Shown piece by piece: positions 1 to 64,000 of a stretch of DNA of 64,000 nt. Position 1 is the first letter of the stretch; each line of letters opens with the position of its first letter. Under the pieces are notes generated by a model that saw only the letters and a program-made list of their open reading frames with translations, was not told where the DNA came from and searched no databases. The position numbers and the translations under genes are program-made. Source of the DNA: Salinibacterium amurskyense (GTDB taxonomy: Bacteria; Actinomycetota; Actinomycetes; Actinomycetales; Microbacteriaceae); NCBI RefSeq assembly GCF_002797685.1, contig NZ_PGFH01000003.1:1-64000 (forward strand). Reading direction: 5' to 3'.

Positions 1-86
1 TACATTCCGAACCCGGAAGCTAAGACTCTCTGCGCCGATGGTACTGCAAGGGGGACCTTGTGGGAGAGTAGGACACCGCCGGACTT
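1..86 (+). rRNA. rrf: 5S ribosomal RNA, 3' part (cut by window start)
   Basis: The first bases match the conserved second half of bacterial 5S rRNA: the CATTCCGAACCCGGAAGCTAAG block at the start, the GCCGATGGTACTGC block (about 35-48) and the closing GGGAGAGTAGGACACCGCCGG stretch. The 5' part lies outside the window, so this is the end of an rrn operon read on the plus strand. It is followed directly by a strong hairpin terminator. The 3' end is placed to within a few bases. Confidence 0.95.
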
Positions 87-96
87 AAATTGTGAG

Positions 97-123
97 AAAG
101 CCACACCCTCGGGTGTGGCTTTC
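97..123 (+). terminator. rrn operon terminator
   Basis: Perfect inverted repeat AAAGCCACACCC / GGGTGTGGCTTT with a two-base loop, followed by TC-rich sequence, directly behind the 5S rRNA. It marks the end of the ribosomal operon. Confidence 0.88.
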
Positions 124-186
124 TTGCGTTAACCAACCATTGTCGACAACCACCCGAAGTGCCGATAGCTAGCGCATCGGCAGGGC

Positions 187-864
187 TTACGGCGCTACAT
201 CCACCCACTCGGCGCCCGCGGGCTCGAGAGTGCCAGCGCCGGCCGTGACGCCGGCAACGCGGGCAGCGAGATCAACTGCGCCCGGAGCGTCCGTTGCTAG
301 CGTGAGAACCGCCTGCGCCGCGTAGTCCGTGCCGAGAACTGTCACTCCGTGCTGGCGCAGCTCGGCTTCTACGCGTCCGGCATCTGCATGGGACAAGGCC
401 AAGCGAAATAGCTCACGGCGTTCGCGGACCACGAGGCGGTGCTGGGCTCGAGCTCCATCGATGGCTAGTGCCGCGGCATCCGAGTAAGCACGAATCAGGC
501 CACCAGTGCCCAGAAGGGTCCCTCCGAAATAGCGGGAGACCACGGCGACGCAATCGATGAGATTGCGGCCATTGAGCACATCAAGGATGGGTCGCCCTGC
601 AGTGCCGGAAGGTTCGCCATCATCATTGGAGCGTCGCACTTGCGAGGGCTCTGTTGCTGAGCCGAGTACGAACGCGGAGCAGTGGTGACGGGCATCCCAG
701 TGAGTCTTGCGGGCGAGTTCAATGACGTCGCGGGCATCCGCCTCGCTTGCGACTCGCACCACGGTGCAGAGAAAGCGGGAGCGCTTTACTTCGAGCTCGG
801 CTTCAGCCGTGGCGCCGGGGCCTCCGCGAAGCGTGTATTCGAGCATCCACCCATTGTGGCTCAT
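187..864 (-). CDS. YigZ/IMPACT family protein
   Basis: A 225-residue protein of the YigZ (IMPACT/UPF0029) family, which carries an N-terminal IMPACT domain and a C-terminal DUF1949-like domain. Seen: the family motif DGEPSGTAGRP (about 82-92) and YFGGTLLGTGG (about 112-122) with nearby SRYFGG context. The family binds ribosomes or nucleic acid and is linked to translation control in eukaryotes; the bacterial role is unsettled. The frame is open much further upstream, but family length and the first homologous residues point to the ATG at 864 (an ATG at 846 is a second choice). It is divergent from the small membrane gene at 956, with unusual heptamer tandem repeats between them. Confidence 0.88.
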   Translation of the reverse strand: MSHNGWMLEYTLRGGPGATAEAELEVKRSRFLCTVVRVASEADARDVIELARKTHWDARHHCSAFVLGSATEPSQVRRSNDDGEPSGTAGRPILDVLNGRNLIDCVAVVSRYFGGTLLGTGGLIRAYSDAAALAIDGARAQHRLVVRERRELFRLALSHADAGRVEAELRQHGVTVLGTDYAAQAVLTLATDAPGAVDLAARVAGVTAGAGTLEPAGAEWVDVAP

Positions 865-941
865 GGGGACAGTGTCTGATGCTTGGCGCTTGGCGCTTGA
901 CGGGTCACAGGTGCTGGGTGCTGGGTGCTCTGCGTCGGGCG

Positions 942-947
942 TAGGCT
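942..947 (+). promoter_or_regulatory. -10 element for leaderless SCO4848-like gene
   Basis: TAGGCT ends 8 nt before the ATG at 956, with no Shine-Dalgarno in the gap. This fits a TANNNT actinobacterial -10 with transcription starting at or next to the start codon. Confidence 0.5.
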
Positions 948-955
948 TGAGAACC

Positions 956-1171
956 ATGGAGTTGTTTGCCGCAATCGTTCTATTCGTCAGCGCACTGTTC
1001 AATGTCGTCGCCTGGCCCCGCTTCTTCAAGCGTGTGAGCGGCGACCCGCGAGCTCGCGATTCCGCTGGCAAGCCGACGGCGTTTTATCGGGTGCATGCGG
1101 TACTGCTGGGGATTGCTATTGCGATCGCAGCGGCATCCGTGTTCGCGGGTATTTTGCTGCTCAGCAGCTAA
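956..1171 (+). CDS. SCO4848-type small membrane protein
   Basis: A 71-residue protein with two hydrophobic helices (about 3-20 and 46-68) joined by a short loop. The loop has WPRFFKR and the GKPTAFYRVHAVL block, typical of the SCO4848 family of small actinobacterial inner-membrane proteins whose function is unknown. It starts at the ATG at 956, eight bases after a TAGGCT -10 element, so the message is probably leaderless. Recognition rests on the PTAFYxVH block and the size. Confidence 0.75.
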   Translation: MELFAAIVLFVSALFNVVAWPRFFKRVSGDPRARDSAGKPTAFYRVHAVLLGIAIAIAAASVFAGILLLSS

Positions 1172-1411
1172 CGCAGCGTTGTCGTCGGAGCGGGTTTTGC
1201 TCGCATCCGTGGCGACACTGCCGGCTGTAAGCGGTCAAGGGCGTTGAGGAGATAGTCGCGGAGCACGTTCGCGTGGAGGTATCGTGATCGTGGTTCCACC
1301 AAGTGGGCAGCTCTGTAGTCGGCGCCGAGTTCGTGACGTTCCGTGGAAGTTCTCGGCGTTAACCCGGGTATGTGGGTGGAGTTGTCAGTATCGTCGCCCA
1401 GTATAGGGAGT
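1172..1411. other. Intergenic region upstream of the FolP2-like gene
   Basis: 240 bases. A minus-strand frame here could encode a short peptide containing LVEPRSRYLHANVLRDYLL, but it has no good start or ribosome site, and I do not call it. The last part carries the Shine-Dalgarno AGGGAG (1405-1410) for the next gene. No hairpin or known RNA motif was noticed. Confidence 0.4.
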
Positions 1412-2317
1412 ATGAGTTTTGTGCTCCCTTCGCTGCGGAACCCCCGCCGCACCATCGGCAATCGAACCTTCGATTTTTCGCAGCGCGTGGCGGTGATGGC
1501 GATCGTCAACCGCACGCCCGACTCCTTCTACGACGCCGGCGCAAACTATGTGCTCGAAGATGCTGTGGCAGCGTCGCTGCGAGCGGTACGCGATGGCGCT
1601 GACTGGATCGACATCGGGGGTGTGCCGTTCGCTCCGGGTGACCCGCTCAGCGTCGAAGAGGAGTGCGATCGTGTGGTGCCGGTTGTCGAGGCACTGCGAG
1701 CAGAATCCGATGTCGTTATCTCTGTGGACACCTTCCACTCAGAAGTTGCGCGGCGCAGCATCGCCGCTGGCGCCACGGTGATCAACGACACCACGGGGCT
1801 CAGCGATCCGGATCTTGCCCGCGTTGTCGCCGACAGCGAGGCGTCGCTGATCCTGGTGCATTCGCGGGCCCAGCCGCGAACCCAGTTCGCTCGTCCGCAG
1901 TACGACGATGTCGCTATTGAGGTACGGGACTTTCTCGAGAGCCGAGTCGAGCGGGCTATGGACGCGGGGGTTCCGGATGACCGTCTCTTTGTTGATCCCG
2001 GGCATGACCTCAACAAGAACACGCTGCATAGCCTTGAGCTCACGCGTCGCCTCGATGTGATCACCGACCTGGGTCTGCCCACGCTCGTCGCCCTATCGAA
2101 CAAAGACTTTGTCGGTGAAGTGCTCGAAAAGCCGAAGCGCCAGCGTCTCGAAGGCTCGCTCGCGGCCGCGGTGGCCTGCGTGCTGAACGGCGCCCGCGTC
2201 GTGCGCGTGCACGAAGTGGCCGAGACGGTGGATGCCGTACGAATGGCTGAAGCGATTCTTGGGCTCCGCGAGCCGGCGGTGCTGAAGCACAACATGTCCG
2301 ACGCCAACGAAAGGTAG
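1412..2317 (+). CDS. Dihydropteroate synthase-like protein, FolP2 type
   Basis: A 301-residue TIM-barrel protein related to dihydropteroate synthase (DHPS), but of the FolP2 type known from mycobacteria. Seen: IVNRTPDSFYD (31-41), DIGGVPFAPG (67-76), SVDTF (104-108), INDTTG (124-129), LSNKDFVGE (228-236) and VRVHEV (264-269). True DHPS has a (S/T)xRPG loop where this protein has VPFAPG, and a GxSRK stretch where it has LSNKD. The mycobacterial FolP2 paralogue is reported not to act as DHPS, so folate synthesis should not be assumed. The start at 1412 has a good AGGGAG ribosome site. The next gene starts 3 bases after its stop, so the two form an operon. Confidence 0.85.
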   Translation: MSFVLPSLRNPRRTIGNRTFDFSQRVAVMAIVNRTPDSFYDAGANYVLEDAVAASLRAVRDGADWIDIGGVPFAPGDPLSVEEECDRVVPVVEALRAESDVVISVDTFHSEVARRSIAAGATVINDTTGLSDPDLARVVADSEASLILVHSRAQPRTQFARPQYDDVAIEVRDFLESRVERAMDAGVPDDRLFVDPGHDLNKNTLHSLELTRRLDVITDLGLPTLVALSNKDFVGEVLEKPKRQRLEGSLAAAVACVLNGARVVRVHEVAETVDAVRMAEAILGLREPAVLKHNMSDANER

Positions 2318-2320
2318 ACC

Positions 2321-3064
2321 GTGGCCGCTGCATCCGACATCCACTCCCTGACTGCAGGAACTGCACTGACCGACGAGCAACTGCTCGCGAGCTACGCCGT
2401 GGCTGATCGAGCGAAGCCGTGGTTGCGCGCTAACTTCGTGTCGAGCATCGACGGGGCCGCTACTCATGAGGGCGTTTCGGGAGGTCTCGGAACACCGGCG
2501 GACGGGCGCGTGTTTCCTCTGCTGCGCAGACTCGCGGATGTCATCGTCGTGGGAGCGGGCACCGTGCGTCACGAGGGCTACCGCAATCTCGCCCTCGACG
2601 AGGAGTCGGTGTCCTGGCGAACCGCAAATGGACTCAGCGCGCAGCCGCCCTTCGCGATTGTTACCGCATCACTGCGGTTGGAGCCAAAAGACCTCGAGTC
2701 GTACGCCACACGGCCGTTCGTGATCACCACCGAGAAAGCTTCCGCTGAGCAACGCAAACGTATCGAAGAAGTCGCGGACGTCATCGTGGCGGGGGAGTCG
2801 CAAGTTGACACCGTGGAGTTGAAGCACGTGCTGACGGAGCGCGGGTATCCTCAACTGCACAGCGAAGGCGGGCCGACACTGTTCGCTACGATGATCGCCC
2901 AAGGCGTTGTCGACGAGCTGTGCCTTACCGTCAGTCCACGACTCGAGGGTGGGTCTGCGCGTCGCATTGTCGACGCCGCCGATGCGACCCCGCAAGACAT
3001 GATGCTGGCCCACGCTTTAAGCGCTCCGGATGGGACGCTGCTGCTGCGCTACACGCGCTCGTAA
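2321..3064 (+). CDS. Pyrimidine reductase family protein (RibD C-terminal domain)
   Basis: A 247-residue stand-alone RibD_C/dihydrofolate-reductase-fold protein. Seen: NFVSSIDGAAT (about 38-48), the VVGAGTVRHEGY stretch (about 75-86) and LHSEGGPTL (about 178-186), which form the NADPH and substrate site in this family. Members reduce the riboflavin intermediate or, as shown for mycobacterial Rv2671, dihydrofolate. There is no deaminase domain. It starts at a GTG 3 bases after the stop of the FolP2-like gene, so it is translationally linked to it, which favours a pterin or folate-related substrate (inference). It converges with the serine deaminase gene. Confidence 0.82.
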   Translation: MAAASDIHSLTAGTALTDEQLLASYAVADRAKPWLRANFVSSIDGAATHEGVSGGLGTPADGRVFPLLRRLADVIVVGAGTVRHEGYRNLALDEESVSWRTANGLSAQPPFAIVTASLRLEPKDLESYATRPFVITTEKASAEQRKRIEEVADVIVAGESQVDTVELKHVLTERGYPQLHSEGGPTLFATMIAQGVVDELCLTVSPRLEGGSARRIVDAADATPQDMMLAHALSAPDGTLLLRYTRS

Positions 3065-3076
3065 GCGTGTTGGCTG

Positions 3077-4525
3077 CTAGCACTCGACGACGTTGACGGC
3101 GAGGCCACCCATCGACGTCTCTTTGTAGCGCGAGCTCATATCCTTGCCGGTCTCGGCCATCGTGATGATGACCTCGTCGAGCGAGACTCGGTGAGTGCCG
3201 TCGCCCCACAGGGCCATCTTGGCGGCGTTAATGGCCTTGGCCGCAGCAATGGCATTGCGTTCGATGCAGGGAATCTGCACTAGGCCGCCGATGGGGTCAC
3301 ACGTGAGTCCAAGATTGTGCTCCATCGCGATCTCCGCAGCGTTCTCGACCTGCTCGGGCGTTCCGCCCAGAATCTCGGCCAAACCCGCAGCCGCCATAGA
3401 GGAGGCTGAGCCGACCTCTCCCTGGCATCCGACCTCTGCGCCCGAGATGGAGGCCATGCGCTTGTAGAGCGCGCCCACAGCGGCGCTGGCCAGCAAGAAG
3501 CGCACGGTTGCGTCATCCTTCATCGCTTGGTCGGCGTCTTTCATGCCGGGAGCGTAATGCGTCGCGTAAAACAGCACGGCGGGGATGATGCCAGCAGCGC
3601 CATTAGTGGGGGCGGTGACAACGCGGCCACCAGATGCGTTCTCTTCGTTGACCGCGAGGGCGACGAGGTTTACCCACTCTTGCCAGAAGGCCGGGTCGCG
3701 ATCGGGGTCTTCGGTGCGCAGTCGCGCGTGCCAATCAGGAGCGCGGCGGCGCACATTGAGTGTGCCCGGCAAGTTGCCGGTGCGCTCGAGGCTGTTGTTC
3801 TTGCACTCGTCCATGACGTCGCGGATGTGAAGCAGGCCGGCGCGAACCTCCGCCTCAGAGCGGCGGGCGAGCTCGTTGCGCAACATCACGCCACTGAACG
3901 AAAGGCCCTCGGAACGGCAGTGCGCGAGCAGCTGCGCCGCCGTGCGGAACGGCAGGGGATCCGCAACGTGATCGAGACCGTTGCTGCCATCGCGGTTGTC
4001 TCCCTCGCGATAGATGAAACCTCCGCCGATAGAAAAGTAAGTTGCTTCAAGAACGGGCTCGCCGGCATCCGAGAATGCGGCAAAACGCATACCGTTCGGA
4101 TGCCCGTCGAGCACAGTCAGCGGGTGCAGGGCAATCTCGGCCTCGCGGAACGGCACTTCGTGACTGCCGGCCAGGCTGAGAGTTCCGGTCTCTTCGATCC
4201 TCGCGAGAATCTCTTCCATCTCGGTGGGGAGAACTCGGTCGGGGAGTTTTCCCTCTAAACCGATCAGCACAGCGCTCATCGTGCCGTGGCCTGCACCGGT
4301 TGCGGCGAGGGAACCATAGAGGCGCACATTCACGGTGGCGACAGAGTCGAGCATCCCGTGCTCAGCAAGATCAGCGGCGAAGGACGCCGCAGCGCGCATA
4401 GGGCCAACGGTGTGAGAACTCGAAGGGCCGATGCCGACCGTGAAGAGGTCGAAGCTGCTGAGCGGCACTTCTTCGAGAGAAGGAGTGGGTACTTCGGTGG
4501 TGGGGGTCAGATTGCGAATGGCCAC
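3077..4525 (-). CDS. sdaA: L-serine ammonia-lyase, single-chain iron-sulfur type
   Basis: A 482-residue serine deaminase converting L-serine to pyruvate and ammonia in the cytoplasm. Seen: the N-terminal domain with [13 protein letters not shown] (31-43), then the catalytic domain with cysteines in [10 protein letters not shown] and GLTCDPIGG...IPC, which hold the [4Fe-4S] cluster in this family. The chain ends in VVEC; a C-terminal Cys that caps the cluster is known for this enzyme type. It starts at GTG 4525 with a TGGAG ribosome site. A tandem glycine riboswitch sits directly upstream, so expression is probably tied to glycine, which enters serine through glycine hydroxymethyltransferase. 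Confidence 0.96.
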
Positions 4526-4571
4526 GGTGACTCCATTTCTTCACCGCACAGCGTCGTACGGGCGTCGTTGA

Positions 4572-4758
4572 GTCCTCTCCGCTCTGTATTGGGCCTGAGA
4601 GTTTCCGCACGCTTGTGGCGTCGCGTTGCCCCGTCGGCGAGTCGGGCAGGGCCGACTACTTTTCAGAGTTGCCTATCCACTGCGGTACTGGGGCCTGAGA
4701 GATTCCCGGAGAGGGTTTGCTCCTACGGCGCCAACCATCGATCGGAAGGACTCTCCCG
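4572..4758 (-). ncRNA. Tandem glycine riboswitch upstream of sdaA
   Basis: Read on the minus strand, this stretch has two glycine-aptamer cores: CTCTCAGGC occurs twice (4693-4701 and 4593-4601). The first core is preceded by GGGAGAGTCC and GTAGGAGCAAACC and followed by the ACTCTGAAAAG that closes the aptamer; the second is closed by GCGGAGAGGACT. This is the two-aptamer gcvT-type layout. It lies about 47 bases before the sdaA start and in the same direction. Aptamer edges are approximate. I did not fold the expression platform, so ON or OFF logic is not claimed. Confidence 0.93.
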
Positions 4759-4848
4759 CGGCGGAATGACGGCTGTTCACTTGTGCCCTCAGCATACACT
4801 CGGGGCCGATTTGGCGGCCGGAAATGTGCACTGAAACAGGTGCTCAGT

Positions 4849-4891
4849 CGAGCACGCGCGGCCGACGGAGAGCCGTGCTCGCGCGTGCTCG
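4849..4891 (-). terminator. Hairpin downstream of the SIP gene
   Basis: Perfect 12-base inverted repeat CGAGCACGCGCG / CGCGCGTGCTCG (4849-4860 and 4880-4891), starting 9 bases after the end of the siderophore-interacting gene. There is no clear T-run, so it could also stabilise the 3' end or be Rho-assisted. Confidence 0.6.
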
Positions 4892-4900
4892 CTGTGTTGC

Positions 4901-5728
4901 TTAGTCTTCGGGGTCGCTCGGGTCGATGGGAGCGTGGTGATCGGCATCCGTGACACCGCGACGCCAGTAGCCGTCGGCGGTTACCTGCTGCTTGGGGAGC
5001 CCCAGCTCGCGGCGGAGATAACGGCGCAGCGGCACCAAGGTTGTCGCTTCGCCGGCGAGGAAGACGAAGGTAGATTCGCCAATCTCGCCGAGGGCACGCA
5101 GCGCAGCTTCCAGTTGTCCGAGGCCATCGCGACGGTAGAACCACTGGGCGTCCATACGGGCGTTGAGCTCCTCGCTGAAGTAACTCTCGACGCTCTCGTC
5201 GGCCACGTCGAACAGCGCGGTGATGCGCACCGAGGTGGGCAACATTTCGATCCAGCGCGATGCAGCTGGAAGCGCGGTTTCGTCGGCGATCAGGATGACG
5301 TGCGTTGCGCCCTGCGGGAGAAGCTTCGAGCCGCGCGGGCCAGCAATGACGATCTCGTCGCCAACTTTTGCTTTTCCGGCCCAGGCGGAGGCGGGACCTT
5401 CGTCACCGTGGACGACGAAATCGATGTCGAGTTCGTGGTGCCCGTCGTGGCTGCGGAAGCCGAGCGGGGTGTAGTCACGGGAGAAGACCTTACCCTCGCC
5501 GACGCGCTTGAGACCGTCTTCAGTCATGGTGGGTGCCGTCAAAACACCGGTGGCGGGGTCGGGGAAGAAGGCCTTGACGTGATCGGTGGGGCCGCTGCTG
5601 ATAAACCCCTCGAGCTCGTCTCCGCTGAGCGTAATGCGAGCGATCGACGGGGCGGGGTAGTTCACGGCGCTCACCGAAAGACGGCGTGCGGCGAGAGGGT
5701 GCTTGACGGATTCGCGTTCAAAAGTCAT
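4901..5728 (-). CDS. Siderophore-interacting protein (SIP), FAD-dependent ferric reductase
   Basis: A 275-residue ViuB/SIP family protein, which binds FAD and uses NAD(P)H or ferredoxin to reduce ferric siderophores in the cytoplasm. Seen: the FAD-binding beta-barrel domain with RDYTPLGF (about 85-92), the WAGKAKVGDEIVIAGPRGS loop (about 116-134) and the C-terminal nucleotide domain with ADETALPA and FLAGEATTL. Length and domain order are normal. A DtxR/IdeR-like box lies about 40 bases upstream, so iron repression is likely. A second SIP-type gene with its own box is at 39324. Confidence 0.93.
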   Translation of the reverse strand: MTFERESVKHPLAARRLSVSAVNYPAPSIARITLSGDELEGFISSGPTDHVKAFFPDPATGVLTAPTMTEDGLKRVGEGKVFSRDYTPLGFRSHDGHHELDIDFVVHGDEGPASAWAGKAKVGDEIVIAGPRGSKLLPQGATHVILIADETALPAASRWIEMLPTSVRITALFDVADESVESYFSEELNARMDAQWFYRRDGLGQLEAALRALGEIGESTFVFLAGEATTLVPLRRYLRRELGLPKQQVTADGYWRRGVTDADHHAPIDPSDPED

Positions 5729-5763
5729 AGATTGTGGGCGCGAGGCGCCGGCTCATTTCGCTA

Positions 5764-5785
5764 AGAAGTTAGGGTTACCTAACTA
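5764..5785 (-). promoter_or_regulatory. DtxR/IdeR-type iron box upstream of SIP gene
   Basis: On the minus strand TTAGGTAACCCTAACTTCT matches 14 of 19 positions of the DtxR consensus TWAGGTTAGSCTAACCTWA. Its core is a perfect inverted repeat GTTAGG-N4-CCTAAC (5768-5783). A -10-like TACAGT (5785-5790) adjoins it, so bound repressor would cover the start of transcription. Confidence 0.75.
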
Positions 5786-5893
5786 CTGTAGCTCGCCGGG
5801 CTGGTGAGGGCTAGGGAGAGTTGCTTCGAATTGCCTTTGAAGCGTCCACGCGCTGAGGTCCTTAGCCCTGAGGCTACGCGCCGTCGCGGTGTT

Positions 5894-7246
5894 CTAGCTC
5901 TGGGCGGCCAGCGTCGTGCTGATTGAGATTTCGCCCTCGAGCGAGCGGTGCACGGGGCACTTATCGGCGATGACGAGGAGCGAATCGCGTTGCTCGTCGG
6001 TGAGATCACCGTCGAAGGTGAGTTCGCGCGTAAAGTGCTCGACCATTCCCTCGGTCGACGTGCAGTGGTCGCAGTCGGCGGCTTTGATCCGTTCGCGCGT
6101 GAGCCGTACGCTGACGCCCTTGAGAGGCATCTTTTTGCGATCGGCGTACATACGAATCGTGATCGAGGTGCAGCTGCCGAGGCCCGCCAAAATGAAGTCG
6201 TACGGGGCCGGGCCGTGGTTTTCGCTGAGCGGTGCGGGTTCGTCGGAAATGATCTCGTGACCGGAAGCAAACACGCGTTGTTCGTAGCGCGCGGGCCCGC
6301 TCTCGGTGACGATGACGGCACTGCCGTCGACTGTCACTGTGGCGCTCGGGTTGACCACAGGCGCTGACGCAGTTGCCGATGCAGGCGCTGACGCAGTCGC
6401 AGGCGCCGTTGCAGACGCAGTCGCAGGCGCCGTTGCGGTAGAAGCCGCCGTCGAGTTCGACGGCGCGGTGTGAGGTGCGGCAGCAGCATCGGCGCGATCG
6501 AAAGCGTAGCGGGCGGCCCACGCGGCAATCATGCTCGCAGCGAAGGCAGCGTCATCCCGGTCGCTCAGTAGGTGGTCGGCGCCATCCAAGGCGACGAAGG
6601 ACTTCGGATGCCGTGCCGCATCGAAAATTTCGCGAGCGTTGTCGACGCCCACCGTCTGGTCAATCGGGGAATGCAGCACCAGCAACGCGGCATCCAAGTC
6701 CCGTAGGCGTTCGCTTTGCGGCTGAGAAGCGATGTCGTCGAGCAGTTGCTTGCGGATGCGGAAAGGGCGGCCGCCCAATTGAACCGTTGCTTCTCCCTCC
6801 GCCACAATCTCGGCGCTGGCGTGGGAGAAGAGGTTGCTGATGTGAGCGGGGTCGCTCGGGCTGCCGAGAGTTGCTACGGCGCGGGCTGAGGGCACGCGGT
6901 GAGCGGCGGCCAACACAGCAGCACCTCCGAGGGAATGACCGATGAGGATGGTCGGCGCGCGGTAGTTGTCACGGAGATACTCGGTGGCGGCAACGACGTC
7001 GTCGATGTTCGAACTGAAGTTGGTGTTGGAGAAGTCTCCGTCGGATCCGCCCAGTCCAGTGAAGTCGAAACGTAGTACGGCGATGCCGTAATCGCCGAGT
7101 GCGCGAGAGATGCGAGACGCAGCGAAAGAGTCTTTGGAGCAGGTGAAGCAGTGCGCAAAGAGCGCATACGCCGAGGGCGTTCCCTCGGGAAGGTCGAGGC
7201 GGGCGGCAAGCATCGTGCCGTTGGAGCCGGGAAATTCAATCTTCAT
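5894..7246 (-). CDS. Alpha/beta hydrolase-OsmC fusion protein
   Basis: A 450-residue two-domain protein. The N-terminal part (about 1-250) is an alpha/beta hydrolase with nucleophile motif GHSLGG (about 103-108) and a late DGADHLL stretch. The C-terminal part (about 300-450) is an OsmC/Ohr-like domain with two cysteines in GSCTSIT and DKCPVHRSL, as expected for peroxide-reducing thiols. A linker of Ala, Thr, Ser and Pro (about 258-298) joins them and is built from DNA repeats. Fusions of this type are known in actinobacteria; the substrate is unknown. An Ohr/OsmC role in organic peroxide removal, with a hydrolase that may supply the substrate, is inference. Confidence 0.88.
   Translation of the reverse strand: MKIEFPGSNGTMLAARLDLPEGTPSAYALFAHCFTCSKDSFAASRISRALGDYGIAVLRFDFTGLGGSDGDFSNTNFSSNIDDVVAATEYLRDNYRAPTILIGHSLGGAAVLAAAHRVPSARAVATLGSPSDPAHISNLFSHASAEIVAEGEATVQLGGRPFRIRKQLLDDIASQPQSERLRDLDAALLVLHSPIDQTVGVDNAREIFDAARHPKSFVALDGADHLLSDRDDAAFAASMIAAWAARYAFDRADAAAAPHTAPSNSTAASTATAPATASATAPATASAPASATASAPVVNPSATVTVDGSAVIVTESGPARYEQRVFASGHEIISDEPAPLSENHGPAPYDFILAGLGSCTSITIRMYADRKKMPLKGVSVRLTRERIKAADCDHCTSTEGMVEHFTRELTFDGDLTDEQRDSLLVIADKCPVHRSLEGEISISTTLAAQS
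6345..6460. repeat. Coding minisatellite in hydrolase-OsmC linker
   Basis: Imperfect tandem copies built on GCAGGCGCTGACGCAG and GTCGCAGGCGCCGTTGC units, encoding an Ala/Thr/Ser/Pro linker on the minus strand. Such tracts can change length between strains without breaking the frame when the unit is a multiple of three. Confidence 0.7.
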
Positions 7247-7342
7247 CGTTCGCTACCGCCTTGTTCTTTGCTGCTCCCAGCGTCTCGCAGGGAGTTACAG
7301 AGTGCAACGTCGCCGGGGGCGCGGTTTCTTCCCTTAACCGCA

Positions 7343-7379
7343 CAACGGCCGGCGAAGAGCATGTCTTCACCGGCCGTTG
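7343..7379 (-). terminator. Hairpin after septum-formation-like lipoprotein gene
   Basis: Inverted repeat with 15 of 16 paired bases: CAACGGCCGG-C-GAAGA against TCTTC-A-CCGGCCGTTG with a short loop. It lies 12 bases after the lipoprotein stop codon. No T-run is evident on the minus strand. Confidence 0.65.
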
Positions 7380-7391
7380 GAGTGTGGCTAG

Positions 7392-7892
7392 TTACAGTCC
7401 GGAGCCTGCGAGCGAACCGGTGATCTGGTCGCCGGAGGGGTCATAAATGAGGCACAGGATCTCGCGGTCGCCCTCAGACCAGCTGCCCTCGGTGGGGTAG
7501 TACCAGGAGAAGTCGTACACGGAGTCGTCGTACTCGACACCCATGAAGGTGCTGAATTCGGCGTAGCAGTCGTTAGTGGCCTGCTCTTCGATGACGCTGT
7601 CACCGGGGAAATCGCCATCGGCGAGGTACGAAGCGGCGTACACTTCAGCGTCGTGCGGCTCAGCGCAGTCGATGGTCTTCGTGCTGGAGACCTCTCCACC
7701 GTCTTGGTTGCCGACTTCGCAGTCACCAATAACGAGGCTGAAAATGTCTTGCGTAGTGCCCGGGCCGGAGTCAACGGCGTCGCCGATTTGGTCGGTTACC
7801 TGATCGAGGATGCTGCATCCGCTCAGGGCCACGGCGGCGGCGGCTACCGCGGCAATGGCGATCGTGCGGCGCCAGATTGTCTCTGTCGACAT
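7392..7892 (-). CDS. Septum-formation-family lipoprotein
   Basis: A 166-residue secreted lipoprotein. Seen: a short Arg-containing N-terminus, a hydrophobic segment and the lipobox LSGC (about 24-27), so the mature chain should be lipid-anchored outside the membrane. The rest is acidic with spaced cysteines (GDCEVG, IDCAEPHDAEVY, NDCYAEF, ILCLIYD). The CxxPHDAEVY block is the hallmark of the actinobacterial septum-formation domain family. Its exact role is not known. It stands alone between the fusion gene and hisN, with a hairpin behind it. Confidence 0.8.
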   Translation of the reverse strand: MSTETIWRRTIAIAAVAAAAVALSGCSILDQVTDQIGDAVDSGPGTTQDIFSLVIGDCEVGNQDGGEVSSTKTIDCAEPHDAEVYAASYLADGDFPGDSVIEEQATNDCYAEFSTFMGVEYDDSVYDFSWYYPTEGSWSEGDREILCLIYDPSGDQITGSLAGSGL

Positions 7893-7987
7893 AGAAGTAG
7901 GTCTCTTTCGTGTGAATGTGTCGCGCTTCGTACTGCATAAGCCTACTTAACACAGGCTTTTCACAGGTAACGAAAGAGGGTGAACTC

Positions 7988-8779
7988 CTAGTGAGATCGA
8001 AGAAAGTTCAACGAATCGTTATGAAGAATGCCATTTGTGGCGAGCGCACTGCCGTGCCAGGGGCCTTCTTCGCCGTCGACCGAGGTGAAACGTCCGCCGG
8101 CCTCCTGCACGATAGGGATGAGCGCCGCCATGTCGTAGGGCTGCAAATCGAATTCGCCCACGAGGTCTAGCGCGCCCTCAGCGAGCAACATATACGCCCA
8201 CATATCGCCGATGGCACGTGAACGCCACGTGGCGCGCGTGAGCGCAATAGCGGCATCCAAGCGACCTGCGCCATCCCACCCCGACAGGCTGTTGTAGCTG
8301 ATGGATGCGGCATCCAGCGCAGCCACCTTGCTGACGAAAATCTGCTCGGCCTCGCCATCGCGGGCCTGCGCGAACGCGCCGTGACCGGTTGCGGCCCACC
8401 AGCGCTTGCCGAGAGCCGGCGAGCTCACGACACCCACTTGCGGAACGCCGTCGATCACGAGCGAAATCAGGGTGCCCCAGATCGGGACTCCGCGCAAAAA
8501 GTTAGAGGTGCCGTCGATCGGGTCGATGATCCACTGACGGTTCGAGTCACCGGCCTCGCCGTACTCTTCACCGAGAATCGAATCGCCCGGGCGTGCAGCA
8601 GCAATGCCGGCACGGATGCTGCGCTCGACAGCCTTGTCGGCATCCGTTACCGGAGTGCGGTCAGGCTTCGTCGTGACCTCAAGATCGAGCGCGGTGAAGC
8701 GGTCGAGGGAGATGAGGTCGGCATCGCCTGCGAGAGCAAGGGCCAGAGAAAGATCGTCGGCGAGAGTGTATTCGGTCAC
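7988..8779 (-). CDS. hisN: Histidinol-phosphatase, inositol-monophosphatase type
   Basis: A 263-residue member of the Mg2+-dependent inositol monophosphatase fold. Seen: GEEYGE (about 69-74), the metal site WIIDPIDGTSNF (about 82-93) and GDMWAYMLLAEGALDLVG (about 193-210). In actinobacteria this version, next to rsgA and aroA, is the histidinol-phosphatase that completes histidine synthesis; general inositol phosphatase activity is the alternative. Its GTG start lies 6 bases after a TAGCGT -10 element inside the end of rsgA, so a leaderless message is likely. Confidence 0.87.
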   Translation of the reverse strand: MTEYTLADDLSLALALAGDADLISLDRFTALDLEVTTKPDRTPVTDADKAVERSIRAGIAAARPGDSILGEEYGEAGDSNRQWIIDPIDGTSNFLRGVPIWGTLISLVIDGVPQVGVVSSPALGKRWWAATGHGAFAQARDGEAEQIFVSKVAALDAASISYNSLSGWDGAGRLDAAIALTRATWRSRAIGDMWAYMLLAEGALDLVGEFDLQPYDMAALIPIVQEAGGRFTSVDGEEGPWHGSALATNGILHNDSLNFLRSH

Positions 8780-8781
8780 AG

Positions 8782-9843
8782 TTACACGCTAGCGGAACCG
8801 AGCGTCGTGATGAGCCGCTGGAACGAGTCAAGACGTAGCCGGCCGACCTCGCCCAGAGCGCCGGAAGCGACAGCCTCGGAGATGGCGCAGTCGGGAGCAT
8901 CCGGCAAGTGCGTGCAGCCGCGGGGGCAGTCTTCAGCGAGTTCGGCGAGATCAGTGAATGACGAAAGAATCTTGCTCGGGTCGATGTGCCCGAGCCCAAA
9001 CGAACGTACACCCGGGGTATCAACGACCCAGCCAGAACCGACGCGGTACGACATCGTTGACGATGAAGTGTGGCGCCCACGACCGGTAACCGAGTTGACG
9101 CGCCCCACCGCACGATTGGCATCCGGTACCAGGGCATTGACGAGCGTGGACTTGCCCACGCCCGAGTGCCCAACGGCTACCGTCGTGTGGCCTTCGAGAG
9201 CAGCGCGCAACTCGTCGAGGGGAACCTCATCAGAGCGGCTCGCGATGACCTTCAAGTCGAGACCGGCGAAGTTCTCCAAGAACGGTGCCGGGTCTTGCAA
9301 GTCAGTTTTAGTGATGCAGAGAATCGGATCAATTCCCGCGTCGTACGCAGCAACAAGATAGCGATCGACGAGTCGCGGTCGCGGCTCCGGGTCTGCTGCG
9401 GCAACAACAATGAGCATCTGGTCGGCGTTAGCGACAATGATGCGTTCGACGGCATCCGTGTCGTCGGCGCTTCGGCGCAAAAGTGTGGTGCGTTCGCGAA
9501 TGCGCACAATGCGCGAGAGGGTTCCTTCGGTGCCGCTCGTGTCGCCGACGAGATCAACCCAGTCGCCCGTGACGACAGAAACCTTGCCGTGCTGGTTGCG
9601 GCCTAGCTCACGAGCGCGGGCGGCAATGATCTGGCGTTCTTCGGGGGTTCCTTCGGCAACCCAGACGCCGTAGCGGCCGCGGTCGACGCTGAAGACGCGC
9701 CCTTCGATGGCATCCGAATGCTGCGGGCGAATTTTGCTGCGTGGCTTGTTGGCTTTGGGGTTCGGGCGCATGCGCACCGAACTCTCGTCGTATTCGCTGT
9801 AGGCGCGGTCGTCATCATCGTCGTCACCTGTGAGCCAACTCAT
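8782..9843 (-). CDS. rsgA: Small-subunit ribosome biogenesis GTPase RsgA
   Basis: A 353-residue circularly permuted GTPase that helps mature the 30S subunit. Seen in order: an acidic N-terminal tail, an OB-fold region, then G4 (TKTD), G1 (GHSGVGKST) and G3 (DTPGV), the permuted order typical of the family, and a C-terminal zinc site CPRGCTHLPDAPDC. The frame is open further upstream but ATG 9843 is chosen because it follows the aroA stop by only 2 bases and gives the family start. The order aroA-rsgA-hisN is common in actinobacteria. Confidence 0.95.
   Translation of the reverse strand: MSWLTGDDDDDDRAYSEYDESSVRMRPNPKANKPRSKIRPQHSDAIEGRVFSVDRGRYGVWVAEGTPEERQIIAARARELGRNQHGKVSVVTGDWVDLVGDTSGTEGTLSRIVRIRERTTLLRRSADDTDAVERIIVANADQMLIVVAAADPEPRPRLVDRYLVAAYDAGIDPILCITKTDLQDPAPFLENFAGLDLKVIASRSDEVPLDELRAALEGHTTVAVGHSGVGKSTLVNALVPDANRAVGRVNSVTGRGRHTSSSTMSYRVGSGWVVDTPGVRSFGLGHIDPSKILSSFTDLAELAEDCPRGCTHLPDAPDCAISEAVASGALGEVGRLRLDSFQRLITTLGSASV
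8786..8791 (-). promoter_or_regulatory. -10 element for leaderless hisN
   Basis: TAGCGT on the minus strand, 6 bases before the hisN GTG and inside the last codons of rsgA. No Shine-Dalgarno fits in the gap. Confidence 0.5.
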
Positions 9844-9845
9844 TG

Positions 9846-11252
9846 TTAGAGCAGCCCGAGGGTGTCGGTGGTGAGGGGTGCGTCGCCGACCAGCGTGCGC
9901 CACAGCTCGGGGAACTGGGGGAGCGTCTTAGCGGTTGACTCGATGCCCTCGATCTCGATGCCCTCAACGGCAAGGCCAATGATTGCTCCGGCCGTCGACA
10001 TCCGGTGATCTTCGTAACTGTGCCAGATGCCGCCGTGCAGATCGGCGGGCTCGATGTGAAGCCCGTCGTCGAGTTCGGTGACGGATCCGCCGAGTGCGTT
10101 GATCTCGGTGCGCAGAGCAGCAAGACGGTCGGTTTCGTGTCCGCGAAGGTGGCCGATGCCGGTGATTGTGCTGGCGGAGGACGCCAGCGCTGCAAGAGCG
10201 ACGATCGCGGGAGCGAGTTCGCCGCCCGTGGAAAGGTCGAGCTCGATTCCGGGGTAGCGCTGACCGCCAACGACTCCCGCGCCTCCGTCGATCGTGAGTG
10301 CGCCATCTTTGCGAATGGCGGTTGCGCCGAACAGCGGGAGCAACTGCTCAAGATCAGCGCCCACCTGGGTGGTGGTATCGGGCCAGCCCTCAATCGTGAC
10401 AGTTCCGCCCGCAACGACAGCGGCAGCCAAGAAAGGAGCAGCGTTAGAGAGATCAGGTTCGAGAACGACATCGATGGCGCGGATCGGTCCAGCGGGAACA
10501 ACCCACACGCCAGGCTCGGGGCTTTCGACAACAACGCCGCGCGCAGCGAGGCACTCAACCGTCATCTCGATGTGCGGCATGCTCGGTAGTTTTTCGCCGG
10601 TGTGACGCAGCGTCAAGCCATTCTCAAAGCGAGCCGCTGCGAGTAAGAGCCCGGAAACGAACTGGCTGGATGCGGATGCATCGATGCTGACTTCGCCACC
10701 GGCTACCTTCCCCATGCCATACAGGCTGAAAGGAAGGGTGCCGCGGCCGTCGTCGGAGACATCGACGCCCAAAGCGCGCAACGAGTCAATCGTGGTGCGC
10801 ATCGGGCGACGGAGAGCTGCTTCGTCACCATCGAACGCGACAGGGCCGAGTGCGAGAGCGGCAACGGGAGGCAGGAAGCGCATGACGGTGCCCGCAAGGC
10901 CGCAGTCGATGGATGTTCCGCCCTCGAGTTCACCGGGGGTGACCTGCAGGTCGGGGCCGAAAGCATTGCCGGTCGGGATCTCCGTGATTCCGACACCGAG
11001 CGCGCGCAAGGCCTGGATCATCAGGGCGCTGTCGCGCGAGTGCAGCGGAGAGTGCAGGCGCGAGGGGCCATCGGAGAGCGCCGCCAAGATCAATTCGCGG
11101 TTCGTGAGGCTCTTACTGCCCGGCAAACTCAGCGATGCCGAGAGTGCGTGAGTGACGGTCGGCGCCGGCCAGTTTCCGGGCACCGTGGTGTCTGGCACCG
11201 TCTCGTCGTCATACGGGCTGAACTCTGGGTTGGAATACTTAGATACGAACAT
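9846..11252 (-). CDS. aroA: 3-phosphoshikimate 1-carboxyvinyltransferase (EPSP synthase)
   Basis: A 468-residue EPSP synthase of the shikimate pathway, joining shikimate 3-phosphate and phosphoenolpyruvate. Seen: [17 protein letters not shown] (about 43-59) for substrate binding, [14 protein letters not shown], the RPMRTTID stretch and C-terminal [17 protein letters not shown]. The N-terminus is some 30 residues longer than in many homologues ([17 protein letters not shown]...), a common actinobacterial extension. Its start codon overlaps the SigH-type promoter that reads the opposite way, so aroA and sigH share a 49-base divergent control region. Confidence 0.95.
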
Positions 11253-11257
11253 CAGTT
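11232..11257 (+). promoter_or_regulatory. SigH/SigR-type promoter of sigH-rsrA
   Basis: GGAAT (11232-11236), an 18-base spacer and GTT (11255-11257): an exact match to the GGAAT-N18-GTT promoter of the actinobacterial redox sigma factor SigR/SigH. It lies about 45 bases before sigH, so SigH should drive its own operon. It overlaps the first codons of aroA on the other strand. Confidence 0.85.
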
Positions 11258-11261
11258 ACTA

Positions 11262-11267
11262 AGAGTA
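11262..11267 (-). promoter_or_regulatory. -10 element for aroA
   Basis: TACTCT on the minus strand ends 9 bases before the aroA ATG, giving transcription at or just before the start codon. It sits back to back with the sigH promoter. Confidence 0.4.
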
Positions 11268-11301
11268 TCGGCGTTTTAGACCCCACGGAGGAGGCGCCCG
11301 T

Positions 11302-11988
11302 ATGACAGCAGTACTGAGTACTCAGCAGGATGTAGTGATCAGCGAACTAGAATTGTCGCTAATGACTACCGACAGAGTTGAGCCCAGCGCCACTGATGCT
11401 GCCGCTGACGACAAGCGACGACAGTTTGAAGAGCAGGCGCTGCCCTTTATGGACCAGCTTTTTGGCGCCGCCATGCGCATGACCCGCAATCCCACCGACG
11501 CCGCAGATCTCGTTCAAGAGACCTTCATCAAGGCGTTTCAGGCATTCGGTCAATTTCAGCAGGGCACAAACCTGAAGGCCTGGTTGTACCGCATCCAGAC
11601 CAACACGTTCATCAATATTTATCGCAAGAATCAGCGGAACCCGTATCAGGGCACCATCGATGAACTCGAAGACTGGCAGTTGGGTGGCGCAGAATCGGTC
11701 ACTCAGTCGGTTTCGACGCGTTCGGCTGAAGCAGAAGCCATCGATCACCTGCCTGACAGTGCGGTGAAGGATGCCCTCCAGTCGATCCCCGAAGACTTCC
11801 GCCTCGCGGTCTACTTCGCCGACGTCGAAGGCTTCTCCTATCAAGAGATCGCCGACATTATGAAAACCCCCGTAGGCACCGTAATGAGCCGACTGCACCG
11901 TGGCCGTCGCATGTTGCGTGAACTACTGGCCGACTACGCGCGTGACCGCACCCCCGGCACGCCAGCAGCATCAAGGAGCACCAAATGA
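11302..11988 (+). CDS. sigH: ECF RNA polymerase sigma factor, SigH/SigR (redox stress) type
   Basis: A 228-residue sigma-70 factor of the SigH/SigR group that turns on thiol-oxidative stress genes. Seen: region 2 with ATDLVQETF-like [17 protein letters not shown] (about 67-83) and [19 protein letters not shown], then region 4 with [27 protein letters not shown] (about 178-204). The start at 11302 follows GGAGGA; an in-frame ATG 20 codons later gives a shorter form, of interest because SigR in Streptomyces has two isoforms. The stop overlaps the rsrA start (ATGA). A perfect self-promoter lies upstream. Confidence 0.96.
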
Positions 11989-12215
11989 CCGACTGCGGTT
12001 GCGAAAAAGCAAAAGCCGAACTCGAGGAATACCTCGACCGCGAACTCAACGAAGCAGATTTTCAGGATGTTTCGGATCACCTTGACAACTGCGAGTCCTG
12101 CTCAAGCGAACACCTCGTTGCTCTCGCGCTGAAGCTCAAGGTCAAGCAGGCCTGTCGTGAGACAGCGCCCGATAATCTGCGGAGCGCGATTCTGTCGAAG
12201 CTGGCAGACGCGTAA
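11985..12215 (+). CDS. rsrA: Zinc anti-sigma factor RsrA
   Basis: A 76-residue zinc-binding anti-sigma factor. Seen: an early [18 protein letters not shown] segment and the ZAS motif HLDNCESC (H-x3-C-x2-C, about 34-41). In this family disulfide stress oxidises the zinc cysteines, zinc is lost and the sigma factor is released. It overlaps the sigH stop by 4 bases, so the two are made in linked amounts. The terminator after it is strong. Confidence 0.95.
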
Positions 12216-12258
12216 CAAGAACTCCCACGCTGAGCACCCTGAGTGCTCACCGCATAAC

Positions 12259-12294
12259 AAAAGCGGGCATCCTCCGAAGAGGATGCCCGCTTTT
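12259..12294. terminator. Bidirectional terminator between rsrA and kgd
   Basis: Perfect 15-base inverted repeat AAAAGCGGGCATCCT / AGGATGCCCGCTTTT with a 6-base loop. The A and T tracts make it an intrinsic terminator in both directions, serving sigH-rsrA and the convergent kgd. Confidence 0.95.
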
Positions 12295-12311
12295 CGTTAA
12301 CGCGGTTGCGG

Positions 12312-15300
12312 TTACGGCTGGGTAATCGCGTGGTCGATCAGTTCAGCCTGCTCGAGAGCGCTGCGCTTCGACGAACCGGTCGCCGGTGAGGCGGATGCCG
12401 GACGCGAGGCGAGCTTGATGTCGCGCGACTGAATGTGGCGCTGCAGTTCCAAGCTAATGAACGGCCAAGCACCCTGGTTCTCAGGCTCATCCTGAGTCCA
12501 CACGATGTCAGCGTTCGGGTACTGGTCGAGCACGGTCGTCATGTCGGCAACGGGGAGCGGGTAGAACTGCTCGATGCGCACGACGGCGATGTGCTTGATC
12601 TCGCGCTTGTCGAGCTCAGCGACGATGTCGTAGTACGTCTTGCCTGAGGTGACGATAACGCGAGTGACGGCCGACTTGTCGTCGAGACGAACATCGTCAA
12701 TAACGGGTTCGAAACGACCACTCGTGAAGTCAGCGACATCGCTCGTGGCACCGCGCAAGCGAAGCATCGCCTTGGGGGTGAACACGATCAACGGGCGACG
12801 CGGACGCGAGTACGCCTGACGACGCAGCAAGTGGAAGTACGACGCGGGAGTCGACGGGCGAGCCACGATCATGTTGTTCTCAGCACACATCTGGAGGTAG
12901 CGCTCGATGCGGGCAGACGAGTGATCGGGGCCTTGACCCTCGTAACCGTGCGGAAGCAGCATGACAACGCTCGAGCGCTGCGACCACTTCTGCTCGGCGC
13001 TCGAGATGAACTCGTCAACGACGATCTGGGCACCGTTGGCGAAGTCACCGAACTGGGCTTCCCACATGACGAGTGCGTCGGCGCGCTCTACCGAGTAGCC
13101 GTACTCGAAACCGAGTGCCGCGTACTCGCTGAGCAGCGAGTCATAGATCCAGAAACGTGACTGGTTCTCTGAGAGATTCTGCAGCGGCAGCCACTCTTGG
13201 CCGTTTTCGCGGTCGTGAAGCACCGCGTGGCGCTGCACGAAGGTGCCTCGACGAGCATCCTGACCGGCCATGCGAACCGGGGTACCCTCGAGCAGCACGG
13301 ACCCGATGGCGAGCAACTCAGCGAAGGCCCAGTCGATGCCACCCTTGCGGCTCATGTCGGTGCGCTTCTTGAGTAGTGCCTGCAGCTTCTTGTGAACCGA
13401 GAAGTTGGCCGGAGGGTTGGCGTGAGCGTCACCGATGAGGTGAACAACGCTCTCGTCGATTCCCGTCGTGATGGGCTCACCAATGGCGTCGTCGCGCTGT
13501 GAACCAGGACGCTCAAGGTCAGAAACTCCGTTGCCATCCTTGGTGAGGATGGGCATCGAACCGGTCTGAGCGGCATGCGTTTCGGCGAAAGCGCGCTCCA
13601 GGCGGTCTTGGAAGTCCTGGTGGCTTGCTTCGTACTCTTCCTGAGTGATGTCGCCACGACCGACGAGGCCCTCGGTGTAGAGGGTACGAACGGAGCGCTT
13701 GGCTTCAATCAGGTTGTACATGAGCGGCTGCGTCATCGAGGGGTCGTCACCCTCGTTGTGACCGCGGCGGCGGTAGCAAATCAGGTCGATAACAACGTCG
13801 CGGTGGAACTTCTGGCGGTACGCGAACGCGAGCTCTGCAACGCGAACAACAGCCTCTGGGTCATCACCGTTCACGTGGAAGATCGGAGCCTGGACTGTCT
13901 TGGCAACATCTGTCGAGTATTGCGACGTGCGGCCTTCGCTCGGCGGCGTCGTGAAGCCAACCTGGTTGTTGATGTTCACGTGGATGGTGCCACCCGTGCG
14001 GTAGGCACGCAGTTGCGACATCTGCAAGATTTCAACAACGATTCCCTGACCAGCCATCGCGGCATCGCCGTGAACCATGACGGGCAGAACGGCGTACGAG
14101 CCGATGGGGCGACGGTCCTGCTTGGCGCGGACAATGCCTTCGAGCACGCCATCGACAGCTTCAAGGTGCGAGGGGTTAGCGGCGAGGTAGACGGGAATCT
14201 GGCGACCGTCAGCAGCAGTGAAGGTGCCCTCGGTGCCGAGGTGGTACTTCACGTCACCGGAGCCCTGAACGGTGCGCGGGTCTTGGGTTCCCTCGAACTC
14301 GCGGAAGATCTGACCGTAGGTCTTTCCGGCGATGTTCGTGAGCACGCTCAGGCGGCCACGGTGAGCCATGCCGATGGCAACCTCTTCAAGGTTGGCTTCA
14401 GCGGCCTTCTGAATGACGGCATCCAGCAGAGCAATCGTGGACTCGCCACCCTCAAGGCTGAAGCGCTTCTGCCCTACATACTTGGTCTGCAGGAACGTCT
14501 CGAAAGCTTCTGCCTCGTTGAGCTTGCCCAAGATGCGCATCTGCTCGTCGTGGGTCGGCTTCGTGTACGGCTTCTCAACGTGATCCTGAATCCAGCGACG
14601 CTGTTCAGGGTCTTGAATGTGCATGTACTCGATGCCAACGGTGCGGCAGTAGGCGTCGCGCAGCATTCCGAGAATTTCGCGGAGCAGTGCCTGGCGCTTG
14701 CCACCGAAACCACCCGTGACGAACTCGCGGTCGAGATCCCAGAAGGTAAGACCGTGGCTCGAAATGTCGAGGTCGGGGTGCGAACGCTGACGGTACTCCA
14801 GCGGGTCGGTGTCAGCCATGAGGTGACCGCGAACGCGGAAGGAGTTAATGAGCTCGTGAACGCGCGAGGTCTTGTTGATGTTGTCAGCAAGGTCGACGCT
14901 GATGTCGTTCGCCCAGTGAATGGGGTCGTACGGGATGCGCAATGCGGCGAAGATGTCTTCGTAGAAGTGGTTCTCGCCGATGAGACGCTCGTGAATCTTC
15001 TTGAGGAACTCGCCGGAACCAGCACCCTGAATGACGCGGTGGTCGTAAGTGCTCGTCAGTGTGATGGTCTTGCCGATACCCAGCTCAGTGAGGGTGCGAA
15101 GGCTTGCACCTTGGAACTCTGCCGGGTACTCGAGGGCGCCAGCGCCAACGATCGTTCCCGAACCGCGCATGAGGCGGGGGACCGAGTGTTCGGTACCGAT
15201 GCCGCCGGGGTTGGTGAGCGAAATGGTGTTACCCATGTAGTCAGCGCCGGTGAGCTTGTTGGCGCGAGCGCGAGACACTACATCTTCATAGGCGGCAAGG

Positions 15301-16139
15301 AACTCGCCGAAGCCCATGGTTTCAGCATTCTTGATGCCGGGAACAACGAGAGAACGCGTGCCGTCAGGCTTCGGCATGTCGATGGCGATGCCGAGGTTGA
15401 TGTGCGCGGGAGTAACAACCGAAGGCTTACCGTCGGGCTCGTCGTAGAAGACGTTCTGGCTCGGGAACTCCTTGAGAGTTTCGATGATGGCCCACGCGAT
15501 GAGGTGAGTGAACGACACCTTGCCACCGCGAGCACGCTTGAGGTGGTTGTTGATAACGATGCGGTTGTCGATCATGAGCTTCGCCGGAATGGTGCGAACG
15601 CTCGTGGCGGTCGGAACCGTGAGGCTCGAGTCCATGTTCGAGGCGAGAGCCTTGGCTGCACCGCGCAGGGGAGCGACAACGTTCTCGGCCTTGGGCTTGG
15701 CGTCAGCCTCAGCCTTCAACGTCTCGATGGGAGTCGTGGTGGGGGCCTCGGCCGGAATCGGCTGGGGCTTCGCTTGGACCGAAGTCGTGCGAGCGACAGG
15801 CTGGCTGCCCGTGCTGGGGTTGGCCTCATCTGCGAAGGGCTTCTCAGCGGGTGCTGCTGCAGGAGCTGCAGGAGCGGCTTCGCTGGCGGCCTGCGGTGCA
15901 GCGGGCGTCGTCGCCGGTGCTGCAGCTGGCGCATCCGGCGTCGTTGACGCGGGAGCCGTTGTGGTGGGAGCTGAGTCTTTCGAAGGGTTATAGGTCTCGA
16001 GGAAGGGCCACCACGCCTCATCCACAAGATTCTTGTCTTCGAGGTACTTTGCGTACATCTCGTCGACCAACCATTCGTTGGCCCCGAAGTCGCCCGAGGA
16101 GTCTCCGTCCGCTGCGATTCCGGTTACTTGGCCTGACAC
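12312..16139 (-). CDS. kgd: Multifunctional 2-oxoglutarate dehydrogenase E1/E2 protein (Kgd/OdhA)
   Basis: A 1275-residue fusion found in actinobacteria that feeds the TCA cycle: an E2-like succinyltransferase domain joined to a thiamine diphosphate E1 domain. Seen: N-terminal SGDFGANEWLVDEMYAKYL helix, a Pro/Ala/Thr-rich linker, the acyltransferase domain with the SFTHLIAWA stretch and DHRVIQGAGSG, then E1 with GMAHRGRLSVLTN, GDAAMAGQG and the YRRRGHNEGDDPSMTQP block, and the C-terminal transketolase-like region. There is no lipoyl domain, as usual here. A GTG at 16172 is in frame, but GTG 16139 matches homologues (MSGQVTG...) and has an AGGCGG ribosome site. Confidence 0.95.
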   Translation of the reverse strand: MSGQVTGIAADGDSSGDFGANEWLVDEMYAKYLEDKNLVDEAWWPFLETYNPSKDSAPTTTAPASTTPDAPAAAPATTPAAPQAASEAAPAAPAAAPAEKPFADEANPSTGSQPVARTTSVQAKPQPIPAEAPTTTPIETLKAEADAKPKAENVVAPLRGAAKALASNMDSSLTVPTATSVRTIPAKLMIDNRIVINNHLKRARGGKVSFTHLIAWAIIETLKEFPSQNVFYDEPDGKPSVVTPAHINLGIAIDMPKPDGTRSLVVPGIKNAETMGFGEFLAAYEDVVSRARANKLTGADYMGNTISLTNPGGIGTEHSVPRLMRGSGTIVGAGALEYPAEFQGASLRTLTELGIGKTITLTSTYDHRVIQGAGSGEFLKKIHERLIGENHFYEDIFAALRIPYDPIHWANDISVDLADNINKTSRVHELINSFRVRGHLMADTDPLEYRQRSHPDLDISSHGLTFWDLDREFVTGGFGGKRQALLREILGMLRDAYCRTVGIEYMHIQDPEQRRWIQDHVEKPYTKPTHDEQMRILGKLNEAEAFETFLQTKYVGQKRFSLEGGESTIALLDAVIQKAAEANLEEVAIGMAHRGRLSVLTNIAGKTYGQIFREFEGTQDPRTVQGSGDVKYHLGTEGTFTAADGRQIPVYLAANPSHLEAVDGVLEGIVRAKQDRRPIGSYAVLPVMVHGDAAMAGQGIVVEILQMSQLRAYRTGGTIHVNINNQVGFTTPPSEGRTSQYSTDVAKTVQAPIFHVNGDDPEAVVRVAELAFAYRQKFHRDVVIDLICYRRRGHNEGDDPSMTQPLMYNLIEAKRSVRTLYTEGLVGRGDITQEEYEASHQDFQDRLERAFAETHAAQTGSMPILTKDGNGVSDLERPGSQRDDAIGEPITTGIDESVVHLIGDAHANPPANFSVHKKLQALLKKRTDMSRKGGIDWAFAELLAIGSVLLEGTPVRMAGQDARRGTFVQRHAVLHDRENGQEWLPLQNLSENQSRFWIYDSLLSEYAALGFEYGYSVERADALVMWEAQFGDFANGAQIVVDEFISSAEQKWSQRSSVVMLLPHGYEGQGPDHSSARIERYLQMCAENNMIVARPSTPASYFHLLRRQAYSRPRRPLIVFTPKAMLRLRGATSDVADFTSGRFEPVIDDVRLDDKSAVTRVIVTSGKTYYDIVAELDKREIKHIAVVRIEQFYPLPVADMTTVLDQYPNADIVWTQDEPENQGAWPFISLELQRHIQSRDIKLASRPASASPATGSSKRSALEQAELIDHAITQP

Positions 16140-16306
16140 GTCAAACCGCCTACTTTCAGTTCTGGTGTTCACTTCAACGACGCGCAGTCTGCGCGCCAGA
16201 CATCCCCACCAATGTTAATCGCTTTGTTGTGCGTCTGCTGGTCGTGAGGCGGCGATCTTCGTTATTTTCATGACTTTTTTGCAGATTGTTTTCGAGTAGT
16301 GACCTT

Positions 16307-16312
16307 TAGGCT
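16307..16312 (+). promoter_or_regulatory. -10 element for leaderless guaB1
   Basis: TAGGCT ends exactly 7 bases before ATG 16320. This spacing decides the start against upstream in-frame codons. Confidence 0.55.
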
Positions 16313-16319
16313 CGTGACC

Positions 16320-17756
16320 ATGGATTTCTACGAGACCACGCCCACCCACGATTTGACCTACTCAGACGTGTTTTTGGTGCCGAGCCACTCGTCGGTGGGG
16401 AGCCGGATGTCGGTTTCGCTCGCCCCGGGAGACGGTACCTCGGCCACCATCCCTCTCGTTGCTTCGAACATGAACTCCGTCACGGGCCCACGCTTGGCCG
16501 CGAGTCTCGCTCGCCGCGGTGGACTCGGAGTGCTGCCGCAAGACCTCAGTGACACCGATATGGCGGATGCTCTGGCCTGGGTGCGCGCCCAGCCCATCGA
16601 TCTCGATTCCGCCGTGTTCTTGAGCCCGCAAGACACCGTGGAACAAGCGCTACTTCTGGTTCCACCGCTCGCCGGCCACGGCGTTGTACTGATGAACGAC
16701 GGCGCGCTCGCCGGAGTGGTGGATGCCGAACGCCTGGCCACTGCGTTGCCCGGTGCTGAACTGGGCGATATCGCCGGCGCTGACACCCACGCCATTGAGC
16801 GCGCAGACTTCGGTAGTGCCCGCGAGCTCTTCGACCTTCTGGTGGAGCGCGACCGTAACTTCGCCCCTGTTGTGGATGGTGGCACGGTAGTCGGCACCAC
16901 AAGTAAGACGAGTGCGCTCCGTTCCACTCTCTATACCCCAGCGCTCGACAGCGAAGGCAAGCTTGCCGTCGCTGCCGCGCTCGGAATTAACGGTGACGTT
17001 GCCGCGAAGGCTCGTGCCCTCGTCGCCGCTGGCGCGAGCACCCTCGTTCTTGACACCGCGCACGGCCATCAAGAAGGGATGGTGCGAGCCGTTGAGATCG
17101 TGGCCGCGCTTGACCTGGGCGTACCGATTGTCGCCGGCAATGTCGTGACGAGTGCCGCCGTTCGCGATCTCGTGGGCGCGGGCGCCACGATCATCAAAGT
17201 CGGCGTTGGGCCCGGCGCCATGTGCACCACGCGCATGATGACCGCGGTCGGTCGCCCCCAGTTCTCTGCCGTGCTCGAAACCGCGGCAACCGCTCGTGAA
17301 CTCGGCGCGCACGTGTGGGCAGATGGCGGAGTGCGCTACCCGCGTGACGTTGCGCTCGCGCTCGCGGCGGGCGGAGCATCCGTCATGATCGGCTCCTGGT
17401 TTGCCGGCACGATCGAAGCGCCGGGAGAGTTGCGCACCGACGACGCCGGCGCTCTCTACAAGACCAGCTGGGGGATGGCATCCACAAAGGCCGTACGCGC
17501 TCGCTTCGGCGGGCTCGACGCCTACGAACTCGCGCGCAAGGAACTCTTTGCCGAAGGTATCTCGGGCTCGAAAATCTACCTCGACCCTGCTCGCCCGTCG
17601 ATCGATGACCTCGTTGACATGATCACCTCGGGAGTGCGCAGTTCGTGCACCTACGCCGGTGCTGCAAACCTGCGTGAGTTTCGGGAGCGCGCCCTCGTGG
17701 GAATCCAGTCGGCAGCAGGGTACGAAGAGGGCAAAGCCTTGCCTGTGAGCTGGTAA
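16320..17756 (+). CDS. guaB1: GuaB1 family IMP dehydrogenase-related protein
   Basis: A 478-residue TIM-barrel protein with an inserted CBS pair (about 90-200). Seen: VPLVASNMNSV-type stretch (PLVASNMNSVTG, about 45-56), LDTAHGHQEGM, the catalytic loop GVGPGAMCTTRMMTAVGRPQ with its Cys, and WADGGVRYPRDVALALAAG. The loop with MCTTRMMTAVGRPQ marks the GuaB1 group; the mycobacterial member was shown to be a GMP reductase rather than an IMP dehydrogenase, so a purine-salvage role (GMP to IMP) is more likely. ATG 16320 is chosen because TAGGCT lies 7 bases before it. Confidence 0.88.
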   Translation: MDFYETTPTHDLTYSDVFLVPSHSSVGSRMSVSLAPGDGTSATIPLVASNMNSVTGPRLAASLARRGGLGVLPQDLSDTDMADALAWVRAQPIDLDSAVFLSPQDTVEQALLLVPPLAGHGVVLMNDGALAGVVDAERLATALPGAELGDIAGADTHAIERADFGSARELFDLLVERDRNFAPVVDGGTVVGTTSKTSALRSTLYTPALDSEGKLAVAAALGINGDVAAKARALVAAGASTLVLDTAHGHQEGMVRAVEIVAALDLGVPIVAGNVVTSAAVRDLVGAGATIIKVGVGPGAMCTTRMMTAVGRPQFSAVLETAATARELGAHVWADGGVRYPRDVALALAAGGASVMIGSWFAGTIEAPGELRTDDAGALYKTSWGMASTKAVRARFGGLDAYELARKELFAEGISGSKIYLDPARPSIDDLVDMITSGVRSSCTYAGAANLREFRERALVGIQSAAGYEEGKALPVSW

Positions 17757-17785
17757 CGCAACTCTCGTTTCTCAGCGATTTGTCC

Positions 17786-17791
17786 TATACT
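17786..17791 (+). promoter_or_regulatory. -10 element for CNNM leader ORF
   Basis: TATACT, a near-consensus -10, ends 10 bases before the leader ATG at 17802. The message would begin within a few bases of that ATG, so the leader ORF is close to leaderless. Confidence 0.6.
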
Positions 17792-17801
17792 CAAGCCCAT
17801 A

Positions 17802-17909
17802 ATGGACGACCCTCCCTCTAGTCGTCGCCGGAGCCACGCTCCGTGCGACCATCACTTATTTTTCGCCCGTTCTCTACCTACCTCCGCGGCTGGAGGTGAT
17901 CTGTCATGA
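17802..17909 (+). CDS. Leader peptide of CNNM/CorC operon, putative Mg2+ sensor
   Basis: A 35-codon ORF between a TATACT -10 and the CNNM gene. Its product starts MDDPPSSRRR and ends AAGGDLS. The stop TGA overlaps the ATG of the next gene (ATGA). Two inverted repeats lie inside it: 17821-17848 followed by a T-rich tract, and ACCTCC-N6-GGAGGT (17880-17897), which encloses the Shine-Dalgarno of the next gene. Acidic-proline N-termini make ribosomes fall off at low Mg2+ in enterobacterial MgtL. By analogy this ORF could couple Mg2+ level to CNNM translation (inference). Very small size means coding status is not proven. Confidence 0.65.
   Translation: MDDPPSSRRRSHAPCDHHLFFARSLPTSAAGGDLS
17821..17848 (+). 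other. Hairpin within leader ORF, terminator-like
   Basis: GTCG-N-CGCCGGAGC pairs with GCTCCGTGCGAC across a three-base loop, with one or two bulges. TTATTTTT follows 6 bases later, giving an intrinsic-terminator look inside the leader reading frame. A translating ribosome would melt it. Confidence 0.55.
17880..17897 (+). promoter_or_regulatory. Shine-Dalgarno-sequestering hairpin before CNNM gene
   Basis: ACCTCC (17880-17885) and GGAGGT (17892-17897) form a perfect 6-base stem with a 6-base loop. GGAGGT is the core of the strong Shine-Dalgarno TGGAGGTGATC placed just before ATG 17906. The stem lies within the last codons of the leader ORF, so only a ribosome finishing the leader would open it. 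Confidence 0.75.
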
Positions 17910-19228
17910 ATGAATGGCTTCTCTTCGCCGCTGGCCTCGTGCTGACTGTCGGCACCGGCTTCTTCGTCGCCTCCGAATTCGCGCTCGTGAACCTCGACCG
18001 TTCAGACCTCGAAGCTCGTCAAGAGCGTGGCGAAAAGCGACTCGCAACCACCATCGCGGCGCTCAAGCACACCTCGACTCACCTCTCGAGTGCTCAGCTC
18101 GGCATCACTCTGACGACACTGCTCGCGGGCTACACCCTCGAACCTGCTTTCAGCACCTGGCTAGAGGCACCGCTCGGTACCGTCTTGCCTGACGCAGCAG
18201 TGACCATCATCGCGAGCATCCTGGCCGTCACCTTTGCCACACTGCTGTCGATGATCGTTGGCGAGCTCGTGCCGAAGAACTTCGCGCTTGCACTCCCGCG
18301 AGCGACAGCCAAGTTCGTCGTTCCCTTTCAGGTGCTCTTCACGACGGTGTTCAAACCCGCCGTCAGCCTGCTCAACAACACGGCAAACGGCATCCTTCGT
18401 TCTGTAGGAATCGAGCCGAAAGAAGAACTTTCTGGCGCCCGCACCGCTGAAGAACTGACCTCGCTTGTGCGCCGCTCGGCCAGCCAAGGCAGTCTCGAAG
18501 CCGACACCGCAACGCTGTTGGCACGCACGCTGGCCTTTGCCGATCACACAGCGCAAGACGTGATGACTCCGCGACCACGGGTCGACAGCATCGACCGCAC
18601 CGACAGCGCTCAAGACGTGATCGACCTCGCCAAGCGCACCGGTTTCTCTCGCTTCCCGGTAATCGACGACAGCATCGACGATGTTGTGGGTCTCGTACAC
18701 ATCAAGCAAGCCGTTGCGGTGCCCCACAAGAAGCGTGCCGACGTGCCCGTTTCGGCTCTGCAGACCGAAGCGCTCCAAGTGCCAGAAACGATGCGACTGG
18801 ATGCCCTGCTCGCCGAACTGCGTGGCCGCGGTTACCAAATGGCCGTCGTCGTTGACGAATACGGCGGAACCGCCGGAGTCGCGACGCTCGAAGACCTCGT
18901 GGAAGAACTCGTCGGTGAAGTCTCCGATGAACATGACCGCTCGAAGGCCGACGTAGTCCGTTCTCGCGACTGGTTTACCTTCCCCGCAATTCTGCGCCCG
19001 GATGAGCTCCTCGAGCGCACCGGCGTTGAAGTTCCCGAAGAAGGCCCCTACGAAACCGTGGCCGGTTGGCTCATGAGCGAGCTCGGTCGCGTTCCGCGCA
19101 CGGGCGACACGATTACCGCCGCAGGCGGAGTGTTCCGCATTGAACGACTGGAAGGTCGACGCATCGACCGCGTGAGGTTTACCCCTGATCCGATTGTCAC
19201 CGCTACCGATGCCGAGGTGGTGAGCTAA
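17906..19228 (+). CDS. CNNM/CorC family transporter, copy 1 (hemolysin-like)
   Basis: A 440-residue membrane protein with a CNNM (DUF21) transmembrane domain (about 1-190), a pair of CBS domains (about 205-330, starting at TAQDVMTPRPRVDSI) and a C-terminal CorC_HlyC domain (about 345-425). The family moves Mg2+ (and possibly Co2+); related MpfA proteins export Mg2+ in Firmicutes. ATG 17906 overlaps the leader ORF stop and follows a very strong Shine-Dalgarno held in a hairpin. Its stop overlaps the next start (TAATG), so both CNNM copies are co-translated. Confidence 0.9.
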   Translation: MNEWLLFAAGLVLTVGTGFFVASEFALVNLDRSDLEARQERGEKRLATTIAALKHTSTHLSSAQLGITLTTLLAGYTLEPAFSTWLEAPLGTVLPDAAVTIIASILAVTFATLLSMIVGELVPKNFALALPRATAKFVVPFQVLFTTVFKPAVSLLNNTANGILRSVGIEPKEELSGARTAEELTSLVRRSASQGSLEADTATLLARTLAFADHTAQDVMTPRPRVDSIDRTDSAQDVIDLAKRTGFSRFPVIDDSIDDVVGLVHIKQAVAVPHKKRADVPVSALQTEALQVPETMRLDALLAELRGRGYQMAVVVDEYGGTAGVATLEDLVEELVGEVSDEHDRSKADVVRSRDWFTFPAILRPDELLERTGVEVPEEGPYETVAGWLMSELGRVPRTGDTITAAGGVFRIERLEGRRIDRVRFTPDPIVTATDAEVVS

Positions 19229-20262
19229 TGGACGTCTGGGGAATCATCTGGCTATTCGTACTGCTGCTCGTCAACGCTTTCTTCGTTGGCGCGGAATTTG
19301 CCGTTATCTCGGCACGTCGATCGCAGATTGAGCCGCTCGCGGCATCCGGTTCACGTTCGGCAAAGACTGCGTTGTGGGCCATGGAGCACGCGACGCTCAT
19401 GCTCGCGGCCTGCCAACTGGGCATCACGGTGTGTTCGCTGCTGATCCTGAATGTGTCTGAACCTGCGATCCACCACTTGCTTGAAGTGCCGCTTGCGCTG
19501 ACCGGTTTGAGCGAAGAGCTGATCAGCACCATCGCGTTCATCATGGCGCTCATCATCGTCTCGTTCCTGCACGTTGTGCTCGGCGAAATGGTGCCGAAGA
19601 ACCTTTCGTTCTCGGTGCCCGACCGCGCGGTGCTGATTCTGGCTCCGCCACTGGTGTTCATCGCAACAGTGTTCCGCCCGATCATCGTTGCGCTCAACGC
19701 GACAGCGAACGGCATCCTGCGCCTCTTCAAGGTTGAACCCAAGAACGAAGCAAACAGTGTTTTCACGCTCGACGAAGTGGCGACGATCGTCGCACAGTCG
19801 ACGCGCGAAGGCGTACTGACGGATGCCGGTGGCACGCTCACCGGTGCGTTCGAGTTCACGTCGAAAAAGGTTCGCGATGTCGCAATTCCGATGTCGGGGC
19901 TCGTCACGCTGCCCGAGGACGCCGCCCCGGCGGACCTCGAGAAGGCTGTAGCTCAACGAGGGTTCTCGCGCTACATCCTGCTGAACGATGCAGGGGAGCC
20001 CACCGGCTACCTTCACCTCAAGGATGTAATCGATCTCGACGAGAGCGAGTTCCACGAGCCTGTTCCGCCCAAGCGGATTCGCCAGCTCATTTCGATGTAC
20101 TGCGAAACCGACCTCGAAGATGCCCTCGCGACTATGCGTCGCTCGGGCGTTCACGTGGCGCGCAGCTTCGATGCCACAGGCGAGACCACCGGTGTGCTGT
20201 TCCTCGAGGACATCATCGAAGTGCTCGTCGGCGAAGTGCAAGACGCCACCCGGCGTCGCTAA
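19228..20262 (+). CDS. CNNM/CorC family transporter, copy 2
   Basis: A 344-residue relative of the upstream gene: a DUF21 membrane domain (about 1-185) with FVGAEFAVISARRS and a CBS pair (about 200-330, starting KVRDVAIPMSGLV). It is about 95 residues shorter because the C-terminal CorC_HlyC domain is missing. Its start shares a base with the upstream stop (TAATG). Paired long and short CNNM genes in one operon are common in actinobacteria and suggest that the two proteins act together, perhaps as a heterodimer (inference). Confidence 0.88.
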   Translation: MDVWGIIWLFVLLLVNAFFVGAEFAVISARRSQIEPLAASGSRSAKTALWAMEHATLMLAACQLGITVCSLLILNVSEPAIHHLLEVPLALTGLSEELISTIAFIMALIIVSFLHVVLGEMVPKNLSFSVPDRAVLILAPPLVFIATVFRPIIVALNATANGILRLFKVEPKNEANSVFTLDEVATIVAQSTREGVLTDAGGTLTGAFEFTSKKVRDVAIPMSGLVTLPEDAAPADLEKAVAQRGFSRYILLNDAGEPTGYLHLKDVIDLDESEFHEPVPPKRIRQLISMYCETDLEDALATMRRSGVHVARSFDATGETTGVLFLEDIIEVLVGEVQDATRRR

Positions 20263-20289
20263 CGACGTTCTCAACTATCGTTGTCATCC

Positions 20290-21147
20290 ATGGATGCTGA
20301 GTCGATGTGGAGTGCTGCTGACGCGGCACGCCACATCGCTCTGCCCCGGGAAAGCGACGACAAGTACTCCCGCGGTGTACTCGGCCTGATCACCGGATCG
20401 GCCCAGTACCCGGGCGCCGCCGTGTTGGGGGTCGAGGCCGCCGCGCGTACGGGTGTGGGCATGATTCGCTACCTCGGAGCGCAGCGTGCTCAAGACCTTA
20501 TTCTGCAGCGACGCCCCGAAGCCGTGATGGTCGATGGCAGGGTGCAAGCGTGGCTCATCGGTTCGGGCATGGATCATGCCGCGAGAGAGCCGGATGCCGA
20601 ACGCCACATCACTGCTGCGCTCGGCCAGAACGTACCGCTTGTGCTCGACGGGGGAGCGCTCGACGTGGTGCACCGGGTCACCACGCCCACCGTGATCACG
20701 CCGCACTACCGCGAACTGGGCCGGTTGCTCGACGAACCCACGGAGTCAATCGCGGCAACCCCGCGCGACTGGGCGGAATCCGCCGCCACCCAACTCGGCT
20801 GCACTGTGCTGCTGAAGGGGCACACGACGTACGTGTCCGACGGCACGACGACGGCCGCGATTGCAGCTGCTCCCGCGTGGTTGGCTACCGCCGGCGCCGG
20901 AGACGCGCTTGGCGGCATCCTGGGGGCCCTCGTGGCCACTCATAGCCCTGCGGTGCTGGCAAACCCCGCACTACTCGTGGGGCTCGCTGCCACAGCCTCC
21001 TATGTGCACGGGCGCGCGGCAGCTCTCGCGAGCGACGGCGGCCCACTCACCATTCTTGATCTGTGCAGCAATGTCTCCCGGGTCGTCGCTGAACTTGCCG
21101 CGGCCTGCACGGACGCGGTCGCGACTGACACCCGACCGCAGTGCTGA
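20290..21147 (+). CDS. nnrD: ADP-dependent NAD(P)H-hydrate dehydratase
   Basis: A 285-residue YjeF C-terminal-domain (carbohydrate-kinase-like) enzyme that repairs hydrated NADH and NADPH using ADP. Seen: RESDDKYSRGVLGLITGS near the start, TPTVITPHYRELGRLL, LLKGHTTYVSDG and the nucleotide site GAGDALGGILGALVA (about 203-217). The epimerase half of the bifunctional enzyme is absent. ATG 20290 is chosen; a TTG three codons earlier (20281) is possible. The stop overlaps the next start (GTGCTGA). Confidence 0.88.
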   Translation: MDAESMWSAADAARHIALPRESDDKYSRGVLGLITGSAQYPGAAVLGVEAAARTGVGMIRYLGAQRAQDLILQRRPEAVMVDGRVQAWLIGSGMDHAAREPDAERHITAALGQNVPLVLDGGALDVVHRVTTPTVITPHYRELGRLLDEPTESIAATPRDWAESAATQLGCTVLLKGHTTYVSDGTTTAAIAAAPAWLATAGAGDALGGILGALVATHSPAVLANPALLVGLAATASYVHGRAAALASDGGPLTILDLCSNVSRVVAELAAACTDAVATDTRPQC

Positions 21148-22463
21148 CCCGTCATGCGGTCAGCGCCATCGGGCTCTGGCTGCTCTTCATCGCGGCTCAC
21201 CTCTGGCTCGGGCTGCTCAATCTCCACGGCCCCGGTAATCCGTTCGGTGACGTCACCATCGTTTACGCGGGGTGGGCGCAGCAGGCGTACGCCGCGGGCA
21301 TTGTTGTGGGCGTGGACATCCCGTGGGTATATCCGCTGCTGGCCATTGTGCCGATCTTGGCATCGGTGAGCTTTGGCATCGAACTCATCGGCGCGACCTG
21401 GCTGACGCTCGTCATGCTGCTCAATCTCGTGGCGCTCGGCTTTCTCACCCGCTGGGGCCGCTCGCGTTCGGGTGTGATCATCGGATGGTGGTGGCTGGCC
21501 TTCCTCGTGGCCCTCGGCCCGATCGCGCTCGGCCGCATCGATGCCGTCACCGTCGCGATCGCCATGGTCGGAGTACGCCTCGTGACGACTCACCCTCGCG
21601 TTGCCGGAGTAGTTCTTGCCTGTGCCACGTGGGTGAAAGTGTGGCCCGCAGCGCTGATTCTGGCTGCGTTCATTGCCCTGCGTGAGCGTTGGGCGGTCGC
21701 AATCGCAGCAGCGGGAACCACGGCGACCGTCGTCGTCTTCGCCCTGCTGGCCGGGTCGGGCGGCAACGTATTCAGCTTCGTGACCGAGCAAACGGGCCGA
21801 GGCATCCAAATCGAATCCCCGGTCGCGGGCATCTGGCTCTGGCAGATCGTAGCGAAAGTGCCAGATTCGTTTGTGTACTACGACTCGAGCATTCTGACCT
21901 TCCAAGTCGCCGGTCCGGGAGTGGATGCCGTGGCTGCGATCATGACGCCGTTGCTGGCTCTGGTGGTGCTCACGATTGCCGCGCTCGGAATCCGCGCCGC
22001 CCGCACCACAGCGCGCCACGGAGGCAGCGCGCTACCGGTGCTCGCGCCCCTGAGCCTCGCCCTCGTTCTTGCCCTCATCGTCGTAAACAAAGTCGGCTCA
22101 CCGCAGTTCGTGTCGTGGTTGGCGGTGCCCGTTGTGCTTGGACTTCTCAGCTCCACAATGCACTCCAGCTCCAGCTCCAGCTCACCTTTGAGCGACGGCA
22201 TTCGCGCCCACACGAGCTTTCGGATGCCGGCAACGCTGAGCATCGCCATCGCCGTGCTCACGCAGCTCGTGTACCCGTTCTTCTATGACCGCTTGCTCTT
22301 CGCCGATCCGCTTCTGGTGGCGATCGTGAGCGCACGCAATCTGCTCTTGGTGACCCTGATGGTGTGGGCGATCGTCGAGCTCGTGAGGCTTGGTCGCCCG
22401 GCTTTCAGGCTTCCTCACGCCACCCCATCCACCGAAAGCCCTATGGCAAAGGAGTCAGCATGA
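21141..22463 (+). CDS. GT87-like integral membrane glycosyltransferase (DUF2029)
   Basis: A 440-residue very hydrophobic protein with about ten membrane segments and the features of the DUF2029/GT-C family: a first outside loop with an acidic residue (GNPFGDVTIVYAGW), PWVYPLL, and GRIDAVTVAIAM. Family members in actinobacteria use polyprenyl-phosphate mannose to build cell-envelope lipoglycans; the acceptor here is unknown. A Ser run (about 336-341) comes from a CCAGCT DNA repeat. It starts at GTG 21141, overlapping nnrD, and overlaps the next gene (ATGA), so all three are one transcript. Confidence 0.78.
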   Translation: MLTRHAVSAIGLWLLFIAAHLWLGLLNLHGPGNPFGDVTIVYAGWAQQAYAAGIVVGVDIPWVYPLLAIVPILASVSFGIELIGATWLTLVMLLNLVALGFLTRWGRSRSGVIIGWWWLAFLVALGPIALGRIDAVTVAIAMVGVRLVTTHPRVAGVVLACATWVKVWPAALILAAFIALRERWAVAIAAAGTTATVVVFALLAGSGGNVFSFVTEQTGRGIQIESPVAGIWLWQIVAKVPDSFVYYDSSILTFQVAGPGVDAVAAIMTPLLALVVLTIAALGIRAARTTARHGGSALPVLAPLSLALVLALIVVNKVGSPQFVSWLAVPVVLGLLSSTMHSSSSSSSPLSDGIRAHTSFRMPATLSIAIAVLTQLVYPFFYDRLLFADPLLVAIVSARNLLLVTLMVWAIVELVRLGRPAFRLPHATPSTESPMAKESA

Positions 22464-22771
22464 TCGTCGCATTCTCAATCGCACCCAGTGGTGGTTCGGA
22501 TGGAACCGATTCGGTTCACGATGCGGTCGCCGCAGCCGTCAAGGTCGTCCGCGACTCGGGGCTGCCCAACCAGACTGATTCGATGTTCACGACCATCGAG
22601 GGAGACTGGGATGAAGTGTTCGCGGTCGTCAAAGCCGCGACCGAAGCAGTCGGCCAGTTTGGGTCGCGCGTTTCGCTCGTGCTGAAGGCCGACATCCGCC
22701 CCGGTCGTACTGGCGAAATGACCGGAAAGGTCGAGCGCCTCGAGCAAGCGATCATTCGCGCCGAGAGCTAA
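22460..22771 (+). CDS. Thiamine-binding protein (MTH1187/YkoF-like)
   Basis: A 103-residue ferredoxin-fold protein of the MTH1187 family, whose members bind thiamine or its parts. Seen: MIVAFSIAPSGG start, SDSVHDAVAAAVKVVRDSGL-type helix, SMFTTIEGDWDEVFAVV and the closing TGKVERLEQAI. ATG 22460 overlaps the previous stop by 4 bases and follows AAAGGAG. It ends before a strong two-way hairpin. Confidence 0.82.
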   Translation: MIVAFSIAPSGGSDGTDSVHDAVAAAVKVVRDSGLPNQTDSMFTTIEGDWDEVFAVVKAATEAVGQFGSRVSLVLKADIRPGRTGEMTGKVERLEQAIIRAES

Positions 22772-22799
22772 CCAGCCAGCGCACTGCTGCCGCACAACA

Positions 22800-22838
22800 C
22801 AATCGCCCTGACCCACACGAGTGGGGTCAGGGCGATTG
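22800..22838. terminator. Bidirectional terminator
   Basis: CAATCGCCCTGACC-CAC pairs with GTG-GGGTCAGGGCGATTG, with one bulged base, between the thiamine-binding gene and the convergent response regulator. Confidence 0.88.
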
Positions 22839-22883
22839 GTGTTAAGCGTGGTGCCGAAAGATGCAGCCTACAAAGGGTGTGGC

Positions 22884-23555
22884 TTAGAGGTGGTGCATCG
22901 TGTCGGTCTCGATCAGGATGCCGTCTTCAAGAGCGCGCTTACGCAGTGCAACCTTGGTCCCGACATCGAAGCCCGCGACGCGGTACTTCTCGCGAATGCG
23001 CTTGAGGTAGCTCTTGGCGGTCTCTTCGGAGATGCTGAGTTGGTACGCCACCGACTTGACCGGCTCGCCGCCGCCGTAGAGCGCCATGACGCGACGCTCT
23101 TGAGCGCTGAGCTTGGGAGCGCCACCGATCTCGTCGGCGTTGATGGCCAAGTCGAGTTCGGCGGAGATGAACGACTCGCCCTTCGACGCTGCGCGGATCG
23201 CTTCAACGATCATGTCGGCGTCTTCGCTCTTGACGAGGTACCCGAGCGCGCCAGCAGCTAGGGCTTCGCGCACCACGTTCGGCTCAGAGTAGGTGCTCAT
23301 GAGGACGACGCGAACGTTCATCGACTTGAGGGTGTTGATCTTGAGCGAGACGGGGATGTTGTCTTTGAGGTCGAGGTCGAGCAATACGACGTCGACGGGG
23401 AACTCAGGGTGAATGGTGAGTTCGGGCCAGGTGGGAACGGCAACGACCATATCGATGTCTTCCGCAGCCTTGCGGATCCACTCGGTGAGCGCACCGAGCA
23501 GCATTCGGTGGTCGTCAACGAGTGCGAGCCGGATGCGCTTTGTTGGTTCAGTCAC
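22884..23555 (-). CDS. NarL/LuxR-type response regulator
   Basis: A 223-residue two-domain regulator. The receiver domain (1-125) has the acidic pair in LVDDHRMLL, the phosphate-accepting Asp in VVLLDLDL (about residue 60) and Lys in YLVKSED. A LuxR-type helix-turn-helix follows (SAQERRVMALYGGGEPVKSVAYQL, about 151-174; then EETAKSYLKRIREKY). The end of the domain (YRVAGFDVGTKVALRKRAL) departs from the usual LuxR consensus. It is the third gene after a histidine kinase and an odd membrane protein and starts with a GAGGAA ribosome site, so it is the likely kinase target. Confidence 0.88.
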   Translation of the reverse strand: MTEPTKRIRLALVDDHRMLLGALTEWIRKAAEDIDMVVAVPTWPELTIHPEFPVDVVLLDLDLKDNIPVSLKINTLKSMNVRVVLMSTYSEPNVVREALAAGALGYLVKSEDADMIVEAIRAASKGESFISAELDLAINADEIGGAPKLSAQERRVMALYGGGEPVKSVAYQLSISEETAKSYLKRIREKYRVAGFDVGTKVALRKRALEDGILIETDTMHHL

Positions 23556-23592
23556 GGTGAATTCCTCTGGTAGATCGTCTTATCTTACGAAT

Positions 23593-24846
23593 TTATTGGT
23601 CTGCTGGGTTATCGACAAGGCATTCGATGTCGAGACGCACGCTCGAGTTCTCGATGGAGTCGGTGTAGGTTCCGACCTTCGCGACTGCCTCCCACGTTGA
23701 AGCATCGACTCGATTTCGTGCAACTCCGCTCGACGTGATCGAAATACCGACCGCCACTTTGTCTTCGAAGCCGGGCGCCAAAACGGTAGTTGATGGCGCG
23801 ATTGTGATGTGGACGGAGTTTTTGGCTCCGCGCTTCGTGGTGTCGGTGACAAACAGCCAGGCGGTGGAGAGCAGGCCGTCTCGCTGCACCGGGTCGAGGA
23901 GGCCAGCAAGGCTGCCCTTGTCAGTGAGCGTGACTGATTTGCCGAGCAGGTCGGACTCGGTGATGGCGTGGTACAGCCAGGTTTCGCGACGCCCCTCGAT
24001 GAGGTGCAGTCGCAATTCCGTAGCAAGCGACGCCGCTGTGGATGCGATTTTGGGTTCCAGCGGCAGCTTGGTGGTGCCATTCGCTACGGAGTCGAGCAGC
24101 TTTTCGGCGGCAAGGTCGAGACGAGCCAGTTCTTCGGATGCCATCATGCCGACCGCAAAGCGAGGTGCGGTGAGCGTGCTCTGCACCAGCACTCGGTCGA
24201 GTTCCACTTGCACAAGTTGCCGGAAGTTCGTGATGAGCGAGAGGCCGATCACGGTGGGCAACACGGCGAAGGCGACCGTGGTCACCTGGGGTGCGAGGTT
24301 ATCGGTCGTCAGCGGAACGTTGATCAGGATGACCGCGGTCAGGCCAACGCCGACGACAGAGACCGCAACGATGAGCTCAGTGGTGGGGCGCACTGTGAGA
24401 ACGAGCAGCAACGCCATTCCTGCAGCGACTGCCGCCGTGGCGTAGCCGCCGATGTCGTGGAGCTCCCAGACCGCGTAAATGTCGAGAGCCATCACGGCGG
24501 CAAGACCGACGACGAACAAGTAGAAGATCCACTGCGGAAGCTGTCCGCTCGTGAGCTGAACGATGGTGATGGTCGCCGCAATGAGCAGAACGAGGAGACC
24601 CCAGGCCACCGCAGCAATGATCGGGTTGGGATAGATGTCCCATTGGATGACGAGCCAGACGAGCCCGTAGATGGCACGGAGGCTGACGAGAATAGCGGCG
24701 CCGACGCCGACGAAACCGGTGCCGAGGCTGGTGAGTCGGGGGCTGTCATCCCGAGCAAGGCGACGAACTGTGGCGTTCTTAGAGTGGCGACCCTTCTCGC
24801 CGACGATGACGCCGAGAGTGTTCTCTTCGGGGGGAGCGTAGGTCAT
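23593..24846 (-). CDS. Membrane protein of two-component operon, possible degenerate sensor
   Basis: I do not recognise a named family. The 417-residue chain has about six hydrophobic helices (about 40-215), then a cytoplasmic part with an alpha-helical SLATELRLHLIEGRRETWLYHAI stretch and a beta-rich end. That arrangement resembles a NarX-type kinase, but I cannot see a phosphate-accepting His motif or the N and G boxes of an ATPase. It starts at ATG 24846, overlapping the kinase stop by 4 bases (ATGA), and lies between kinase and regulator. It may be a pseudokinase or signal partner (inference). Confidence 0.72.
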   Translation of the reverse strand: MTYAPPEENTLGVIVGEKGRHSKNATVRRLARDDSPRLTSLGTGFVGVGAAILVSLRAIYGLVWLVIQWDIYPNPIIAAVAWGLLVLLIAATITIVQLTSGQLPQWIFYLFVVGLAAVMALDIYAVWELHDIGGYATAAVAAGMALLLVLTVRPTTELIVAVSVVGVGLTAVILINVPLTTDNLAPQVTTVAFAVLPTVIGLSLITNFRQLVQVELDRVLVQSTLTAPRFAVGMMASEELARLDLAAEKLLDSVANGTTKLPLEPKIASTAASLATELRLHLIEGRRETWLYHAITESDLLGKSVTLTDKGSLAGLLDPVQRDGLLSTAWLFVTDTTKRGAKNSVHITIAPSTTVLAPGFEDKVAVGISITSSGVARNRVDASTWEAVAKVGTYTDSIENSSVRLDIECLVDNPADQ

Positions 24847-26078
24847 CGGGGAACCTCCAGCACCACGGTCGTGCCTGAGCCGGGGGTCGAGAACAAGCGG
24901 GCCTGACCGCCGACCTCTTTGAGACGAGCAACAACCGACTCCTTGAAACCGAGGCTTGCTGAATCGACGTCGTCGAGAATGAAGCCAACGCCAGAGTCGG
25001 TGATCATCGCCCGAACGGTTTTTTCGTCTTCGGTGATGGTGACGTGCGCTTCGGTGACTCCCGAGTGGCGACGAACGTTCTCGAGGCACTCAGCGAGCGC
25101 GAGCAAGAAAGCGTCGAGAACATCGCTGGGTAGGAGTACCTGACCGGTGCCGTGCCAGCTGACTTCGAGCCCCATGCGTCCGAAGCGTTGCTTGACCGAT
25201 TCCAGCGTCGTGCCGAGAACGGTTTCGCTGACGGGGGCGCTGAGGTTGTAGTCACCGGAGGCCTGCGGCGTGGGGGTTGCCCCTAGACGCAATTGGCGTA
25301 GCAGGCGAGCGTCATCCCCGGCTTGCTGGCGCATGGCCTCCGCGGAGACGCCGACCCCGGAGTGGGCGAGCAGCGTGAGCGTCGCCAAGACAGTGTCGTG
25401 CAGCAGGCGGGCACCCTGGCGGCGCTGAGCTTCCGTCTCGCTGGCTTGCCGTTCAGCGCGGTGTGCGCGCCCGATGCTCGCGATGCGGCGAACGGCCTGC
25501 GGAACACCGGAGCTGATCCAGAATCCGATGAGCGCCGCGAGAATCCAGCCGAAAACCAGAAGAGCCAGCGTGCGCACGGGAGTCTGGAACGGCTCCATCG
25601 AAATGACGGTGACGCTCGAGACTGTCGCAAAACTCACGAGCAAAACGATGCGGCGGATGAGAGTGGTCGTCAGCACGATCGCGAGGCAGGCGAGCGACGC
25701 CGACGACAGTTGCGCGACAGCGGAGAGGCCGGCCTGGGTGGGCCCACCGGGAGTGCCAGCGACGAGCAGAATTACGATGCTGCCCGCAATGAACGAGGGA
25801 ATGACCCAGCCGAGGGAGCGGCTGTTCCCCATCTGAAATTGCACTACAGCCATGACCGCATACAACGGGAGACAGAGGAACAGGGTGACCGTCGCGACGG
25901 CTCCGGGGATGCTCAAGCAGATGACCGATACGGTCAGAAAGCTGAGGCTCGCTACGCGCGCAGTGCGCTGCAGTAGGCGATCCCGTTCTTTAGCGATGAG
26001 GTCCATTTGGGGCAATGTTTGCACATTTCGTCCCTCTATCGGGGGTGACGCACCGCCTTTCGCATGAGGAAACGCCAT
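24843..26078 (-). CDS. Sensor histidine kinase, NarL-system type
   Basis: A 411-residue membrane kinase. Five or six hydrophobic helices (about 44-190) lead to the dimerisation segment with the phosphate-accepting His in ARLLHDTVLATLTLL (about H227), followed by the ATPase with LAECLENVRRHS (N box), ITDSGVGF (G1) and GSGTTVVLEV (G2). There is no large outside sensing domain, so the signal is probably in or near the membrane. The start could be ATG 26078 or ATG 26006 (MDLIAKERDRL). It is the first gene of a kinase-membrane protein-regulator operon. Confidence 0.88.
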   Translation of the reverse strand: MAFPHAKGGASPPIEGRNVQTLPQMDLIAKERDRLLQRTARVASLSFLTVSVICLSIPGAVATVTLFLCLPLYAVMAVVQFQMGNSRSLGWVIPSFIAGSIVILLVAGTPGGPTQAGLSAVAQLSSASLACLAIVLTTTLIRRIVLLVSFATVSSVTVISMEPFQTPVRTLALLVFGWILAALIGFWISSGVPQAVRRIASIGRAHRAERQASETEAQRRQGARLLHDTVLATLTLLAHSGVGVSAEAMRQQAGDDARLLRQLRLGATPTPQASGDYNLSAPVSETVLGTTLESVKQRFGRMGLEVSWHGTGQVLLPSDVLDAFLLALAECLENVRRHSGVTEAHVTITEDEKTVRAMITDSGVGFILDDVDSASLGFKESVVARLKEVGGQARLFSTPGSGTTVVLEVPR

Positions 26079-26120
26079 TTTTTGACTAACACGCGAGTCT
26101 TCGGGCGATTCTCAGCAGGG

Positions 26121-27326
26121 TTACACGGCAAGCAGGCGCGTCAGTTGTTCGCTCATGAGTTCGGATTCAATGAGGAAGCCATCGTGGCCGAACGGCGAGT
26201 GGATGACGTGCGGAACGTTGCCATCGAGGTTGCCGGGCAGGTGCTCGGCAATAATCTCTTGACCGGAGACCGGGAATAACCGGTCACTGTCGATGCCGAG
26301 TACGAGCGCGGGCATGGTCGCGCGGGCAAGTGCCTGCTGCACCGTTCCGCGACCGCGCGCCACGTCGTGCGAGCTCATGGCTTCGACAAGGGTGATGTAG
26401 CTGTTCGCATCAAAGCGGCGGGCGAACTTGTTGCCGTGAAAATCGAGGTAACTCTCTACCGCGTAGCGGCCGCCCTTGCCCCACGGGCTCACTTCGCTCT
26501 GCCACGTGCGCTCAAAACGGTCGTTGAGCTCATCGGAGGAGCGGTAATTGATGAGGGCCAATCGGCGGGCAAGGGCTAAACCGCGGTGGGGACCATCGCC
26601 ATCCGCTGCGTCGTAGTAGGCGCCGTCGGCAAAAGCGGGGTCGGTGCGAATCGACTCGACCTGCACCGAGTTGTGGGCGATCTGGTCGGCCGTCGATACG
26701 GGCGGCGCGGCCAGAATGGCGACCTTGGCGACACGCTCCGCATGCCCGACGGCCCACTCGAGGGCGTGCATGCCGCCCATCGAGCCACCGATCACGGCCG
26801 CCCAGCGGTCGATGCCGAGCGCATCGCTGAGCGCGACCTGCGCCGCGACTTGATCGCGGATGGTGACGAAGGGAAAGCGTGCGCCAAATTCAGCACCGTC
26901 GGGGGCGTGGGATGCCGGACCGGTGCTGCCTTGGCAGCCTCCCAAGATATTGGGGGCGACGACGAACCAGCGGTCGGTGTCGATGGCCTTGCCCGGCCCG
27001 ACGAGATCGTTCCACCATCCGCCCGTGGCATGACCAGCACCGGGAGCTCCGATGATGTGGCTGTCGCCGGTCAGCGCGTGAGCGACGAGGATCGCGTTCG
27101 AGGCATCATCGTTGAGCGTGCCGTGCGTTTCGTACGCAATGCGAGCCGAGGGCAGCCTTCCGCTGAACTCGAGCGGGAGGTCGGTGACCGTAACGAACTG
27201 GCGCTCGCCCGTGGGATCTCCCTCTCGCCAGGCACCCGTCGCCTGGGGCTTGCCGAGGAGCGAACGCACGTTTGCGTCAGTGATGAATGCCGAAGGAACA
27301 GTGTCTTCAGGTGTCTGCCAGTCCAT
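26121..27326 (-). CDS. metX: Homoserine O-acetyltransferase
   Basis: A 401-residue alpha/beta-hydrolase enzyme of methionine synthesis that acetylates homoserine with acetyl-CoA. Seen: AHALTGDSHIIG, the nucleophile motif GGSMGGMHALEW, GIDSDRLFP with the catalytic Asp and HSPFGHDGFLIE with the His. ATG 27326 follows GGGAGAG. MetY lies just upstream, so the product is used by the neighbouring enzyme. A hairpin and a heptamer repeat separate the two genes, so metX may also have its own promoter. MetX could use succinyl-CoA, but the neighbouring sulfhydrylase favours acetyl. Confidence 0.95.
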   Translation of the reverse strand: MDWQTPEDTVPSAFITDANVRSLLGKPQATGAWREGDPTGERQFVTVTDLPLEFSGRLPSARIAYETHGTLNDDASNAILVAHALTGDSHIIGAPGAGHATGGWWNDLVGPGKAIDTDRWFVVAPNILGGCQGSTGPASHAPDGAEFGARFPFVTIRDQVAAQVALSDALGIDRWAAVIGGSMGGMHALEWAVGHAERVAKVAILAAPPVSTADQIAHNSVQVESIRTDPAFADGAYYDAADGDGPHRGLALARRLALINYRSSDELNDRFERTWQSEVSPWGKGGRYAVESYLDFHGNKFARRFDANSYITLVEAMSSHDVARGRGTVQQALARATMPALVLGIDSDRLFPVSGQEIIAEHLPGNLDGNVPHVIHSPFGHDGFLIESELMSEQLTRLLAV

Positions 27327-27430
27327 GTCTCTCCCAGTATCGCGAACGAACCTGTACGGCACGAAATTATTACGCCGGAGCGGGAGAGCTATTCCGATGA
27401 ACGACGAGCAATTCCGGTGAAGGATGAGCG

Positions 27431-27458
27431 CGGATGTCGGATGCCGGATGCCGGATGC
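27431..27458. repeat. Four tandem copies of a CGGATGC heptamer
   Basis: CGGATGT followed by three CGGATGC units with no spacer, between metY and metX. The unit is the same heptamer (GGATGCC when shifted) that is common throughout the window. Confidence 0.9.
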
Positions 27459-27479
27459 CGACCAACTCCTTAACGCAGC

Positions 27480-27514
27480 GATGGCGGTGACCCCCGTGAG
27501 GAGTCACCGCCATC
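27480..27514 (-). terminator. Hairpin after metY
   Basis: Perfect 12-base inverted repeat GATGGCGGTGAC / GTCACCGCCATC with an 11-base loop, 28 bases after the metY stop. No T-run, so termination may be partial. Confidence 0.65.
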
Positions 27515-27542
27515 GTAAGCAGTCGCCGAGGTCGGTTGCGAC

Positions 27543-28862
27543 CTAGGCGCTCGCGCGGAGCTCTTCCGTCTTCGCGCGGGCGGCAGCGAAGCCAGCCTGG
27601 AGGTCAGCCTTGATGTCCTCGATGTTCTCGAGGCCCACCGAGAGGCGAACGAGCCCAGGGGTGACTCCAGCGGTCAACTGTTGCTCGGGGGAGAGCTGCG
27701 AGTGAGTGGTGGATGCCGGGTGAATGATGAGGCTGCGCACGTCACCGATGTTGGCAACGTGACTGAACAGCGAGACACCGTTCACGAAGGAGCGACCAGC
27801 GTCGACGCCACCCTTGAGCTCGAAGGAGAGAACTCCACCGACACCCTTGGGTGCGTACTTGTTGGCGCTGGAGTACCAGGGGCTCGAGGGGAGACCGGCG
27901 TAGTAGACGGTGTCGACATCCTCGTGAGCGTCGAGCCACTCAGCGATTGCTTGAGCGTTCTGAACGTGACGTTCAATGCGCAGGCTGAGGGTTTCGATGC
28001 CCTGAATGAGCGAGAACGCGCTGTCGGGGGAGATGGCGGCACCGAGGTCACGCAGCAGCTGCACGCGCGCCTTGATGATGTACGCAATGCCGTCGCCGAG
28101 TACTCCCGTGTAGCTCGCACCGTGGTACGAGGGGTCGGGCTCGGTGAGGCCGGGGAACTTGTCGACGTTCTTTGACCACTCGAATTTGCCGCCATCCACA
28201 ATGACGCCACCCAGAACGGTGCCGTGACCGCCCAAGAACTTCGTGGCCGAGTGCACCACGATGTCGGCGCCGTGCTCGAGCGGGCGAATGAGGTACGGGG
28301 TGGCGATGGTGTTATCGACGATCAGCGGAACTCCGCTGGCGTGAGCAACGTTAGCCACGAGCTCGATGTCGAGAACGTTGATGCGTGGGTTACCGATGGT
28401 CTCGGCGAACAGGAGCTTGGTGTTGGGGCGCACGGCGGCGGCCCACTCTGCAGCGTCATCCTGGTTCTCAACGAAGGTGGTTTCGATGCCGAGCTTCGCG
28501 AGCGTGTACTTGAAGAGGTTGTAGGTTCCGCCATAGACCGACGACGACGACACGATGTGGTCGCCTGCCTGAGCAATGTTGAGAACAGCAAACGTGGTGG
28601 CCGACTGGCCAGACGCGAGCAACAGTGCTGCGGTTCCGCCTTCGAGAGCGGCAACGCGCTGCTCGACGACATCCTGAGTGGGGTTCTGGATGCGGGTGTA
28701 AATGTTGCCGAATTCGGCGAGCGCGAAGAGGTTCTTCGCGTGATCCGCGTCGTTGAACACGTACGCGGTCGTCTTGTAGATCGGAGTGGCCCGCGAGTTG
28801 GTCGTGGGGTCAGGCTGCGCGCCCGAGTGGATCTGCTTGGTTTCAAAGTTCCAGTCGCTCAC
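27543..28862 (-). CDS. metY: O-acetylhomoserine/O-acetylserine sulfhydrylase
   Basis: A 439-residue PLP enzyme of the Cys/Met-metabolism family making homocysteine from O-acetylhomoserine and sulfide. Seen: [26 protein letters not shown] at the start, LASGQSA, the PLP-lysine motif [11 protein letters not shown] and the C-terminal [27 protein letters not shown] block. GTG 28862 is chosen because GAGGAGG lies just before it and homologues start at SDWNFET. It stands upstream of metX. I found no SAM-riboswitch core in the 101-base upstream gap. Confidence 0.95.
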
Positions 28863-28963
28863 GGCGGCCTCCTCGTATCTCTGGGTGGGTCGGGACATCC
28901 GCCACACTGTGAGCCTAAGGAGCCCCTGTGGGGCGGTCAATCACTCGTGAAATATGTCGTAAC

Positions 28964-30058
28964 TCAACGTTTTTGGGTAGACAGATCGGTCTCTTTGGGT
29001 AAGGGAACAAAGACCCAGTTGGGTTTTGGCTCGATAAGAGGGCGGAAGATCTTCTTCACGATCGGCATCGAAAGAACGAGGGCGATACCGATGGAGCCGA
29101 GGATCATGCTCACGAGCCACATGGCCGAGGCCCGCTCATCCAGCAGCAGTCCGCTCTCGCGCAGCGGGTAAAGAACGAAGCTGTGCAGCAGGTAGACGTA
29201 CATAGTGGCTTGGCCGGCATCCGTTACCCAGGTGTGGCGGCGGGGCACGAGAGCGAAGAAGGCGGCGCTGAGAATGACGGCGAGCACAATGAGGCCCAGC
29301 CGCACTCCACCCGCCCACCACTGGTCTTCGCCGAGCCCGTGATAGGAGGCGTCATAGAAGAACCAGAAGCGCAGATCGATGGTGCGCCAGAGCTCGATGT
29401 TGCCGAGAATGACCGCCATGAAGCCCGCGAAGACCGTGACCGCGAGCGCCCGCAGTAGTACGACGAGGCGCTCTGCGACGTTCCAGCGATCCATGAGGCC
29501 CCACTCGCGCAGTTTCCAGCCGAGCACGAAGAACGGGAGGATGCCGATGGCACGAGAGAGCGAGAACGTGCTGTCGACGTTGTCGAGATACCCGACACCG
29601 ATTGACGCGATCACCGCCCAGAGCAGCGGCCAGCGCACTTGGGAGAGGTACGGCAAGATGAGGCGGAAAATGCCGAGCGCAAGCAAGAACCAGAGAGTCC
29701 AGCTCGGAGTAGAGGGGTTGAGGTCTGTTTTGCCTTCTACCAAGAACTTCACAAGAGTCCAGATGGTCTCCATGATGAAGTACGGCACGATGATGTCGGT
29801 GATGACCCGACGCATCTGAAGCGCGGTCGGGGCGCCGGGCTTCGAGAAATAGCCACTGATGATCGCGAACGCGGGCATGTGGAACGCGTAGATGAAGAGA
29901 TACAGCGCGAGTGCGTAATTGGAGTCATACGTCATCCGCTGAATGCCGTGGCCGATCACGACCAGAGTGACCGCAAGAAAGCGTGCGTTATCCCAGTGCG
30001 GCATGCGCACCTTGGCGGTGCGAGCAGGCTGGGGCGTAGTGAGAGAAGCTCCGGTCAT
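28964..30058 (-). CDS. Acyltransferase family membrane protein (acyltransferase 3)
   Basis: A 364-residue integral membrane protein with about ten helices and the acyltransferase-3 hallmark: RMPHWDNARFLAVTLVVIGHGIQ near the start (the conserved His in IGH) and FAFHMPAFAIISGYF-type stretch (about 55-72). Such proteins O-acetylate envelope sugars such as polysaccharide or lipid-linked glycans; the target is unknown here. ATG 30058 is preceded by TACACT at 7 bases, so the message is probably leaderless. The gap to the divergent SDR gene is only 32 bases. Confidence 0.85.
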   Translation of the reverse strand: MTGASLTTPQPARTAKVRMPHWDNARFLAVTLVVIGHGIQRMTYDSNYALALYLFIYAFHMPAFAIISGYFSKPGAPTALQMRRVITDIIVPYFIMETIWTLVKFLVEGKTDLNPSTPSWTLWFLLALGIFRLILPYLSQVRWPLLWAVIASIGVGYLDNVDSTFSLSRAIGILPFFVLGWKLREWGLMDRWNVAERLVVLLRALAVTVFAGFMAVILGNIELWRTIDLRFWFFYDASYHGLGEDQWWAGGVRLGLIVLAVILSAAFFALVPRRHTWVTDAGQATMYVYLLHSFVLYPLRESGLLLDERASAMWLVSMILGSIGIALVLSMPIVKKIFRPLIEPKPNWVFVPLPKETDLSTQKR

Positions 30059-30065
30059 TCGTCGA

Positions 30066-30084
30066 AGTGTAATACCGCTACTTT
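30066..30084. promoter_or_regulatory. Back-to-back -10 elements of acyltransferase and SDR genes
   Basis: TACACT on the minus strand (30066-30071) ends 7 bases before ATG 30058; TACTTT on the plus strand (30079-30084) ends 6 bases before ATG 30091. Only 7 bases lie between the two elements, so the polymerases would compete. Each upstream element must lie in the other gene. Confidence 0.5.
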
Positions 30085-30090
30085 GGAAGA

Positions 30091-30864
30091 ATGGTGAATC
30101 GGCGAGTAGTAGTTACAGGAGCAAGTTCAGGCATCGGCGAAGCGACCGCGCGACGGTTCGCGAAACATGGCTGGCAGGTGGTGGCTGTAGCGCGTCGCGC
30201 TGATCGACTTGCCGCTCTCGCCGCCGACACCGGCATCGAAACCTTCGTTGCCGATGTGACGAAACAGGATGATGTCGAAGCGCTCGCCGCTTTCTTGCGT
30301 GAGCTCGGCCCCATCCACGCTCTCATCAATAACGCGGGTGGTGCGCTCGGCGTCGCTAGCGTAGAAGAGAGCGATGCGGATGACTGGCTGCGGATGTTCG
30401 ACGTGAACGTTGTCGGCACCAAGCGCGTCACGAGCGCCCTGCTGCCGCTGCTGCGCGAAGGGATCGTGGAGGGTGACACGGCGAGCATCCTCATGGTCAC
30501 CTCCATTGCGGCTTCCGTGCCTTATGAGGGCGGCAGCGGCTACAACGCCGCCAAGTTTGCTCAGCACGCGCTCACGGCTGTGCTTCGCCTTGAGCTTGCG
30601 GGGGAGCCGATCCGGGTGATCGAGGTTGCGCCCGGCATGGTGAAGACCGAAGAATTCGCTCTCGTTCGATTTGGCGGTGATGCGGCCAAGGCTGACACCG
30701 TTTACGAGAATGTGCCTGACCCGCTCGTCGCCGAGGACATCGCGGAGACGATTGTGCACGCGATTGAGCTGCCGCCCTTCGTGAACCTTGACCTCGTGAC
30801 GGTGAAGCCTGTTGCCCAGGCCGCACCGCACAAGATGATCAGAGGCGAACTCAAGCCGCGCTAG
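30091..30864 (+). CDS. SDR family oxidoreductase
   Basis: A 257-residue short-chain dehydrogenase/reductase. Seen: the NADP site TGASSGIG (about 9-16), the structural NNAGG (about 80-84) and the active site S (SIAAS) with YNAAK (about 153-157). It resembles the YdfG group, which reduces 3-hydroxy acids and aldehydes, but the substrate cannot be read from sequence. ATG 30091 lies 6 bases after TACTTT. Its stop overlaps the convergent MFS stop by 4 bases. Confidence 0.88.
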   Translation: MVNRRVVVTGASSGIGEATARRFAKHGWQVVAVARRADRLAALAADTGIETFVADVTKQDDVEALAAFLRELGPIHALINNAGGALGVASVEESDADDWLRMFDVNVVGTKRVTSALLPLLREGIVEGDTASILMVTSIAASVPYEGGSGYNAAKFAQHALTAVLRLELAGEPIRVIEVAPGMVKTEEFALVRFGGDAAKADTVYENVPDPLVAEDIAETIVHAIELPPFVNLDLVTVKPVAQAAPHKMIRGELKPR

Positions 30865-32384
30865 TCGGCGACGGTAGCTTCGTTGCTCGCTTCGTTGCTC
30901 GCTTCGTCGCTCGTTTCGTCGCTCGTTTCGGTCGGTTGGAGCTCCTCGAAGTCGTCTACGACATCCGCAAACGCGAGCTTGGGTACCAAGAACAACAGCA
31001 CGGCCGCGACGAGAGCGCCAGCACCGCAGATCGTGAAGACCGTCAGGTAGCCGAACAGACTCGACGCGGTTTCGGTGACCGCGGAGGCAGCACCGGCGAG
31101 CAGCACGATGGCGAAGATCGCCGAGGCGAAGGAGCCACCGATCGTCTTCGTGGTGTTGGTCAGCGCCGTGGCGATGCCGGTCTGGCCGCGCGGGGCAGCC
31201 GCAGCCGCAGCGGCGGGGAGCGCGCCAACGAGGGCACCCGAGCCGAGGCCCGCAATGCTCATGTTGAGGAAGACGCTCAACACCGTGGTGTGGAACGGTA
31301 AGAACATCAGATAGCCAGCGGCGACGAAGAAGGTGGCCACGATCAGTGCCACGCGGGGGCTCTTCCACTTCGACAGAATCGGGAAGAGAAGCGCTCCGAC
31401 GATCATCGAGACAAGGTAGGCGCCGATGATGTACGAAATCTCATCGGATTCCATGCCGAGGCCGTACCCGTTGATGGGGTCGGTGCCGGCGAAGGTCGCG
31501 AGCGGTGCCTGGGCGCCAAGCAGGCTGATACCGACGAGGCCCGCCGTGAGTTGGATGGGCCACATGCTCGGGTCGCGCAGCATCCGAAGATCGATCGCGG
31601 GGTCTTTCTGGCGCAGCTCGTAACGGCCCCACGGAATGAAGGTCGCAACTCCAGCGAGCATGACGAGGTAGACCCACCAGGCGCCGGGCCCGTTGATGCG
31701 CAAGAACGTCAGACCCGAGGTGATCAGCAGCAGGCCGATCGTGAGGAGCACGAAGCCCCAGAAGTCGAGCGTGCGGCCGGGCAGCGGTTTTGATTCGGGT
31801 ACTCCGAACAGGATGACGAAGAAGACGATTGTCACGGCAATCGCGGGGATCATCAGAGTTTGTTGAACGTTCTCGCCGAAGGCTTTGAAAATGCGGCCGC
31901 CACCGAGGGCACCCATGATGGCGCCGGCTTCGAGAGCAACGACGAGGAATCCCGCAGCGCGGCGGGTTTGCGACGCGCCCATGCCCGTTGTGCGTCCGCG
32001 GTCAAAGATCAGCGCGACCTCTAGCGGGAGCCAGACAACGTAGAAGCCCTGCAGGGCCCACGCAATGAGGAAGCTCGTGAAGTCACCCGTGAATGCAAGC
32101 CACCAGGTGGCGCCCGCGGTCAGAACGGTCGAGATCAGCAGAATGCGTTTGTGGCCGTGCATGTCGCCGAGCTTCGCCAAAATCGGCACCACGATGGCGC
32201 TCAGTAGTAGCTGGGCGGCCTCAAACCAGTTGAAGTCAGCATCGCGGATGCCCAAATGCTGCACTAGATCGGGAATGAGGGGGATGTAATACCCCTGCAA
32301 GATTCCGCTCACTAGCTCGACAAAGAAGAGGTAGCCGATGAGGCCCACGGTGATAGCACCGGACTTGCCGCGCAGGAATGACAT
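30861..32384 (-). CDS. MFS transporter, drug/metabolite exporter type
   Basis: A 507-residue major facilitator protein with about 12-14 membrane helices. Seen: GDMHGHKRILLIS loop between helices 2 and 3 (the MFS motif A position) and a second GKxKSPR-like loop (LSKWKSPRVAL). The C-terminal tail (about 478-507) is a repeat of TSDE/ASNE units written by a 12-base DNA repeat. ATG 32384 follows TAGCAT by 6 bases, so the message is probably leaderless. The substrate is unknown; antibiotic export is only a family-level guess. Confidence 0.85.
   Translation of the reverse strand: MSFLRGKSGAITVGLIGYLFFVELVSGILQGYYIPLIPDLVQHLGIRDADFNWFEAAQLLLSAIVVPILAKLGDMHGHKRILLISTVLTAGATWWLAFTGDFTSFLIAWALQGFYVVWLPLEVALIFDRGRTTGMGASQTRRAAGFLVVALEAGAIMGALGGGRIFKAFGENVQQTLMIPAIAVTIVFFVILFGVPESKPLPGRTLDFWGFVLLTIGLLLITSGLTFLRINGPGAWWVYLVMLAGVATFIPWGRYELRQKDPAIDLRMLRDPSMWPIQLTAGLVGISLLGAQAPLATFAGTDPINGYGLGMESDEISYIIGAYLVSMIVGALLFPILSKWKSPRVALIVATFFVAAGYLMFLPFHTTVLSVFLNMSIAGLGSGALVGALPAAAAAAAPRGQTGIATALTNTTKTIGGSFASAIFAIVLLAGAASAVTETASSLFGYLTVFTICGAGALVAAVLLFLVPKLAFADVVDDFEELQPTETSDETSDEASNEASNEATVAD
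30880..30935. repeat. 12-base tandem repeat in MFS tail
   Basis: Four or more copies of a CGTTGCTCGCTT / CGTCGCTCGTTT unit, coding on the minus strand for Ser-Asx-Glu-containing tetrapeptides. Copies differ at a few bases. Confidence 0.75.
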
Positions 32385-32390
32385 GAACGG

Positions 32391-32396
32391 ATGCTA
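32391..32396 (-). promoter_or_regulatory. -10 element for MFS transporter gene
   Basis: TAGCAT on the minus strand ends 6 bases before ATG 32384, consistent with a leaderless message. Confidence 0.45.
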
Positions 32397-32416
32397 TCGG
32401 TAGACAGGGCGCGCAT

Positions 32417-32422
32417 TAGCGT
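32417..32422 (+). promoter_or_regulatory. -10 element for leaderless ung
   Basis: TAGCGT ends 6 bases before ATG 32429. The divergent MFS -10 lies 20 bases away. Confidence 0.5.
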
Positions 32423-32428
32423 AGTGAC

Positions 32429-33109
32429 ATGGACTTGAGCAGTGTCGACCCCGGGTGGTCTCGCGCACTACACCCGTTAGGGGCACAACTGGATGCTGTT
32501 CAGGCATTTCTTGACGCCGAGACCGTCGCCGGCCACGACTGGCTCCCCGAACCGGATGCCGTACTGCGGGCTTTCGAAGCGCCCCTTGATGACGTGCGAG
32601 TCCTCATCGTCGGCCAAGACCCGTATCCGACGCCGGGGCACGCCGTGGGGCTCGCATTCTCGGCCGACCGAGCGGTGCGACCGCTACCGCGGAGCCTCGC
32701 CAACATTTACAAGGAACTGCACGACGACCTCGGCATCCCGCCCGCTGCGCACCCCGATTTGAGTGCGTGGCAACGCCAAGGCGTGCTGCTGCTCAACAGG
32801 GTGCTGACGGTGCAGTCAGGGGAGACCGGCTCCCATCGTCGACACGGCTGGGAAGAGGTGACGGCTCACGCGATTCGGGTGCTCGCGGCGAGGCCGCAGC
32901 CACTTGTTGCGGTGCTGTGGGGCAAGGATGCGGCATCCGTCGCGCCACTGCTCGGGGATACGCCGGCGATTGTGAGTGCTCACCCGAGCCCGCTCTCTGC
33001 CCGCCGCGGGTTCTTCGGTTCGAAGCCGTTTAGTCGAGTGAACGCGGCGCTTCAGGCTCAGGGCGCTGAGCCCATCGACTGGCGAATCGACGCGTCACCA
33101 GCCCCATAA
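32429..33109 (+). CDS. ung: Uracil-DNA glycosylase
   Basis: A 226-residue family-1 uracil-DNA glycosylase, which removes uracil from DNA. Seen: the catalytic loop [11 protein letters not shown] (62-72) with its Asp, LLLNRVLTV (about 116-124), and the C-terminal [13 protein letters not shown] with the catalytic His. Length is normal. The ATG at 32429 lies 6 bases after TAGCGT, so the message is probably leaderless. A weak terminator follows. Confidence 0.96.
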
Positions 33110-33116
33110 AATAAGA

Positions 33117-33140
33117 GTCTCGTCACCCTCGGGGCGAGAC
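33117..33140 (+). terminator. Weak terminator after ung
   Basis: GTCTCG (33117-33122) pairs with CGAGAC (33135-33140), followed by AGTTTTC. Confidence 0.5.
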
Positions 33141-33186
33141 AGTTTTCACCACTTACCTTCTTTGTCACGACACCTCGGGAGCAGCC

Positions 33187-33693
33187 ATGGCACACCACTT
33201 CAGAGACGCCATCGCAGCGGATGATGTGGCGCTCGCCGAAATCTACGGCCACTACGTGAGTACGACTGTCGTCACCTTCGACATCGTTGAGGTCACCCCC
33301 GAGATCATGACCGCCAAGCGGGTCGCCGTGGAAGAGTCGGGACTGCCGTTCATCGTTGCGGTCGACGACACCGAGCGCGTGCTCGGCTATGCCGCCATGT
33401 TCCCGTGGCGCCCCAAAGCTGCCTACAAGCACACCGTCGAAGGGTCGATTTATCTGTCTCCCGCTGCCACCGGTCAGGGCGTGGGCGGCGCTCTGCTCAC
33501 CGAACTGCTCGATCGCGGACGGCAGATCGGCATCCGCGAAATCATTGCCGTGATCTCGGATGAGGGCACCGAGGCTTCCGTGCATCTTCACCAGAAGCTG
33601 GGCTTCGAATCCATTGGGCACCTCAAGCGTGTCGGTTTCAAGTTCGACCGTTGGGTCGGCACGTACCTGCTGCAGAAGTCGCTCGACGCGTAG
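33187..33693 (+). CDS. GNAT family N-acetyltransferase, phosphinothricin-acetyltransferase-like
   Basis: A 168-residue GCN5-type acetyltransferase. The motifs follow the phosphinothricin/methionine-sulfone acetyltransferase group: IYGHYVSTTVVTFDIVE (about 19-35), SGLPFIVAV, GYAAMFPWRPKAAYKHTVEGSIYL and the acetyl-CoA loop TGQGVGGALL (about 95-104), then GFKFDRW near the end. Members acetylate amino-acid-like amines; the natural substrate here is unknown and resistance should not be assumed. ATG 33187 has a CGGGAG ribosome site. A clean terminator follows. Confidence 0.87.
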   Translation: MAHHFRDAIAADDVALAEIYGHYVSTTVVTFDIVEVTPEIMTAKRVAVEESGLPFIVAVDDTERVLGYAAMFPWRPKAAYKHTVEGSIYLSPAATGQGVGGALLTELLDRGRQIGIREIIAVISDEGTEASVHLHQKLGFESIGHLKRVGFKFDRWVGTYLLQKSLDA

Positions 33694-33730
33694 CTCTTCG
33701 CCCACGAACCACGACGTCATAAACGCACGA

Positions 33731-33764
33731 ATGCCCGGCCTCCCGCGAGGGGAGAGCCGGGCAT
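33731..33764. terminator. Terminator between GNAT gene and ABC operon
   Basis: ATGCCCGGC-CTCCC-GCGA-GGGGAG-A-GCCGGGCAT: two stacked stems with a 4-base loop, between convergent genes. Confidence 0.75.
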
Positions 33765-33803
33765 CCGCAGCTCTGGGTTCGTCTGGGGGCCGCAGCCTTC
33801 TGA

Positions 33804-34574
33804 CTAGGCTGCGTTACGTGGAGTCGCTCGCCGCAGCAGCGTGAACCCGGCCACGGCGCTGATCGCGGTGAGCACGAGGCTCCAGGCGGCGACGCCGAGC
33901 ACGCCGAGGTCGACCAACGTGGCGCCCACTGCCGACCAAGAATCGGTGAAGGTCGCCAGCGCGATCAAGCCCACGAGCAGCGCCGCAACGACAATGAAGA
34001 ACATCGTCACGCCGGTTGCCTTCCATCGCACCCAGACTGCGGCAATCGCTGATCCGAAGAAGAGGAAGAACAGGAACGCCACGAGTTGCACGAAAATGCG
34101 TTCCGCGATGCCCGCCCCGAAGTAGACGGGCGCAAAAATGGTGACACCCATTCCCCAACCGTCAGTCATCGTTTCGGCGGCTGAGATCAGCGTGAGCCCC
34201 GCGGTGTAGATCACGGCTAGCACCACGAAAGCAAGAGCGCTGCCGAGGTAGTAGTCGCGGCGGGTAACGCCGTAGCCGAGTGCGAACGGGAACGTAATGC
34301 TGATCGCCTGGATCGCCACGACCATCATGTAGATGTAGATGAAGAAGCTCGACCCGGAGAACTGGGTACCTTCTAGTGCGCCAGCGCGGTCGGCAGGATC
34401 GATCGCCGAGTAGATCAGCCACCAGATGGTGAGCATGCCCACAAAAATCACGCCGAGAATGATCCACGGCAAGCCGAGGGTCGTCCACGGGTTGGCGAAG
34501 TGCAGCTTGGCCACACTCGTGATGCGCTTTATCGGGCTTGCCGGATGGGCGAGAGCCGTTGTTGTGGTGGTCAT
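33804..34574 (-). CDS. ABC transporter permease-like membrane protein
   Basis: A 256-residue protein with six hydrophobic helices (around 35-60, 80-105, 115-135, 155-180, 190-210 and 220-245) and no recognised enzyme motif. It is the third gene of a GntR-ATPase-membrane operon and overlaps the ATPase stop by 4 bases (ATGA), so it is most likely the membrane part of that ABC system. Systems of this YtrA-linked type are often bacitracin- or stress-related exporters, but the substrate is unknown. Confidence 0.8.
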   Translation of the reverse strand: MTTTTTALAHPASPIKRITSVAKLHFANPWTTLGLPWIILGVIFVGMLTIWWLIYSAIDPADRAGALEGTQFSGSSFFIYIYMMVVAIQAISITFPFALGYGVTRRDYYLGSALAFVVLAVIYTAGLTLISAAETMTDGWGMGVTIFAPVYFGAGIAERIFVQLVAFLFFLFFGSAIAAVWVRWKATGVTMFFIVVAALLVGLIALATFTDSWSAVGATLVDLGVLGVAAWSLVLTAISAVAGFTLLRRATPRNAA

Positions 34575-35461
34575 GCGCTGGCCTCGAATTCCTTGGTCTC
34601 GGTGCGGGTGAGTTGGATGATGAGCTGCTGCAACGACACCGGTGACAGTTCCAGCCCGGCAGAGTGCGCGTCGCGGCGCTCGCTTTCGCTGAGCCCGGCA
34701 ACGGTCACGGAGCTGAGCCCGCCGATGCCGTCGCGGTGCAACACTTCGCGGTTGCCGATAAACGTCTCGACGGCGGTCTTCATGCCGACAACGTTGGTCG
34801 CGCGATTGCGGAGAGTTTCGGCATCCTCGTTGATGAGGAGCTTGCCTTCGTCGATCACAAGAACGTGTTCGAGCAGGTTGCTGACCTCGTCGATGAGGTG
34901 AGTGGAGAGGATCACGGTGCGCGGGTGGGCGGCGTAGTCCTCCAGAAGTCGGTCGTAGAAGATTTGGCGAGCCACGGCATCCAACCCCAGGTAGGGCTCA
35001 TCGAAGAAGGTGAGCGGTGCGCGTGAGGCGAGGCCGACGATGACGCCGATGGAGGAGAGCTGGCCGCGCGAGAGCTTCTTGATGCGGCGGTCGACGGGGA
35101 GACGGAAGTCGGCGATGAGGCGATCGGCGAAGTCTTGGTCCCAGTTGGCGAAGAACCAGGGCGCGGTCTTGAAAACGTCTTTGGGGCGGAAGTCTTCGGG
35201 GTAGCGCTGGCTCTCTTTGATGAAGCAGGTATTCTGCAGAACCTTGGCGTTCTCGACCGGAGTCTGTCCGAACAGCGAGATGGTGCCGCTGGAGGCGAAT
35301 TCTTGGCCGGTGAGCAACTGCATGAGCGTGGTCTTGCCGGCACCGTTGCGCCCGAGCAGGCCGTAGATCTTGTTCTCTTCGACCGTGAAGCTCACGTCGT
35401 TGACGGCGTTCACTTTGCCGAAGTTCTTGCTGAGGTTAGTTACCTCGATGGTGGAGGTCAT
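34571..35461 (-). CDS. ABC transporter ATP-binding protein
   Basis: A 296-residue ATPase. Seen: Walker A GRNGAGKTTL (about 36-45), a degenerate signature LSRGQLSS (about 129-136) where most ABC proteins have LSGGQ, Walker B LTFFDEPYLGLD (about 150-161) and H-loop LSTHLIDE (about 184-191). The C-terminal 80 residues are unlike standard ABC domains. It overlaps both neighbours by 4 bases, so all three genes are translated together. The partner membrane protein is the next gene. Confidence 0.92.
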   Translation of the reverse strand: MTSTIEVTNLSKNFGKVNAVNDVSFTVEENKIYGLLGRNGAGKTTLMQLLTGQEFASSGTISLFGQTPVENAKVLQNTCFIKESQRYPEDFRPKDVFKTAPWFFANWDQDFADRLIADFRLPVDRRIKKLSRGQLSSIGVIVGLASRAPLTFFDEPYLGLDAVARQIFYDRLLEDYAAHPRTVILSTHLIDEVSNLLEHVLVIDEGKLLINEDAETLRNRATNVVGMKTAVETFIGNREVLHRDGIGGLSSVTVAGLSESERRDAHSAGLELSPVSLQQLIIQLTRTETKEFEASA

Positions 35462-35817
35462 GAGTTATTCGCCTCCTTGGCGATCATCTGGGTGAGTTGG
35501 GCGGAGTCGATGCCGAGCTTTTCTGCTTCGGCCAAGAGAGGGCGAACGTACTCGCTGCTGAAGCTGTCGCGGCGGGCACCTTTGAGTTGTTCTTGAGCGC
35601 CGGTGGCGACGAACATTCCGATTCCTCGTTTCTTGTAGAGAATTCCTGCATCGACGAGCACGTTGACGCCTTTGAGGGCGGTCGCGGGGTTGATGCGGTA
35701 GAAGGCTGCGAACTCGTTGATCGAGGGAGCCTGGCCTTCTTCGGGCAGTGCGCCGGAGATGATGTCGTTCTCAATGTTCTCGGCGACCTGCGCGAAGAGG
35801 GGGCGAGAGTCATCCAT
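35458..35817 (-). CDS. GntR family regulator, YtrA type
   Basis: A 119-residue short GntR regulator: a winged helix (about 5-75, with FAQVAENIENDIISGALPEEGQ and a FYRINPATALKGVNVLV recognition helix region) and only a short C-terminal extension, as in the YtrA subgroup that controls ABC operons. It starts at ATG 35817 with the perfect ribosome site AAGGAGG and overlaps the ATPase gene. The large palindrome at 35879-35906 is its probable operator, so it should repress its own operon. Confidence 0.9.
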   Translation of the reverse strand: MDDSRPLFAQVAENIENDIISGALPEEGQAPSINEFAAFYRINPATALKGVNVLVDAGILYKKRGIGMFVATGAQEQLKGARRDSFSSEYVRPLLAEAEKLGIDSAQLTQMIAKEANNS

Positions 35818-35878
35818 GTGAGCCTCCTTTCTGAGTGCGGGTGGTGATCTAGCGGTGCTGCGCTGCTGCGGCGGCTAG

Positions 35879-35906
35879 TTGGTTAGTTGGTGATGTAACT
35901 AACCAA
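35879..35906. promoter_or_regulatory. Operator palindrome of GntR-ABC operon
   Basis: Perfect 10-base inverted repeat TTGGTTAGTT-N8-AACTAACCAA. GTTAGT-type half-sites fit YtrA-type GntR regulators. It lies 62 bases before the gntR start and 30 bases before the -10 of the divergent amidase, so it could affect both. Confidence 0.82.
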
Positions 35907-35935
35907 CCAGCATGGCGGGTCGTTGTCAACCCCCT

Positions 35936-35941
35936 TAGGCT
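35936..35941 (+). promoter_or_regulatory. -10 element for leaderless amidase
   Basis: TAGGCT ends 6 bases before GTG 35948; no Shine-Dalgarno is present. Confidence 0.5.
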
Positions 35942-35947
35942 GAATTC

Positions 35948-37363
35948 GTGTCAGAACTTCATCGCCTCACCGCCCTTGAGCAGCTCCATCTCGTGCGATC
36001 GGGCGAGCTGAAGCCCAGCGAACTCGTGGAGTGCTACCTCGATCGCATCGAACGCCTCAACCCTGAGCTGGGTGCGTTTACGGTCGTGACTGCTGATGCT
36101 GCGCGCCAGCGTGCTGCGGAGCTAGAAGCCTCTGGCTCCCGCGCCTCCGCTCTCTGGGGGCTTGCTTCGGGCGAGAAAGACTTGTGGGCCCGCGCCGGAG
36201 TGCGCACCGCCTACGGATCGCGCGCCTTCGCCGACTTCGTGCCCGAGGAGTCGGATGAGATCGCCGACGTTCTCGATGCTGCCGGCGCGATCAGCCTCGG
36301 CAAAACAGCGACTCCCGAATTCGGCCTCCCCGCCTACACCGAACCGCTCTCGGATGCCCCGGCCGTGAACCCCTGGAACACCTCGCTGGGCTCCGGCGGC
36401 AGCAGCGGGGGAGCGGCGGTCGCCGTTTCCGCGGGGCTCTTGCCGTTCGCGCCCGGCTCGGACGGTGGTGGCTCGATTCGCATTCCCGCCGCCGCGACCG
36501 GACTCGTCGGCCTCAAGCCTTCGCGTGGTCGCGTACCCGCGGGCAGCGGCTTCGGCAGCCTCGGCCAGCTTCCCGTTACCGGGCCTCTCGCTCGCACGGT
36601 GGCGGATGCCGCGTTACTCCTCGATGGCATTGCCGGCCCTTCGCCGTTCTCGGTCGGCCCGCCCACGTGGGACGGCGGCGCCTTCCTCAACGCCGCGATC
36701 CGCGGTGAGGGCACCTTCAGCATTGGCGTCATGACAACCTCGCCGTGGGATGACACCTACGAGATCAGCGTCTCGCCCGAAGCTCAGGATGCTCTCACCC
36801 TCGCTCGCACCGCGCTCGACCAGCTCGGCCACGGCAGCGAAAACTTCGCGCTCGACCCCTCACCCGAATACGCCGAAGCCTTCACGGTGCTGTGGCAAGC
36901 GGGAGCCGCCGGAATCCCGCTCGATGGCGATCAACTTGAGCTCGTGGAACCCCTCACGAAATGGCTTATCGAAAGCGGACGTCGGATGAGCGCGTGCGAC
37001 GTGGGCGTCGCCATCGCGACGCTGTCTCGGTTTGAGCGCAGCGTCATCCGTCAGTTCTCGACATACGACGCTGTGCTGACGCCGGCAATGGCGATGACCC
37101 CACGCCCGCTCGGCTGGTTTCATGCCGAGGATGCCTTCGAGAACTTTGCGAAGCAAGTGCAATACACGCCGTGGACAAGCTTCGTCAACGTCTCAGGCCT
37201 GCCCGCGATCAGCCTCCCCGTGCACGAAACCGCGGAAGGACTGCCGATGGGCGTGCAACTCATTGGCCGCCCCGGTCGGGAGGATGTGTTGCTCGCGATT
37301 GGTGCGCAGCTCGAGCGCGGCTTCCAGTGGGGCTCGCGGCATCCGGCGGCGTTTGGGGCTTAG
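35948..37363 (+). CDS. Amidase signature family protein
   Basis: A 471-residue amidase-signature hydrolase. The catalytic triad can be placed: Lys in SGEKDLWA (about K77), the cis-Ser in GSGGSSGGA (about 152) and the Ser nucleophile in DGGGSIRIPA (about S176). The family includes GatA and many amide hydrolases; GatB and GatC are not next to it, and the sequence reads as a stand-alone amidase rather than GatA. The substrate is unknown. GTG 35948 lies 6 bases after TAGGCT. Confidence 0.9.
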   Translation: MSELHRLTALEQLHLVRSGELKPSELVECYLDRIERLNPELGAFTVVTADAARQRAAELEASGSRASALWGLASGEKDLWARAGVRTAYGSRAFADFVPEESDEIADVLDAAGAISLGKTATPEFGLPAYTEPLSDAPAVNPWNTSLGSGGSSGGAAVAVSAGLLPFAPGSDGGGSIRIPAAATGLVGLKPSRGRVPAGSGFGSLGQLPVTGPLARTVADAALLLDGIAGPSPFSVGPPTWDGGAFLNAAIRGEGTFSIGVMTTSPWDDTYEISVSPEAQDALTLARTALDQLGHGSENFALDPSPEYAEAFTVLWQAGAAGIPLDGDQLELVEPLTKWLIESGRRMSACDVGVAIATLSRFERSVIRQFSTYDAVLTPAMAMTPRPLGWFHAEDAFENFAKQVQYTPWTSFVNVSGLPAISLPVHETAEGLPMGVQLIGRPGREDVLLAIGAQLERGFQWGSRHPAAFGA

Positions 37364-37365
37364 CG

Positions 37366-38427
37366 CTACTGGTTCGCTTTCCAGCTCTCGTCTTGATCAG
37401 GAGCGAAGTGCACACCCAGCTCGCGTGCCAGTGCTCGCATTTGCTGAGCGAGCACGCGCCATTCTTTCTTGGTGATCTCACCGATCTCGAACCCGACTCC
37501 GCGCACTGCGCCGTCGGCAACGAAGACGGTCGCACCTGCCACTGAGCCGAGGGCAAGATCAGCGTGCCCGGCAGGAAGCCACACGGCGGGATCGGTGATA
37601 GTGCCGCCGCCACCCAAGCTCGCATCCATCTCTAGGAGAGCGTGATGCACGACCGCAGAGTCCAACGGTTGACCGGCGGCAAGATCGTCGGGGTCATAGT
37701 CGCGGGGCGCGACCATGAACTCGTCTTCTTCCAGCTGCGCAACGGCCGGAGTCGACTCGTCGGGGGCGACCCTGGGCTCAGACACAAACTCGGGAGGATT
37801 GCGCAACGAATCGAAGTCACTGAGCGGACGCTCGACCAGTGGGGCAAGGATTGAGGGTCCGCGGGGGTCCCCCTTTGCTAGGGCGTGCCAATCGTCGAAT
37901 TCGGTTGAGAACCAGGCATTGAACTGGTGGATATCGGAGTTCCTGCTATTGGTGCCGGCTCTTGCGGCCCACCTTCGCAAATCTGCAAAGAGTGGCTCGC
38001 TACCGGACTGAGAGCGAAATGCCAGCTCGTTGTAGTCGACATGATCTTTGCCTTCAGCGCTGGCAAGACAGAGACGTGTCGATGCATCCAGCCGGTGTAA
38101 GACCTCGAAAATGTAGCTCGGCCACGCCTGCACGATGTACTGGGTGCGCCGGAATTGGAGCTCGGGGACAAAGCCAAATCCGATCGACTGGTCCGTTCGC
38201 CACTCGGCGGGGACCGCCTCCGCTACCTCAGTGCTAATGAACGATTGGGTCCACTCCCACAGGGTCCCCACACTCGCCCAAGACGCATCCATCTCGTCGA
38301 TGGGGCCATCGCTGGCGGCCATCCAATGCGCTAATTCGGTGAGCCGAAACTCTCGCGTATTCTCCGCGTGCGCCAAGTGGCGATTCGCTTGCTCGCGACT
38401 CAAGTCGGACGGGCGGAGGTGCATCAT
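37366..38427 (-). CDS. Hypothetical protein
   Basis: I do not recognise this family. The frame codes for about 353 residues from ATG 38427 (MMHLRPSDLSREQANRHL...); GTG 38478 would add 17 residues and overlap the upstream gene by 26 bases. There is no signal peptide, no membrane helix and no enzyme motif I can name. It is Trp- and acidic-rich, with ELAHWMAASDGPIDEMDASWASVGTLWEW at about 30-58 and a C-terminal domain after about 270. It follows two small membrane-protein genes in the same direction and converges with the amidase. Confidence 0.7.
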   Translation of the reverse strand: MMHLRPSDLSREQANRHLAHAENTREFRLTELAHWMAASDGPIDEMDASWASVGTLWEWTQSFISTEVAEAVPAEWRTDQSIGFGFVPELQFRRTQYIVQAWPSYIFEVLHRLDASTRLCLASAEGKDHVDYNELAFRSQSGSEPLFADLRRWAARAGTNSRNSDIHQFNAWFSTEFDDWHALAKGDPRGPSILAPLVERPLSDFDSLRNPPEFVSEPRVAPDESTPAVAQLEEDEFMVAPRDYDPDDLAAGQPLDSAVVHHALLEMDASLGGGGTITDPAVWLPAGHADLALGSVAGATVFVADGAVRGVGFEIGEITKKEWRVLAQQMRALARELGVHFAPDQDESWKANQ

Positions 38428-38452
38428 GTGAGGTGCCAATCGATGAGGGGGA

Positions 38453-38878
38453 TCATGCTCGAGTCCTGTGAGGTTCACGGTTCCGGGGGTTCGTGGTCGT
38501 GACGCTCGCAACCCAAAAGCTCGCAGCGGCCAGGAAGCTGGCTGGCACTCCGAGCCACCACGCAGTACCGAGATCCTTTTCGACAATGACGTAGTCAGGC
38601 TCGTCGGATGGTGCCTCGGCGTAGAACGAGCACTCAAGCGCGAGCGGCAGAACTGTAACCCGCGATTTGGTCTGCACGACATATTCCGAGGCGCTCAAAC
38701 TCGCGGGAACATAATCAGCGCAGGACGACTGGCTGTTTCTCTCCGCCAAGCTCGCGTACGCAGAGAGCGAGCCAATCCAGAGGAGTCCCAGTGCTGCCAA
38801 AGAGATCGTAACTGAGCGCAGGACCTGTGGGCGTTGATTCGGCACTGCGTCACGTGCGCGGATTAGCGAAGAGTGCAC
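38453..38878 (-). CDS. Hypothetical small membrane protein
   Basis: About 141 residues from GTG 38878, which lies 1 base after the stop of the upstream gene. It has a hydrophobic helix near residues 20-40, an exposed middle part with two Cys (SSCADYVP, LECSFYAE) that could form a disulfide outside the cell, and a second helix near 110-130. No family is recognised. It sits between a two-helix membrane gene and the unknown soluble gene; the tight spacing suggests one transcript. The start is uncertain. Confidence 0.62.
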   Translation of the reverse strand: MHSSLIRARDAVPNQRPQVLRSVTISLAALGLLWIGSLSAYASLAERNSQSSCADYVPASLSASEYVVQTKSRVTVLPLALECSFYAEAPSDEPDYVIVEKDLGTAWWLGVPASFLAAASFWVASVTTTNPRNREPHRTRA

Positions 38879-38879
38879 T

Positions 38880-39128
38880 TCAGCTGCGCGACCACGATCG
38901 TGGCAGGTAAGCCCACACAATCTGCGCAGCGATCAGAACCACGATCAGAAGTGCGCTGGCGGCCATTAGCCAGATCGACCAGTACCAGATTGTGGACATC
39001 CATTCAGCCGCGGTATTGCTCCAGTCGTGTCCTTGCGTGCGCGCGACCGAAGTGAATCCGAGGATGCCGAGATAGAGCGCAAGGCTGATCCCCAAACCCC
39101 AAAATGCGCCGATTGTTGCTCGCTTCAT
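38880..39128 (-). CDS. Hypothetical two-helix membrane protein
   Basis: An 82-residue protein from ATG 39128 (MKRATIGAFWGLG...), with two hydrophobic segments (about 8-25 and 45-70) and a short Arg/Ser tail. A longer frame to 39227 exists but has lower quality codons and overlaps nothing known. The stop is 1 base from the next gene's GTG, consistent with translational coupling. No family is recognised. Confidence 0.55.
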   Translation of the reverse strand: MKRATIGAFWGLGISLALYLGILGFTSVARTQGHDWSNTAAEWMSTIWYWSIWLMAASALLIVVLIAAQIVWAYLPRSWSRS

Positions 39129-39294
39129 GGAGCCAGCGTACGTTCCGAACCTCCTATGAACAAGATGAATTCTCACAAACACGTGTAGCAGCGCGACGGA
39201 ACTGAAGCCGGAGTATGCGACTTTCATTACCCCAGGACGTCCAGATAGGCCGCCGACGTTCGCTGCTTGGAGTCCGCCGAGAGCGCTTCGTTAT

Positions 39295-39313
39295 TTAGGT
39301 AAGGCATGCCTAT
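39295..39313 (+). promoter_or_regulatory. DtxR/IdeR-type iron box upstream of stand-alone SIP gene
   Basis: TTAGGTAAGGCATGCCTAT agrees with the DtxR consensus TWAGGTTAGSCTAACCTWA at 14 of 19 positions and is a partial palindrome (AGGCATGCCT core). It overlaps the -10 element at 39311, so bound repressor would block transcription. Confidence 0.75.
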
Positions 39314-39316
39314 ACT
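39311..39316 (+). promoter_or_regulatory. -10 element for leaderless SIP-domain gene
   Basis: TATACT ends 7 bases before ATG 39324, within the iron box; the message is probably leaderless. Confidence 0.65.
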
Positions 39317-39323
39317 GGGATCA

Positions 39324-39677
39324 ATGTTTCCCGAACTCTTCACCCCGCAGATCGCCTGGAATCCCCAGTCGGCTGACCGCGTGCTGCTCGCGGGAGACGA
39401 GACCTCGATCGACGCCATCTCGATGATCCTCGCGACGTTGCCGGCCCGTTCACGTGGCCAAGTGTTCATCGAAGTTGACTCGGCTGACGACATCCAGCCG
39501 CTATCGGCTCCCGGCCGTTTCAGCGTGTGCTGGCTGCTGCGCGAACGCGGCCAAAGCGTTGCCCGTTCGGTCGACGCGTGGCTCAGCGAAATGCTGCCGG
39601 TGAGCGCATTCGGTGAGAGCACCGTCTACGCCTGGGTTGCCCATCAGGGCCCCGCGCGCCTGCTCAGCTCGAACTAG
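39324..39677 (+). CDS. Stand-alone SIP C-terminal domain protein
   Basis: A 117-residue protein matching only the C-terminal nucleotide-binding half of siderophore-interacting proteins: LLAGDETSIDAISMILATLP (about 21-40), QVFIEVDSADDIQPL (about 52-66), WLLRE and a final YAWVAHQGPA. The FAD-binding half is absent. ATG 39324 lies 7 bases after TATACT, inside an iron box, so iron limitation should induce it. It could work with the full SIP at 4901 or with another flavin partner (inference). Confidence 0.82.
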   Translation: MFPELFTPQIAWNPQSADRVLLAGDETSIDAISMILATLPARSRGQVFIEVDSADDIQPLSAPGRFSVCWLLRERGQSVARSVDAWLSEMLPVSAFGESTVYAWVAHQGPARLLSSN

Positions 39678-39698
39678 TTCGAACCCAGCATCCGCGCT

Positions 39699-40163
39699 CT
39701 ATTCCTTCACAGGTTTCGGCGCACGCGTTGATTTCGCGCGCACATAGCCACCCAACTCCAGCCCCGCCTCAATCTCAAAACGGTTCGTCAGCGGGTTTTG
39801 CCCGGCCAGCAGATACAGCGGAATAAACCACAGCCCATACTTGCGCCACTGCTCGCGGTGCACAGCCTCATGTGCGAGCACGTTATCGCTCGCGTTGTCG
39901 CAGGTCAGATACACGGCGCCAATCGTGGTGCCGCCGCGACCAAAGGCCCAGCGAGGCACGTGCTCGGCAACGATAACGCCGCCCCGAGAACGCACCCGCA
40001 AACCGCTCAGCACGCCACCCCACAGCAGCCCGGATGCCGTAGCAAACCAGTAACCGGGTCGCGTAACGACGGGGTGCAGCAGCACTCGCTGAGCACGCGG
40101 ATTGTGTTCGGCGCGCGCCAGAGCGTGCCCGAGCCGCGTGCCCAGCGTTAGTGCTCGGCTCAC
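39699..40163 (-). CDS. HEXXH-containing protein of unknown function
   Basis: A 154-residue protein with one hydrophobic segment (about 38-54) and a zinc-metallopeptidase-like HEAVH motif (98-102, in LAHEAVHREQWRKYG), followed by a second hydrophobic stretch and NRFEIEAGLE, which could give a third ligand. Similar actinobacterial proteins are often labelled Fe-S oxidoreductase, which the sequence does not support. GTG 40163 overlaps the upstream stop (GTGA). Protease activity is not shown. Confidence 0.7.
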   Translation of the reverse strand: MSRALTLGTRLGHALARAEHNPRAQRVLLHPVVTRPGYWFATASGLLWGGVLSGLRVRSRGGVIVAEHVPRWAFGRGGTTIGAVYLTCDNASDNVLAHEAVHREQWRKYGLWFIPLYLLAGQNPLTNRFEIEAGLELGGYVRAKSTRAPKPVKE

Positions 40164-41572
40164 GGACGCCCGATGGTTTCGAGCAGTCGCAGCCACACCT
40201 CACTGATCGTGGGGTACGAGGGAACCGCGTGCCACAGGCGCGCGATGGGAACCTCGCCCACGATGGCGATGGTGGCCGAGTGCAGCAACTCCGCAACATC
40301 CTGCCCCACAAAAGTAGCGCCGATAATGACTTGACGTTCGCGATCAATCACGAGTCGCGCCTGGCCTTCGTAGCCGTCGGCCTGCAGGCTCGCGCCGGCA
40401 ACCCAGCCAATGTTGTAGTCGACCACCTGAGCGTCAATTCCCTGCTTCTCGGCGTCGTGAGACATGACTCCGACCGAAGCGACTTCGGGATCGCTAAACG
40501 TGACTTGCGGCACAGCGCCGTGGTCGGCGGTCGCAACGTGCGCACCCCAGGGGGCGTCATCCACGGTTTCGCCCTTAGCGCGGGCAGCAATCACGTCACC
40601 CGCAGCACGCGCTTGGTACTTGCCCTGATGGGTGAGCAGCGCGCGGTGGTTGACGTCGCCAACGGCGTAGAGCCAGTCGGTGTCGGGCACGAGCATGGTG
40701 TCATCCACCCGGATCCAGTCGCCCGGAGTGAGACCCACGGTCTCGAGCCCAATGTCGTTCGTGCGAGCGGCGCGACCGGTAGCAATCAAAATTTCGGATG
40801 CCGTGAAGCTGCCTTCCGGAGTCTCAATCACGACGCCGTCAGCGGTGCGCTCCACGCGCGTGGGCGAGGTTCGCACGATGGTGACGCCGCGCTCCTTGAG
40901 CGCCTTCTCCACCATCTCGCCGGCGAAGTCTTCTTGACCGTTGAGGAGTCCGCTGCGTGCAAACAGAGTCACCTCGGCACCGAGGTCGAGGTAGGCAGTG
41001 GCCATCTCGACGCCCACAACGCCGCCGCCGATGATGGCGAATGATTCGGGAACAACTTTCACGGAGGTCGCTTCACGCGGGGTCCACGGCTTCGCGTCGA
41101 TCAGCCCGGGAATGTTGGGAAGCTTCGGATCGGAGCCCGTCGCGACGACAACAGCGTGGTTCGCGGTGAGGGTCGTGACGGTTCCGTCGTCAGCAGTGAC
41201 GGTGACCTTCTTCTCTCCGGCGAGCCGAGCGTGACCGCGCTCAAGCCCGATTCCCGCTTTCTTTACCCACTTCACTTGACCCGCGTCATCCCAGTTGCTC
41301 GTGAAGCTGTTGCGGCGGGCGAGGAGCGCTTCGACGTTGATGCCACCCGTGACAGCTTCGGCAGCACCGGGAAGCTTCTCGACCGCCCGCAAAGCGAGAC
41401 CGCTGCGGATGAGAGCCTTCGACGGCATGCACGCCCAGTACGAGCACTCACCACCCACGAGTTCGCTCTCGACAAGCACCACGCTCAGTCCGCCCTGAAC
41501 AGCGCGATCTGCCACGTTCTCACCAACCGCTCCGGCTCCGATGACAATGACGTCCCAGTTGTTCTCGGTCAT
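40160..41572 (-). CDS. FAD-dependent pyridine nucleotide-disulfide oxidoreductase
   Basis: A 470-residue class-I disulfide oxidoreductase. Seen: FAD site VIGAGAVGENVA (about 10-21), the redox pair C43/C48 in GGECSYWACMPSK, NAD site IGGGVVGVEMA, the second FAD motif YAVGDVNHRALLTH and the C-terminal HAVPSYPTISE that supplies the active-site His. It is not next to the 2-oxoglutarate or pyruvate complex genes, so it may be a lipoamide dehydrogenase or another disulfide reductase; mercuric reductase is unlikely because a terminal Cys pair is lacking. Confidence 0.9.
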   Translation of the reverse strand: MTENNWDVIVIGAGAVGENVADRAVQGGLSVVLVESELVGGECSYWACMPSKALIRSGLALRAVEKLPGAAEAVTGGINVEALLARRNSFTSNWDDAGQVKWVKKAGIGLERGHARLAGEKKVTVTADDGTVTTLTANHAVVVATGSDPKLPNIPGLIDAKPWTPREATSVKVVPESFAIIGGGVVGVEMATAYLDLGAEVTLFARSGLLNGQEDFAGEMVEKALKERGVTIVRTSPTRVERTADGVVIETPEGSFTASEILIATGRAARTNDIGLETVGLTPGDWIRVDDTMLVPDTDWLYAVGDVNHRALLTHQGKYQARAAGDVIAARAKGETVDDAPWGAHVATADHGAVPQVTFSDPEVASVGVMSHDAEKQGIDAQVVDYNIGWVAGASLQADGYEGQARLVIDRERQVIIGATFVGQDVAELLHSATIAIVGEVPIARLWHAVPSYPTISEVWLRLLETIGRP

Positions 41573-41613
41573 GAGTGAACTCCTTCGCGTTGGTGGTGCG
41601 GATGCTGCTTCTG

Positions 41614-42414
41614 CTACCTGCCGATGAACTCGGCGATCGTGCGGGTCATAAAAGCTTCCATGCCAATTCTGGCATCTTTACTCTGAGCAACGGCTACGAG
41701 CGCGGGCTGAAGGCCAGCCTCGGCGGCGGCATCGCCCTCGCGAATCGCGAGGTTGGCGTTGGCGAGCGCCGCCTGAACCGCGAGGGGAGCTTGGGCCGCA
41801 ACGCGGTGCGCCAGCTCGAGGCCGCGCGCATACTGCTCGCCGTGGGGCACAACTTCTTGCACCATCCCGATGCGGTGAGCTTCGGCGGCGTCGAAGCTGT
41901 CGCCGGTGAGAATCCAGCGCATCGCGTTCGACCAACCAACTTGGCGCGGGAAGCGAATGGTGGCCCCGCCGAAGGGCAGGATGCCGCGCGATACTTCAAC
42001 CTGACCGAACACGGTCGAATCAGCGGCGACGGCGATGTCGCTTGCGAGCAGCAGCTCGATGCCGAGCGTGAGGCAGGTGCCCTGCACCGCAATCACGACG
42101 GGCTTCGAGAGCTTTTCGCCCGAAACTTGCCAGGGGTTGATGCCGCCCTCGGGAACCATGTCGAGCCCGTCCGCGCCGATGCGGGGGCCGATGTCAGCGA
42201 GGTCGAGGCCGCCCGTGAAGTGGTCGCCGTGGGCGAAAACGAAGCCGGCACGCAGCTCGGGATCGCGCTCAAGCTCGCCATACGCCAGTGCAAGCTGCTG
42301 CAACATATCCATGTCGGCGGCGTTGCGCTTATCGGTGCGGTTGAGGCCGATGAGCAAGACGTGGCCGTCTCGCTCCACAGTGATCTTGGGGGTGCTCGAG
42401 TTGGAGTCAGTCAT
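41614..42414 (-). CDS. Crotonase/enoyl-CoA hydratase family protein
   Basis: A 266-residue crotonase-fold protein. Seen: LIGLNRTDKRNAADMDMLQQL (about 17-37, the family start), AGFVFAHGDHFTGGLDLADIG (about 58-78, the oxyanion loop) and QGTCLTLGIELLLASDIAVAA (about 109-129). The Glu typical of hydratases is not clearly in place, so the reaction could be isomerase, hydratase or hydrolase. TAGTCT lies 6 bases before ATG 42414, so the message is probably leaderless. Confidence 0.88.
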   Translation of the reverse strand: MTDSNSSTPKITVERDGHVLLIGLNRTDKRNAADMDMLQQLALAYGELERDPELRAGFVFAHGDHFTGGLDLADIGPRIGADGLDMVPEGGINPWQVSGEKLSKPVVIAVQGTCLTLGIELLLASDIAVAADSTVFGQVEVSRGILPFGGATIRFPRQVGWSNAMRWILTGDSFDAAEAHRIGMVQEVVPHGEQYARGLELAHRVAAQAPLAVQAALANANLAIREGDAAAEAGLQPALVAVAQSKDARIGMEAFMTRTIAEFIGR

Positions 42415-42420
42415 AGCCCC

Positions 42421-42426
42421 AGACTA
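42421..42426 (-). promoter_or_regulatory. -10 element for crotonase-family gene
   Basis: TAGTCT on the minus strand, 6 bases before ATG 42414. Confidence 0.45.
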
Positions 42427-42498
42427 CGACTGCGCGGCGGCCATCGGTCGGGATGCTGGCGATAAGCTCATACCCACACCAACTTTTCGGAGGCTCCT

Positions 42499-42816
42499 GT
42501 GTTGCGATCCGCAATTCTCGTTTGTGCTGTTGCGACGGCGGCTCTTCTCAGCGGCTGCAGCAGCGAACCGCCCGTCGAGGTTTCCGCGAGCTCTATCGCC
42601 GCGACGGCAGTCTCCGCGCTCGAACAGGCCACGGGCGAATCACCCGAAATGGACTGCGGCGACGAGACCGTGGAGCTCAAGAACAACACCACGCTCGAGT
42701 GCGTTCTCACCGACACCACCCTCAACGAAGAGTTCGACAGCGAAGTGACGATCACGGATGTCGACGGGGCGAGCTACTCGGTTTCAGTCGACGTCGCTGA
42801 AGAACCGCGCGAATAG
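42499..42816 (+). CDS. DUF4333 lipoprotein
   Basis: A 105-residue lipoprotein: a hydrophobic signal followed by lipobox LLSGC (about 16-20), then one DUF4333-like domain with a Cys pair (MDCGDE, LECVLTD) and an acidic tail. DUF4333 proteins are exported in actinobacteria with unknown role. GTG 42499 has the ribosome site GGAGG. Its last 43 bases overlap the end of the convergent arginase-like gene. Confidence 0.82.
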   Translation: MLRSAILVCAVATAALLSGCSSEPPVEVSASSIAATAVSALEQATGESPEMDCGDETVELKNNTTLECVLTDTTLNEEFDSEVTITDVDGASYSVSVDVAEEPRE

Positions 42817-43649
42817 CGACCGGCGCTGTTCAGAGCGCCCAGCAATCTCAGAATCGTGGGGGAGTCATCCACTGCGCTCGTCATCGAGGCGGGAGCAAAT
42901 TCGGTGATGCCAGCGCCCGCAAGGGCATACTTGCCGACGACGGCACGAATCGCCTCAACAAGCACGGCTGCTTCGATGCCGAAAGGCACGGGGGAGCCGA
43001 GCCCCGCAAAATCAGCAGGATCGAGTACGTCGAGATCGATGTGAAGATACACCGAGTCGGCGCCCGTTGCCGCGATGGCATCGAGCAGCGTCTCCGCCGA
43101 GAAATCGGTGGGGCCGAGCATCCGGATGCCGGACTGCCCGATGTAGTCATCTTCCGCGGTATCGATCGAGCGCACGCCCGCAAGGATCACCCGATCGCCG
43201 CGAACCGGATGCGCGGGTACCAACTCGGAGGGACCATCGCCCAGGAGCGTGCGCAACACCATTCCGGTGAACGCGCCGGAGGGACTCGTCGCGGCGGTAT
43301 GCAGATCAGGATGCGCGTCGAGCCACACCACGGCGGGCTCGCTCGCGCTCACATGCTCGATCGCCGCGAGCTCGACGCCGCAATCGCCACCGATGGTGAC
43401 ATGCGTGTCGACACCAGCTTCGGTGCCCTCGGCGAGAGCGTGGCGTAGCCGGTCGCGCACGAGCAACAGCGAACTGTAGCGGTGCACGCCCGTGCCCTGG
43501 TGATCGCCCGCTTCGAGGGGAATGTCGACGGTGCGAGTCGATGCTGAGGGAAGATCTCCCCGAATCGACTCGGCACCGTCCACAAGTTGCATGGCGCGGG
43601 ACGAACCCGAACCCTGCCACTGCGGAACGACAACGTAGTTAATTGTCAT
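42774..43649 (-). CDS. Arginase/agmatinase/ureohydrolase family protein
   Basis: A 291-residue ureohydrolase-fold protein. Seen: GGDCGVEL (about 88-95), WLDAHPDLHT (about 109-118) and HIDLDVLDP (about 203-211), which carry the two manganese ligands. These fit arginase, agmatinase or formiminoglutamase; the substrate loop does not let me choose. It ends inside the convergent lipoprotein gene by 43 bases. Confidence 0.9.
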   Translation of the reverse strand: MTINYVVVPQWQGSGSSRAMQLVDGAESIRGDLPSASTRTVDIPLEAGDHQGTGVHRYSSLLLVRDRLRHALAEGTEAGVDTHVTIGGDCGVELAAIEHVSASEPAVVWLDAHPDLHTAATSPSGAFTGMVLRTLLGDGPSELVPAHPVRGDRVILAGVRSIDTAEDDYIGQSGIRMLGPTDFSAETLLDAIAATGADSVYLHIDLDVLDPADFAGLGSPVPFGIEAAVLVEAIRAVVGKYALAGAGITEFAPASMTSAVDDSPTILRLLGALNSAGRYSRGSSATSTETE

Positions 43650-43673
43650 CCGTTGAACTTTCGAGTCGTCGAA

Positions 43674-44411
43674 CTACTCGCCTGCGGTGAGGGCCTGAGC
43701 GCCGCCGGCTTTGAGAGCCGCGAGACGGGCCTCAACTTCGGTCTGCTTGCCGAGGTCTTCGAGGCCTTCGAACTGAGCGTCGAGGCTGGATGCTGCGAGC
43801 TCCTGCTGCCCCAGAACCTTGGCCTCTTCGCGGCGAATCTTGTCTTCGAAGCGGCCGAGGTCGCTCGTCGGGTCAAGAAGGTCGATCGACTTGAGCGCGT
43901 CGTGAACCTGCGACTGAGCTTCAACCGTCTTGGAGCGAGCAACAAGCTCGTCACGCTTGGCGGTGAGTTCGCTCAGCTTGGCGCGCATGCCGTCGAGGCC
44001 ACTCTTGAGCTGGTCAACAACCTGAGTCTGCGACGCAATGGTCGGCTCAGCGGTGCGAGCTTCGTTCTCGGAAGAAACTTGGCGACCAATGGCGATCTTG
44101 GCGAGGTTGTCGAACTTGTCGGCATCCACACTGTTGCCACCGGCACGCAGTTCGTCGGCCTTAGCGCTGGCCGCGAGAGCCTTACGGCCCCAGTCAGCAG
44201 CAGCGTTCATGTCTTCAGCGTGGTCCTGCTCCATGAGGCGCAGGTTGCCGATGGTCTGAGCTACAGCGCTCTCCGCATCCGCAATGGAGTTGGTGTAGTC
44301 GCGCACGAGCTGGTCGAGCATCAGCTGAGGGTCCTCGGCCGAGTCGAGGAGCGAGTTGATGTTCGCCTTCAGTAGTTGTGAGATTCGTCCGAGAATTGAC
44401 TGCTTTGCCAT
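43674..44411 (-). CDS. pspA: PspA/IM30 family protein
   Basis: A 245-residue PspA/Vipp1-type protein, almost entirely alpha-helical and coiled coil, with the start MAKQSILGRISQLLKANINSLLDSAEDPQLMLDQLVRDY typical of actinobacteria. Such proteins coat and protect the membrane under stress and may form ESCRT-III-like polymers. It starts with a GAAAGG ribosome site 39 bases after the TPM gene stop, in one transcript with that gene. Confidence 0.92.
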   Translation of the reverse strand: MAKQSILGRISQLLKANINSLLDSAEDPQLMLDQLVRDYTNSIADAESAVAQTIGNLRLMEQDHAEDMNAAADWGRKALAASAKADELRAGGNSVDADKFDNLAKIAIGRQVSSENEARTAEPTIASQTQVVDQLKSGLDGMRAKLSELTAKRDELVARSKTVEAQSQVHDALKSIDLLDPTSDLGRFEDKIRREEAKVLGQQELAASSLDAQFEGLEDLGKQTEVEARLAALKAGGAQALTAGE

Positions 44412-44450
44412 GCGACGTGCCTTTCGTGAGTTTTCTGAAGGAAACCGTAA

Positions 44451-46463
44451 TTAGAATCTACCGCCGCGGCTGCGGCCACCACCACTGCGGCGAGGCGATC
44501 CGCCCGAGCTGCGGCCGCCCGAACGTGAACCGCCGCGCGATCCTGAACTGCCCGAGCGCGAACCGCCGCCCCAGGAGTAGCCCGACGAGGGGCGCGACGA
44601 GCGTGAGCCGAGGCTGCCACCGATGAGCCCACCGATGATGCCGCCGAGCACATCTCCGCCGCCTGAATTCGAGCCACCAAGCAACCCGCCAACACCGGCA
44701 TTGGAGCCGCCGGAGAATTGGGAGACCTCGCGCTGAGCGATGTCGTACGCACTTGCCGCCAACTGGTCAGCCGTGCGGGCGTGGGTCAAGGCAGTCACGG
44801 GGTCGGATGCCTGCAGCGCGAGCGCCTGCTTGAGCTGACGATCCGCTTCCGCGATCTTGGTTCGCGCCGAAGAGCCGACGCCACCGCGACGTGTCGTGAT
44901 GAACTGCGCCGTCGTGGTGATGCGAGACTGCGCTGCCGCCAGCGCCGCCGACAACTGGGTCGCTGCTTGAGCAATTGCTGCCTGCTGGTCGCGCACGCCT
45001 ACAAAGACCGTTTCGAGAGCAGCGTTGGCATCACCGAGTGCGCTCAAACTCGCGACAGGATCGGCGGTCGCCGACTGGGCGGCAGCCAACGCGGCTTCCG
45101 CACTCGCGATCGAGGGCTGCAGGGCTGCTGCCGTGCTGTCCGCGGGAAGCGCGCGGGCCGCAGCGATGTCGTTCGTGGTGTCCGTGATGGCGGCGGCAAG
45201 CTTCTGCTCTGCCGCCTGCAGCTCTTCGGTCAACGAATCGACGGCATCCATCAGCTGGATGGCCTGGCCCAGTTCCGCTTGAGCGGCGCGCACAGCGACA
45301 GCAGCTTCACTCGGTTTCTGCGCTTCGATGGATGCTTGCGCTGCGGTCGAGGTGCTCACAGCCGAATTCAGCAATGCCTGTGCGCGTGCACCGTTGTCGG
45401 CAACGGCCTCAATCGCGGCTGGCGCGTAGCGCGCGGTGAGCGCTGCGAGGGCTGCCTCGGTGGCGGGGAGTCGCTGAGCCGCAGCCGCAATCGCGGTGGA
45501 GGTCTCAGCGAGTACCGCGGGGGCGTTTGTCTCAAGCTGGCGAAGCTCCTCAAACGCCTCGGCCTGTTCGTCGAGCAAGTCGTCGGCGTGCTCGCACAGC
45601 TCGATAATTTCGATCGTCATGGCGCGCTTCTGCTCGGCCGTTTCAGGCTCACTGTCATCGAGTTGCTGGCGGATGCGGAACGCCCTCGCCACAGCGGCAT
45701 TCGCTTCGTCGAGCGACTTCTGGAACCCGGCGGTGGCAGCCGAACCAAACTGTGCTTCGGCAAAGCCAAGCTCTTGCTCGCTGGTCTTGACCGCATCGTC
45801 CAGATCGACCAGAGCGCTACCGGCCTGGCGGTCGAGCTCTTCTTGCGAAACCTCAGCGGTAGGAGCAGCGCTGCGATCACCTTTGCCGCCACGACGCACA
45901 CGGTAAATCACATAGGCGCCGGCGCCAACAACCGCGACACCGCCCACAATCGGCAGAATCGGGATGCCGCCGCTCGAGGCGTCGGACGTCACGGCTGTCG
46001 AACCCTCACCCGCGAGCGAGTTGGCGCCCGCGATGGCAGCCTGCCCCCAGTTGTCGTTGCGGAGCTCTGACTCGATCGCACTCTCGGCCGCATCCAGCTG
46101 GTCAGAGGTCACGGGAGCATCGAGGGCAACGGAGAGCGCGTATTGGCGCTGCGAAACAGCGACGGCAAGCAACAGGTCGTTGTCGCCGAGCCCGTTGTTA
46201 TCGGCGGTGGTGTCTGCCCAGTCAACCGGGTCGCTGGGGTTGGTGAACTCGTCAACGTAAACAACGAAAAGTTGGATGCCCTGGCTCTCGTAGAGCGAAT
46301 CCAGAGCACCATCGATCGCACTCGAATCGCCGTCGAGCACGCCCACCGAGTCGACAACGTAGCCGCCGTCGAGGCTCACGGGGTCATTCGCGAGAGCCGG
46401 CCCTGCGGTGAGCAGGCCGAGTAGAGCGGCAAGCGCCAGAGTGGTGCCCAGTCGAGCTTTCAC
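44451..46463 (-). CDS. TPM-domain membrane protein with Ser/Gly/Arg-rich tail
   Basis: A 670-residue envelope protein. Seen: a signal peptide (about 1-25, cut near ALAN), a TPM (TLP18.3/Psb32/MOLO-1) domain with YVVDSVGVL and GIQLFVVYVDEFTNP (about 34-170), a membrane helix (IPILPIVGGVAVVGAGAYVIY), a long Ala/Glu-rich coiled region, and a C-terminal tail dense in Gly, Ser and Arg. It is co-transcribed with pspA, so a role in membrane stress is likely. GTG 46463 follows AAGGAG. Confidence 0.85.
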   Translation of the reverse strand: MKARLGTTLALAALLGLLTAGPALANDPVSLDGGYVVDSVGVLDGDSSAIDGALDSLYESQGIQLFVVYVDEFTNPSDPVDWADTTADNNGLGDNDLLLAVAVSQRQYALSVALDAPVTSDQLDAAESAIESELRNDNWGQAAIAGANSLAGEGSTAVTSDASSGGIPILPIVGGVAVVGAGAYVIYRVRRGGKGDRSAAPTAEVSQEELDRQAGSALVDLDDAVKTSEQELGFAEAQFGSAATAGFQKSLDEANAAVARAFRIRQQLDDSEPETAEQKRAMTIEIIELCEHADDLLDEQAEAFEELRQLETNAPAVLAETSTAIAAAAQRLPATEAALAALTARYAPAAIEAVADNGARAQALLNSAVSTSTAAQASIEAQKPSEAAVAVRAAQAELGQAIQLMDAVDSLTEELQAAEQKLAAAITDTTNDIAAARALPADSTAAALQPSIASAEAALAAAQSATADPVASLSALGDANAALETVFVGVRDQQAAIAQAATQLSAALAAAQSRITTTAQFITTRRGGVGSSARTKIAEADRQLKQALALQASDPVTALTHARTADQLAASAYDIAQREVSQFSGGSNAGVGGLLGGSNSGGGDVLGGIIGGLIGGSLGSRSSRPSSGYSWGGGSRSGSSGSRGGSRSGGRSSGGSPRRSGGGRSRGGRF

Positions 46464-46518
46464 GGGTGCTCCTTCGTCGACGACAGTGACACGGGGAGTC
46501 TAGCGAAGGCGACTGTGG

Positions 46519-47259
46519 CTACTGCAGTGTGATTGCTGATTTTGCGCTGCGAACTTCGGCAGCGGCGCCATCGGCGGGGTCGGTGGGCACAAAAGCGAGC
46601 GTCGCATTCACGGCATAGGTGCCCGGCTCCACCATTCCGCCGGTGTCGATCGTGGTGCAGTCGAAAACATCGATGGCGACATCAAAAGCGATGCTCTGGC
46701 CAGGCTGCAGATTCACGGGCATGACCGACAGAATCTGAACATCCGGGCTGTGCGAAATCACAATCGAGTCGCGCAGCAGGTTTACATCGGGCACGTTCGC
46801 CGTTGAGCCGGTCACGGGCTCGTCAGACGTATTGGTCAGGCGCGCTGTGCCGTAGGCGCTGCCGGAAGCCACAACTTCGGCGGGCAACTCTAGTTCGAGC
46901 GATAGCCCGAACGGCGTTGTTTCATCGGTGCGGATGCTCGTGCCACACGCCGCGGTGATCGGGCTTGTGTCGGGGGCGGCCTGTGATTCGTCTGACGGGG
47001 CGGCGTCGCTTTCGCTGTCGGTGTCGAATGACTCGTCTGCGACGACCCCTGCCGTCGTGCTGATGGGGTCCGCCTGCCGGAACGTGCTGATGCCTGCGAA
47101 GACGAGCGACGTTGCCGCGAGCAGACCCACCGCTCCTACCGCGAACTGGCGTGGGAGGCGGCGACGTTTGCTGCGTGAAATCACTGCAGCGGTATCAATA
47201 TCGATTGCGGGCAGTTCTGTGCCCGAAAACTGGGTGCGCAGTTCGTTCTCATCAACCAC
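46519..47259 (-). CDS. Membrane protein, probable anti-sigma partner
   Basis: A 246-residue protein with a short cytoplasmic N-terminus (IDIDTAAVISRSKRRRLPRQF), one membrane helix (about 38-58), an acidic Ser/Asp-rich linker and an outside beta domain with two Cys. It overlaps the preceding ECF sigma stop by 8 bases. Sigma genes are often followed by membrane anti-sigma proteins, and its N-terminal segment is the right size, but I cannot see a zinc anti-sigma motif (no H-x3-C-x2-C). It is best called a putative anti-sigma partner. Confidence 0.7.
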   Translation of the reverse strand: MVDENELRTQFSGTELPAIDIDTAAVISRSKRRRLPRQFAVGAVGLLAATSLVFAGISTFRQADPISTTAGVVADESFDTDSESDAAPSDESQAAPDTSPITAACGTSIRTDETTPFGLSLELELPAEVVASGSAYGTARLTNTSDEPVTGSTANVPDVNLLRDSIVISHSPDVQILSVMPVNLQPGQSIAFDVAIDVFDCTTIDTGGMVEPGTYAVNATLAFVPTDPADGAAAEVRSAKSAITLQ

Positions 47260-47791
47260 GGTGGCCTCCCAGATCGTGTGCGTCGGCGCGGTCTAGGCTC
47301 ACGGCCATGCGGGCGAGTCCGTCGCTCAAATAGCGTTTCACGGCGCCCGAGCTGATATCTAGGGTCGCGGCAATGTCATCCACTTTGAGGTCTTCGTAAT
47401 ACCGCAGCACCACGCAGGCGCGTTCGCGCGGGCGAAGCTTCATCAGCTGGGACTGAAGGTCTAAGCGAGCTTCGGTATCCGCATCCGCCGATTCATGGAT
47501 GTCGGGCTCCACCGTCAGGTGGGCGATCTTGCGCCAGCGGCTGATCTTTCGACCGCGGTCAAGGTACGTGTTCAGAATCGCTCGACGCACATAAGCCTCG
47601 GCGCTGGCGATGCCAAAGCCGTTGCGCAGACGACCGAAGGTTTTCACGAGGGCATCGTGCACAAGGTCGGAGGCGTCGTCGCGGTTTCCCGAAATCAGGT
47701 ACGCGTAACGCGTCAATGCCTCACCTCGCTCGGCGACGAGTTGTGCGGCTACGTCTTCCCAGCGGGCAGGGGTGTTTTTGGTCTCAGTCAC
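47252..47791 (-). CDS. ECF RNA polymerase sigma factor, SigE-family type
   Basis: A 179-residue sigma factor. Seen: region 2 with LISGNRDDASDLVHDALVKTF (about 32-52) and AEAYVRRAILNTYLDRGRK (about 61-79), then region 4 with RPRERACVVLRYYEDLKVDDIAATLDISSGAVKRYLS (about 123-159). This fits the actinobacterial SigE-family ECF group. GTG 47791 is chosen for the AGGAGG ribosome site. A membrane protein gene overlaps its 3' end, the usual anti-sigma position. Targets are unknown. Confidence 0.9.
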   Translation of the reverse strand: MTETKNTPARWEDVAAQLVAERGEALTRYAYLISGNRDDASDLVHDALVKTFGRLRNGFGIASAEAYVRRAILNTYLDRGRKISRWRKIAHLTVEPDIHESADADTEARLDLQSQLMKLRPRERACVVLRYYEDLKVDDIAATLDISSGAVKRYLSDGLARMAVSLDRADAHDLGGHRG

Positions 47792-47895
47792 TGAGCCCCT
47801 CCTCGCCGTCGTCTCTATTGTGGCCGAGGAATGGCCAATAGTTAGCGCAATTGTGGTCACACTAATAAAGACGAACGGCGAGGGGGTTTCGTTGG

Positions 47896-49725
47896 TTAGC
47901 TTGTGAGGCGTGCTTTCAACTGCTCAAGCTGGCGTGTAACGGCAGCGGGAACGCGACCATCGAAGGTTGCAAAGAATTCTTCCGTGGATGCCGCTTCGGC
48001 GAGCCATGACTCCGTATCGATAGCAAAAAGCTGTTCCATGACGTTTTCGTCAAGGTCGAGGCCGTCGATATTGAGGTCGCCTTCGCGGGGGAGCAGCCCG
48101 AGGGCACTCTCCTGTGCAGCAACTTGACCGTCGACGCGTTCGAGAATCCACTCGAGCACGCGAGAGTTCTCGCCGAAGCCTGGCCAGAGGAACGAGCCAT
48201 CCGCACCCTTACGGAACCAGTTGACTTGGAAAATGCGCGGCACAGTGCCTGAACTGCGGAGGTTCTGACCGACCGAGAGCCAGTGGGCCCAGTGGTCTGC
48301 CATGTTGTATCCGCAGAACGGCATCATGGCAAACGGGTCTCGCCGTAGTTCGCCAATGGTGCCTTCGGCGGCCGCCGTCCGCTCAGATGAGATAGTGGCG
48401 CCCAGGTAGACGCCATGCTCCCAATCTCGTGCCTCCACCACTAGCGGCACGTTGGTCGCGCGGCGACCGCCGAAGATTATGGCGTCAATAACGACGCCCT
48501 GTGGCGATTCCCACTCATCTGCGATGGTGGGGCATTGTGCTGCTGCCACAGTAAAACGTGAGTTCGGGTGTGACGACGGGGTGCCCGATTCGGGCGTCCA
48601 GTCGTTCCCCTGCCAATCGATCAAGTGCTCAGGCACCTCATCGGTCATGCCTTCCCACCACACGTCGCCGTTGTCTTTCAGCGCCACGTTGGTGAAGACG
48701 GTGTTGCCCCAGATGGTGTCCATCGCGGTCTCGTTGGTGGCGATTCCCGTTCCCGGAGCCACACCAAAGAAGCCAGCTTCGGGGTTGATCGCGCGAAGGC
48801 GGCCGTCAGCTCCCTTGCCGAGCCACGCGATGTCGTCACCGATCGTCTCGGCTTTCCAGCCGGGAATCGTGGGCTTGAGCATCGCGAGGTTTGTCTTGCC
48901 GCAGGCACTGGGAAATGCCGCAGCGATGTGGAAGACGCGACCACGAGGGTTCGTGAGCTTGAGGAGCAGCATGTGCTCGGCGAGCCATCCTTCGTCGCGA
49001 GCGATCACTGAAGCGATGCGCAGGGCGAAGGACTTCTTCGCGAGAATTGCGTTGCCGCCGTAAGCGGAACCGAACGACCAGATTTCGCGAGTCTCGGGGA
49101 AGTGGCTGATGTACTTGGTCTGGTTGCAGGGCCACGGCACATCCGTGTCGCCGGCAGCGAGCGGGGCTCCAACACTGTGGATGGCGCGCACCCACTCGGT
49201 GGAGTCATCAATCGACTGAAGAACAGCGGTTCCCATTCGCGTCATGATGCCCATGCTCATGACGACGTAGGGGGAGTCGGTGACCTGCACGCCGATTTTG
49301 GCGAGGGGGGAACCGAGCGGACCCATGGAGAACGGAACAACGTAGAGGCGGCGGCCACGCATCGCGCCCTCAAAGAGGCCGTCAAGCGTCGTACGCATTT
49401 CTGCCGGGGCGGCCCAGTTGTTGGAGGGGCCGGCATCGCTCTCGTTGACCGAGCAGATGAAGGTCCGCGATTCGACCCGAGCGACATCACTGGGGTCGCT
49501 GCGGGCGAGGAAGCTGTGGGGACGGTATTCATCGTTGAGACGGGTCAGCGTGCCGGCCTCAATCATGAGTTCGGCGAGCTCGTCAGCCTCTTCGGGGCTG
49601 CCATTGCACCAGACAACTTCGTCGGGCTGGGTGAGGGCGGCGATCTCTTCCACCCAGGCAATAACGCTCTGATTTGTTCCGTCGGGTGCGGAGAAGTGGG
49701 TCCTTGTCATCTCGGCGATGCTCAT
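47896..49725 (-). CDS. pckG: Phosphoenolpyruvate carboxykinase (GTP)
   Basis: A 609-residue GTP-dependent PEP carboxykinase converting oxaloacetate to phosphoenolpyruvate for gluconeogenesis. Seen: the GTP/metal loop [13 protein letters not shown] (with the reactive Cys), [28 protein letters not shown] and the substrate site [19 protein letters not shown]. Length and order match the family. It is divergent from a RamB/PrpR-type regulator, which hints at shared control of acetate or short-chain acid growth (inference). Confidence 0.96.
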
Positions 49726-49838
49726 TTCTACCTTCCGCTGAAGTGTTGTTGTAGTGAAAAAACTGTTGTTATTCGATGATGACCCACTTTTGCCCGCCTT
49801 GCTGACGAATCGGGTGGAAAGAATCCTCGTTCTTTAGT

Positions 49839-49844
49839 TATAGT
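49839..49844 (+). promoter_or_regulatory. -10 element for leaderless RamB/PrpR-type gene
   Basis: TATAGT ends 6 bases before GTG 49851; no Shine-Dalgarno is present. Confidence 0.55.
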
Positions 49845-49850
49845 GAACGT

Positions 49851-51287
49851 GTGAATGATCTTGTGACTCTCGGGCAACGCATCCGACATTTCCGTACCAC
49901 GGCCGGACTGACCCTCGACCAACTCGGCGACAAGGTGGGAGTCGCGGGTAGCCAGCTCTCTCTCATGGAGAACGGGCGGCGCGAACCCCGACTGACTCTG
50001 CTGTCGGCAATTGCGTCGGCCACCGACATCCAACTCGCCGATCTGCTCGAAGAGACCCCGCCGACCAAGCGGGCCGCGCTCGAGATTGAACTCGACCGTC
50101 TGCAGCGCAGCACGATCTACGCGTCGCTGGGGCTTCCGAAGATTCGCCCGTCCAAGGGCATTCCGGATGAAACGCTCGAGGCAATCGTGGGCCTTCACCA
50201 TGAACTTTCCACACGGTCGCGCCAGGCCATTGCCACGCCGGAGGAAGCGCGTCGCGCCAACACTGAGCTGCGGCAGCGCATGCGCACCCTCGATAACTAC
50301 TTGCCCGACCTCGAAAAAGAGGCCGAAAAGCTCACGATCGCGGGCAACCACACGACGGGGGCGCTCACTCACCGCGCCGTGAGTCTGATGGCGGAATCCC
50401 TTGGCTTCGAACTAGTTCACGTCCATGATCTGCCGCATTCGGCACGATCGGTCACCGACCTCAAGCACGGGCGCATTTACTTGCCGCCGGCATCTATCCC
50501 GGGTGGGCACGGCCTGCGTTCGATGGCGCTACAAGCAATGGCGCACCGCGTTCTCGGCCACACGGAGCCGACGAGCTACGCCGAGTTCTTGCACCAACGT
50601 CTCGAAATCAACTACTTTGCGGCGGCTGTGCTCATGCCGCTCAAGCAGTCGGTGGCGTTCTTGAGCCAAGCTAAAACGGATCGCAATATTGCGGTCGAAG
50701 ACTTTCGGGATGCCTTTGGTGTCACCCACGAAGCAGCCGCGTTGCGCTTCACCAACCTCGCGACCTCGCACCTCGACCTCGAAACGCACTTCTTACGCGT
50801 CGGCGACGATGGTGCCGTGTACAAGGCCTACGAGAACGATGGACTTCGACTACCGGTGGATGTCACGGGCTCGGCCGAGGGCCAGTTTGTGTGCCGCAAT
50901 TGGAGCGCTCGTACCGCGTTTACCCGCACCAACCGCACCACGGAGTTCTACCAGTACACAGACGCTCCGGAGGGCAGCTTCTTCGAATCAACCCAAACGG
51001 GAACCACGGATGCCGAAGAGTTCTCCATCACTATCGGGGTGCCGTTTTCGCACTCCAAGTGGTTCCGCGGCCGTGCCACCGACGTGCGTCGTTCATCCAC
51101 GTGCCCCGACGAAACCTGCTGCCGCAAGCCCGAGGGCGAATTGCGCGACCGCTGGGCGGGCAACGCGTGGTCGAGCGCCAAGCTGCACGCCCACATCCTG
51201 TCGCCGCTCCCGTCGGGAACCTTCCCCGGCGTCGACGACCGCGAACTCTACGAGTTCTTGGAGTCGCACGCGAGCGACGCGAGCTAA
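49851..51287 (+). CDS. RamB/PrpR (ScfR) family transcriptional regulator
   Basis: A 478-residue regulator of the short-chain-fatty-acid-metabolism type. Seen: N-terminal helix-turn-helix (about 6-62, with GLTLDQLGDKVGVAGSQLSLMENGRREP), a middle ImmA/IrrE-like domain with RSMALQAMAHRVLGH and LEINYFAAAVLMPLKQSV, and a C-terminal region with CPDETCCRKPEGEL. The Cys cluster may bind a metal or Fe-S cluster, as in mycobacterial PrpR (inference). It is divergent from pckG. Family members sense propionyl- or acetyl-CoA-linked states. Confidence 0.88.
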   Translation: MNDLVTLGQRIRHFRTTAGLTLDQLGDKVGVAGSQLSLMENGRREPRLTLLSAIASATDIQLADLLEETPPTKRAALEIELDRLQRSTIYASLGLPKIRPSKGIPDETLEAIVGLHHELSTRSRQAIATPEEARRANTELRQRMRTLDNYLPDLEKEAEKLTIAGNHTTGALTHRAVSLMAESLGFELVHVHDLPHSARSVTDLKHGRIYLPPASIPGGHGLRSMALQAMAHRVLGHTEPTSYAEFLHQRLEINYFAAAVLMPLKQSVAFLSQAKTDRNIAVEDFRDAFGVTHEAAALRFTNLATSHLDLETHFLRVGDDGAVYKAYENDGLRLPVDVTGSAEGQFVCRNWSARTAFTRTNRTTEFYQYTDAPEGSFFESTQTGTTDAEEFSITIGVPFSHSKWFRGRATDVRRSSTCPDETCCRKPEGELRDRWAGNAWSSAKLHAHILSPLPSGTFPGVDDRELYEFLESHASDAS

Positions 51288-51327
51288 GCAGCGCGGGGCC
51301 CGGCAGTGACTGGCGCGAGCGCGCCCG

Positions 51328-51768
51328 CTAGCAGTCGCAGTCGGGGCCGGCGGCTGGGGCGGTGAGCACGTCGGGCTCGCGCACGATGCGGCCCTCGTCG
51401 CTTTCGACGGGGAAACCTTCTTTGGCCCAGTACTCGAAGCCGCCGATCATTTCGCGCACTTCATAGCCGAGCTTCGCAAACTCGAGGGCGCCTTTCGTGG
51501 CGCCGTTGCAGCCGGGGCTCCAGCAATACACGACAACCGGAGTGCCGGCGGGGATCTCTGCTGCAGCCCGCGCCGCGATTTCACGCGTCGGCAGGTGGCG
51601 CGCGCCGACGGCGCGGCCCTGACTCCAGGCGACGTCACCGCGGGTATCCACGAGCGTAAGAGACTCGCCTGCGTGGATAGCGGCGTGCACGTCGGAGGGG
51701 TCGGTTTCGAATTCGAGCTTGAGCGAAAAGTGTTCGATACGGCCGGCGGCCGTGGCGCGAGAAGTCAT
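51328..51768 (-). CDS. Rhodanese-like domain protein
   Basis: A 146-residue single-domain sulfurtransferase. Seen: LTLVDTRGDVAWSQGRAVGARHLP (about 37-60) and the active-site loop VYCWSPGCNGA with Cys at about 82 and 87. The chain ends DCDC, an unusual pair of Cys. ATG 51768 is chosen because TACCCT lies 6 bases before it (leaderless) and because the longer frame has no homologous residues upstream. The natural sulfur donor is not known. Confidence 0.85.
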   Translation of the reverse strand: MTSRATAAGRIEHFSLKLEFETDPSDVHAAIHAGESLTLVDTRGDVAWSQGRAVGARHLPTREIAARAAAEIPAGTPVVVYCWSPGCNGATKGALEFAKLGYEVREMIGGFEYWAKEGFPVESDEGRIVREPDVLTAPAAGPDCDC

Positions 51769-51774
51769 GGCAAC

Positions 51775-51780
51775 AGGGTA
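51775..51780 (-). promoter_or_regulatory. -10 element for rhodanese gene
   Basis: TACCCT on the minus strand, 6 bases before ATG 51768. Confidence 0.45.
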
Positions 51781-51887
51781 GTGGCGTGAGCGGTCAGTGC
51801 TGTCGGGTACCGTGAATTGTTCGCCAATGTTACGAGGGCGCGTCCGCATCCTCTCTCTGGCGAAGAGTATGAGAAAGAGCACCATTC

Positions 51888-52550
51888 ATGGCCAAGAAAT
51901 CTCTCACCGCCGCCCCTCGTTTCGACCAACTCGCGCTGACAAATCTGTCGATCGGTGACCCGGACGCTCTGCAGGCGCACGAAAGCTACAGCGGAGAGCG
52001 CTTCGAGGGAGTCGATCTCAGCGAGCGTGACCTCTCGGGAATCTCGCTGTCTGAAACAGAATTCGTTGACCTCGAAGCCAACGAGGTGGTGTTCCGTTCA
52101 GCGGACTTCGTTGACACTCGCTTCGAGAAGCTCAACGCGCCCATTTTTTCGGCGCCGCGCACGAGTCTGCGTGACGTGAGCTTCGAAGGATCGCGTCTTG
52201 GCTCTGCTGAGTTTTACGAAACGCGCTGGAGTTCGGTGCGGTTTTCGCACTGCCGCATCGGTTACCTCAACCTGCGCGGGGCTCACCTTGAAGATGTTCT
52301 CTTCACCGATTGCCTGATCGATGAACTCGACCTGGGGGCCGCCACGGCCAACCGGGTGTCGTTCGTGAACACGCAGATCAACAACCTCGACCTCACGCGC
52401 TCGACCCTCACCAACTTCGACCTCCGCGGCGTCGAGCTGCGGCAGCTAGGGGGAGTCGAACACCTCAAGGGTGCGACGCTCAACTCCTACCAGCTCGCCG
52501 AGCTCGTTCCGCTTTTCGCCCGCAATCTGGGCATCGTTATCGACGACTAG
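51888..52550 (+). CDS. Pentapeptide-repeat protein
   Basis: A 220-residue protein whose central part (about 38-190) is made of A(D/N)LxX-like pentapeptides: FEGVDLSERDLSGISL, FRSADFVDTRF and LNLRGAHLEDVLF, ending NNLDLTRSTLTNFDL. Such repeats fold into a right-handed beta-helix. Roles range from DNA-gyrase protection (Qnr, MfpA) to unknown; the protein lacks obvious membrane or signal segments. The function is not determined. Confidence 0.88.
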   Translation: MAKKSLTAAPRFDQLALTNLSIGDPDALQAHESYSGERFEGVDLSERDLSGISLSETEFVDLEANEVVFRSADFVDTRFEKLNAPIFSAPRTSLRDVSFEGSRLGSAEFYETRWSSVRFSHCRIGYLNLRGAHLEDVLFTDCLIDELDLGAATANRVSFVNTQINNLDLTRSTLTNFDLRGVELRQLGGVEHLKGATLNSYQLAELVPLFARNLGIVIDD

Positions 52551-52589
52551 CGCGGTGCGATCGTCGCGGCGAAGGCCTTGGCGTCAGCG

Positions 52590-53870
52590 TTAGCATCCAC
52601 CACCCGTCGAGCAGCACACGCCCGACTCGGGCAGCATGAGGTTCACGCGGCCAGCGCTTTCTGCGTCTCCGGCGATGGCCGCAACAACCGAGCGAACCTG
52701 TTCGTAGCCGGTGGCCATCAAGAAGGTCGGCGCGCGCCCGTAGCTTTTCATGCCGACGATGTAGACGTTCTTTTCGGGATGCGCGAGCACGCTGGCCCCG
52801 TGAGGTTCAACGGTCCCGCAACTGTGCACATTGGGGTCGATGAGCGGTGCGAGTTCAATGGGAGCTTCAAGCACCGGGTCGAGGCTGAGGTGCAGTTCAC
52901 GCAGGATGCCGATGTCGGGGCGGAACCCGGTGGCGGCGGCGAGAGCATCCACGGTCACTGAATGGTCGCCGTCGGGGTTGCTGCTGGTGACCGTGAGACG
53001 GCCATCGGGCTGCGGGGTGAGTTCGGTGACGGTGAAGTCGGTCAGGAGCGTAATTGCCCCAGATTCGACGGCAGCCTTGAGGCGAGTGCCGAGCGCGCCA
53101 CGACCGGGCAGTTCATCGGCAGCTCCGCCACCGTAGAGGCGGCGAGCCGAGCGGCCTCGAATCGCCCAGGTGATTTCGGTGGCGGGGTCGCTCTCGCGCA
53201 GTTCGGCGAGGGCAAGAAGCGTATTGGCGGCGGAGTGGCCCATGCCGATCACGAGCGTGTGCTTGCCGGCGAAGCGCGCGCGGTCGCGGCCGAGAACATC
53301 GGGCAGCGGTCCCGTGAGCCACGCGCTAGCTTCGGTCTCGCCCGTTGCCGGGAGCCCTGATGCGCCGATGGGATTGTTGTGACACCAGGTTCCTGACGCG
53401 TCGATGATTGCCGAGGCGAGGATGTCGTACACGCCATCGGGGGAGTCGACGCGAACGAGCAGCGGTCGGCGCTCGCGGCCAATGGTCTTGGTGGAGTCGA
53501 TGCCTTGGCGCGACATCCCGATCACTCGGCTGTTGTAGTGGATGACGGGTGCGAGCTCGGCGGTCGCAGCGAGCGGCTGCAGGTATTCGCGCACGAGGTC
53601 GGCGCCGGTGGGAAGGATCTCGGCGTCGGGGGAGACCCAGTCGGTGCGTTCAAGCAACTCGCGGCCGACGGGATCGATGCTGTAGCGCCACGGCGAGAAG
53701 AGGGAGACGTGGCCCCAGTCGCTGATGGCGGCACCGGCGTGGGCACCAGCCTCGAGCACGACGGTGCGGATGCCGCGGCTCACGAGGTTGGCGGCGGACG
53801 CAAGCCCGATGGGGCCAGCCCCGACAACGACGACGGGCAATGCGCTGGGTGCAGAGTGTTCGGTGGTCAT
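52590..53870 (-). CDS. FAD-dependent oxidoreductase with Cys-rich tail, paired with ArsR
   Basis: A 426-residue flavoprotein monooxygenase-like enzyme. Seen: FAD site VVGAGPIGLASA (about 15-26), the NAD(P) site VIGMGHSAANTLLAL and the ATGF motif (AAATGFRPDI). The last residues are CCSTGGGC (Cys at about 419, 420 and 426). It is divergent from an ArsR-family regulator with Cys pairs, over an intergenic palindrome, so it is probably controlled by arsenite or a thiol-binding metal. ArsO-type arsenic flavoproteins are known beside arsR; whether this acts on arsenic is inference. ATG 53870 follows GAGGAG. Confidence 0.8.
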   Translation of the reverse strand: MTTEHSAPSALPVVVVGAGPIGLASAANLVSRGIRTVVLEAGAHAGAAISDWGHVSLFSPWRYSIDPVGRELLERTDWVSPDAEILPTGADLVREYLQPLAATAELAPVIHYNSRVIGMSRQGIDSTKTIGRERRPLLVRVDSPDGVYDILASAIIDASGTWCHNNPIGASGLPATGETEASAWLTGPLPDVLGRDRARFAGKHTLVIGMGHSAANTLLALAELRESDPATEITWAIRGRSARRLYGGGAADELPGRGALGTRLKAAVESGAITLLTDFTVTELTPQPDGRLTVTSSNPDGDHSVTVDALAAATGFRPDIGILRELHLSLDPVLEAPIELAPLIDPNVHSCGTVEPHGASVLAHPEKNVYIVGMKSYGRAPTFLMATGYEQVRSVVAAIAGDAESAGRVNLMLPESGVCCSTGGGC

Positions 53871-53908
53871 GGCGCTCCTCGTAATCAACTTCAGTGTTTG
53901 CTCACGAT

Positions 53909-53924
53909 AACAGTAACTACTGTT
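53909..53924. promoter_or_regulatory. Putative ArsR operator
   Basis: Perfect 7-base inverted repeat AACAGTA-AC-TACTGTT between the divergent flavoprotein and arsR genes. It overlaps a -10-like TATCGT (minus, 53904-53909) and lies about 20 bases before the arsR -10. Confidence 0.75.
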
Positions 53925-53942
53925 GATAACAAAGAGTTGATG

Positions 53943-53948
53943 TAGGAT
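53943..53948 (+). promoter_or_regulatory. -10 element for leaderless arsR
   Basis: TAGGAT ends 7 bases before ATG 53956. Confidence 0.55.
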
Positions 53949-53955
53949 TGCGAGC

Positions 53956-54324
53956 ATGAGTACACCGGTAGATCTTCTGATGATTCAGAAGCCCACGTGG
54001 TCGGCAACGGCCGAGCGGGCTCAGAGTCTGGCGCCCTTGTTGCGCGCCCTTGGGGACCCCAACCGGCTACAGCTCGTTCTGCTGCTCACCGAGCGCGCCC
54101 ACACGGTGCGCGAACTCACCGACGCCACCGGCCTCAGCCAAACGCTCGTCAGCCATCACTTGGCGCCATTGCGCGACAACGGCCTTGTCACCGTGACCCC
54201 GCGCGGCCGCGCCAACGTTTACGAACTGTGTTGCGAAGCCTTCGCGGAGCCCGTGAAGATGCTCGCGTCTGTCGCGACCAGCACGGATGCCGGGGCAGAA
54301 GCCTGCTGCGTCGTTTCGAACTAG
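53956..54324 (+). CDS. ArsR-family metalloregulator
   Basis: A 122-residue winged-helix repressor of the ArsR/SmtB family. Seen: LLRALGDPNRLQLVLLL (about 28-44), a recognition helix LSQTLVSHHLAPLRDNGLV (about 60-78) and two Cys pairs, C92/C93 in YELCCEA and C117/C118 in EACCVV. Adjacent Cys pairs near the C-terminus suggest binding of a thiophilic ion such as arsenite. It is divergent from the Cys-tailed flavoprotein and probably represses it through the palindrome between them. Its own start is leaderless. Confidence 0.88.
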   Translation: MSTPVDLLMIQKPTWSATAERAQSLAPLLRALGDPNRLQLVLLLTERAHTVRELTDATGLSQTLVSHHLAPLRDNGLVTVTPRGRANVYELCCEAFAEPVKMLASVATSTDAGAEACCVVSN

Positions 54325-54347
54325 CTCACGCGTTAGAAAGCAAAACA

Positions 54348-54366
54348 GCCGCACAAGAAGTGCGGC
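54348..54366 (-). terminator. Terminator after tRNA-Arg
   Basis: GCCGCAC-AAGAA-GTGCGGC, followed on the minus strand by TGTTTTGCTTTC. It ends the tRNA transcript and also lies behind arsR on the plus strand. Confidence 0.75.
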
Positions 54367-54381
54367 GTTGAGCTAATAACA

Positions 54382-54454
54382 GTGCCCCCGGAGGGAATCG
54401 AACCCCCGACCTACGGTACCGGAAACCGGCGCTCTATCCCCTGAGCTACGAAGG
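54382..54454 (-). tRNA. tRNA-Arg(CCG)
   Basis: A 73-base minus-strand cloverleaf starting GCCTTCGTAGCTCAGGGGAT. The acceptor stem is GCCTTCG/CGGGGGC, the D-arm GCTCAGGGGATAGAGC, and the anticodon loop TTCCGGT gives anticodon CCG (codon CGG). The T-loop is TTCGATT. The first anticodon-stem pair (27-43) is a C-T mismatch by my reading. CCA is not encoded. It is followed by a hairpin terminator. argS lies 1.6 kb away. Confidence 0.92.
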
Positions 54455-54541
54455 CAAGGAGGCTAGCTTAGCAAGCAATTCTTCCCACGTTTAGCACCCT
54501 GTTGACATCCGCGCTTCAGATTCGCATGACAGTATCGACGC

Positions 54542-55336
54542 ATGCTGCGCACCGTTTCATCCCACCAAGAACTTGACCTTCGTGGTCGCACCGAAATGGT
54601 CTTCAGCATTGCTGTCGCAGCGCCGTGGCCGCTGGCATCCGAGTCGATAAATTTTGTGTTGGATGGCGTACCCCAGAAGCCCACAGAGTTGGTCGATGTC
54701 CGCGGAACCCGCTTGCACTCGCTCATTGCGGGGCCGGGGCAGCTAGTGGTGGATTACGCCGCCATCGTCGAGGCCACTCCCGAGCCCGCGCCGCTCAACG
54801 CTGTCGATCGCGTCGAGTACTTGCGCCCCAGCCGTTACTGCGAGTCAGATGTGCTCACGCCAACTGCCCGCTCCCTCTTTCCCACGCAGTCCGGCCATGA
54901 ACTCGTGCAGGCGGTTCGCGATTGGGTGGCGCACAGCCTCCGCTACAGCCCGGGGATGTCGGCAGCCACCGATGGCGCCTCCCATTCTCTGCTCACGCGT
55001 CGTGGAGTGTGCCGAGACTTCGCGCACCTGACGATCGCAATGCTGCGGGCGAAAGATGTACCTGCCCGATATGCATCGGTGTACGCCCCAGGCCTGAGCC
55101 CGATGGACTTTCACGCCGTAGCCGAAGCGTATGTCGACGGTCAGTGGTGGGTCGTTGATTCGACCGGACTCGCACCGCGTCAATCACTCGTGCGCATTGC
55201 GACAGGCCGCGACGCAGCTGATGTCGCGTTTCTCACGAACCACTGGGCAGACCTGTTCCTGCAGAAGCTGGAGATCACGGCAACCGCCGACGACCTCCCC
55301 GTTGACGATCACAGTTCGCCGGTGCAGCTCGGCTAA
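54542..55336 (+). CDS. Transglutaminase-like domain protein
   Basis: A 264-residue cytoplasmic transglutaminase-like (papain-fold) protein. Seen: a beta-rich N-terminal domain (about 1-95), then the catalytic triad Cys in RRGVCRDFAHL (about C157), His in MDFHAVAEAYVDG (about H191) and Asp in WWVVDSTGL (about D206). Bacterial members act as proteases or cross-linking enzymes; the substrate is unknown. No signal peptide is seen. A -10-like CAGTAT lies 6 bases before ATG 54542, so a leaderless start is possible but weaker than elsewhere. Confidence 0.88.
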   Translation: MLRTVSSHQELDLRGRTEMVFSIAVAAPWPLASESINFVLDGVPQKPTELVDVRGTRLHSLIAGPGQLVVDYAAIVEATPEPAPLNAVDRVEYLRPSRYCESDVLTPTARSLFPTQSGHELVQAVRDWVAHSLRYSPGMSAATDGASHSLLTRRGVCRDFAHLTIAMLRAKDVPARYASVYAPGLSPMDFHAVAEAYVDGQWWVVDSTGLAPRQSLVRIATGRDAADVAFLTNHWADLFLQKLEITATADDLPVDDHSSPVQLG

Positions 55337-55354
55337 CCGTTCCGCGGTTCGCCG

Positions 55355-55939
55355 CTACTTGATAGCGGCGGCGACTTCGGCGACCAGATCGGACGCATCG
55401 GAGGCTTCGAAGAACGCTGGCGAACTCAGAGTTGCCCAGTAGCCGCCCGAGAAGACTTGCGCGGTTCCCGTTCCGCCAGCGACGGCAAAGTAGCCGTCAA
55501 ATCCTGCGGCGGCGGCGCCAGCATTCGCTTTGAGCGCATCGAGTTTCCCTGGGGCGGGCTGAGCTACTGAGACATCGATTGAGACTCCGCTCGTTGAGTT
55601 CTCCCACCGGCACACCACACCTTGCGCCTCGATTGCGGCCGCGGCGGGCGACCCAGCTGACGGCGTAAACGAGTTAAGCAGCAGGAAGTTCGGGTTGAAG
55701 TCGTACATCGCTTGAGGGCTAATGAGCTCGCCGCACGCGATGTCTACCGGCGTCGCTTCAGGATCGGGTGTGCCCGTAGCTGTGGGTTCCGGAGCAGCCG
55801 TCGGAGTGTTTTCCGGGTCGATAGTGCGCGTGGGGTTGGGCCCGACCGGGTCGGGCTCAGTGGGAACGCACGCGCTCAGAAGGAGAGCCGAGGCGCTCAG
55901 TGCGATCACTGCTGGAATTACGCGAAGTCGAAAAGCCAT
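55355..55939 (-). CDS. Hypothetical secreted lipoprotein (DUF3558-like)
   Basis: A 194-residue lipoprotein from ATG 55939: signal with lipobox LLSAC (about 18-22), then a Pro/Thr-rich linker (TPTAAPEPTATGTPDPEATP) and a globular domain with two Cys (IACGEL, VVCRWEN) that probably form a disulfide. The layout resembles DUF3558-type lipoproteins. Its role is unknown. The longer upstream frame has no signal-like start, so ATG 55939 is chosen. Confidence 0.75.
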   Translation of the reverse strand: MAFRLRVIPAVIALSASALLLSACVPTEPDPVGPNPTRTIDPENTPTAAPEPTATGTPDPEATPVDIACGELISPQAMYDFNPNFLLLNSFTPSAGSPAAAAIEAQGVVCRWENSTSGVSIDVSVAQPAPGKLDALKANAGAAAAGFDGYFAVAGGTGTAQVFSGGYWATLSSPAFFEASDASDLVAEVAAAIK

Positions 55940-56062
55940 AACCCCATTCTCGTGACTCGAAGCAGCATCCGAGCGCAGTGACCCGGCAGTGTCGTGAAGT
56001 GTCAACCGATCTGTGACCTTAAGGCCGCATCCAGCTCGCACCGAATGCGTGTAACCACCCAG

Positions 56063-56068
56063 TACTCT
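56063..56068 (+). promoter_or_regulatory. -10 element for leaderless argS
   Basis: TACTCT ends 6 bases before GTG 56075. The AAGGGG in the gap is too close to the start to serve as a ribosome site. Confidence 0.5.
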
Positions 56069-56074
56069 TAAGGG

Positions 56075-57736
56075 GTGAATCCTGCTGATCTTTCTGCCAC
56101 CCTGCTCTCTGTCGTCTCCCGCATTGCGGCTGACCGCGGCACGCCCGATTTGGGTCTGACCGCGAGTGACCTGGTGCTAGAGCGACCGCGCAACCGCGAT
56201 CACGGTGATTGGGCATCCAACATCGCTATGAAGCTCGCTAAGCCGCTGGGGGCCAACCCTCGCGAACTTGCGACCGAAATTGCTGAGCAGGCTCGCGCTA
56301 TCGATGGCATTGCCTCAGTGGATGTTGCGGGCCCCGGCTTCATTAACATCACGCTGGATGCCGCTGCCGCTGGCGCGCTCGCGAAGACGATCGTCGAGCA
56401 GGGCGAGGCTTACGGTCGCAATGAATCCCTCGCGGGTCAGACCATCAACTTGGAGTTCGTTTCGGCCAACCCGACCGGTCCGCTGCACATCGGCCACACT
56501 CGGTGGGCTGCGCTTGGTGACTCGCTCGCACGCATCCTCAAGGCTGCCGGCGCTGAACTCGTGAGCGAGTTCTACATCAATGACGCCGGTAACCAGATGG
56601 ACAACTTCGGTGCATCGATCCTGGCCTCGGCCAAGGGCGAGCCGACTCCCGAGAACGGTTACCCGGGCGCCTACGTTGCCGAGCTCGCTCAGCGCGTACT
56701 TGCCTCGAATCCCGAAATTCTTGAACTCGACCACGATGAAGCGATCGCGGTCGCTCGCGAACGTGGTTACGAACTGCAGTTGGGTGAGATCAAGAAGTCG
56801 CTCGCCGCCTTCAACGTGCACTTCGACGTGTGGTTCAGCGAGCGTGAGCTTCACGCGGTACAGGGCGACGGCAAGAGCGCCATTGACTCCGCTGTTGAGC
56901 GTCTGCGGGCCCAAGGTCACGTCGCCGACATCGACGACGCCGTGTGGGTCAAGACCACTGACTTTGGTGACGACAAAGACCGCGTGATCAAGCGCGGCAA
57001 TGGCATCTATACCTACTTTGCTGCTGATGCCGCTTACTACTTGAGCAAGGGTGACCGTGGCTACGCCCACAAGATCTACTTGCTTGGAGCCGACCACCAC
57101 GGCTACGTTCACCGCCTCAAGGCGCTCGCGGGCGCGGCCGGCGACGACCCCAACAAAGACATTGAGGTGCTCATCGGGCAGCTCGTCAGCATCAACGGTG
57201 CTCGTCTCTCGAAGCGCGCCGGCAACATCATCGAGCTCGACGACCTGCGCGAATGGCTCGGAACGGATGCCCTGCGCTACTCGCTCGGCCGCTACCCCTC
57301 CGATTCGCCGCTCAACCTCGATCCCGAGATTCTGCAGAAGCGCACCAACGACAACCCTGTTTTCTACGTTCAGTACGCGCACGCACGCACGCACAGCGTT
57401 GCTCGCAATGCGGGGGAGTCGGGAGTGGATCGCAGCGTCTTCGATGCTTCGCTGCTCACGAACGAGTCCGAGAGCATCCTGCTCGGTGTTCTTGCAGAGT
57501 TCCCGCGCATTGTGGCTCAGGCCGCTGAGCTGCGTGAGCCGCACCGCATCGCGCGTTTTGCCGAAGAACTCGCCGGCAGCTACCACCGTTGGTACGATCA
57601 GTGCCGCGTCACGCCGATGAACGACGAAGAAGTTACCGACGTTCACCGCACGCGACTGTGGGTCAACGACGCTGTCGGTCAGGTTTTGCGTAACAGCCTC
57701 TGGATGCTCGGGGTTAGCGCCCCGGAGCGGATGTAG
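56075..57736 (+). CDS. argS: Arginyl-tRNA synthetase
   Basis: A 553-residue class-I synthetase. Seen: the N-terminal additional domain (about 1-110), the HIGH motif (138-141, in GPLHIGHTRWA), the RLSKRAGN motif that replaces KMSKS in this enzyme, and a C-terminal anticodon-binding helix bundle. It starts at GTG 56075. A tRNA-Arg(CCG) gene lies nearby on the other strand. It heads the argS-lmeA-lysA-hom-thrC-thrB block. Confidence 0.96.
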   Translation: MNPADLSATLLSVVSRIAADRGTPDLGLTASDLVLERPRNRDHGDWASNIAMKLAKPLGANPRELATEIAEQARAIDGIASVDVAGPGFINITLDAAAAGALAKTIVEQGEAYGRNESLAGQTINLEFVSANPTGPLHIGHTRWAALGDSLARILKAAGAELVSEFYINDAGNQMDNFGASILASAKGEPTPENGYPGAYVAELAQRVLASNPEILELDHDEAIAVARERGYELQLGEIKKSLAAFNVHFDVWFSERELHAVQGDGKSAIDSAVERLRAQGHVADIDDAVWVKTTDFGDDKDRVIKRGNGIYTYFAADAAYYLSKGDRGYAHKIYLLGADHHGYVHRLKALAGAAGDDPNKDIEVLIGQLVSINGARLSKRAGNIIELDDLREWLGTDALRYSLGRYPSDSPLNLDPEILQKRTNDNPVFYVQYAHARTHSVARNAGESGVDRSVFDASLLTNESESILLGVLAEFPRIVAQAAELREPHRIARFAEELAGSYHRWYDQCRVTPMNDEEVTDVHRTRLWVNDAVGQVLRNSLWMLGVSAPERM

Positions 57737-57741
57737 CTTTC

Positions 57742-58602
57742 GTGGCTTCTGACGAACAGCCCACCATCGAGCTGCGGCTCGACGGCGCGGGGGAGCCCGC
57801 TACTACGACGACCACCGGTTACGAGACTGCGAAGCGCAAGCGACGAAGCTGGATTGCTTGGGTCGTCGCCGGGGTCGTTCTCGTCATCCTGATCGTCGGC
57901 GTTGTGCTTGTCGAGACGGTCGGTCGTAGCGCGGCGGTTCGCATCGCCCAGAACGAGATCGCGTCGTCGCTCGGTCTGGAATCCAGCGACGGTGTGGCTG
58001 TCGATCTGGGCTCGGGCTCACTGATCGTGCAGGCGCTCACGGGCGGGCTCGACGTCGTTACGATCGACATCGACCGCTTCGCGGTCAACGGTCTCGAGTC
58101 ATCCGTGCAGGTCATTGCGACGGGCGTGCCCGTGGTGACGTCGCAGCCCATCGACACCGTCTCGATGGACGTCGCGATCACCGGCGACGAAGTGTCGAAA
58201 CTAGCAACCACCCTGAGCGGCACCGGGCTCGACTCCATCGAGTTGGAGGGCACGGCCATTCGGGTCTCGACAGTGTTCGAGCTGCTGTTCTTCGAAATCC
58301 CGGTCGCCCTCGATCTGGTGCCCGTGGCGGCGGGCGATTCGATCGCCTTCGAGCCGGAGTCGGTCATCCTGGGCGAGGAGCAAATCTCTGTCGCCGACCT
58401 ACTCGATAACCCGCTCGTCTCCGGGCTTGCAGGTGGCCTGCTCAGTTCACAAGAGTTCTGCGTCGCCTCGTCATTGCCGACAGCGTTGACGATCGATTCG
58501 GTTGCTGTCGCTAACGACAACCTCGTCATTCAGCTCAGTGCTGACGGGATTGCCCTCGACGATGCCGCCTGGAAGCAATACGGCACGTGCCCGACGCCGT
58601 AA
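57742..58602 (+). CDS. LmeA-like phospholipid-binding protein (DUF2993)
   Basis: A 286-residue membrane-anchored protein: a short cytoplasmic N-terminus, one membrane helix (about 36-58), and an outside beta-rich DUF2993 domain with VDLGSGSLIVQALTGGLDVVTIDIDRF (about 92-118). Mycobacterial LmeA, of this family, binds phospholipids and aids mannan and lipoarabinomannan maintenance. It starts at a GTG 5 bases after the argS stop and lies inside the argS-lysA block, so the shared transcript seems likely. Confidence 0.82.
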   Translation: MASDEQPTIELRLDGAGEPATTTTTGYETAKRKRRSWIAWVVAGVVLVILIVGVVLVETVGRSAAVRIAQNEIASSLGLESSDGVAVDLGSGSLIVQALTGGLDVVTIDIDRFAVNGLESSVQVIATGVPVVTSQPIDTVSMDVAITGDEVSKLATTLSGTGLDSIELEGTAIRVSTVFELLFFEIPVALDLVPVAAGDSIAFEPESVILGEEQISVADLLDNPLVSGLAGGLLSSQEFCVASSLPTALTIDSVAVANDNLVIQLSADGIALDDAAWKQYGTCPTP

Positions 58603-58631
58603 CTCGATTCAGCGCTAGCGGCGCCAGCCGT

Positions 58632-58637
58632 TAGAGT
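58632..58637 (+). promoter_or_regulatory. -10 element upstream of lysA
   Basis: TAGAGT, 70 bases before the lysA GTG, inside the lmeA-lysA gap. With the leader hairpin after it, it could give lysA its own promoter. Confidence 0.35.
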
Positions 58638-58659
58638 GGTCAGCATCCCCAACGCCTGT

Positions 58660-58680
58660 GCGGACACAATCCGCCGTTTT
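58660..58680 (+). other. Hairpin plus T-tract in lysA leader
   Basis: GCGGA-CACAA-TCCGC (58660-58674) followed by CGTTTT. A terminator-like element between the putative promoter and the lysA start, with no lysine-codon peptide visible. Confidence 0.4.
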
Positions 58681-58707
58681 CCGTCTACATCTCTGTGAGG
58701 TGCGACT

Positions 58708-60111
58708 GTGTTCGCGAACCCGCTGGCGCCCGAGTGGCTCGAAGCTCCCGCCGAAGCTAATTCTTTGGCATCGACCGTCTGGTCGCGCAATGCTGCGCGC
58801 TCCGAGAGCGGCGAACTGACCATTGCGGGCGTTTCCGCGAGCGAGCTCGTCGCTAGCTTCGGTACGCCGCTCTATGTCGTCGACGAAGCGGATGCCGTGG
58901 CGCGCGCTACCGAGATCAAGGGCGCGTTCGATACCGAATTCGCTCGCATCGGGTCGAGCGTCAAGGTGTACTACGCGGGTAAGGCGTTCCTCTGCACTGA
59001 GGTTGCCCGCTGGATGACGGCCGTTGGCCTCAACATCGACGTTGCTAGCGCCGGCGAGATGGCTGTTGCCCTCGCGGCTGGCGTCGACGCGTCGCGTCTG
59101 GGCTTCCACGGCAACAACAAGAGTCTTTCCGAGATCGACCGTGCTGTGCGCGCGGGCATCGGCCCCATCGTTATCGACAGCGTCGTCGAAATCGGTCGGG
59201 TTGCTGAAGCCGCTGCACGGCACGGTCGAACCCAGCGGGTGCGCTTGCGCATCAATAGCGGGGTTCACGCGTCCACTCATGAGTACTTGGCAACGGCCAG
59301 AGAAGACCAGAAGTTTGGTGTTCCGCTGACCGAGGCTGAGGCGATTGTGGCGCAGATTCGTTCGCACTCCTCGCTGGAGTTTGTGGGCATCCATTCGCAC
59401 ATCGGGTCGCAGATTTTCGACACTGCGGGCTTTGCCGAGGCGGCTCGTCGGTTGCTTGAATTGCATGCCCGTTTGTCGGTGGCGGCTCCGGTGCCCGAGT
59501 TGAACTTGGGCGGCGGTTTCGGCATCGCGTACACCTCGGCTGATCAGGCTTTGCCGGTCGCTGAGCTCGCGGCGTCGCTCGCAAACATTGTCGAGGCTGA
59601 GTGCGCTCGCCTCGAGATTCCTGTTCCGGTCATTGCCATCGAGCCAGGCCGTTCCATCATCGGTCCGTCGACGACGACGCTCTACACGGCAGGCACGATC
59701 AAGGATGTGCTCGTCGATGGCGAGGCGGTTCGTAAGTACGTCAGCGTCGATGGCGGAATGAGCGACAACCTGCGCACAGCCCTTTATGCGGCTGACTATT
59801 CGGCTCGCCTCGCGAATCGCGTCTCGGATGCTGCCCCCGAGCTGGTGCGCATCGCCGGCAAGCACTGTGAGGCTGGCGATATCGTCGTGCGCGCCGAGTA
59901 CTTGCCCGGAGACGTTGAGCCCGGAGACATTGTTGCCGTTCCGGCCACCGGCGCTTATGGCTGGGCGATGTCCAACAACTACAACTATCTTGCGCGCCCG
60001 CCCGTTGTTGCGGTGCGCGACGGTAAGGCTCGCATTATTGTGCGGGGCGAAACCGAAAACGACTTGCTCAGCCGCGACGCGGGAATCACACCATCGGGAG
60101 ACTCTGAATGA
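58708..60111 (+). CDS. lysA: Diaminopimelate decarboxylase
   Basis: A 467-residue PLP enzyme making lysine from meso-diaminopimelate, the last step of the pathway. Seen: the PLP Lys in VYYAGKAFL (about K92), FHGNNKS (about 132-138), HSHIGSQIFD, LNLGGGFGI (about 268-276) and the EPGRSI phosphate loop. GTG 58708 has the GTGAGG ribosome site. The hom start overlaps its stop (ATGA). Confidence 0.96.
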   Translation: MFANPLAPEWLEAPAEANSLASTVWSRNAARSESGELTIAGVSASELVASFGTPLYVVDEADAVARATEIKGAFDTEFARIGSSVKVYYAGKAFLCTEVARWMTAVGLNIDVASAGEMAVALAAGVDASRLGFHGNNKSLSEIDRAVRAGIGPIVIDSVVEIGRVAEAAARHGRTQRVRLRINSGVHASTHEYLATAREDQKFGVPLTEAEAIVAQIRSHSSLEFVGIHSHIGSQIFDTAGFAEAARRLLELHARLSVAAPVPELNLGGGFGIAYTSADQALPVAELAASLANIVEAECARLEIPVPVIAIEPGRSIIGPSTTTLYTAGTIKDVLVDGEAVRKYVSVDGGMSDNLRTALYAADYSARLANRVSDAAPELVRIAGKHCEAGDIVVRAEYLPGDVEPGDIVAVPATGAYGWAMSNNYNYLARPPVVAVRDGKARIIVRGETENDLLSRDAGITPSGDSE

Positions 60112-61424
60112 TCGAATACCGCAACCTTCGCGTCGCAGTTCTGGGTGGAGGAAGTGTCGGATCACAAGTCACCGCTCTACTGCTCGAGCACGCCGACGAG
60201 CTCGCCGCCCGGGCGGGAGCTGGGCTCGAAGTCGTGGGCGTCGCCGTTCGTGACATTGATGCTCCTCGTGACACCGACATCCCGAAAGAATTGCTGACGA
60301 CTGACGCAGAGTCGCTCATTGTTGGCGCCGATATCGTCATCGAACTTATCGGTGGTCTTGAGCCAGCCCGCACCTGGATTCTGAAAGCGCTGCACTCCGG
60401 TGCCGACGTCATCACCGCTAACAAGGCTCTGCTGGCCCACCACGGCGCCGAGCTTTTCGAAGAAGCCGCTCAGGTCGGTGCACAGCTGTACTACGAGGCA
60501 GCCGTGGCGGGGGCGATTCCGATCATCCGTCCACTGCGCGACAGCCTTGCCGGCGACCGCGTCGAGCGCATCTTGGGCATCGTCAACGGCACTACGAACT
60601 ACATTCTTGACCGCATGGATGCCACGGGCGACAGTTTCGACACCGCTCTTGCCGAGGCCACGCGCTTGGGCTTCGCTGAGGCCGACCCCACCGCCGACAT
60701 CGAGGGCTATGACGCTGCGCAGAAGGCTGCGCTGCTGGCGAGCCTCGCGTTCCACACGCGTGTGCCGCTCGATGCCGTGCACCGGGAAGGAATCACGAGC
60801 GTTACCGCCGAGCAGGTCGTTGCCGCGCGCAAGGCTGGTTATGTCGTCAAACTGCTCGCGATCTGTGAGCGCGTGCTTGCCGCCGACGGCTCGACCGAGG
60901 GTGTTAGTGCTCGCGTTCACCCCGCCCTTGTTCCTTTGACTCACCCGCTCGCTGCCGTTCACGGCGGCAACAATGCGGTATTCGTAGAGGCCGAGGCTGC
61001 AGGCAGTCTCATGTTCTACGGTGCGGGCGCTGGCGGAATTGAAACCGCATCCGCCGTTCTGGGCGACGTTGTTTCAGCCGCCCGCCGCCACGTTATCGGT
61101 GGCCCCGGCGTTGCCGAGTCGACCCACGCTAACTTGCCGATCTTGCCGATCGCCCGCGTAATGACGCGCTACCAAATCACCTTGACGGTTGTTGACGAGC
61201 CCGGTGTGCTCGCTACGATCGCCGCAGTATTTAGTGACCACCACGTCTCTGTAGAAGCGGTCAACCAGACCGTCGGTGCAGTAGTAGAGGGCGTGCCGAG
61301 CGCTACCCTTATTACTGTGACGCACGAGGCGACGGATGAGTCGCTTGCCGCCACGGTGGCAGCGCTGGCCGAGAACTCGGTTGTGCGTGAAGTTGTGTCC
61401 GTTTTGAGAGTTGAGGGGCTGTAA
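60108..61424 (+). CDS. hom: Homoserine dehydrogenase
   Basis: A 438-residue enzyme reducing aspartate semialdehyde to homoserine. Seen: the nucleotide site LGGGSVGSQV (about 10-19), TANKALLAHHG (about 103-113), NGTTNYILDRM (about 161-171) and the C-terminal ACT domain (from about 355, YQITLTVVDEPGVLATIAAVF) that gives threonine control in this family. ATG 60108 overlaps the lysA stop by 4 bases. It feeds thrC and thrB here, and metX at 26121. Confidence 0.96.
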   Translation: MIEYRNLRVAVLGGGSVGSQVTALLLEHADELAARAGAGLEVVGVAVRDIDAPRDTDIPKELLTTDAESLIVGADIVIELIGGLEPARTWILKALHSGADVITANKALLAHHGAELFEEAAQVGAQLYYEAAVAGAIPIIRPLRDSLAGDRVERILGIVNGTTNYILDRMDATGDSFDTALAEATRLGFAEADPTADIEGYDAAQKAALLASLAFHTRVPLDAVHREGITSVTAEQVVAARKAGYVVKLLAICERVLAADGSTEGVSARVHPALVPLTHPLAAVHGGNNAVFVEAEAAGSLMFYGAGAGGIETASAVLGDVVSAARRHVIGGPGVAESTHANLPILPIARVMTRYQITLTVVDEPGVLATIAAVFSDHHVSVEAVNQTVGAVVEGVPSATLITVTHEATDESLAATVAALAENSVVREVVSVLRVEGL

Positions 61425-61427
61425 ATA

Positions 61428-62519
61428 ATGAATAGCGAAATCCGGAACCGCCAGTGGCGCGGCCTGCTTCACGAGTACGCCGACCGTCTCAACATTTCTG
61501 ACGCGACCCCCATCATCACGCTTGGCGAGGGTGGAACTCCCTTGCTTCCCGCGCCCGCTCTGTCGGCTCGCACCGGCGCCAAGGTCTGGGTCAAGTTCGA
61601 AGGAATGAACCCCACGGGCTCGTTCAAAGACCGCGGCATGACGATGGCCATTTCCAAGGCTGTCGAGCACGGTGCCAAGGCTGTTATTTGTGCCTCGACC
61701 GGTAACACCTCTGCGTCGGCTGCAGCCTATGCCGCTCACGCCGGTATCACCGCCGCTGTTCTCGTTCCCGAGGGCAAGATCGCGATGGGCAAGCTCAGCC
61801 AGGCCATCGCTCACAACGGTGAACTCATTCAGGTTCAGGGCAACTTCGACGACTGCCTCGACATCGCTCGCGACCTCGCCGAGAACTACCCCGTGCACCT
61901 CGTCAACTCGGTGAACCCCGACCGCATCGAGGGCCAGAAGACTGCTGCCTTCGAGGTTGTCGAGGTTCTGGGTGACGCCCCTGACTTCCACATCGTTCCT
62001 GTCGGAAACGCCGGAAACTACACCGCCTACTACCGTGGCTACAGCGAAGAGCTCGAGCGCTCCGCCACCACGAAGCTTCCGCGCATGTTCGGCTTCCAGG
62101 CCGAGGGCAGCGCTCCGATCGTTCGCGGCGAGATCGTCAAGAACCCCGACACGATCGCTAGCGCCATCCGCATCGGAAACCCGGCATCGTGGCACCTCGC
62201 CACCGAGGCCCACAAGGTGTCAGACGGCTACTTCGGTGCCATCAGCGACGCCAAGATTCTCGAAGCCCAGCGCATCCTTTCAGCTGAGGTCGGCATCTTC
62301 GTTGAGCCCGCATCCGCGATCAGCGTTGCCGGGCTCTTGGAGCGTGCCGAAGCTGGCCAGATTCCTCGCGGCTCCACGGTCGTGCTCACGGTTACCGGTC
62401 ACGGCCTCAAGGACCCGCAGTGGGCTCTAAAGACGGCCAGCGGCGATGACATCACGCCGAAGGTTGTTCCCGTCGACACTGCTGAGGTTGCAAGCGTGCT
62501 GGGGCTGGCCAAGGCATGA
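61428..62519 (+). CDS. thrC: Threonine synthase
   Basis: A 363-residue PLP enzyme turning O-phosphohomoserine into threonine. Seen: [13 protein letters not shown] (about 31-43), the PLP Lys in [11 protein letters not shown] (about K67), [16 protein letters not shown] (about 90-105) and [20 protein letters not shown] 61428 is 3 bases after the hom stop. It is overlapped by thrB. Confidence 0.96.
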
Positions 62520-63454
62520 CCTCGCTGGTCGGTCGCAGCGTCGTCGTGCGCGTGCCGGCGACCTCTGCCAACCTCGGTCCCGGCTTTGACACGCTCGGGC
62601 TTGCCCTCTCGCACTACGACGAACTGATCGTTACCGCGGTCGAGGGCTCGGGCGTCGAGATTGACGTCACGGGTGTTGGTGCAGGAATCGTCGCGACCGA
62701 TGAGTCGAACCTCGTCATTCAGTCGATCCAGCACTGCTTCACGCACTTTGGGCAGACAATGCCGGCACTTCATGTGTCGGCGACCAACGTCATCCCGCAC
62801 GGTGGTGGCTTGGGTTCGTCGGCGGCAGCAATTGTCTCGGGCGTCATGGCTGCAAAGGGCTTGCTCGACGGCATCGTCGAGATGGATGCCGCAACTCTTC
62901 TTGTGCTCGCTACCGAGCTCGAGGGACACCCCGACAACGTCGCACCGGCACTCTTGGGCGGTCTCACTATCGCGTGGAGCACCGAGTCGGGGCCGCTAGC
63001 GAAAAAGTTGATGGTGCACCGCGGAGTGTCACCGCTCGTCTGCGTTCCCGATTTTCAGGTCTCGACGGCGCACGCGCGCAGTCTGCAGCCGGATGCTGTG
63101 CCCTACGCCGACGCTGTCTACAACGTCTCGCGAGCAGCACTTTTGATTGCCGCCCTCACGCAGAGCCCCGAAGTGTTGCTCGAAGCCACGGGGGATCGCC
63201 TTCACCAGGATTACCGCGCTGCAGCGATGCCGCAGACCACAGAACTGATCCGCATGCTGCGTTCCCACGGGCATGCCGCTGTGGTTTCCGGTGCTGGACC
63301 CTCGGTGCTCGTGCTTGCGGATGACCCGGCGAAGCGCCTCGAAGCGGTCGCTCTCGTGCAGGAGCACACCGCAACGCCGTGGGAATGTCTACTCTTAGCC
63401 GTGGACTTCAAAGGTGCTACAGTGAATGAGCACCAGGTAGAAGCTACGGCGTAG
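62516..63454 (+). CDS. thrB: Homoserine kinase
   Basis: A 312-residue GHMP kinase phosphorylating homoserine. Seen: [19 protein letters not shown] (about 13-31), the ATP loop [14 protein letters not shown] (about 94-107) and the C-terminal [16 protein letters not shown] 62516 overlaps the thrC stop by 4 bases. It completes the threonine branch with hom and thrC. Confidence 0.96.
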
Positions 63455-63586
63455 CCGCAGCCTCCCGGTCGTATTTCACCCGTCGTATCCCCGAATTTTG
63501 ATTCCTGCGCATCCGCGCAGACATCGGTGAGCGACTAGCTCTCCGCCAAGTTATTCATTCTTGGTTGGGGAAAGGAACCCCTAGTA
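63455..63586 (+). promoter_or_regulatory. Leader of rho
   Basis: 132 bases between thrB and rho. I see a small stem CTGCGC-ATC-GCGCAG-like element around 63506-63522 and a GGAAAGGAACCCC stretch holding the ribosome site. No riboswitch core or second ORF was noticed. Rho commonly controls its own leader, but this is not shown here. Confidence 0.35.
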
Positions 63587-64000
63587 GTGACTGACGTCAA
63601 CAACCACGCATCGAGCGTGGATTCCCGTACCGCGCTGAGCGCGTTGCGACTGCCCGAGCTTCAAGCTATGGCGGCCGAACGCGGTATCACCGGTACTTCC
63701 AAACTTCGCAAAGGAGATCTCGTGGACGCTATCAACGAGAAGAACAACAGCAACAAAGATTCTGCCCCCGCCACTGAAGCGGCTGCCGCTCCTGTGCGTA
63801 AGCGTGCTTCGCGCCGCGTTACCAGCACCGATGGCGCCGCTATCGCTGGCTCCGAAGCTCCCGCAGGCGCTCCGCAGGTAGACAAGAACGCTGCCGCTGC
63901 TCAGGCTCCCGCTGCGGATGCCGCAGCAGAGAAGCCCAAGACGGCTAGCCGCAAGAAGAAGACTGACTCCGCGCCCGCCGCCGAGTCGGATGCCTCAGCC
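63587..64000 (+). CDS. rho: Transcription termination factor Rho, N-terminal part (cut by window end)
   Basis: Open frame from GTG 63587 to the window end (138 codons, no stop). Seen: MTDVNNHASSVDSRTALSAL, then the Rho N-terminal domain LRLPELQAMAAERGITG and SKLRKGDLVDAINE (about 20-50), followed by a long Ala/Lys/Arg/Pro-rich, low-complexity stretch. That stretch, inserted ahead of the RNA-binding domain, is typical of actinobacterial Rho. The RNA-binding and ATPase domains lie outside the window. A GGAAAGGAA ribosome site precedes the GTG. Confidence 0.9.
   Translation, partial: MTDVNNHASSVDSRTALSALRLPELQAMAAERGITGTSKLRKGDLVDAINEKNNSNKDSAPATEAAAAPVRKRASRRVTSTDGAAIAGSEAPAGAPQVDKNAAAAQAPAADAAAEKPKTASRKKKTDSAPAAESDASA

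Follow-up and report, generated by a model that had tools for sequence, protein, structure and literature searches.

A conserved acidic-proline leader ORF overlapping the CNNM1 start in actinobacteria: a candidate cation-responsive translational switch

Gene organization of the CNNM1 locus

The window, that is, the whole stretch of 64,000 nt analysed here (Salinibacterium amurskyense, contig NZ_PGFH01000003.1, positions 1 to 64,000), carries two adjacent genes for CNNM family proteins on the + strand. By Pfam, CNNM1 (17906..19228, 440 aa) consists of a CNNM domain, two CBS domains and a CorC_HlyC domain, and its stop overlaps the start of CNNM2 (19228..20262), which has a CNNM domain and a CBS domain. 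The sequence relatives of CNNM1 with solved structures are CorC/CorB/CNNM chains; the match to the profile of the polyamine exporter PaeA, which is also a CNNM relative, lies far below the cut-off. CNNM/CorB proteins have been linked to Mg2+ transport, in a direction that is debated (PMC8242095). By family membership (Pfam), CNNM1 is a putative Mg2+ transporter of the exporter type. The next gene upstream (16299..17756, + strand) encodes GuaB1, a GMP reductase/IMPDH-like protein that scores above the cut-off of the NCBIfam equivalog NF052358.

The gap between GuaB1 and CNNM1 is 149 nt long, and inside it lie a -10 box, TATACT (17786..17791), and a leader ORF of 35 codons on the + strand (17802..17909; MDDPPSSRRRSHAPCDHHLFFARSLPTSAAGGDLS). 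The -10 box is 10 nt 5' of the leader ATG, and from this distance the transcription start is predicted to be the A at 17799, 3 nt 5' of the same ATG. The leader opens with the core ATG GAC GAC CCT CCC TCT (17802..17819), which encodes M-D-D-P-P-S and is delimited by conservation; CCT (Pro4) and TCT (Ser6) are its slow or rare codons. Its stop codon, TGA (17907-17909), overlaps the CNNM1 start ATG at 17906 as ATGA. The -10 box, the 35-codon ORF beginning with MDDPP and the ATGA overlap are present just as the initial annotation described them. The sequence ATGGAYGAYCCNCCN has a single occurrence in the window's genome, at the leader.

When the leader region (17600-18100) was compared with Rfam, no match was obtained at E values up to 10, and the leader hence has no membership in any leader RNA family described there. 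Across the whole window, only tRNA, a glycine riboswitch and 5S rRNA were detected at the gathering cut-off. The glycine riboswitch aptamer (RF00504, 55 bits) is located at 4673-4768 on the - strand, and the 5S rRNA (RF00001) at 1-84 on the + strand, where it is truncated by the window edge.

Conservation of the leader ORF

CNNM1 orthologs were gathered purely by protein similarity, so the sampling was not biased toward the leader. The loci comprised 76 named ones, 30 from 150 genomes of the same family, presumably Microbacteriaceae, 29 new ones from 246 class genomes and 59 chosen CNNM1 regions from the family and class genome searches; 6 were unusable, and 188 were left, of which 167 are non-redundant. 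The leader core (class A) was defined as M-x(0-1)-[DE]-P-P within 250 nt 5' of CNNM1, with no requirement for an open frame. This core is found at 104 of the 167 non-redundant loci, compared with 103 matches in 8350 dinucleotide shuffles, 26 of which have a stop at the correct place. Grouped by CNNM1 identity, it is present at 4/4 loci with at least 90%, at 68/74 with 70-89% and at 29/43 with 58-69%, that is, at 101 of the 121 non-redundant loci whose CNNM1 is at least 58% identical; at 50-57% it is present at 0/14 loci, and below 50% at 3/32.

With variants included, a leader is found at the expected place in 118 of these 121 loci (L124, L125 and L174 being scored as without one), 17 of which are variants that were assigned by eye and are weaker evidence than the class A pattern matches. 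The variants include MDDLP[HS]HSPWPL (Micromonosporaceae), MDDSSGHRPRL (Leucobacter), MDDHHH, MDHPP and MDGSDS, among others, and the proline pair is gone in some relatives (MDDLP, MDDSS, MDDHH and MDGSDS). Over all 118 leaders, pattern misses included, residue 2 is Asp in 108, residue 3 is Asp or Glu in 112, residue 4 is Pro in 106 and residue 5 is Pro in 108; conserved acidic and proline residues directly follow the initiating Met.

On the CNNM1 tree, 14, 17 and 99 changes were inferred at positions 1, 2 and 3 of codons 2-5, and residue changes at codons 2, 3, 4 and 5 numbered 7, 10, 9 and 9, all of these counts including the pattern misses, since counting only regex-selected leaders would be circular for codons 3-5. 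An exact one-codon in-frame deletion (MEPP) is found in L028, L065 and L073; Microcella has MEPP. For 103 of 104 leaders, the stop ends within -7 to +13 of the CNNM1 start, the exception being L065 at +101. None of the 104 leaders is in the CNNM1 frame (67:37:0), and between the leader ATG and CNNM1, stops are present in frames 0, +1 and +2 of 0, 49 and 72 of 90 leaders, respectively.

Third-position changes together with one-codon deletions are the signature of a translated peptide start. The initial annotation had taken the leader to be translated and had predicted a conserved Met-acidic-Pro start with synonymous changes among orthologs; the comparison of the upstream regions bears out both, and the random starts, stops or frameshifts in relatives that would have spoken against it were not seen, the frame being kept. 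The window leader belongs to a conserved leader family, which is present at nearly all close relatives examined and at several more distant actinobacteria, and it is probably translated in the cell.

Some loci depart from this picture. At L132, L133 and L134, the leader ORF was not found and CNNM1 itself looks leaderless (TAGGAT 7-8 nt 5' of the ATG), as if the leader had been lost. In L194, L196 and L197, whose genomes are 1.3-1.5 Mb in size, M-D is kept and the proline pair is lost (MDGSDS, MDSLPRSSKP and MDGPHRYATP); by eye, these leaders still finish at the CNNM1 start.

The stop-start overlap in 103 of 104 leaders would also be expected from constitutive translational coupling, by which the leader only loads ribosomes and fixes the CNNM1 level without reading any signal. 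Overlaps of the ATGA kind are common between prokaryotic genes and have been suggested to serve translational coupling (PMC6728339). However, a plain loader would have no need of a slow-codon Asp-Pro-Pro start, which is retained at about a hundred loci although the remainder of the peptide varies, and this explanation is regarded as rather improbable.

Codon choice in the leader

Pro4 is encoded by CCT in 80 and by CCC in 19 of 101 leaders (99/101 for the two), compared with 5.5% CCT and 37.6% CCC among 1817 Pro codons in the CNNM1 genes. At Pro5, CCC (42), CCT (33), CCG (21) and CCA (5) are all used. Ser6 is TCT, AGT or TCA in 84 of 86 leaders, against 11.9% of 2318 Ser codons in the CNNM1 genes. 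On the other hand, the share of GAT is 34/93 at Asp2 and 8/95 at Asp3, versus 21.7% in the CNNM1 genes, so the bias at Pro4 and Ser6 is not a general preference for A/T endings. On these frequencies, the codons of the leader, and not its residues alone, are under selection.

In E. coli, a proline pair that opens with CCC or CCU is translated slowly, is slippery and is avoided (PMC8129111); that a codon of this type is nevertheless kept in the leader suits a designed pause. Consecutive prolines in a pausing context are present, judged by sequence only, and ribosomes are likely to pause at Pro4-Pro5 of the leader. In addition, long leaders (e.g., L041, L072, L097 and L115) carry a second motif, S-H-x-P-S-P, with the unusual codons CAT AGT/AGA CCC TCG CCC, and a role of these codons in the Shine-Dalgarno (SD) hairpin is possible. 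In the leader tails, His is encoded by CAT in 47% of 76 codons, versus 16% in the CNNM1 genes.

Two other explanations of this codon usage have to be weighed. The bias at Pro4 and Ser6 exceeds the amino acid requirement, and the probable Streptomyces loci described below also conserve about 20 nt 5' of the start, as might be expected if the first 18 nt were a DNA or RNA element (a regulator site, an anti-SD or part of the promoter) and the peptide were incidental. Nevertheless, the changes are mainly at third positions (14/17/99), in-frame 3-nt deletions occur, Ser6 is TCT, TCA or AGT, the last of which shares no letter with the others at positions 1-2, codons 1-6 show no covariation with the SD (3279 and 2816 of 5000), and no Rfam family was matched at E up to 10, all of which makes such an element very improbable. 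The second explanation is a programmed +1 frameshift at CCT-CCN, by which leader and CNNM1 would be joined in one protein. Ribosomes are known to slip on CCC/U-C (PMC8129111), and a +1 shift would suit 67 of 104 leaders, but 37 of 104 require the other shift. A leader-CNNM1 fusion is also largely refuted by the CNNM1 frame itself, which from codon 5 onward is interrupted ahead of the CNNM1 start by a stop in 75 of 104 leaders, and it is barely credible.

Promoter position and specificity for CNNM1

A TANNNT motif is located 10 nt before the leader ATG in 62 and 9 nt before it in 26 of 101 five-codon leaders; 3 of the 101 are without this motif at 5-14 nt, and the background further upstream is 0.002 per position. 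The nucleotide at -3 of the leader ATG is A in 79% of the 101 leaders. The fixed -10 spacing and the A at -3 imply that transcription probably begins about 3 nt upstream of the leader ATG, so that the leader mRNA is probably near-leaderless in the window's family.

In the 150 family genomes, the combined pattern TANNNT-N10-ATG-GAN-GAN-CCN-CCN has 64 matches, spread over 61 genomes, versus none for the reversed pattern; the other 89 genomes may still carry leaders, as spacing and residues vary beyond the pattern. Among these near-leaderless M[DE][DE]PP sites, 62 are at most 350 nt 5' of a listed CNNM1, and the remaining 2, located where a contig end truncates the gene, also run into CNNM1. Hence, 64/64 sites in the 150 family genomes precede CNNM1, and none precedes another gene. 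A looser pattern gave 35 sites in 60 genomes, versus 2 for its reversed form; 33 of the 35 are before CNNM1, as is L200, and L202 is without CNNM1 in the three downstream frames. Genomes with two CNNM1 paralogs can bear the leader on both (G002, G086, G149, G035 and G044).

Pairing of the leader with the CNNM1 Shine-Dalgarno sequence

The SD of CNNM1, GGAGGT (17892..17897, + strand), is 8 nt 5' of the ATG and is fully complementary to an anti-SD, ACCTCC (17880..17885), in codons 27-28 of the leader, with a loop of 6 nt. The initial annotation proposed that these two stretches form a stem. The complementarity is indeed perfect, but the pair probability of this stem is 0.01 when 30 nt of CNNM1 are folded along, compared with approximately 0.48 without the coding sequence; with the 30 nt included, the SD favours a different pairing partner. 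Among 52 loci compared, L005, L006 and L008 alone have the 18-nt hairpin with every nucleotide unchanged, and the arm is located at codons 8-15 in most long leaders, versus codons 27-28 in the window.

Consensus folding of 21 PL-type leaders yielded a weak short stem only (-3.42 kcal/mol), with the SD arms in different alignment columns. An alignment-free swap test was used instead, in which the pairing of each arm with its own SD is compared with that of arms swapped between loci. In the PL-type leaders (H-x-P-x-P-L and similar; 27 leaders, 20 representatives), codons 8-15 pair with their own SD at -21.8 kcal/mol, compared with -18.3 kcal/mol for swapped arms (0/20000 permutations), and the SD partners are mostly at codons 11-13. 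For all 68 representatives of at least 60 nt, the values for codons 8-15 are -15.06 kcal/mol with their own SD and -13.37 kcal/mol when swapped (0/5000), an effect of 1.7 kcal/mol. Two windows inside CNNM1 served as a control and gave 3385 and 2181 of 5000. Three further controls, namely far-upstream DNA against the SD (104/5000, 0.7 kcal/mol), the reversed SD (227/5000, 0.5 kcal/mol) and the arm against positions -20 to -5 of the leader (488/5000, 0.3 kcal/mol), lean the same way as the real pair, so relatedness contributes to the arm-SD signal.

In the long leaders, the arm co-varies with the CNNM1 SD, and this part of the proposed stem is upheld beyond the window. In long leaders of other than PL type, the covariation is weak or absent (558, 211, 987 and 2791 of 20000, depending on the set and window chosen). 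The mean SD pairing probability is 0.84, versus 0.78 in codon-shuffled leaders (92 leaders, p = 2.5e-5), and the duplex energies of single leaders are only modestly better than those of codon shuffles (mean z -0.49; 16 of 91 in the best 5%). Codons 1-6 were considered separately as a candidate anti-SD. They show no covariation with the SD (3279 and 2816 of 5000), and in leaders shorter than 55 nt they give no signal either (-6.77 vs -6.86 kcal/mol; 24 representatives); the conserved codons are therefore rejected as an anti-SD in both long and short leaders. Finally, 27 of the 118 leaders start at most 46 nt before CNNM1 and have little room for an SD stem, and the SD stem appears to be only one of two leader architectures.

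A second stem-loop is located inside the window leader (17824..17849, + strand). It corresponds to the hairpin with a T-tract near codon 7 that had been annotated before, and from which a terminator on ribosome drop-off had been suggested. The stem exists, but it is followed by CATCAC and only afterwards by TTATTTTT, whose T-run (17856-17863) is 6 nt off the stem; L005, L006 and L008, all near relatives, have this T-run interrupted (TGTTTCTC). No intrinsic terminator was called on the + strand of 17000-18500. The stem-loop is thus not a canonical terminator, and the suggestion of termination on drop-off is not supported.

Leaders in more distant groups

A CNNM paralog in a group of genomes (f23), which we guess to be Streptomyces, has an M-G-[ED]-P-P leader at 14 of 18 loci (L157, L167 and 12 of L203-L218), the misses being L206 (MSEPSS), L209, L211 and L213. 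In these leaders, codon 4 is CCT in 14/14 and codon 6 is AGT in 11, and they finish on the CNNM start via ATGA. Residue 2 is Gly, which means that two acids are not required in the leader. An SD-like stretch is located 5' of the leader, so its start is probably not leaderless in this group. In these loci, the MGEPP leader is preceded by approximately 20 nt that hardly vary (GAAAGGTGTGAGCGTCCGCCC), and at most of them the leader start is situated within the palindrome CGCCCATGGGCG; the two together might serve as a ribosome site and a regulator site. A further f23 paralog was examined at three loci (L156, L158 and L166), and no leader was found there. Among the nine loci of another group (f29, at a guess Nocardioidaceae), L146 has VNEPPP and L147 and L220 have VTDPD, and no match to the leader pattern was obtained at L143-L145, L219, L221 and L222.

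Proposed mechanism and signal

Based on the results presented above, we propose that the leader is a cis-acting ORF whose own translation licenses the translation of CNNM1 and that it responds to free Mg2+ or total cations, and we assign this reading a probability of roughly 0.55. Transcription from the promoter 10 nt upstream would yield a near-leaderless mRNA, and a ribosome would begin on the leader at its 5' end. It would immediately have to make Met-Asp-Asp-Pro-Pro-Ser, with CCT at Pro4, CCN at Pro5 and a rare codon at Ser6, a stretch predicted to be prone to pausing and abortion while few residues are yet in the tunnel. In long leaders, a ribosome that passes through would melt the arm covering the SD; it would then terminate on the CNNM1 start codon and re-initiate there. 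If it paused or fell off at codons 3-6, the arm of a long leader would be free to close the CNNM1 SD, and in leaders of 11-16 codons, a ribosome paused at codons 4-5 may itself cover the CNNM1 start region, as its footprint size suggests. Most likely, then, completing the pause-prone Asp-Pro-Pro start would switch CNNM1 translation on; the strength of the coupling between leader and CNNM1 is something we infer.

If completion favours CNNM1 and CNNM1 is an exporter-type Mg2+ protein, the natural signal would be high Mg2+ or an excess of cations, for which MgtL and the Salmonella CorC-family gene under YoaL, both described below, are precedents. The occurrence of the leader solely before the CNNM gene (64/64 near-leaderless sites) likewise points to a cation signal, presumably free Mg2+ or total cations, polyamines included. 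At high levels of either, the ribosome would be stabilised and the exporter-type CNNM1 turned on.

The initial annotation viewed the acidic-proline start as a ribosome destabiliser. The conservation of the acidic and proline residues agrees with this view, but the widest core is acidic-Pro-Pro (MGEPP and MEPP), and polyproline pausing is therefore no less plausible than ribosome destabilisation by acidic residues. Here lies the main rival explanation, namely, that the leader is a polyproline gauge in which Asp-Pro-Pro pausing is set by EF-P, proline-tRNA or the EttA/ATP level, with Mg2+ acting at most indirectly. In line with such a gauge, the most widely shared core has an acidic residue and two prolines rather than two acids, and 99 of 101 leaders have a slow codon, CCC or CCU, at the first proline. 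For MgtL, ribosome drop-off is prevented by EttA, and a helping role of EF-P and EfpL in its synthesis has been reported (PMC11282234, PMC11611912). However, the near-leaderless leader is found only before the CNNM gene (64/64 sites, 150 genomes), and low Mg2+ and proline pausing are not mutually exclusive, so that the gauge is considered unlikely as the explanation in its own right.

Should a cation-responsive leader prove correct, a principle in which the ribosome's own stability reads Mg2+ would not be confined to Enterobacteria and would be used in actinobacteria with the opposite sign and for an exporter-type protein. The CNNM/CorB family would then gain a built-in regulatory reporter, since the sense of the leader response would tell the purpose of the protein. 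In addition, the leader would offer a natural example of a short regulatory ORF in which selection on synonymous codons (CCT at Pro4; TCT, AGT or TCA at Ser6) can be seen.

Comparison with known leader systems

Among the matches listed in the open-access literature, no title or opening of an abstract describes this leader. In function, it appears to resemble MgtL, MgtQ and YoaL, a likeness of function rather than a demonstrated common descent. MgtL, the mgtA leader of E. coli and Salmonella, is likewise a short ORF directly 5' of a Mg2+ transporter gene with an acidic/proline start; in low Mg2+, the ribosome falls off at the early acidic/proline stretch (EPDP) by intrinsic ribosome destabilisation (PMC11282234). 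MgtL represses an importer via Rho-dependent termination. The window leader, in turn, has a stop that overlaps the gene start, no intrinsic terminator found on the + strand and no Rfam match; the downstream protein is a CNNM protein of the exporter type, and the predicted sense is reversed.

In MgtQ, an ORF between mgtC and mgtB of Salmonella, the acidic codons of a mini-ORF govern translation of a Mg2+ transporter via a stem at the ribosome binding site (PMC8092293), and both features, the acidic codons and the stem at the downstream site, recall the window leader. As described there, MgtQ has 8 codons, lies within an operon and raises MgtB upon abortion, whereas for the window leader CNNM1 is predicted to increase on completion; its mRNA is probably near-leaderless and its core is DPP. 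YoaL of Salmonella and E. coli is a leader that overlaps a CorC-family gene of Mg2+ stress in its upstream part, and similarly, the window leader overlaps the CNNM1 start in a different frame. A stop that replaces the YoaL start lowers mgpA/yoaE translation, and mgpA levels are raised in 10 mM Mg2+ when the pH is neutral or alkaline, the signal being left open in that report (PMC12421838). YoaL differs in that it precedes a TerC-CorC gene of Enterobacteria, and no DPP start is described in the portion of PMC12421838 considered here.

Two further systems share single features with the leader. Mycobacterial leaderless uORFs, for example the Cys-rich ones, are leaderless small ORFs before operons, as is probable for the window leader, and have been proposed as attenuators (PMC4633059); they differ in that the proposed signal is cysteine and the gene is not CNNM, and an acidic-proline core is not mentioned in the part of PMC4633059 considered. 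In the proline codon triplet of CadC, slow CCU/CCC codons tune output (PMC8129111), as the slow codons of the leader may do; this triplet, however, is inside a protein and not in a leader. A bolder and somewhat less likely reading is that in several actinomycete lineages the ribosome could act as an excess-cation sensor for a CNNM exporter: the near-leaderless, slow-codon mini-ORF would be finished only where Mg2+ or polyamines stabilise the early ribosome complex, and the exporter would be translated only in that case, in a separately evolved, codon-tuned mirror image of the MgtL switch for importers.
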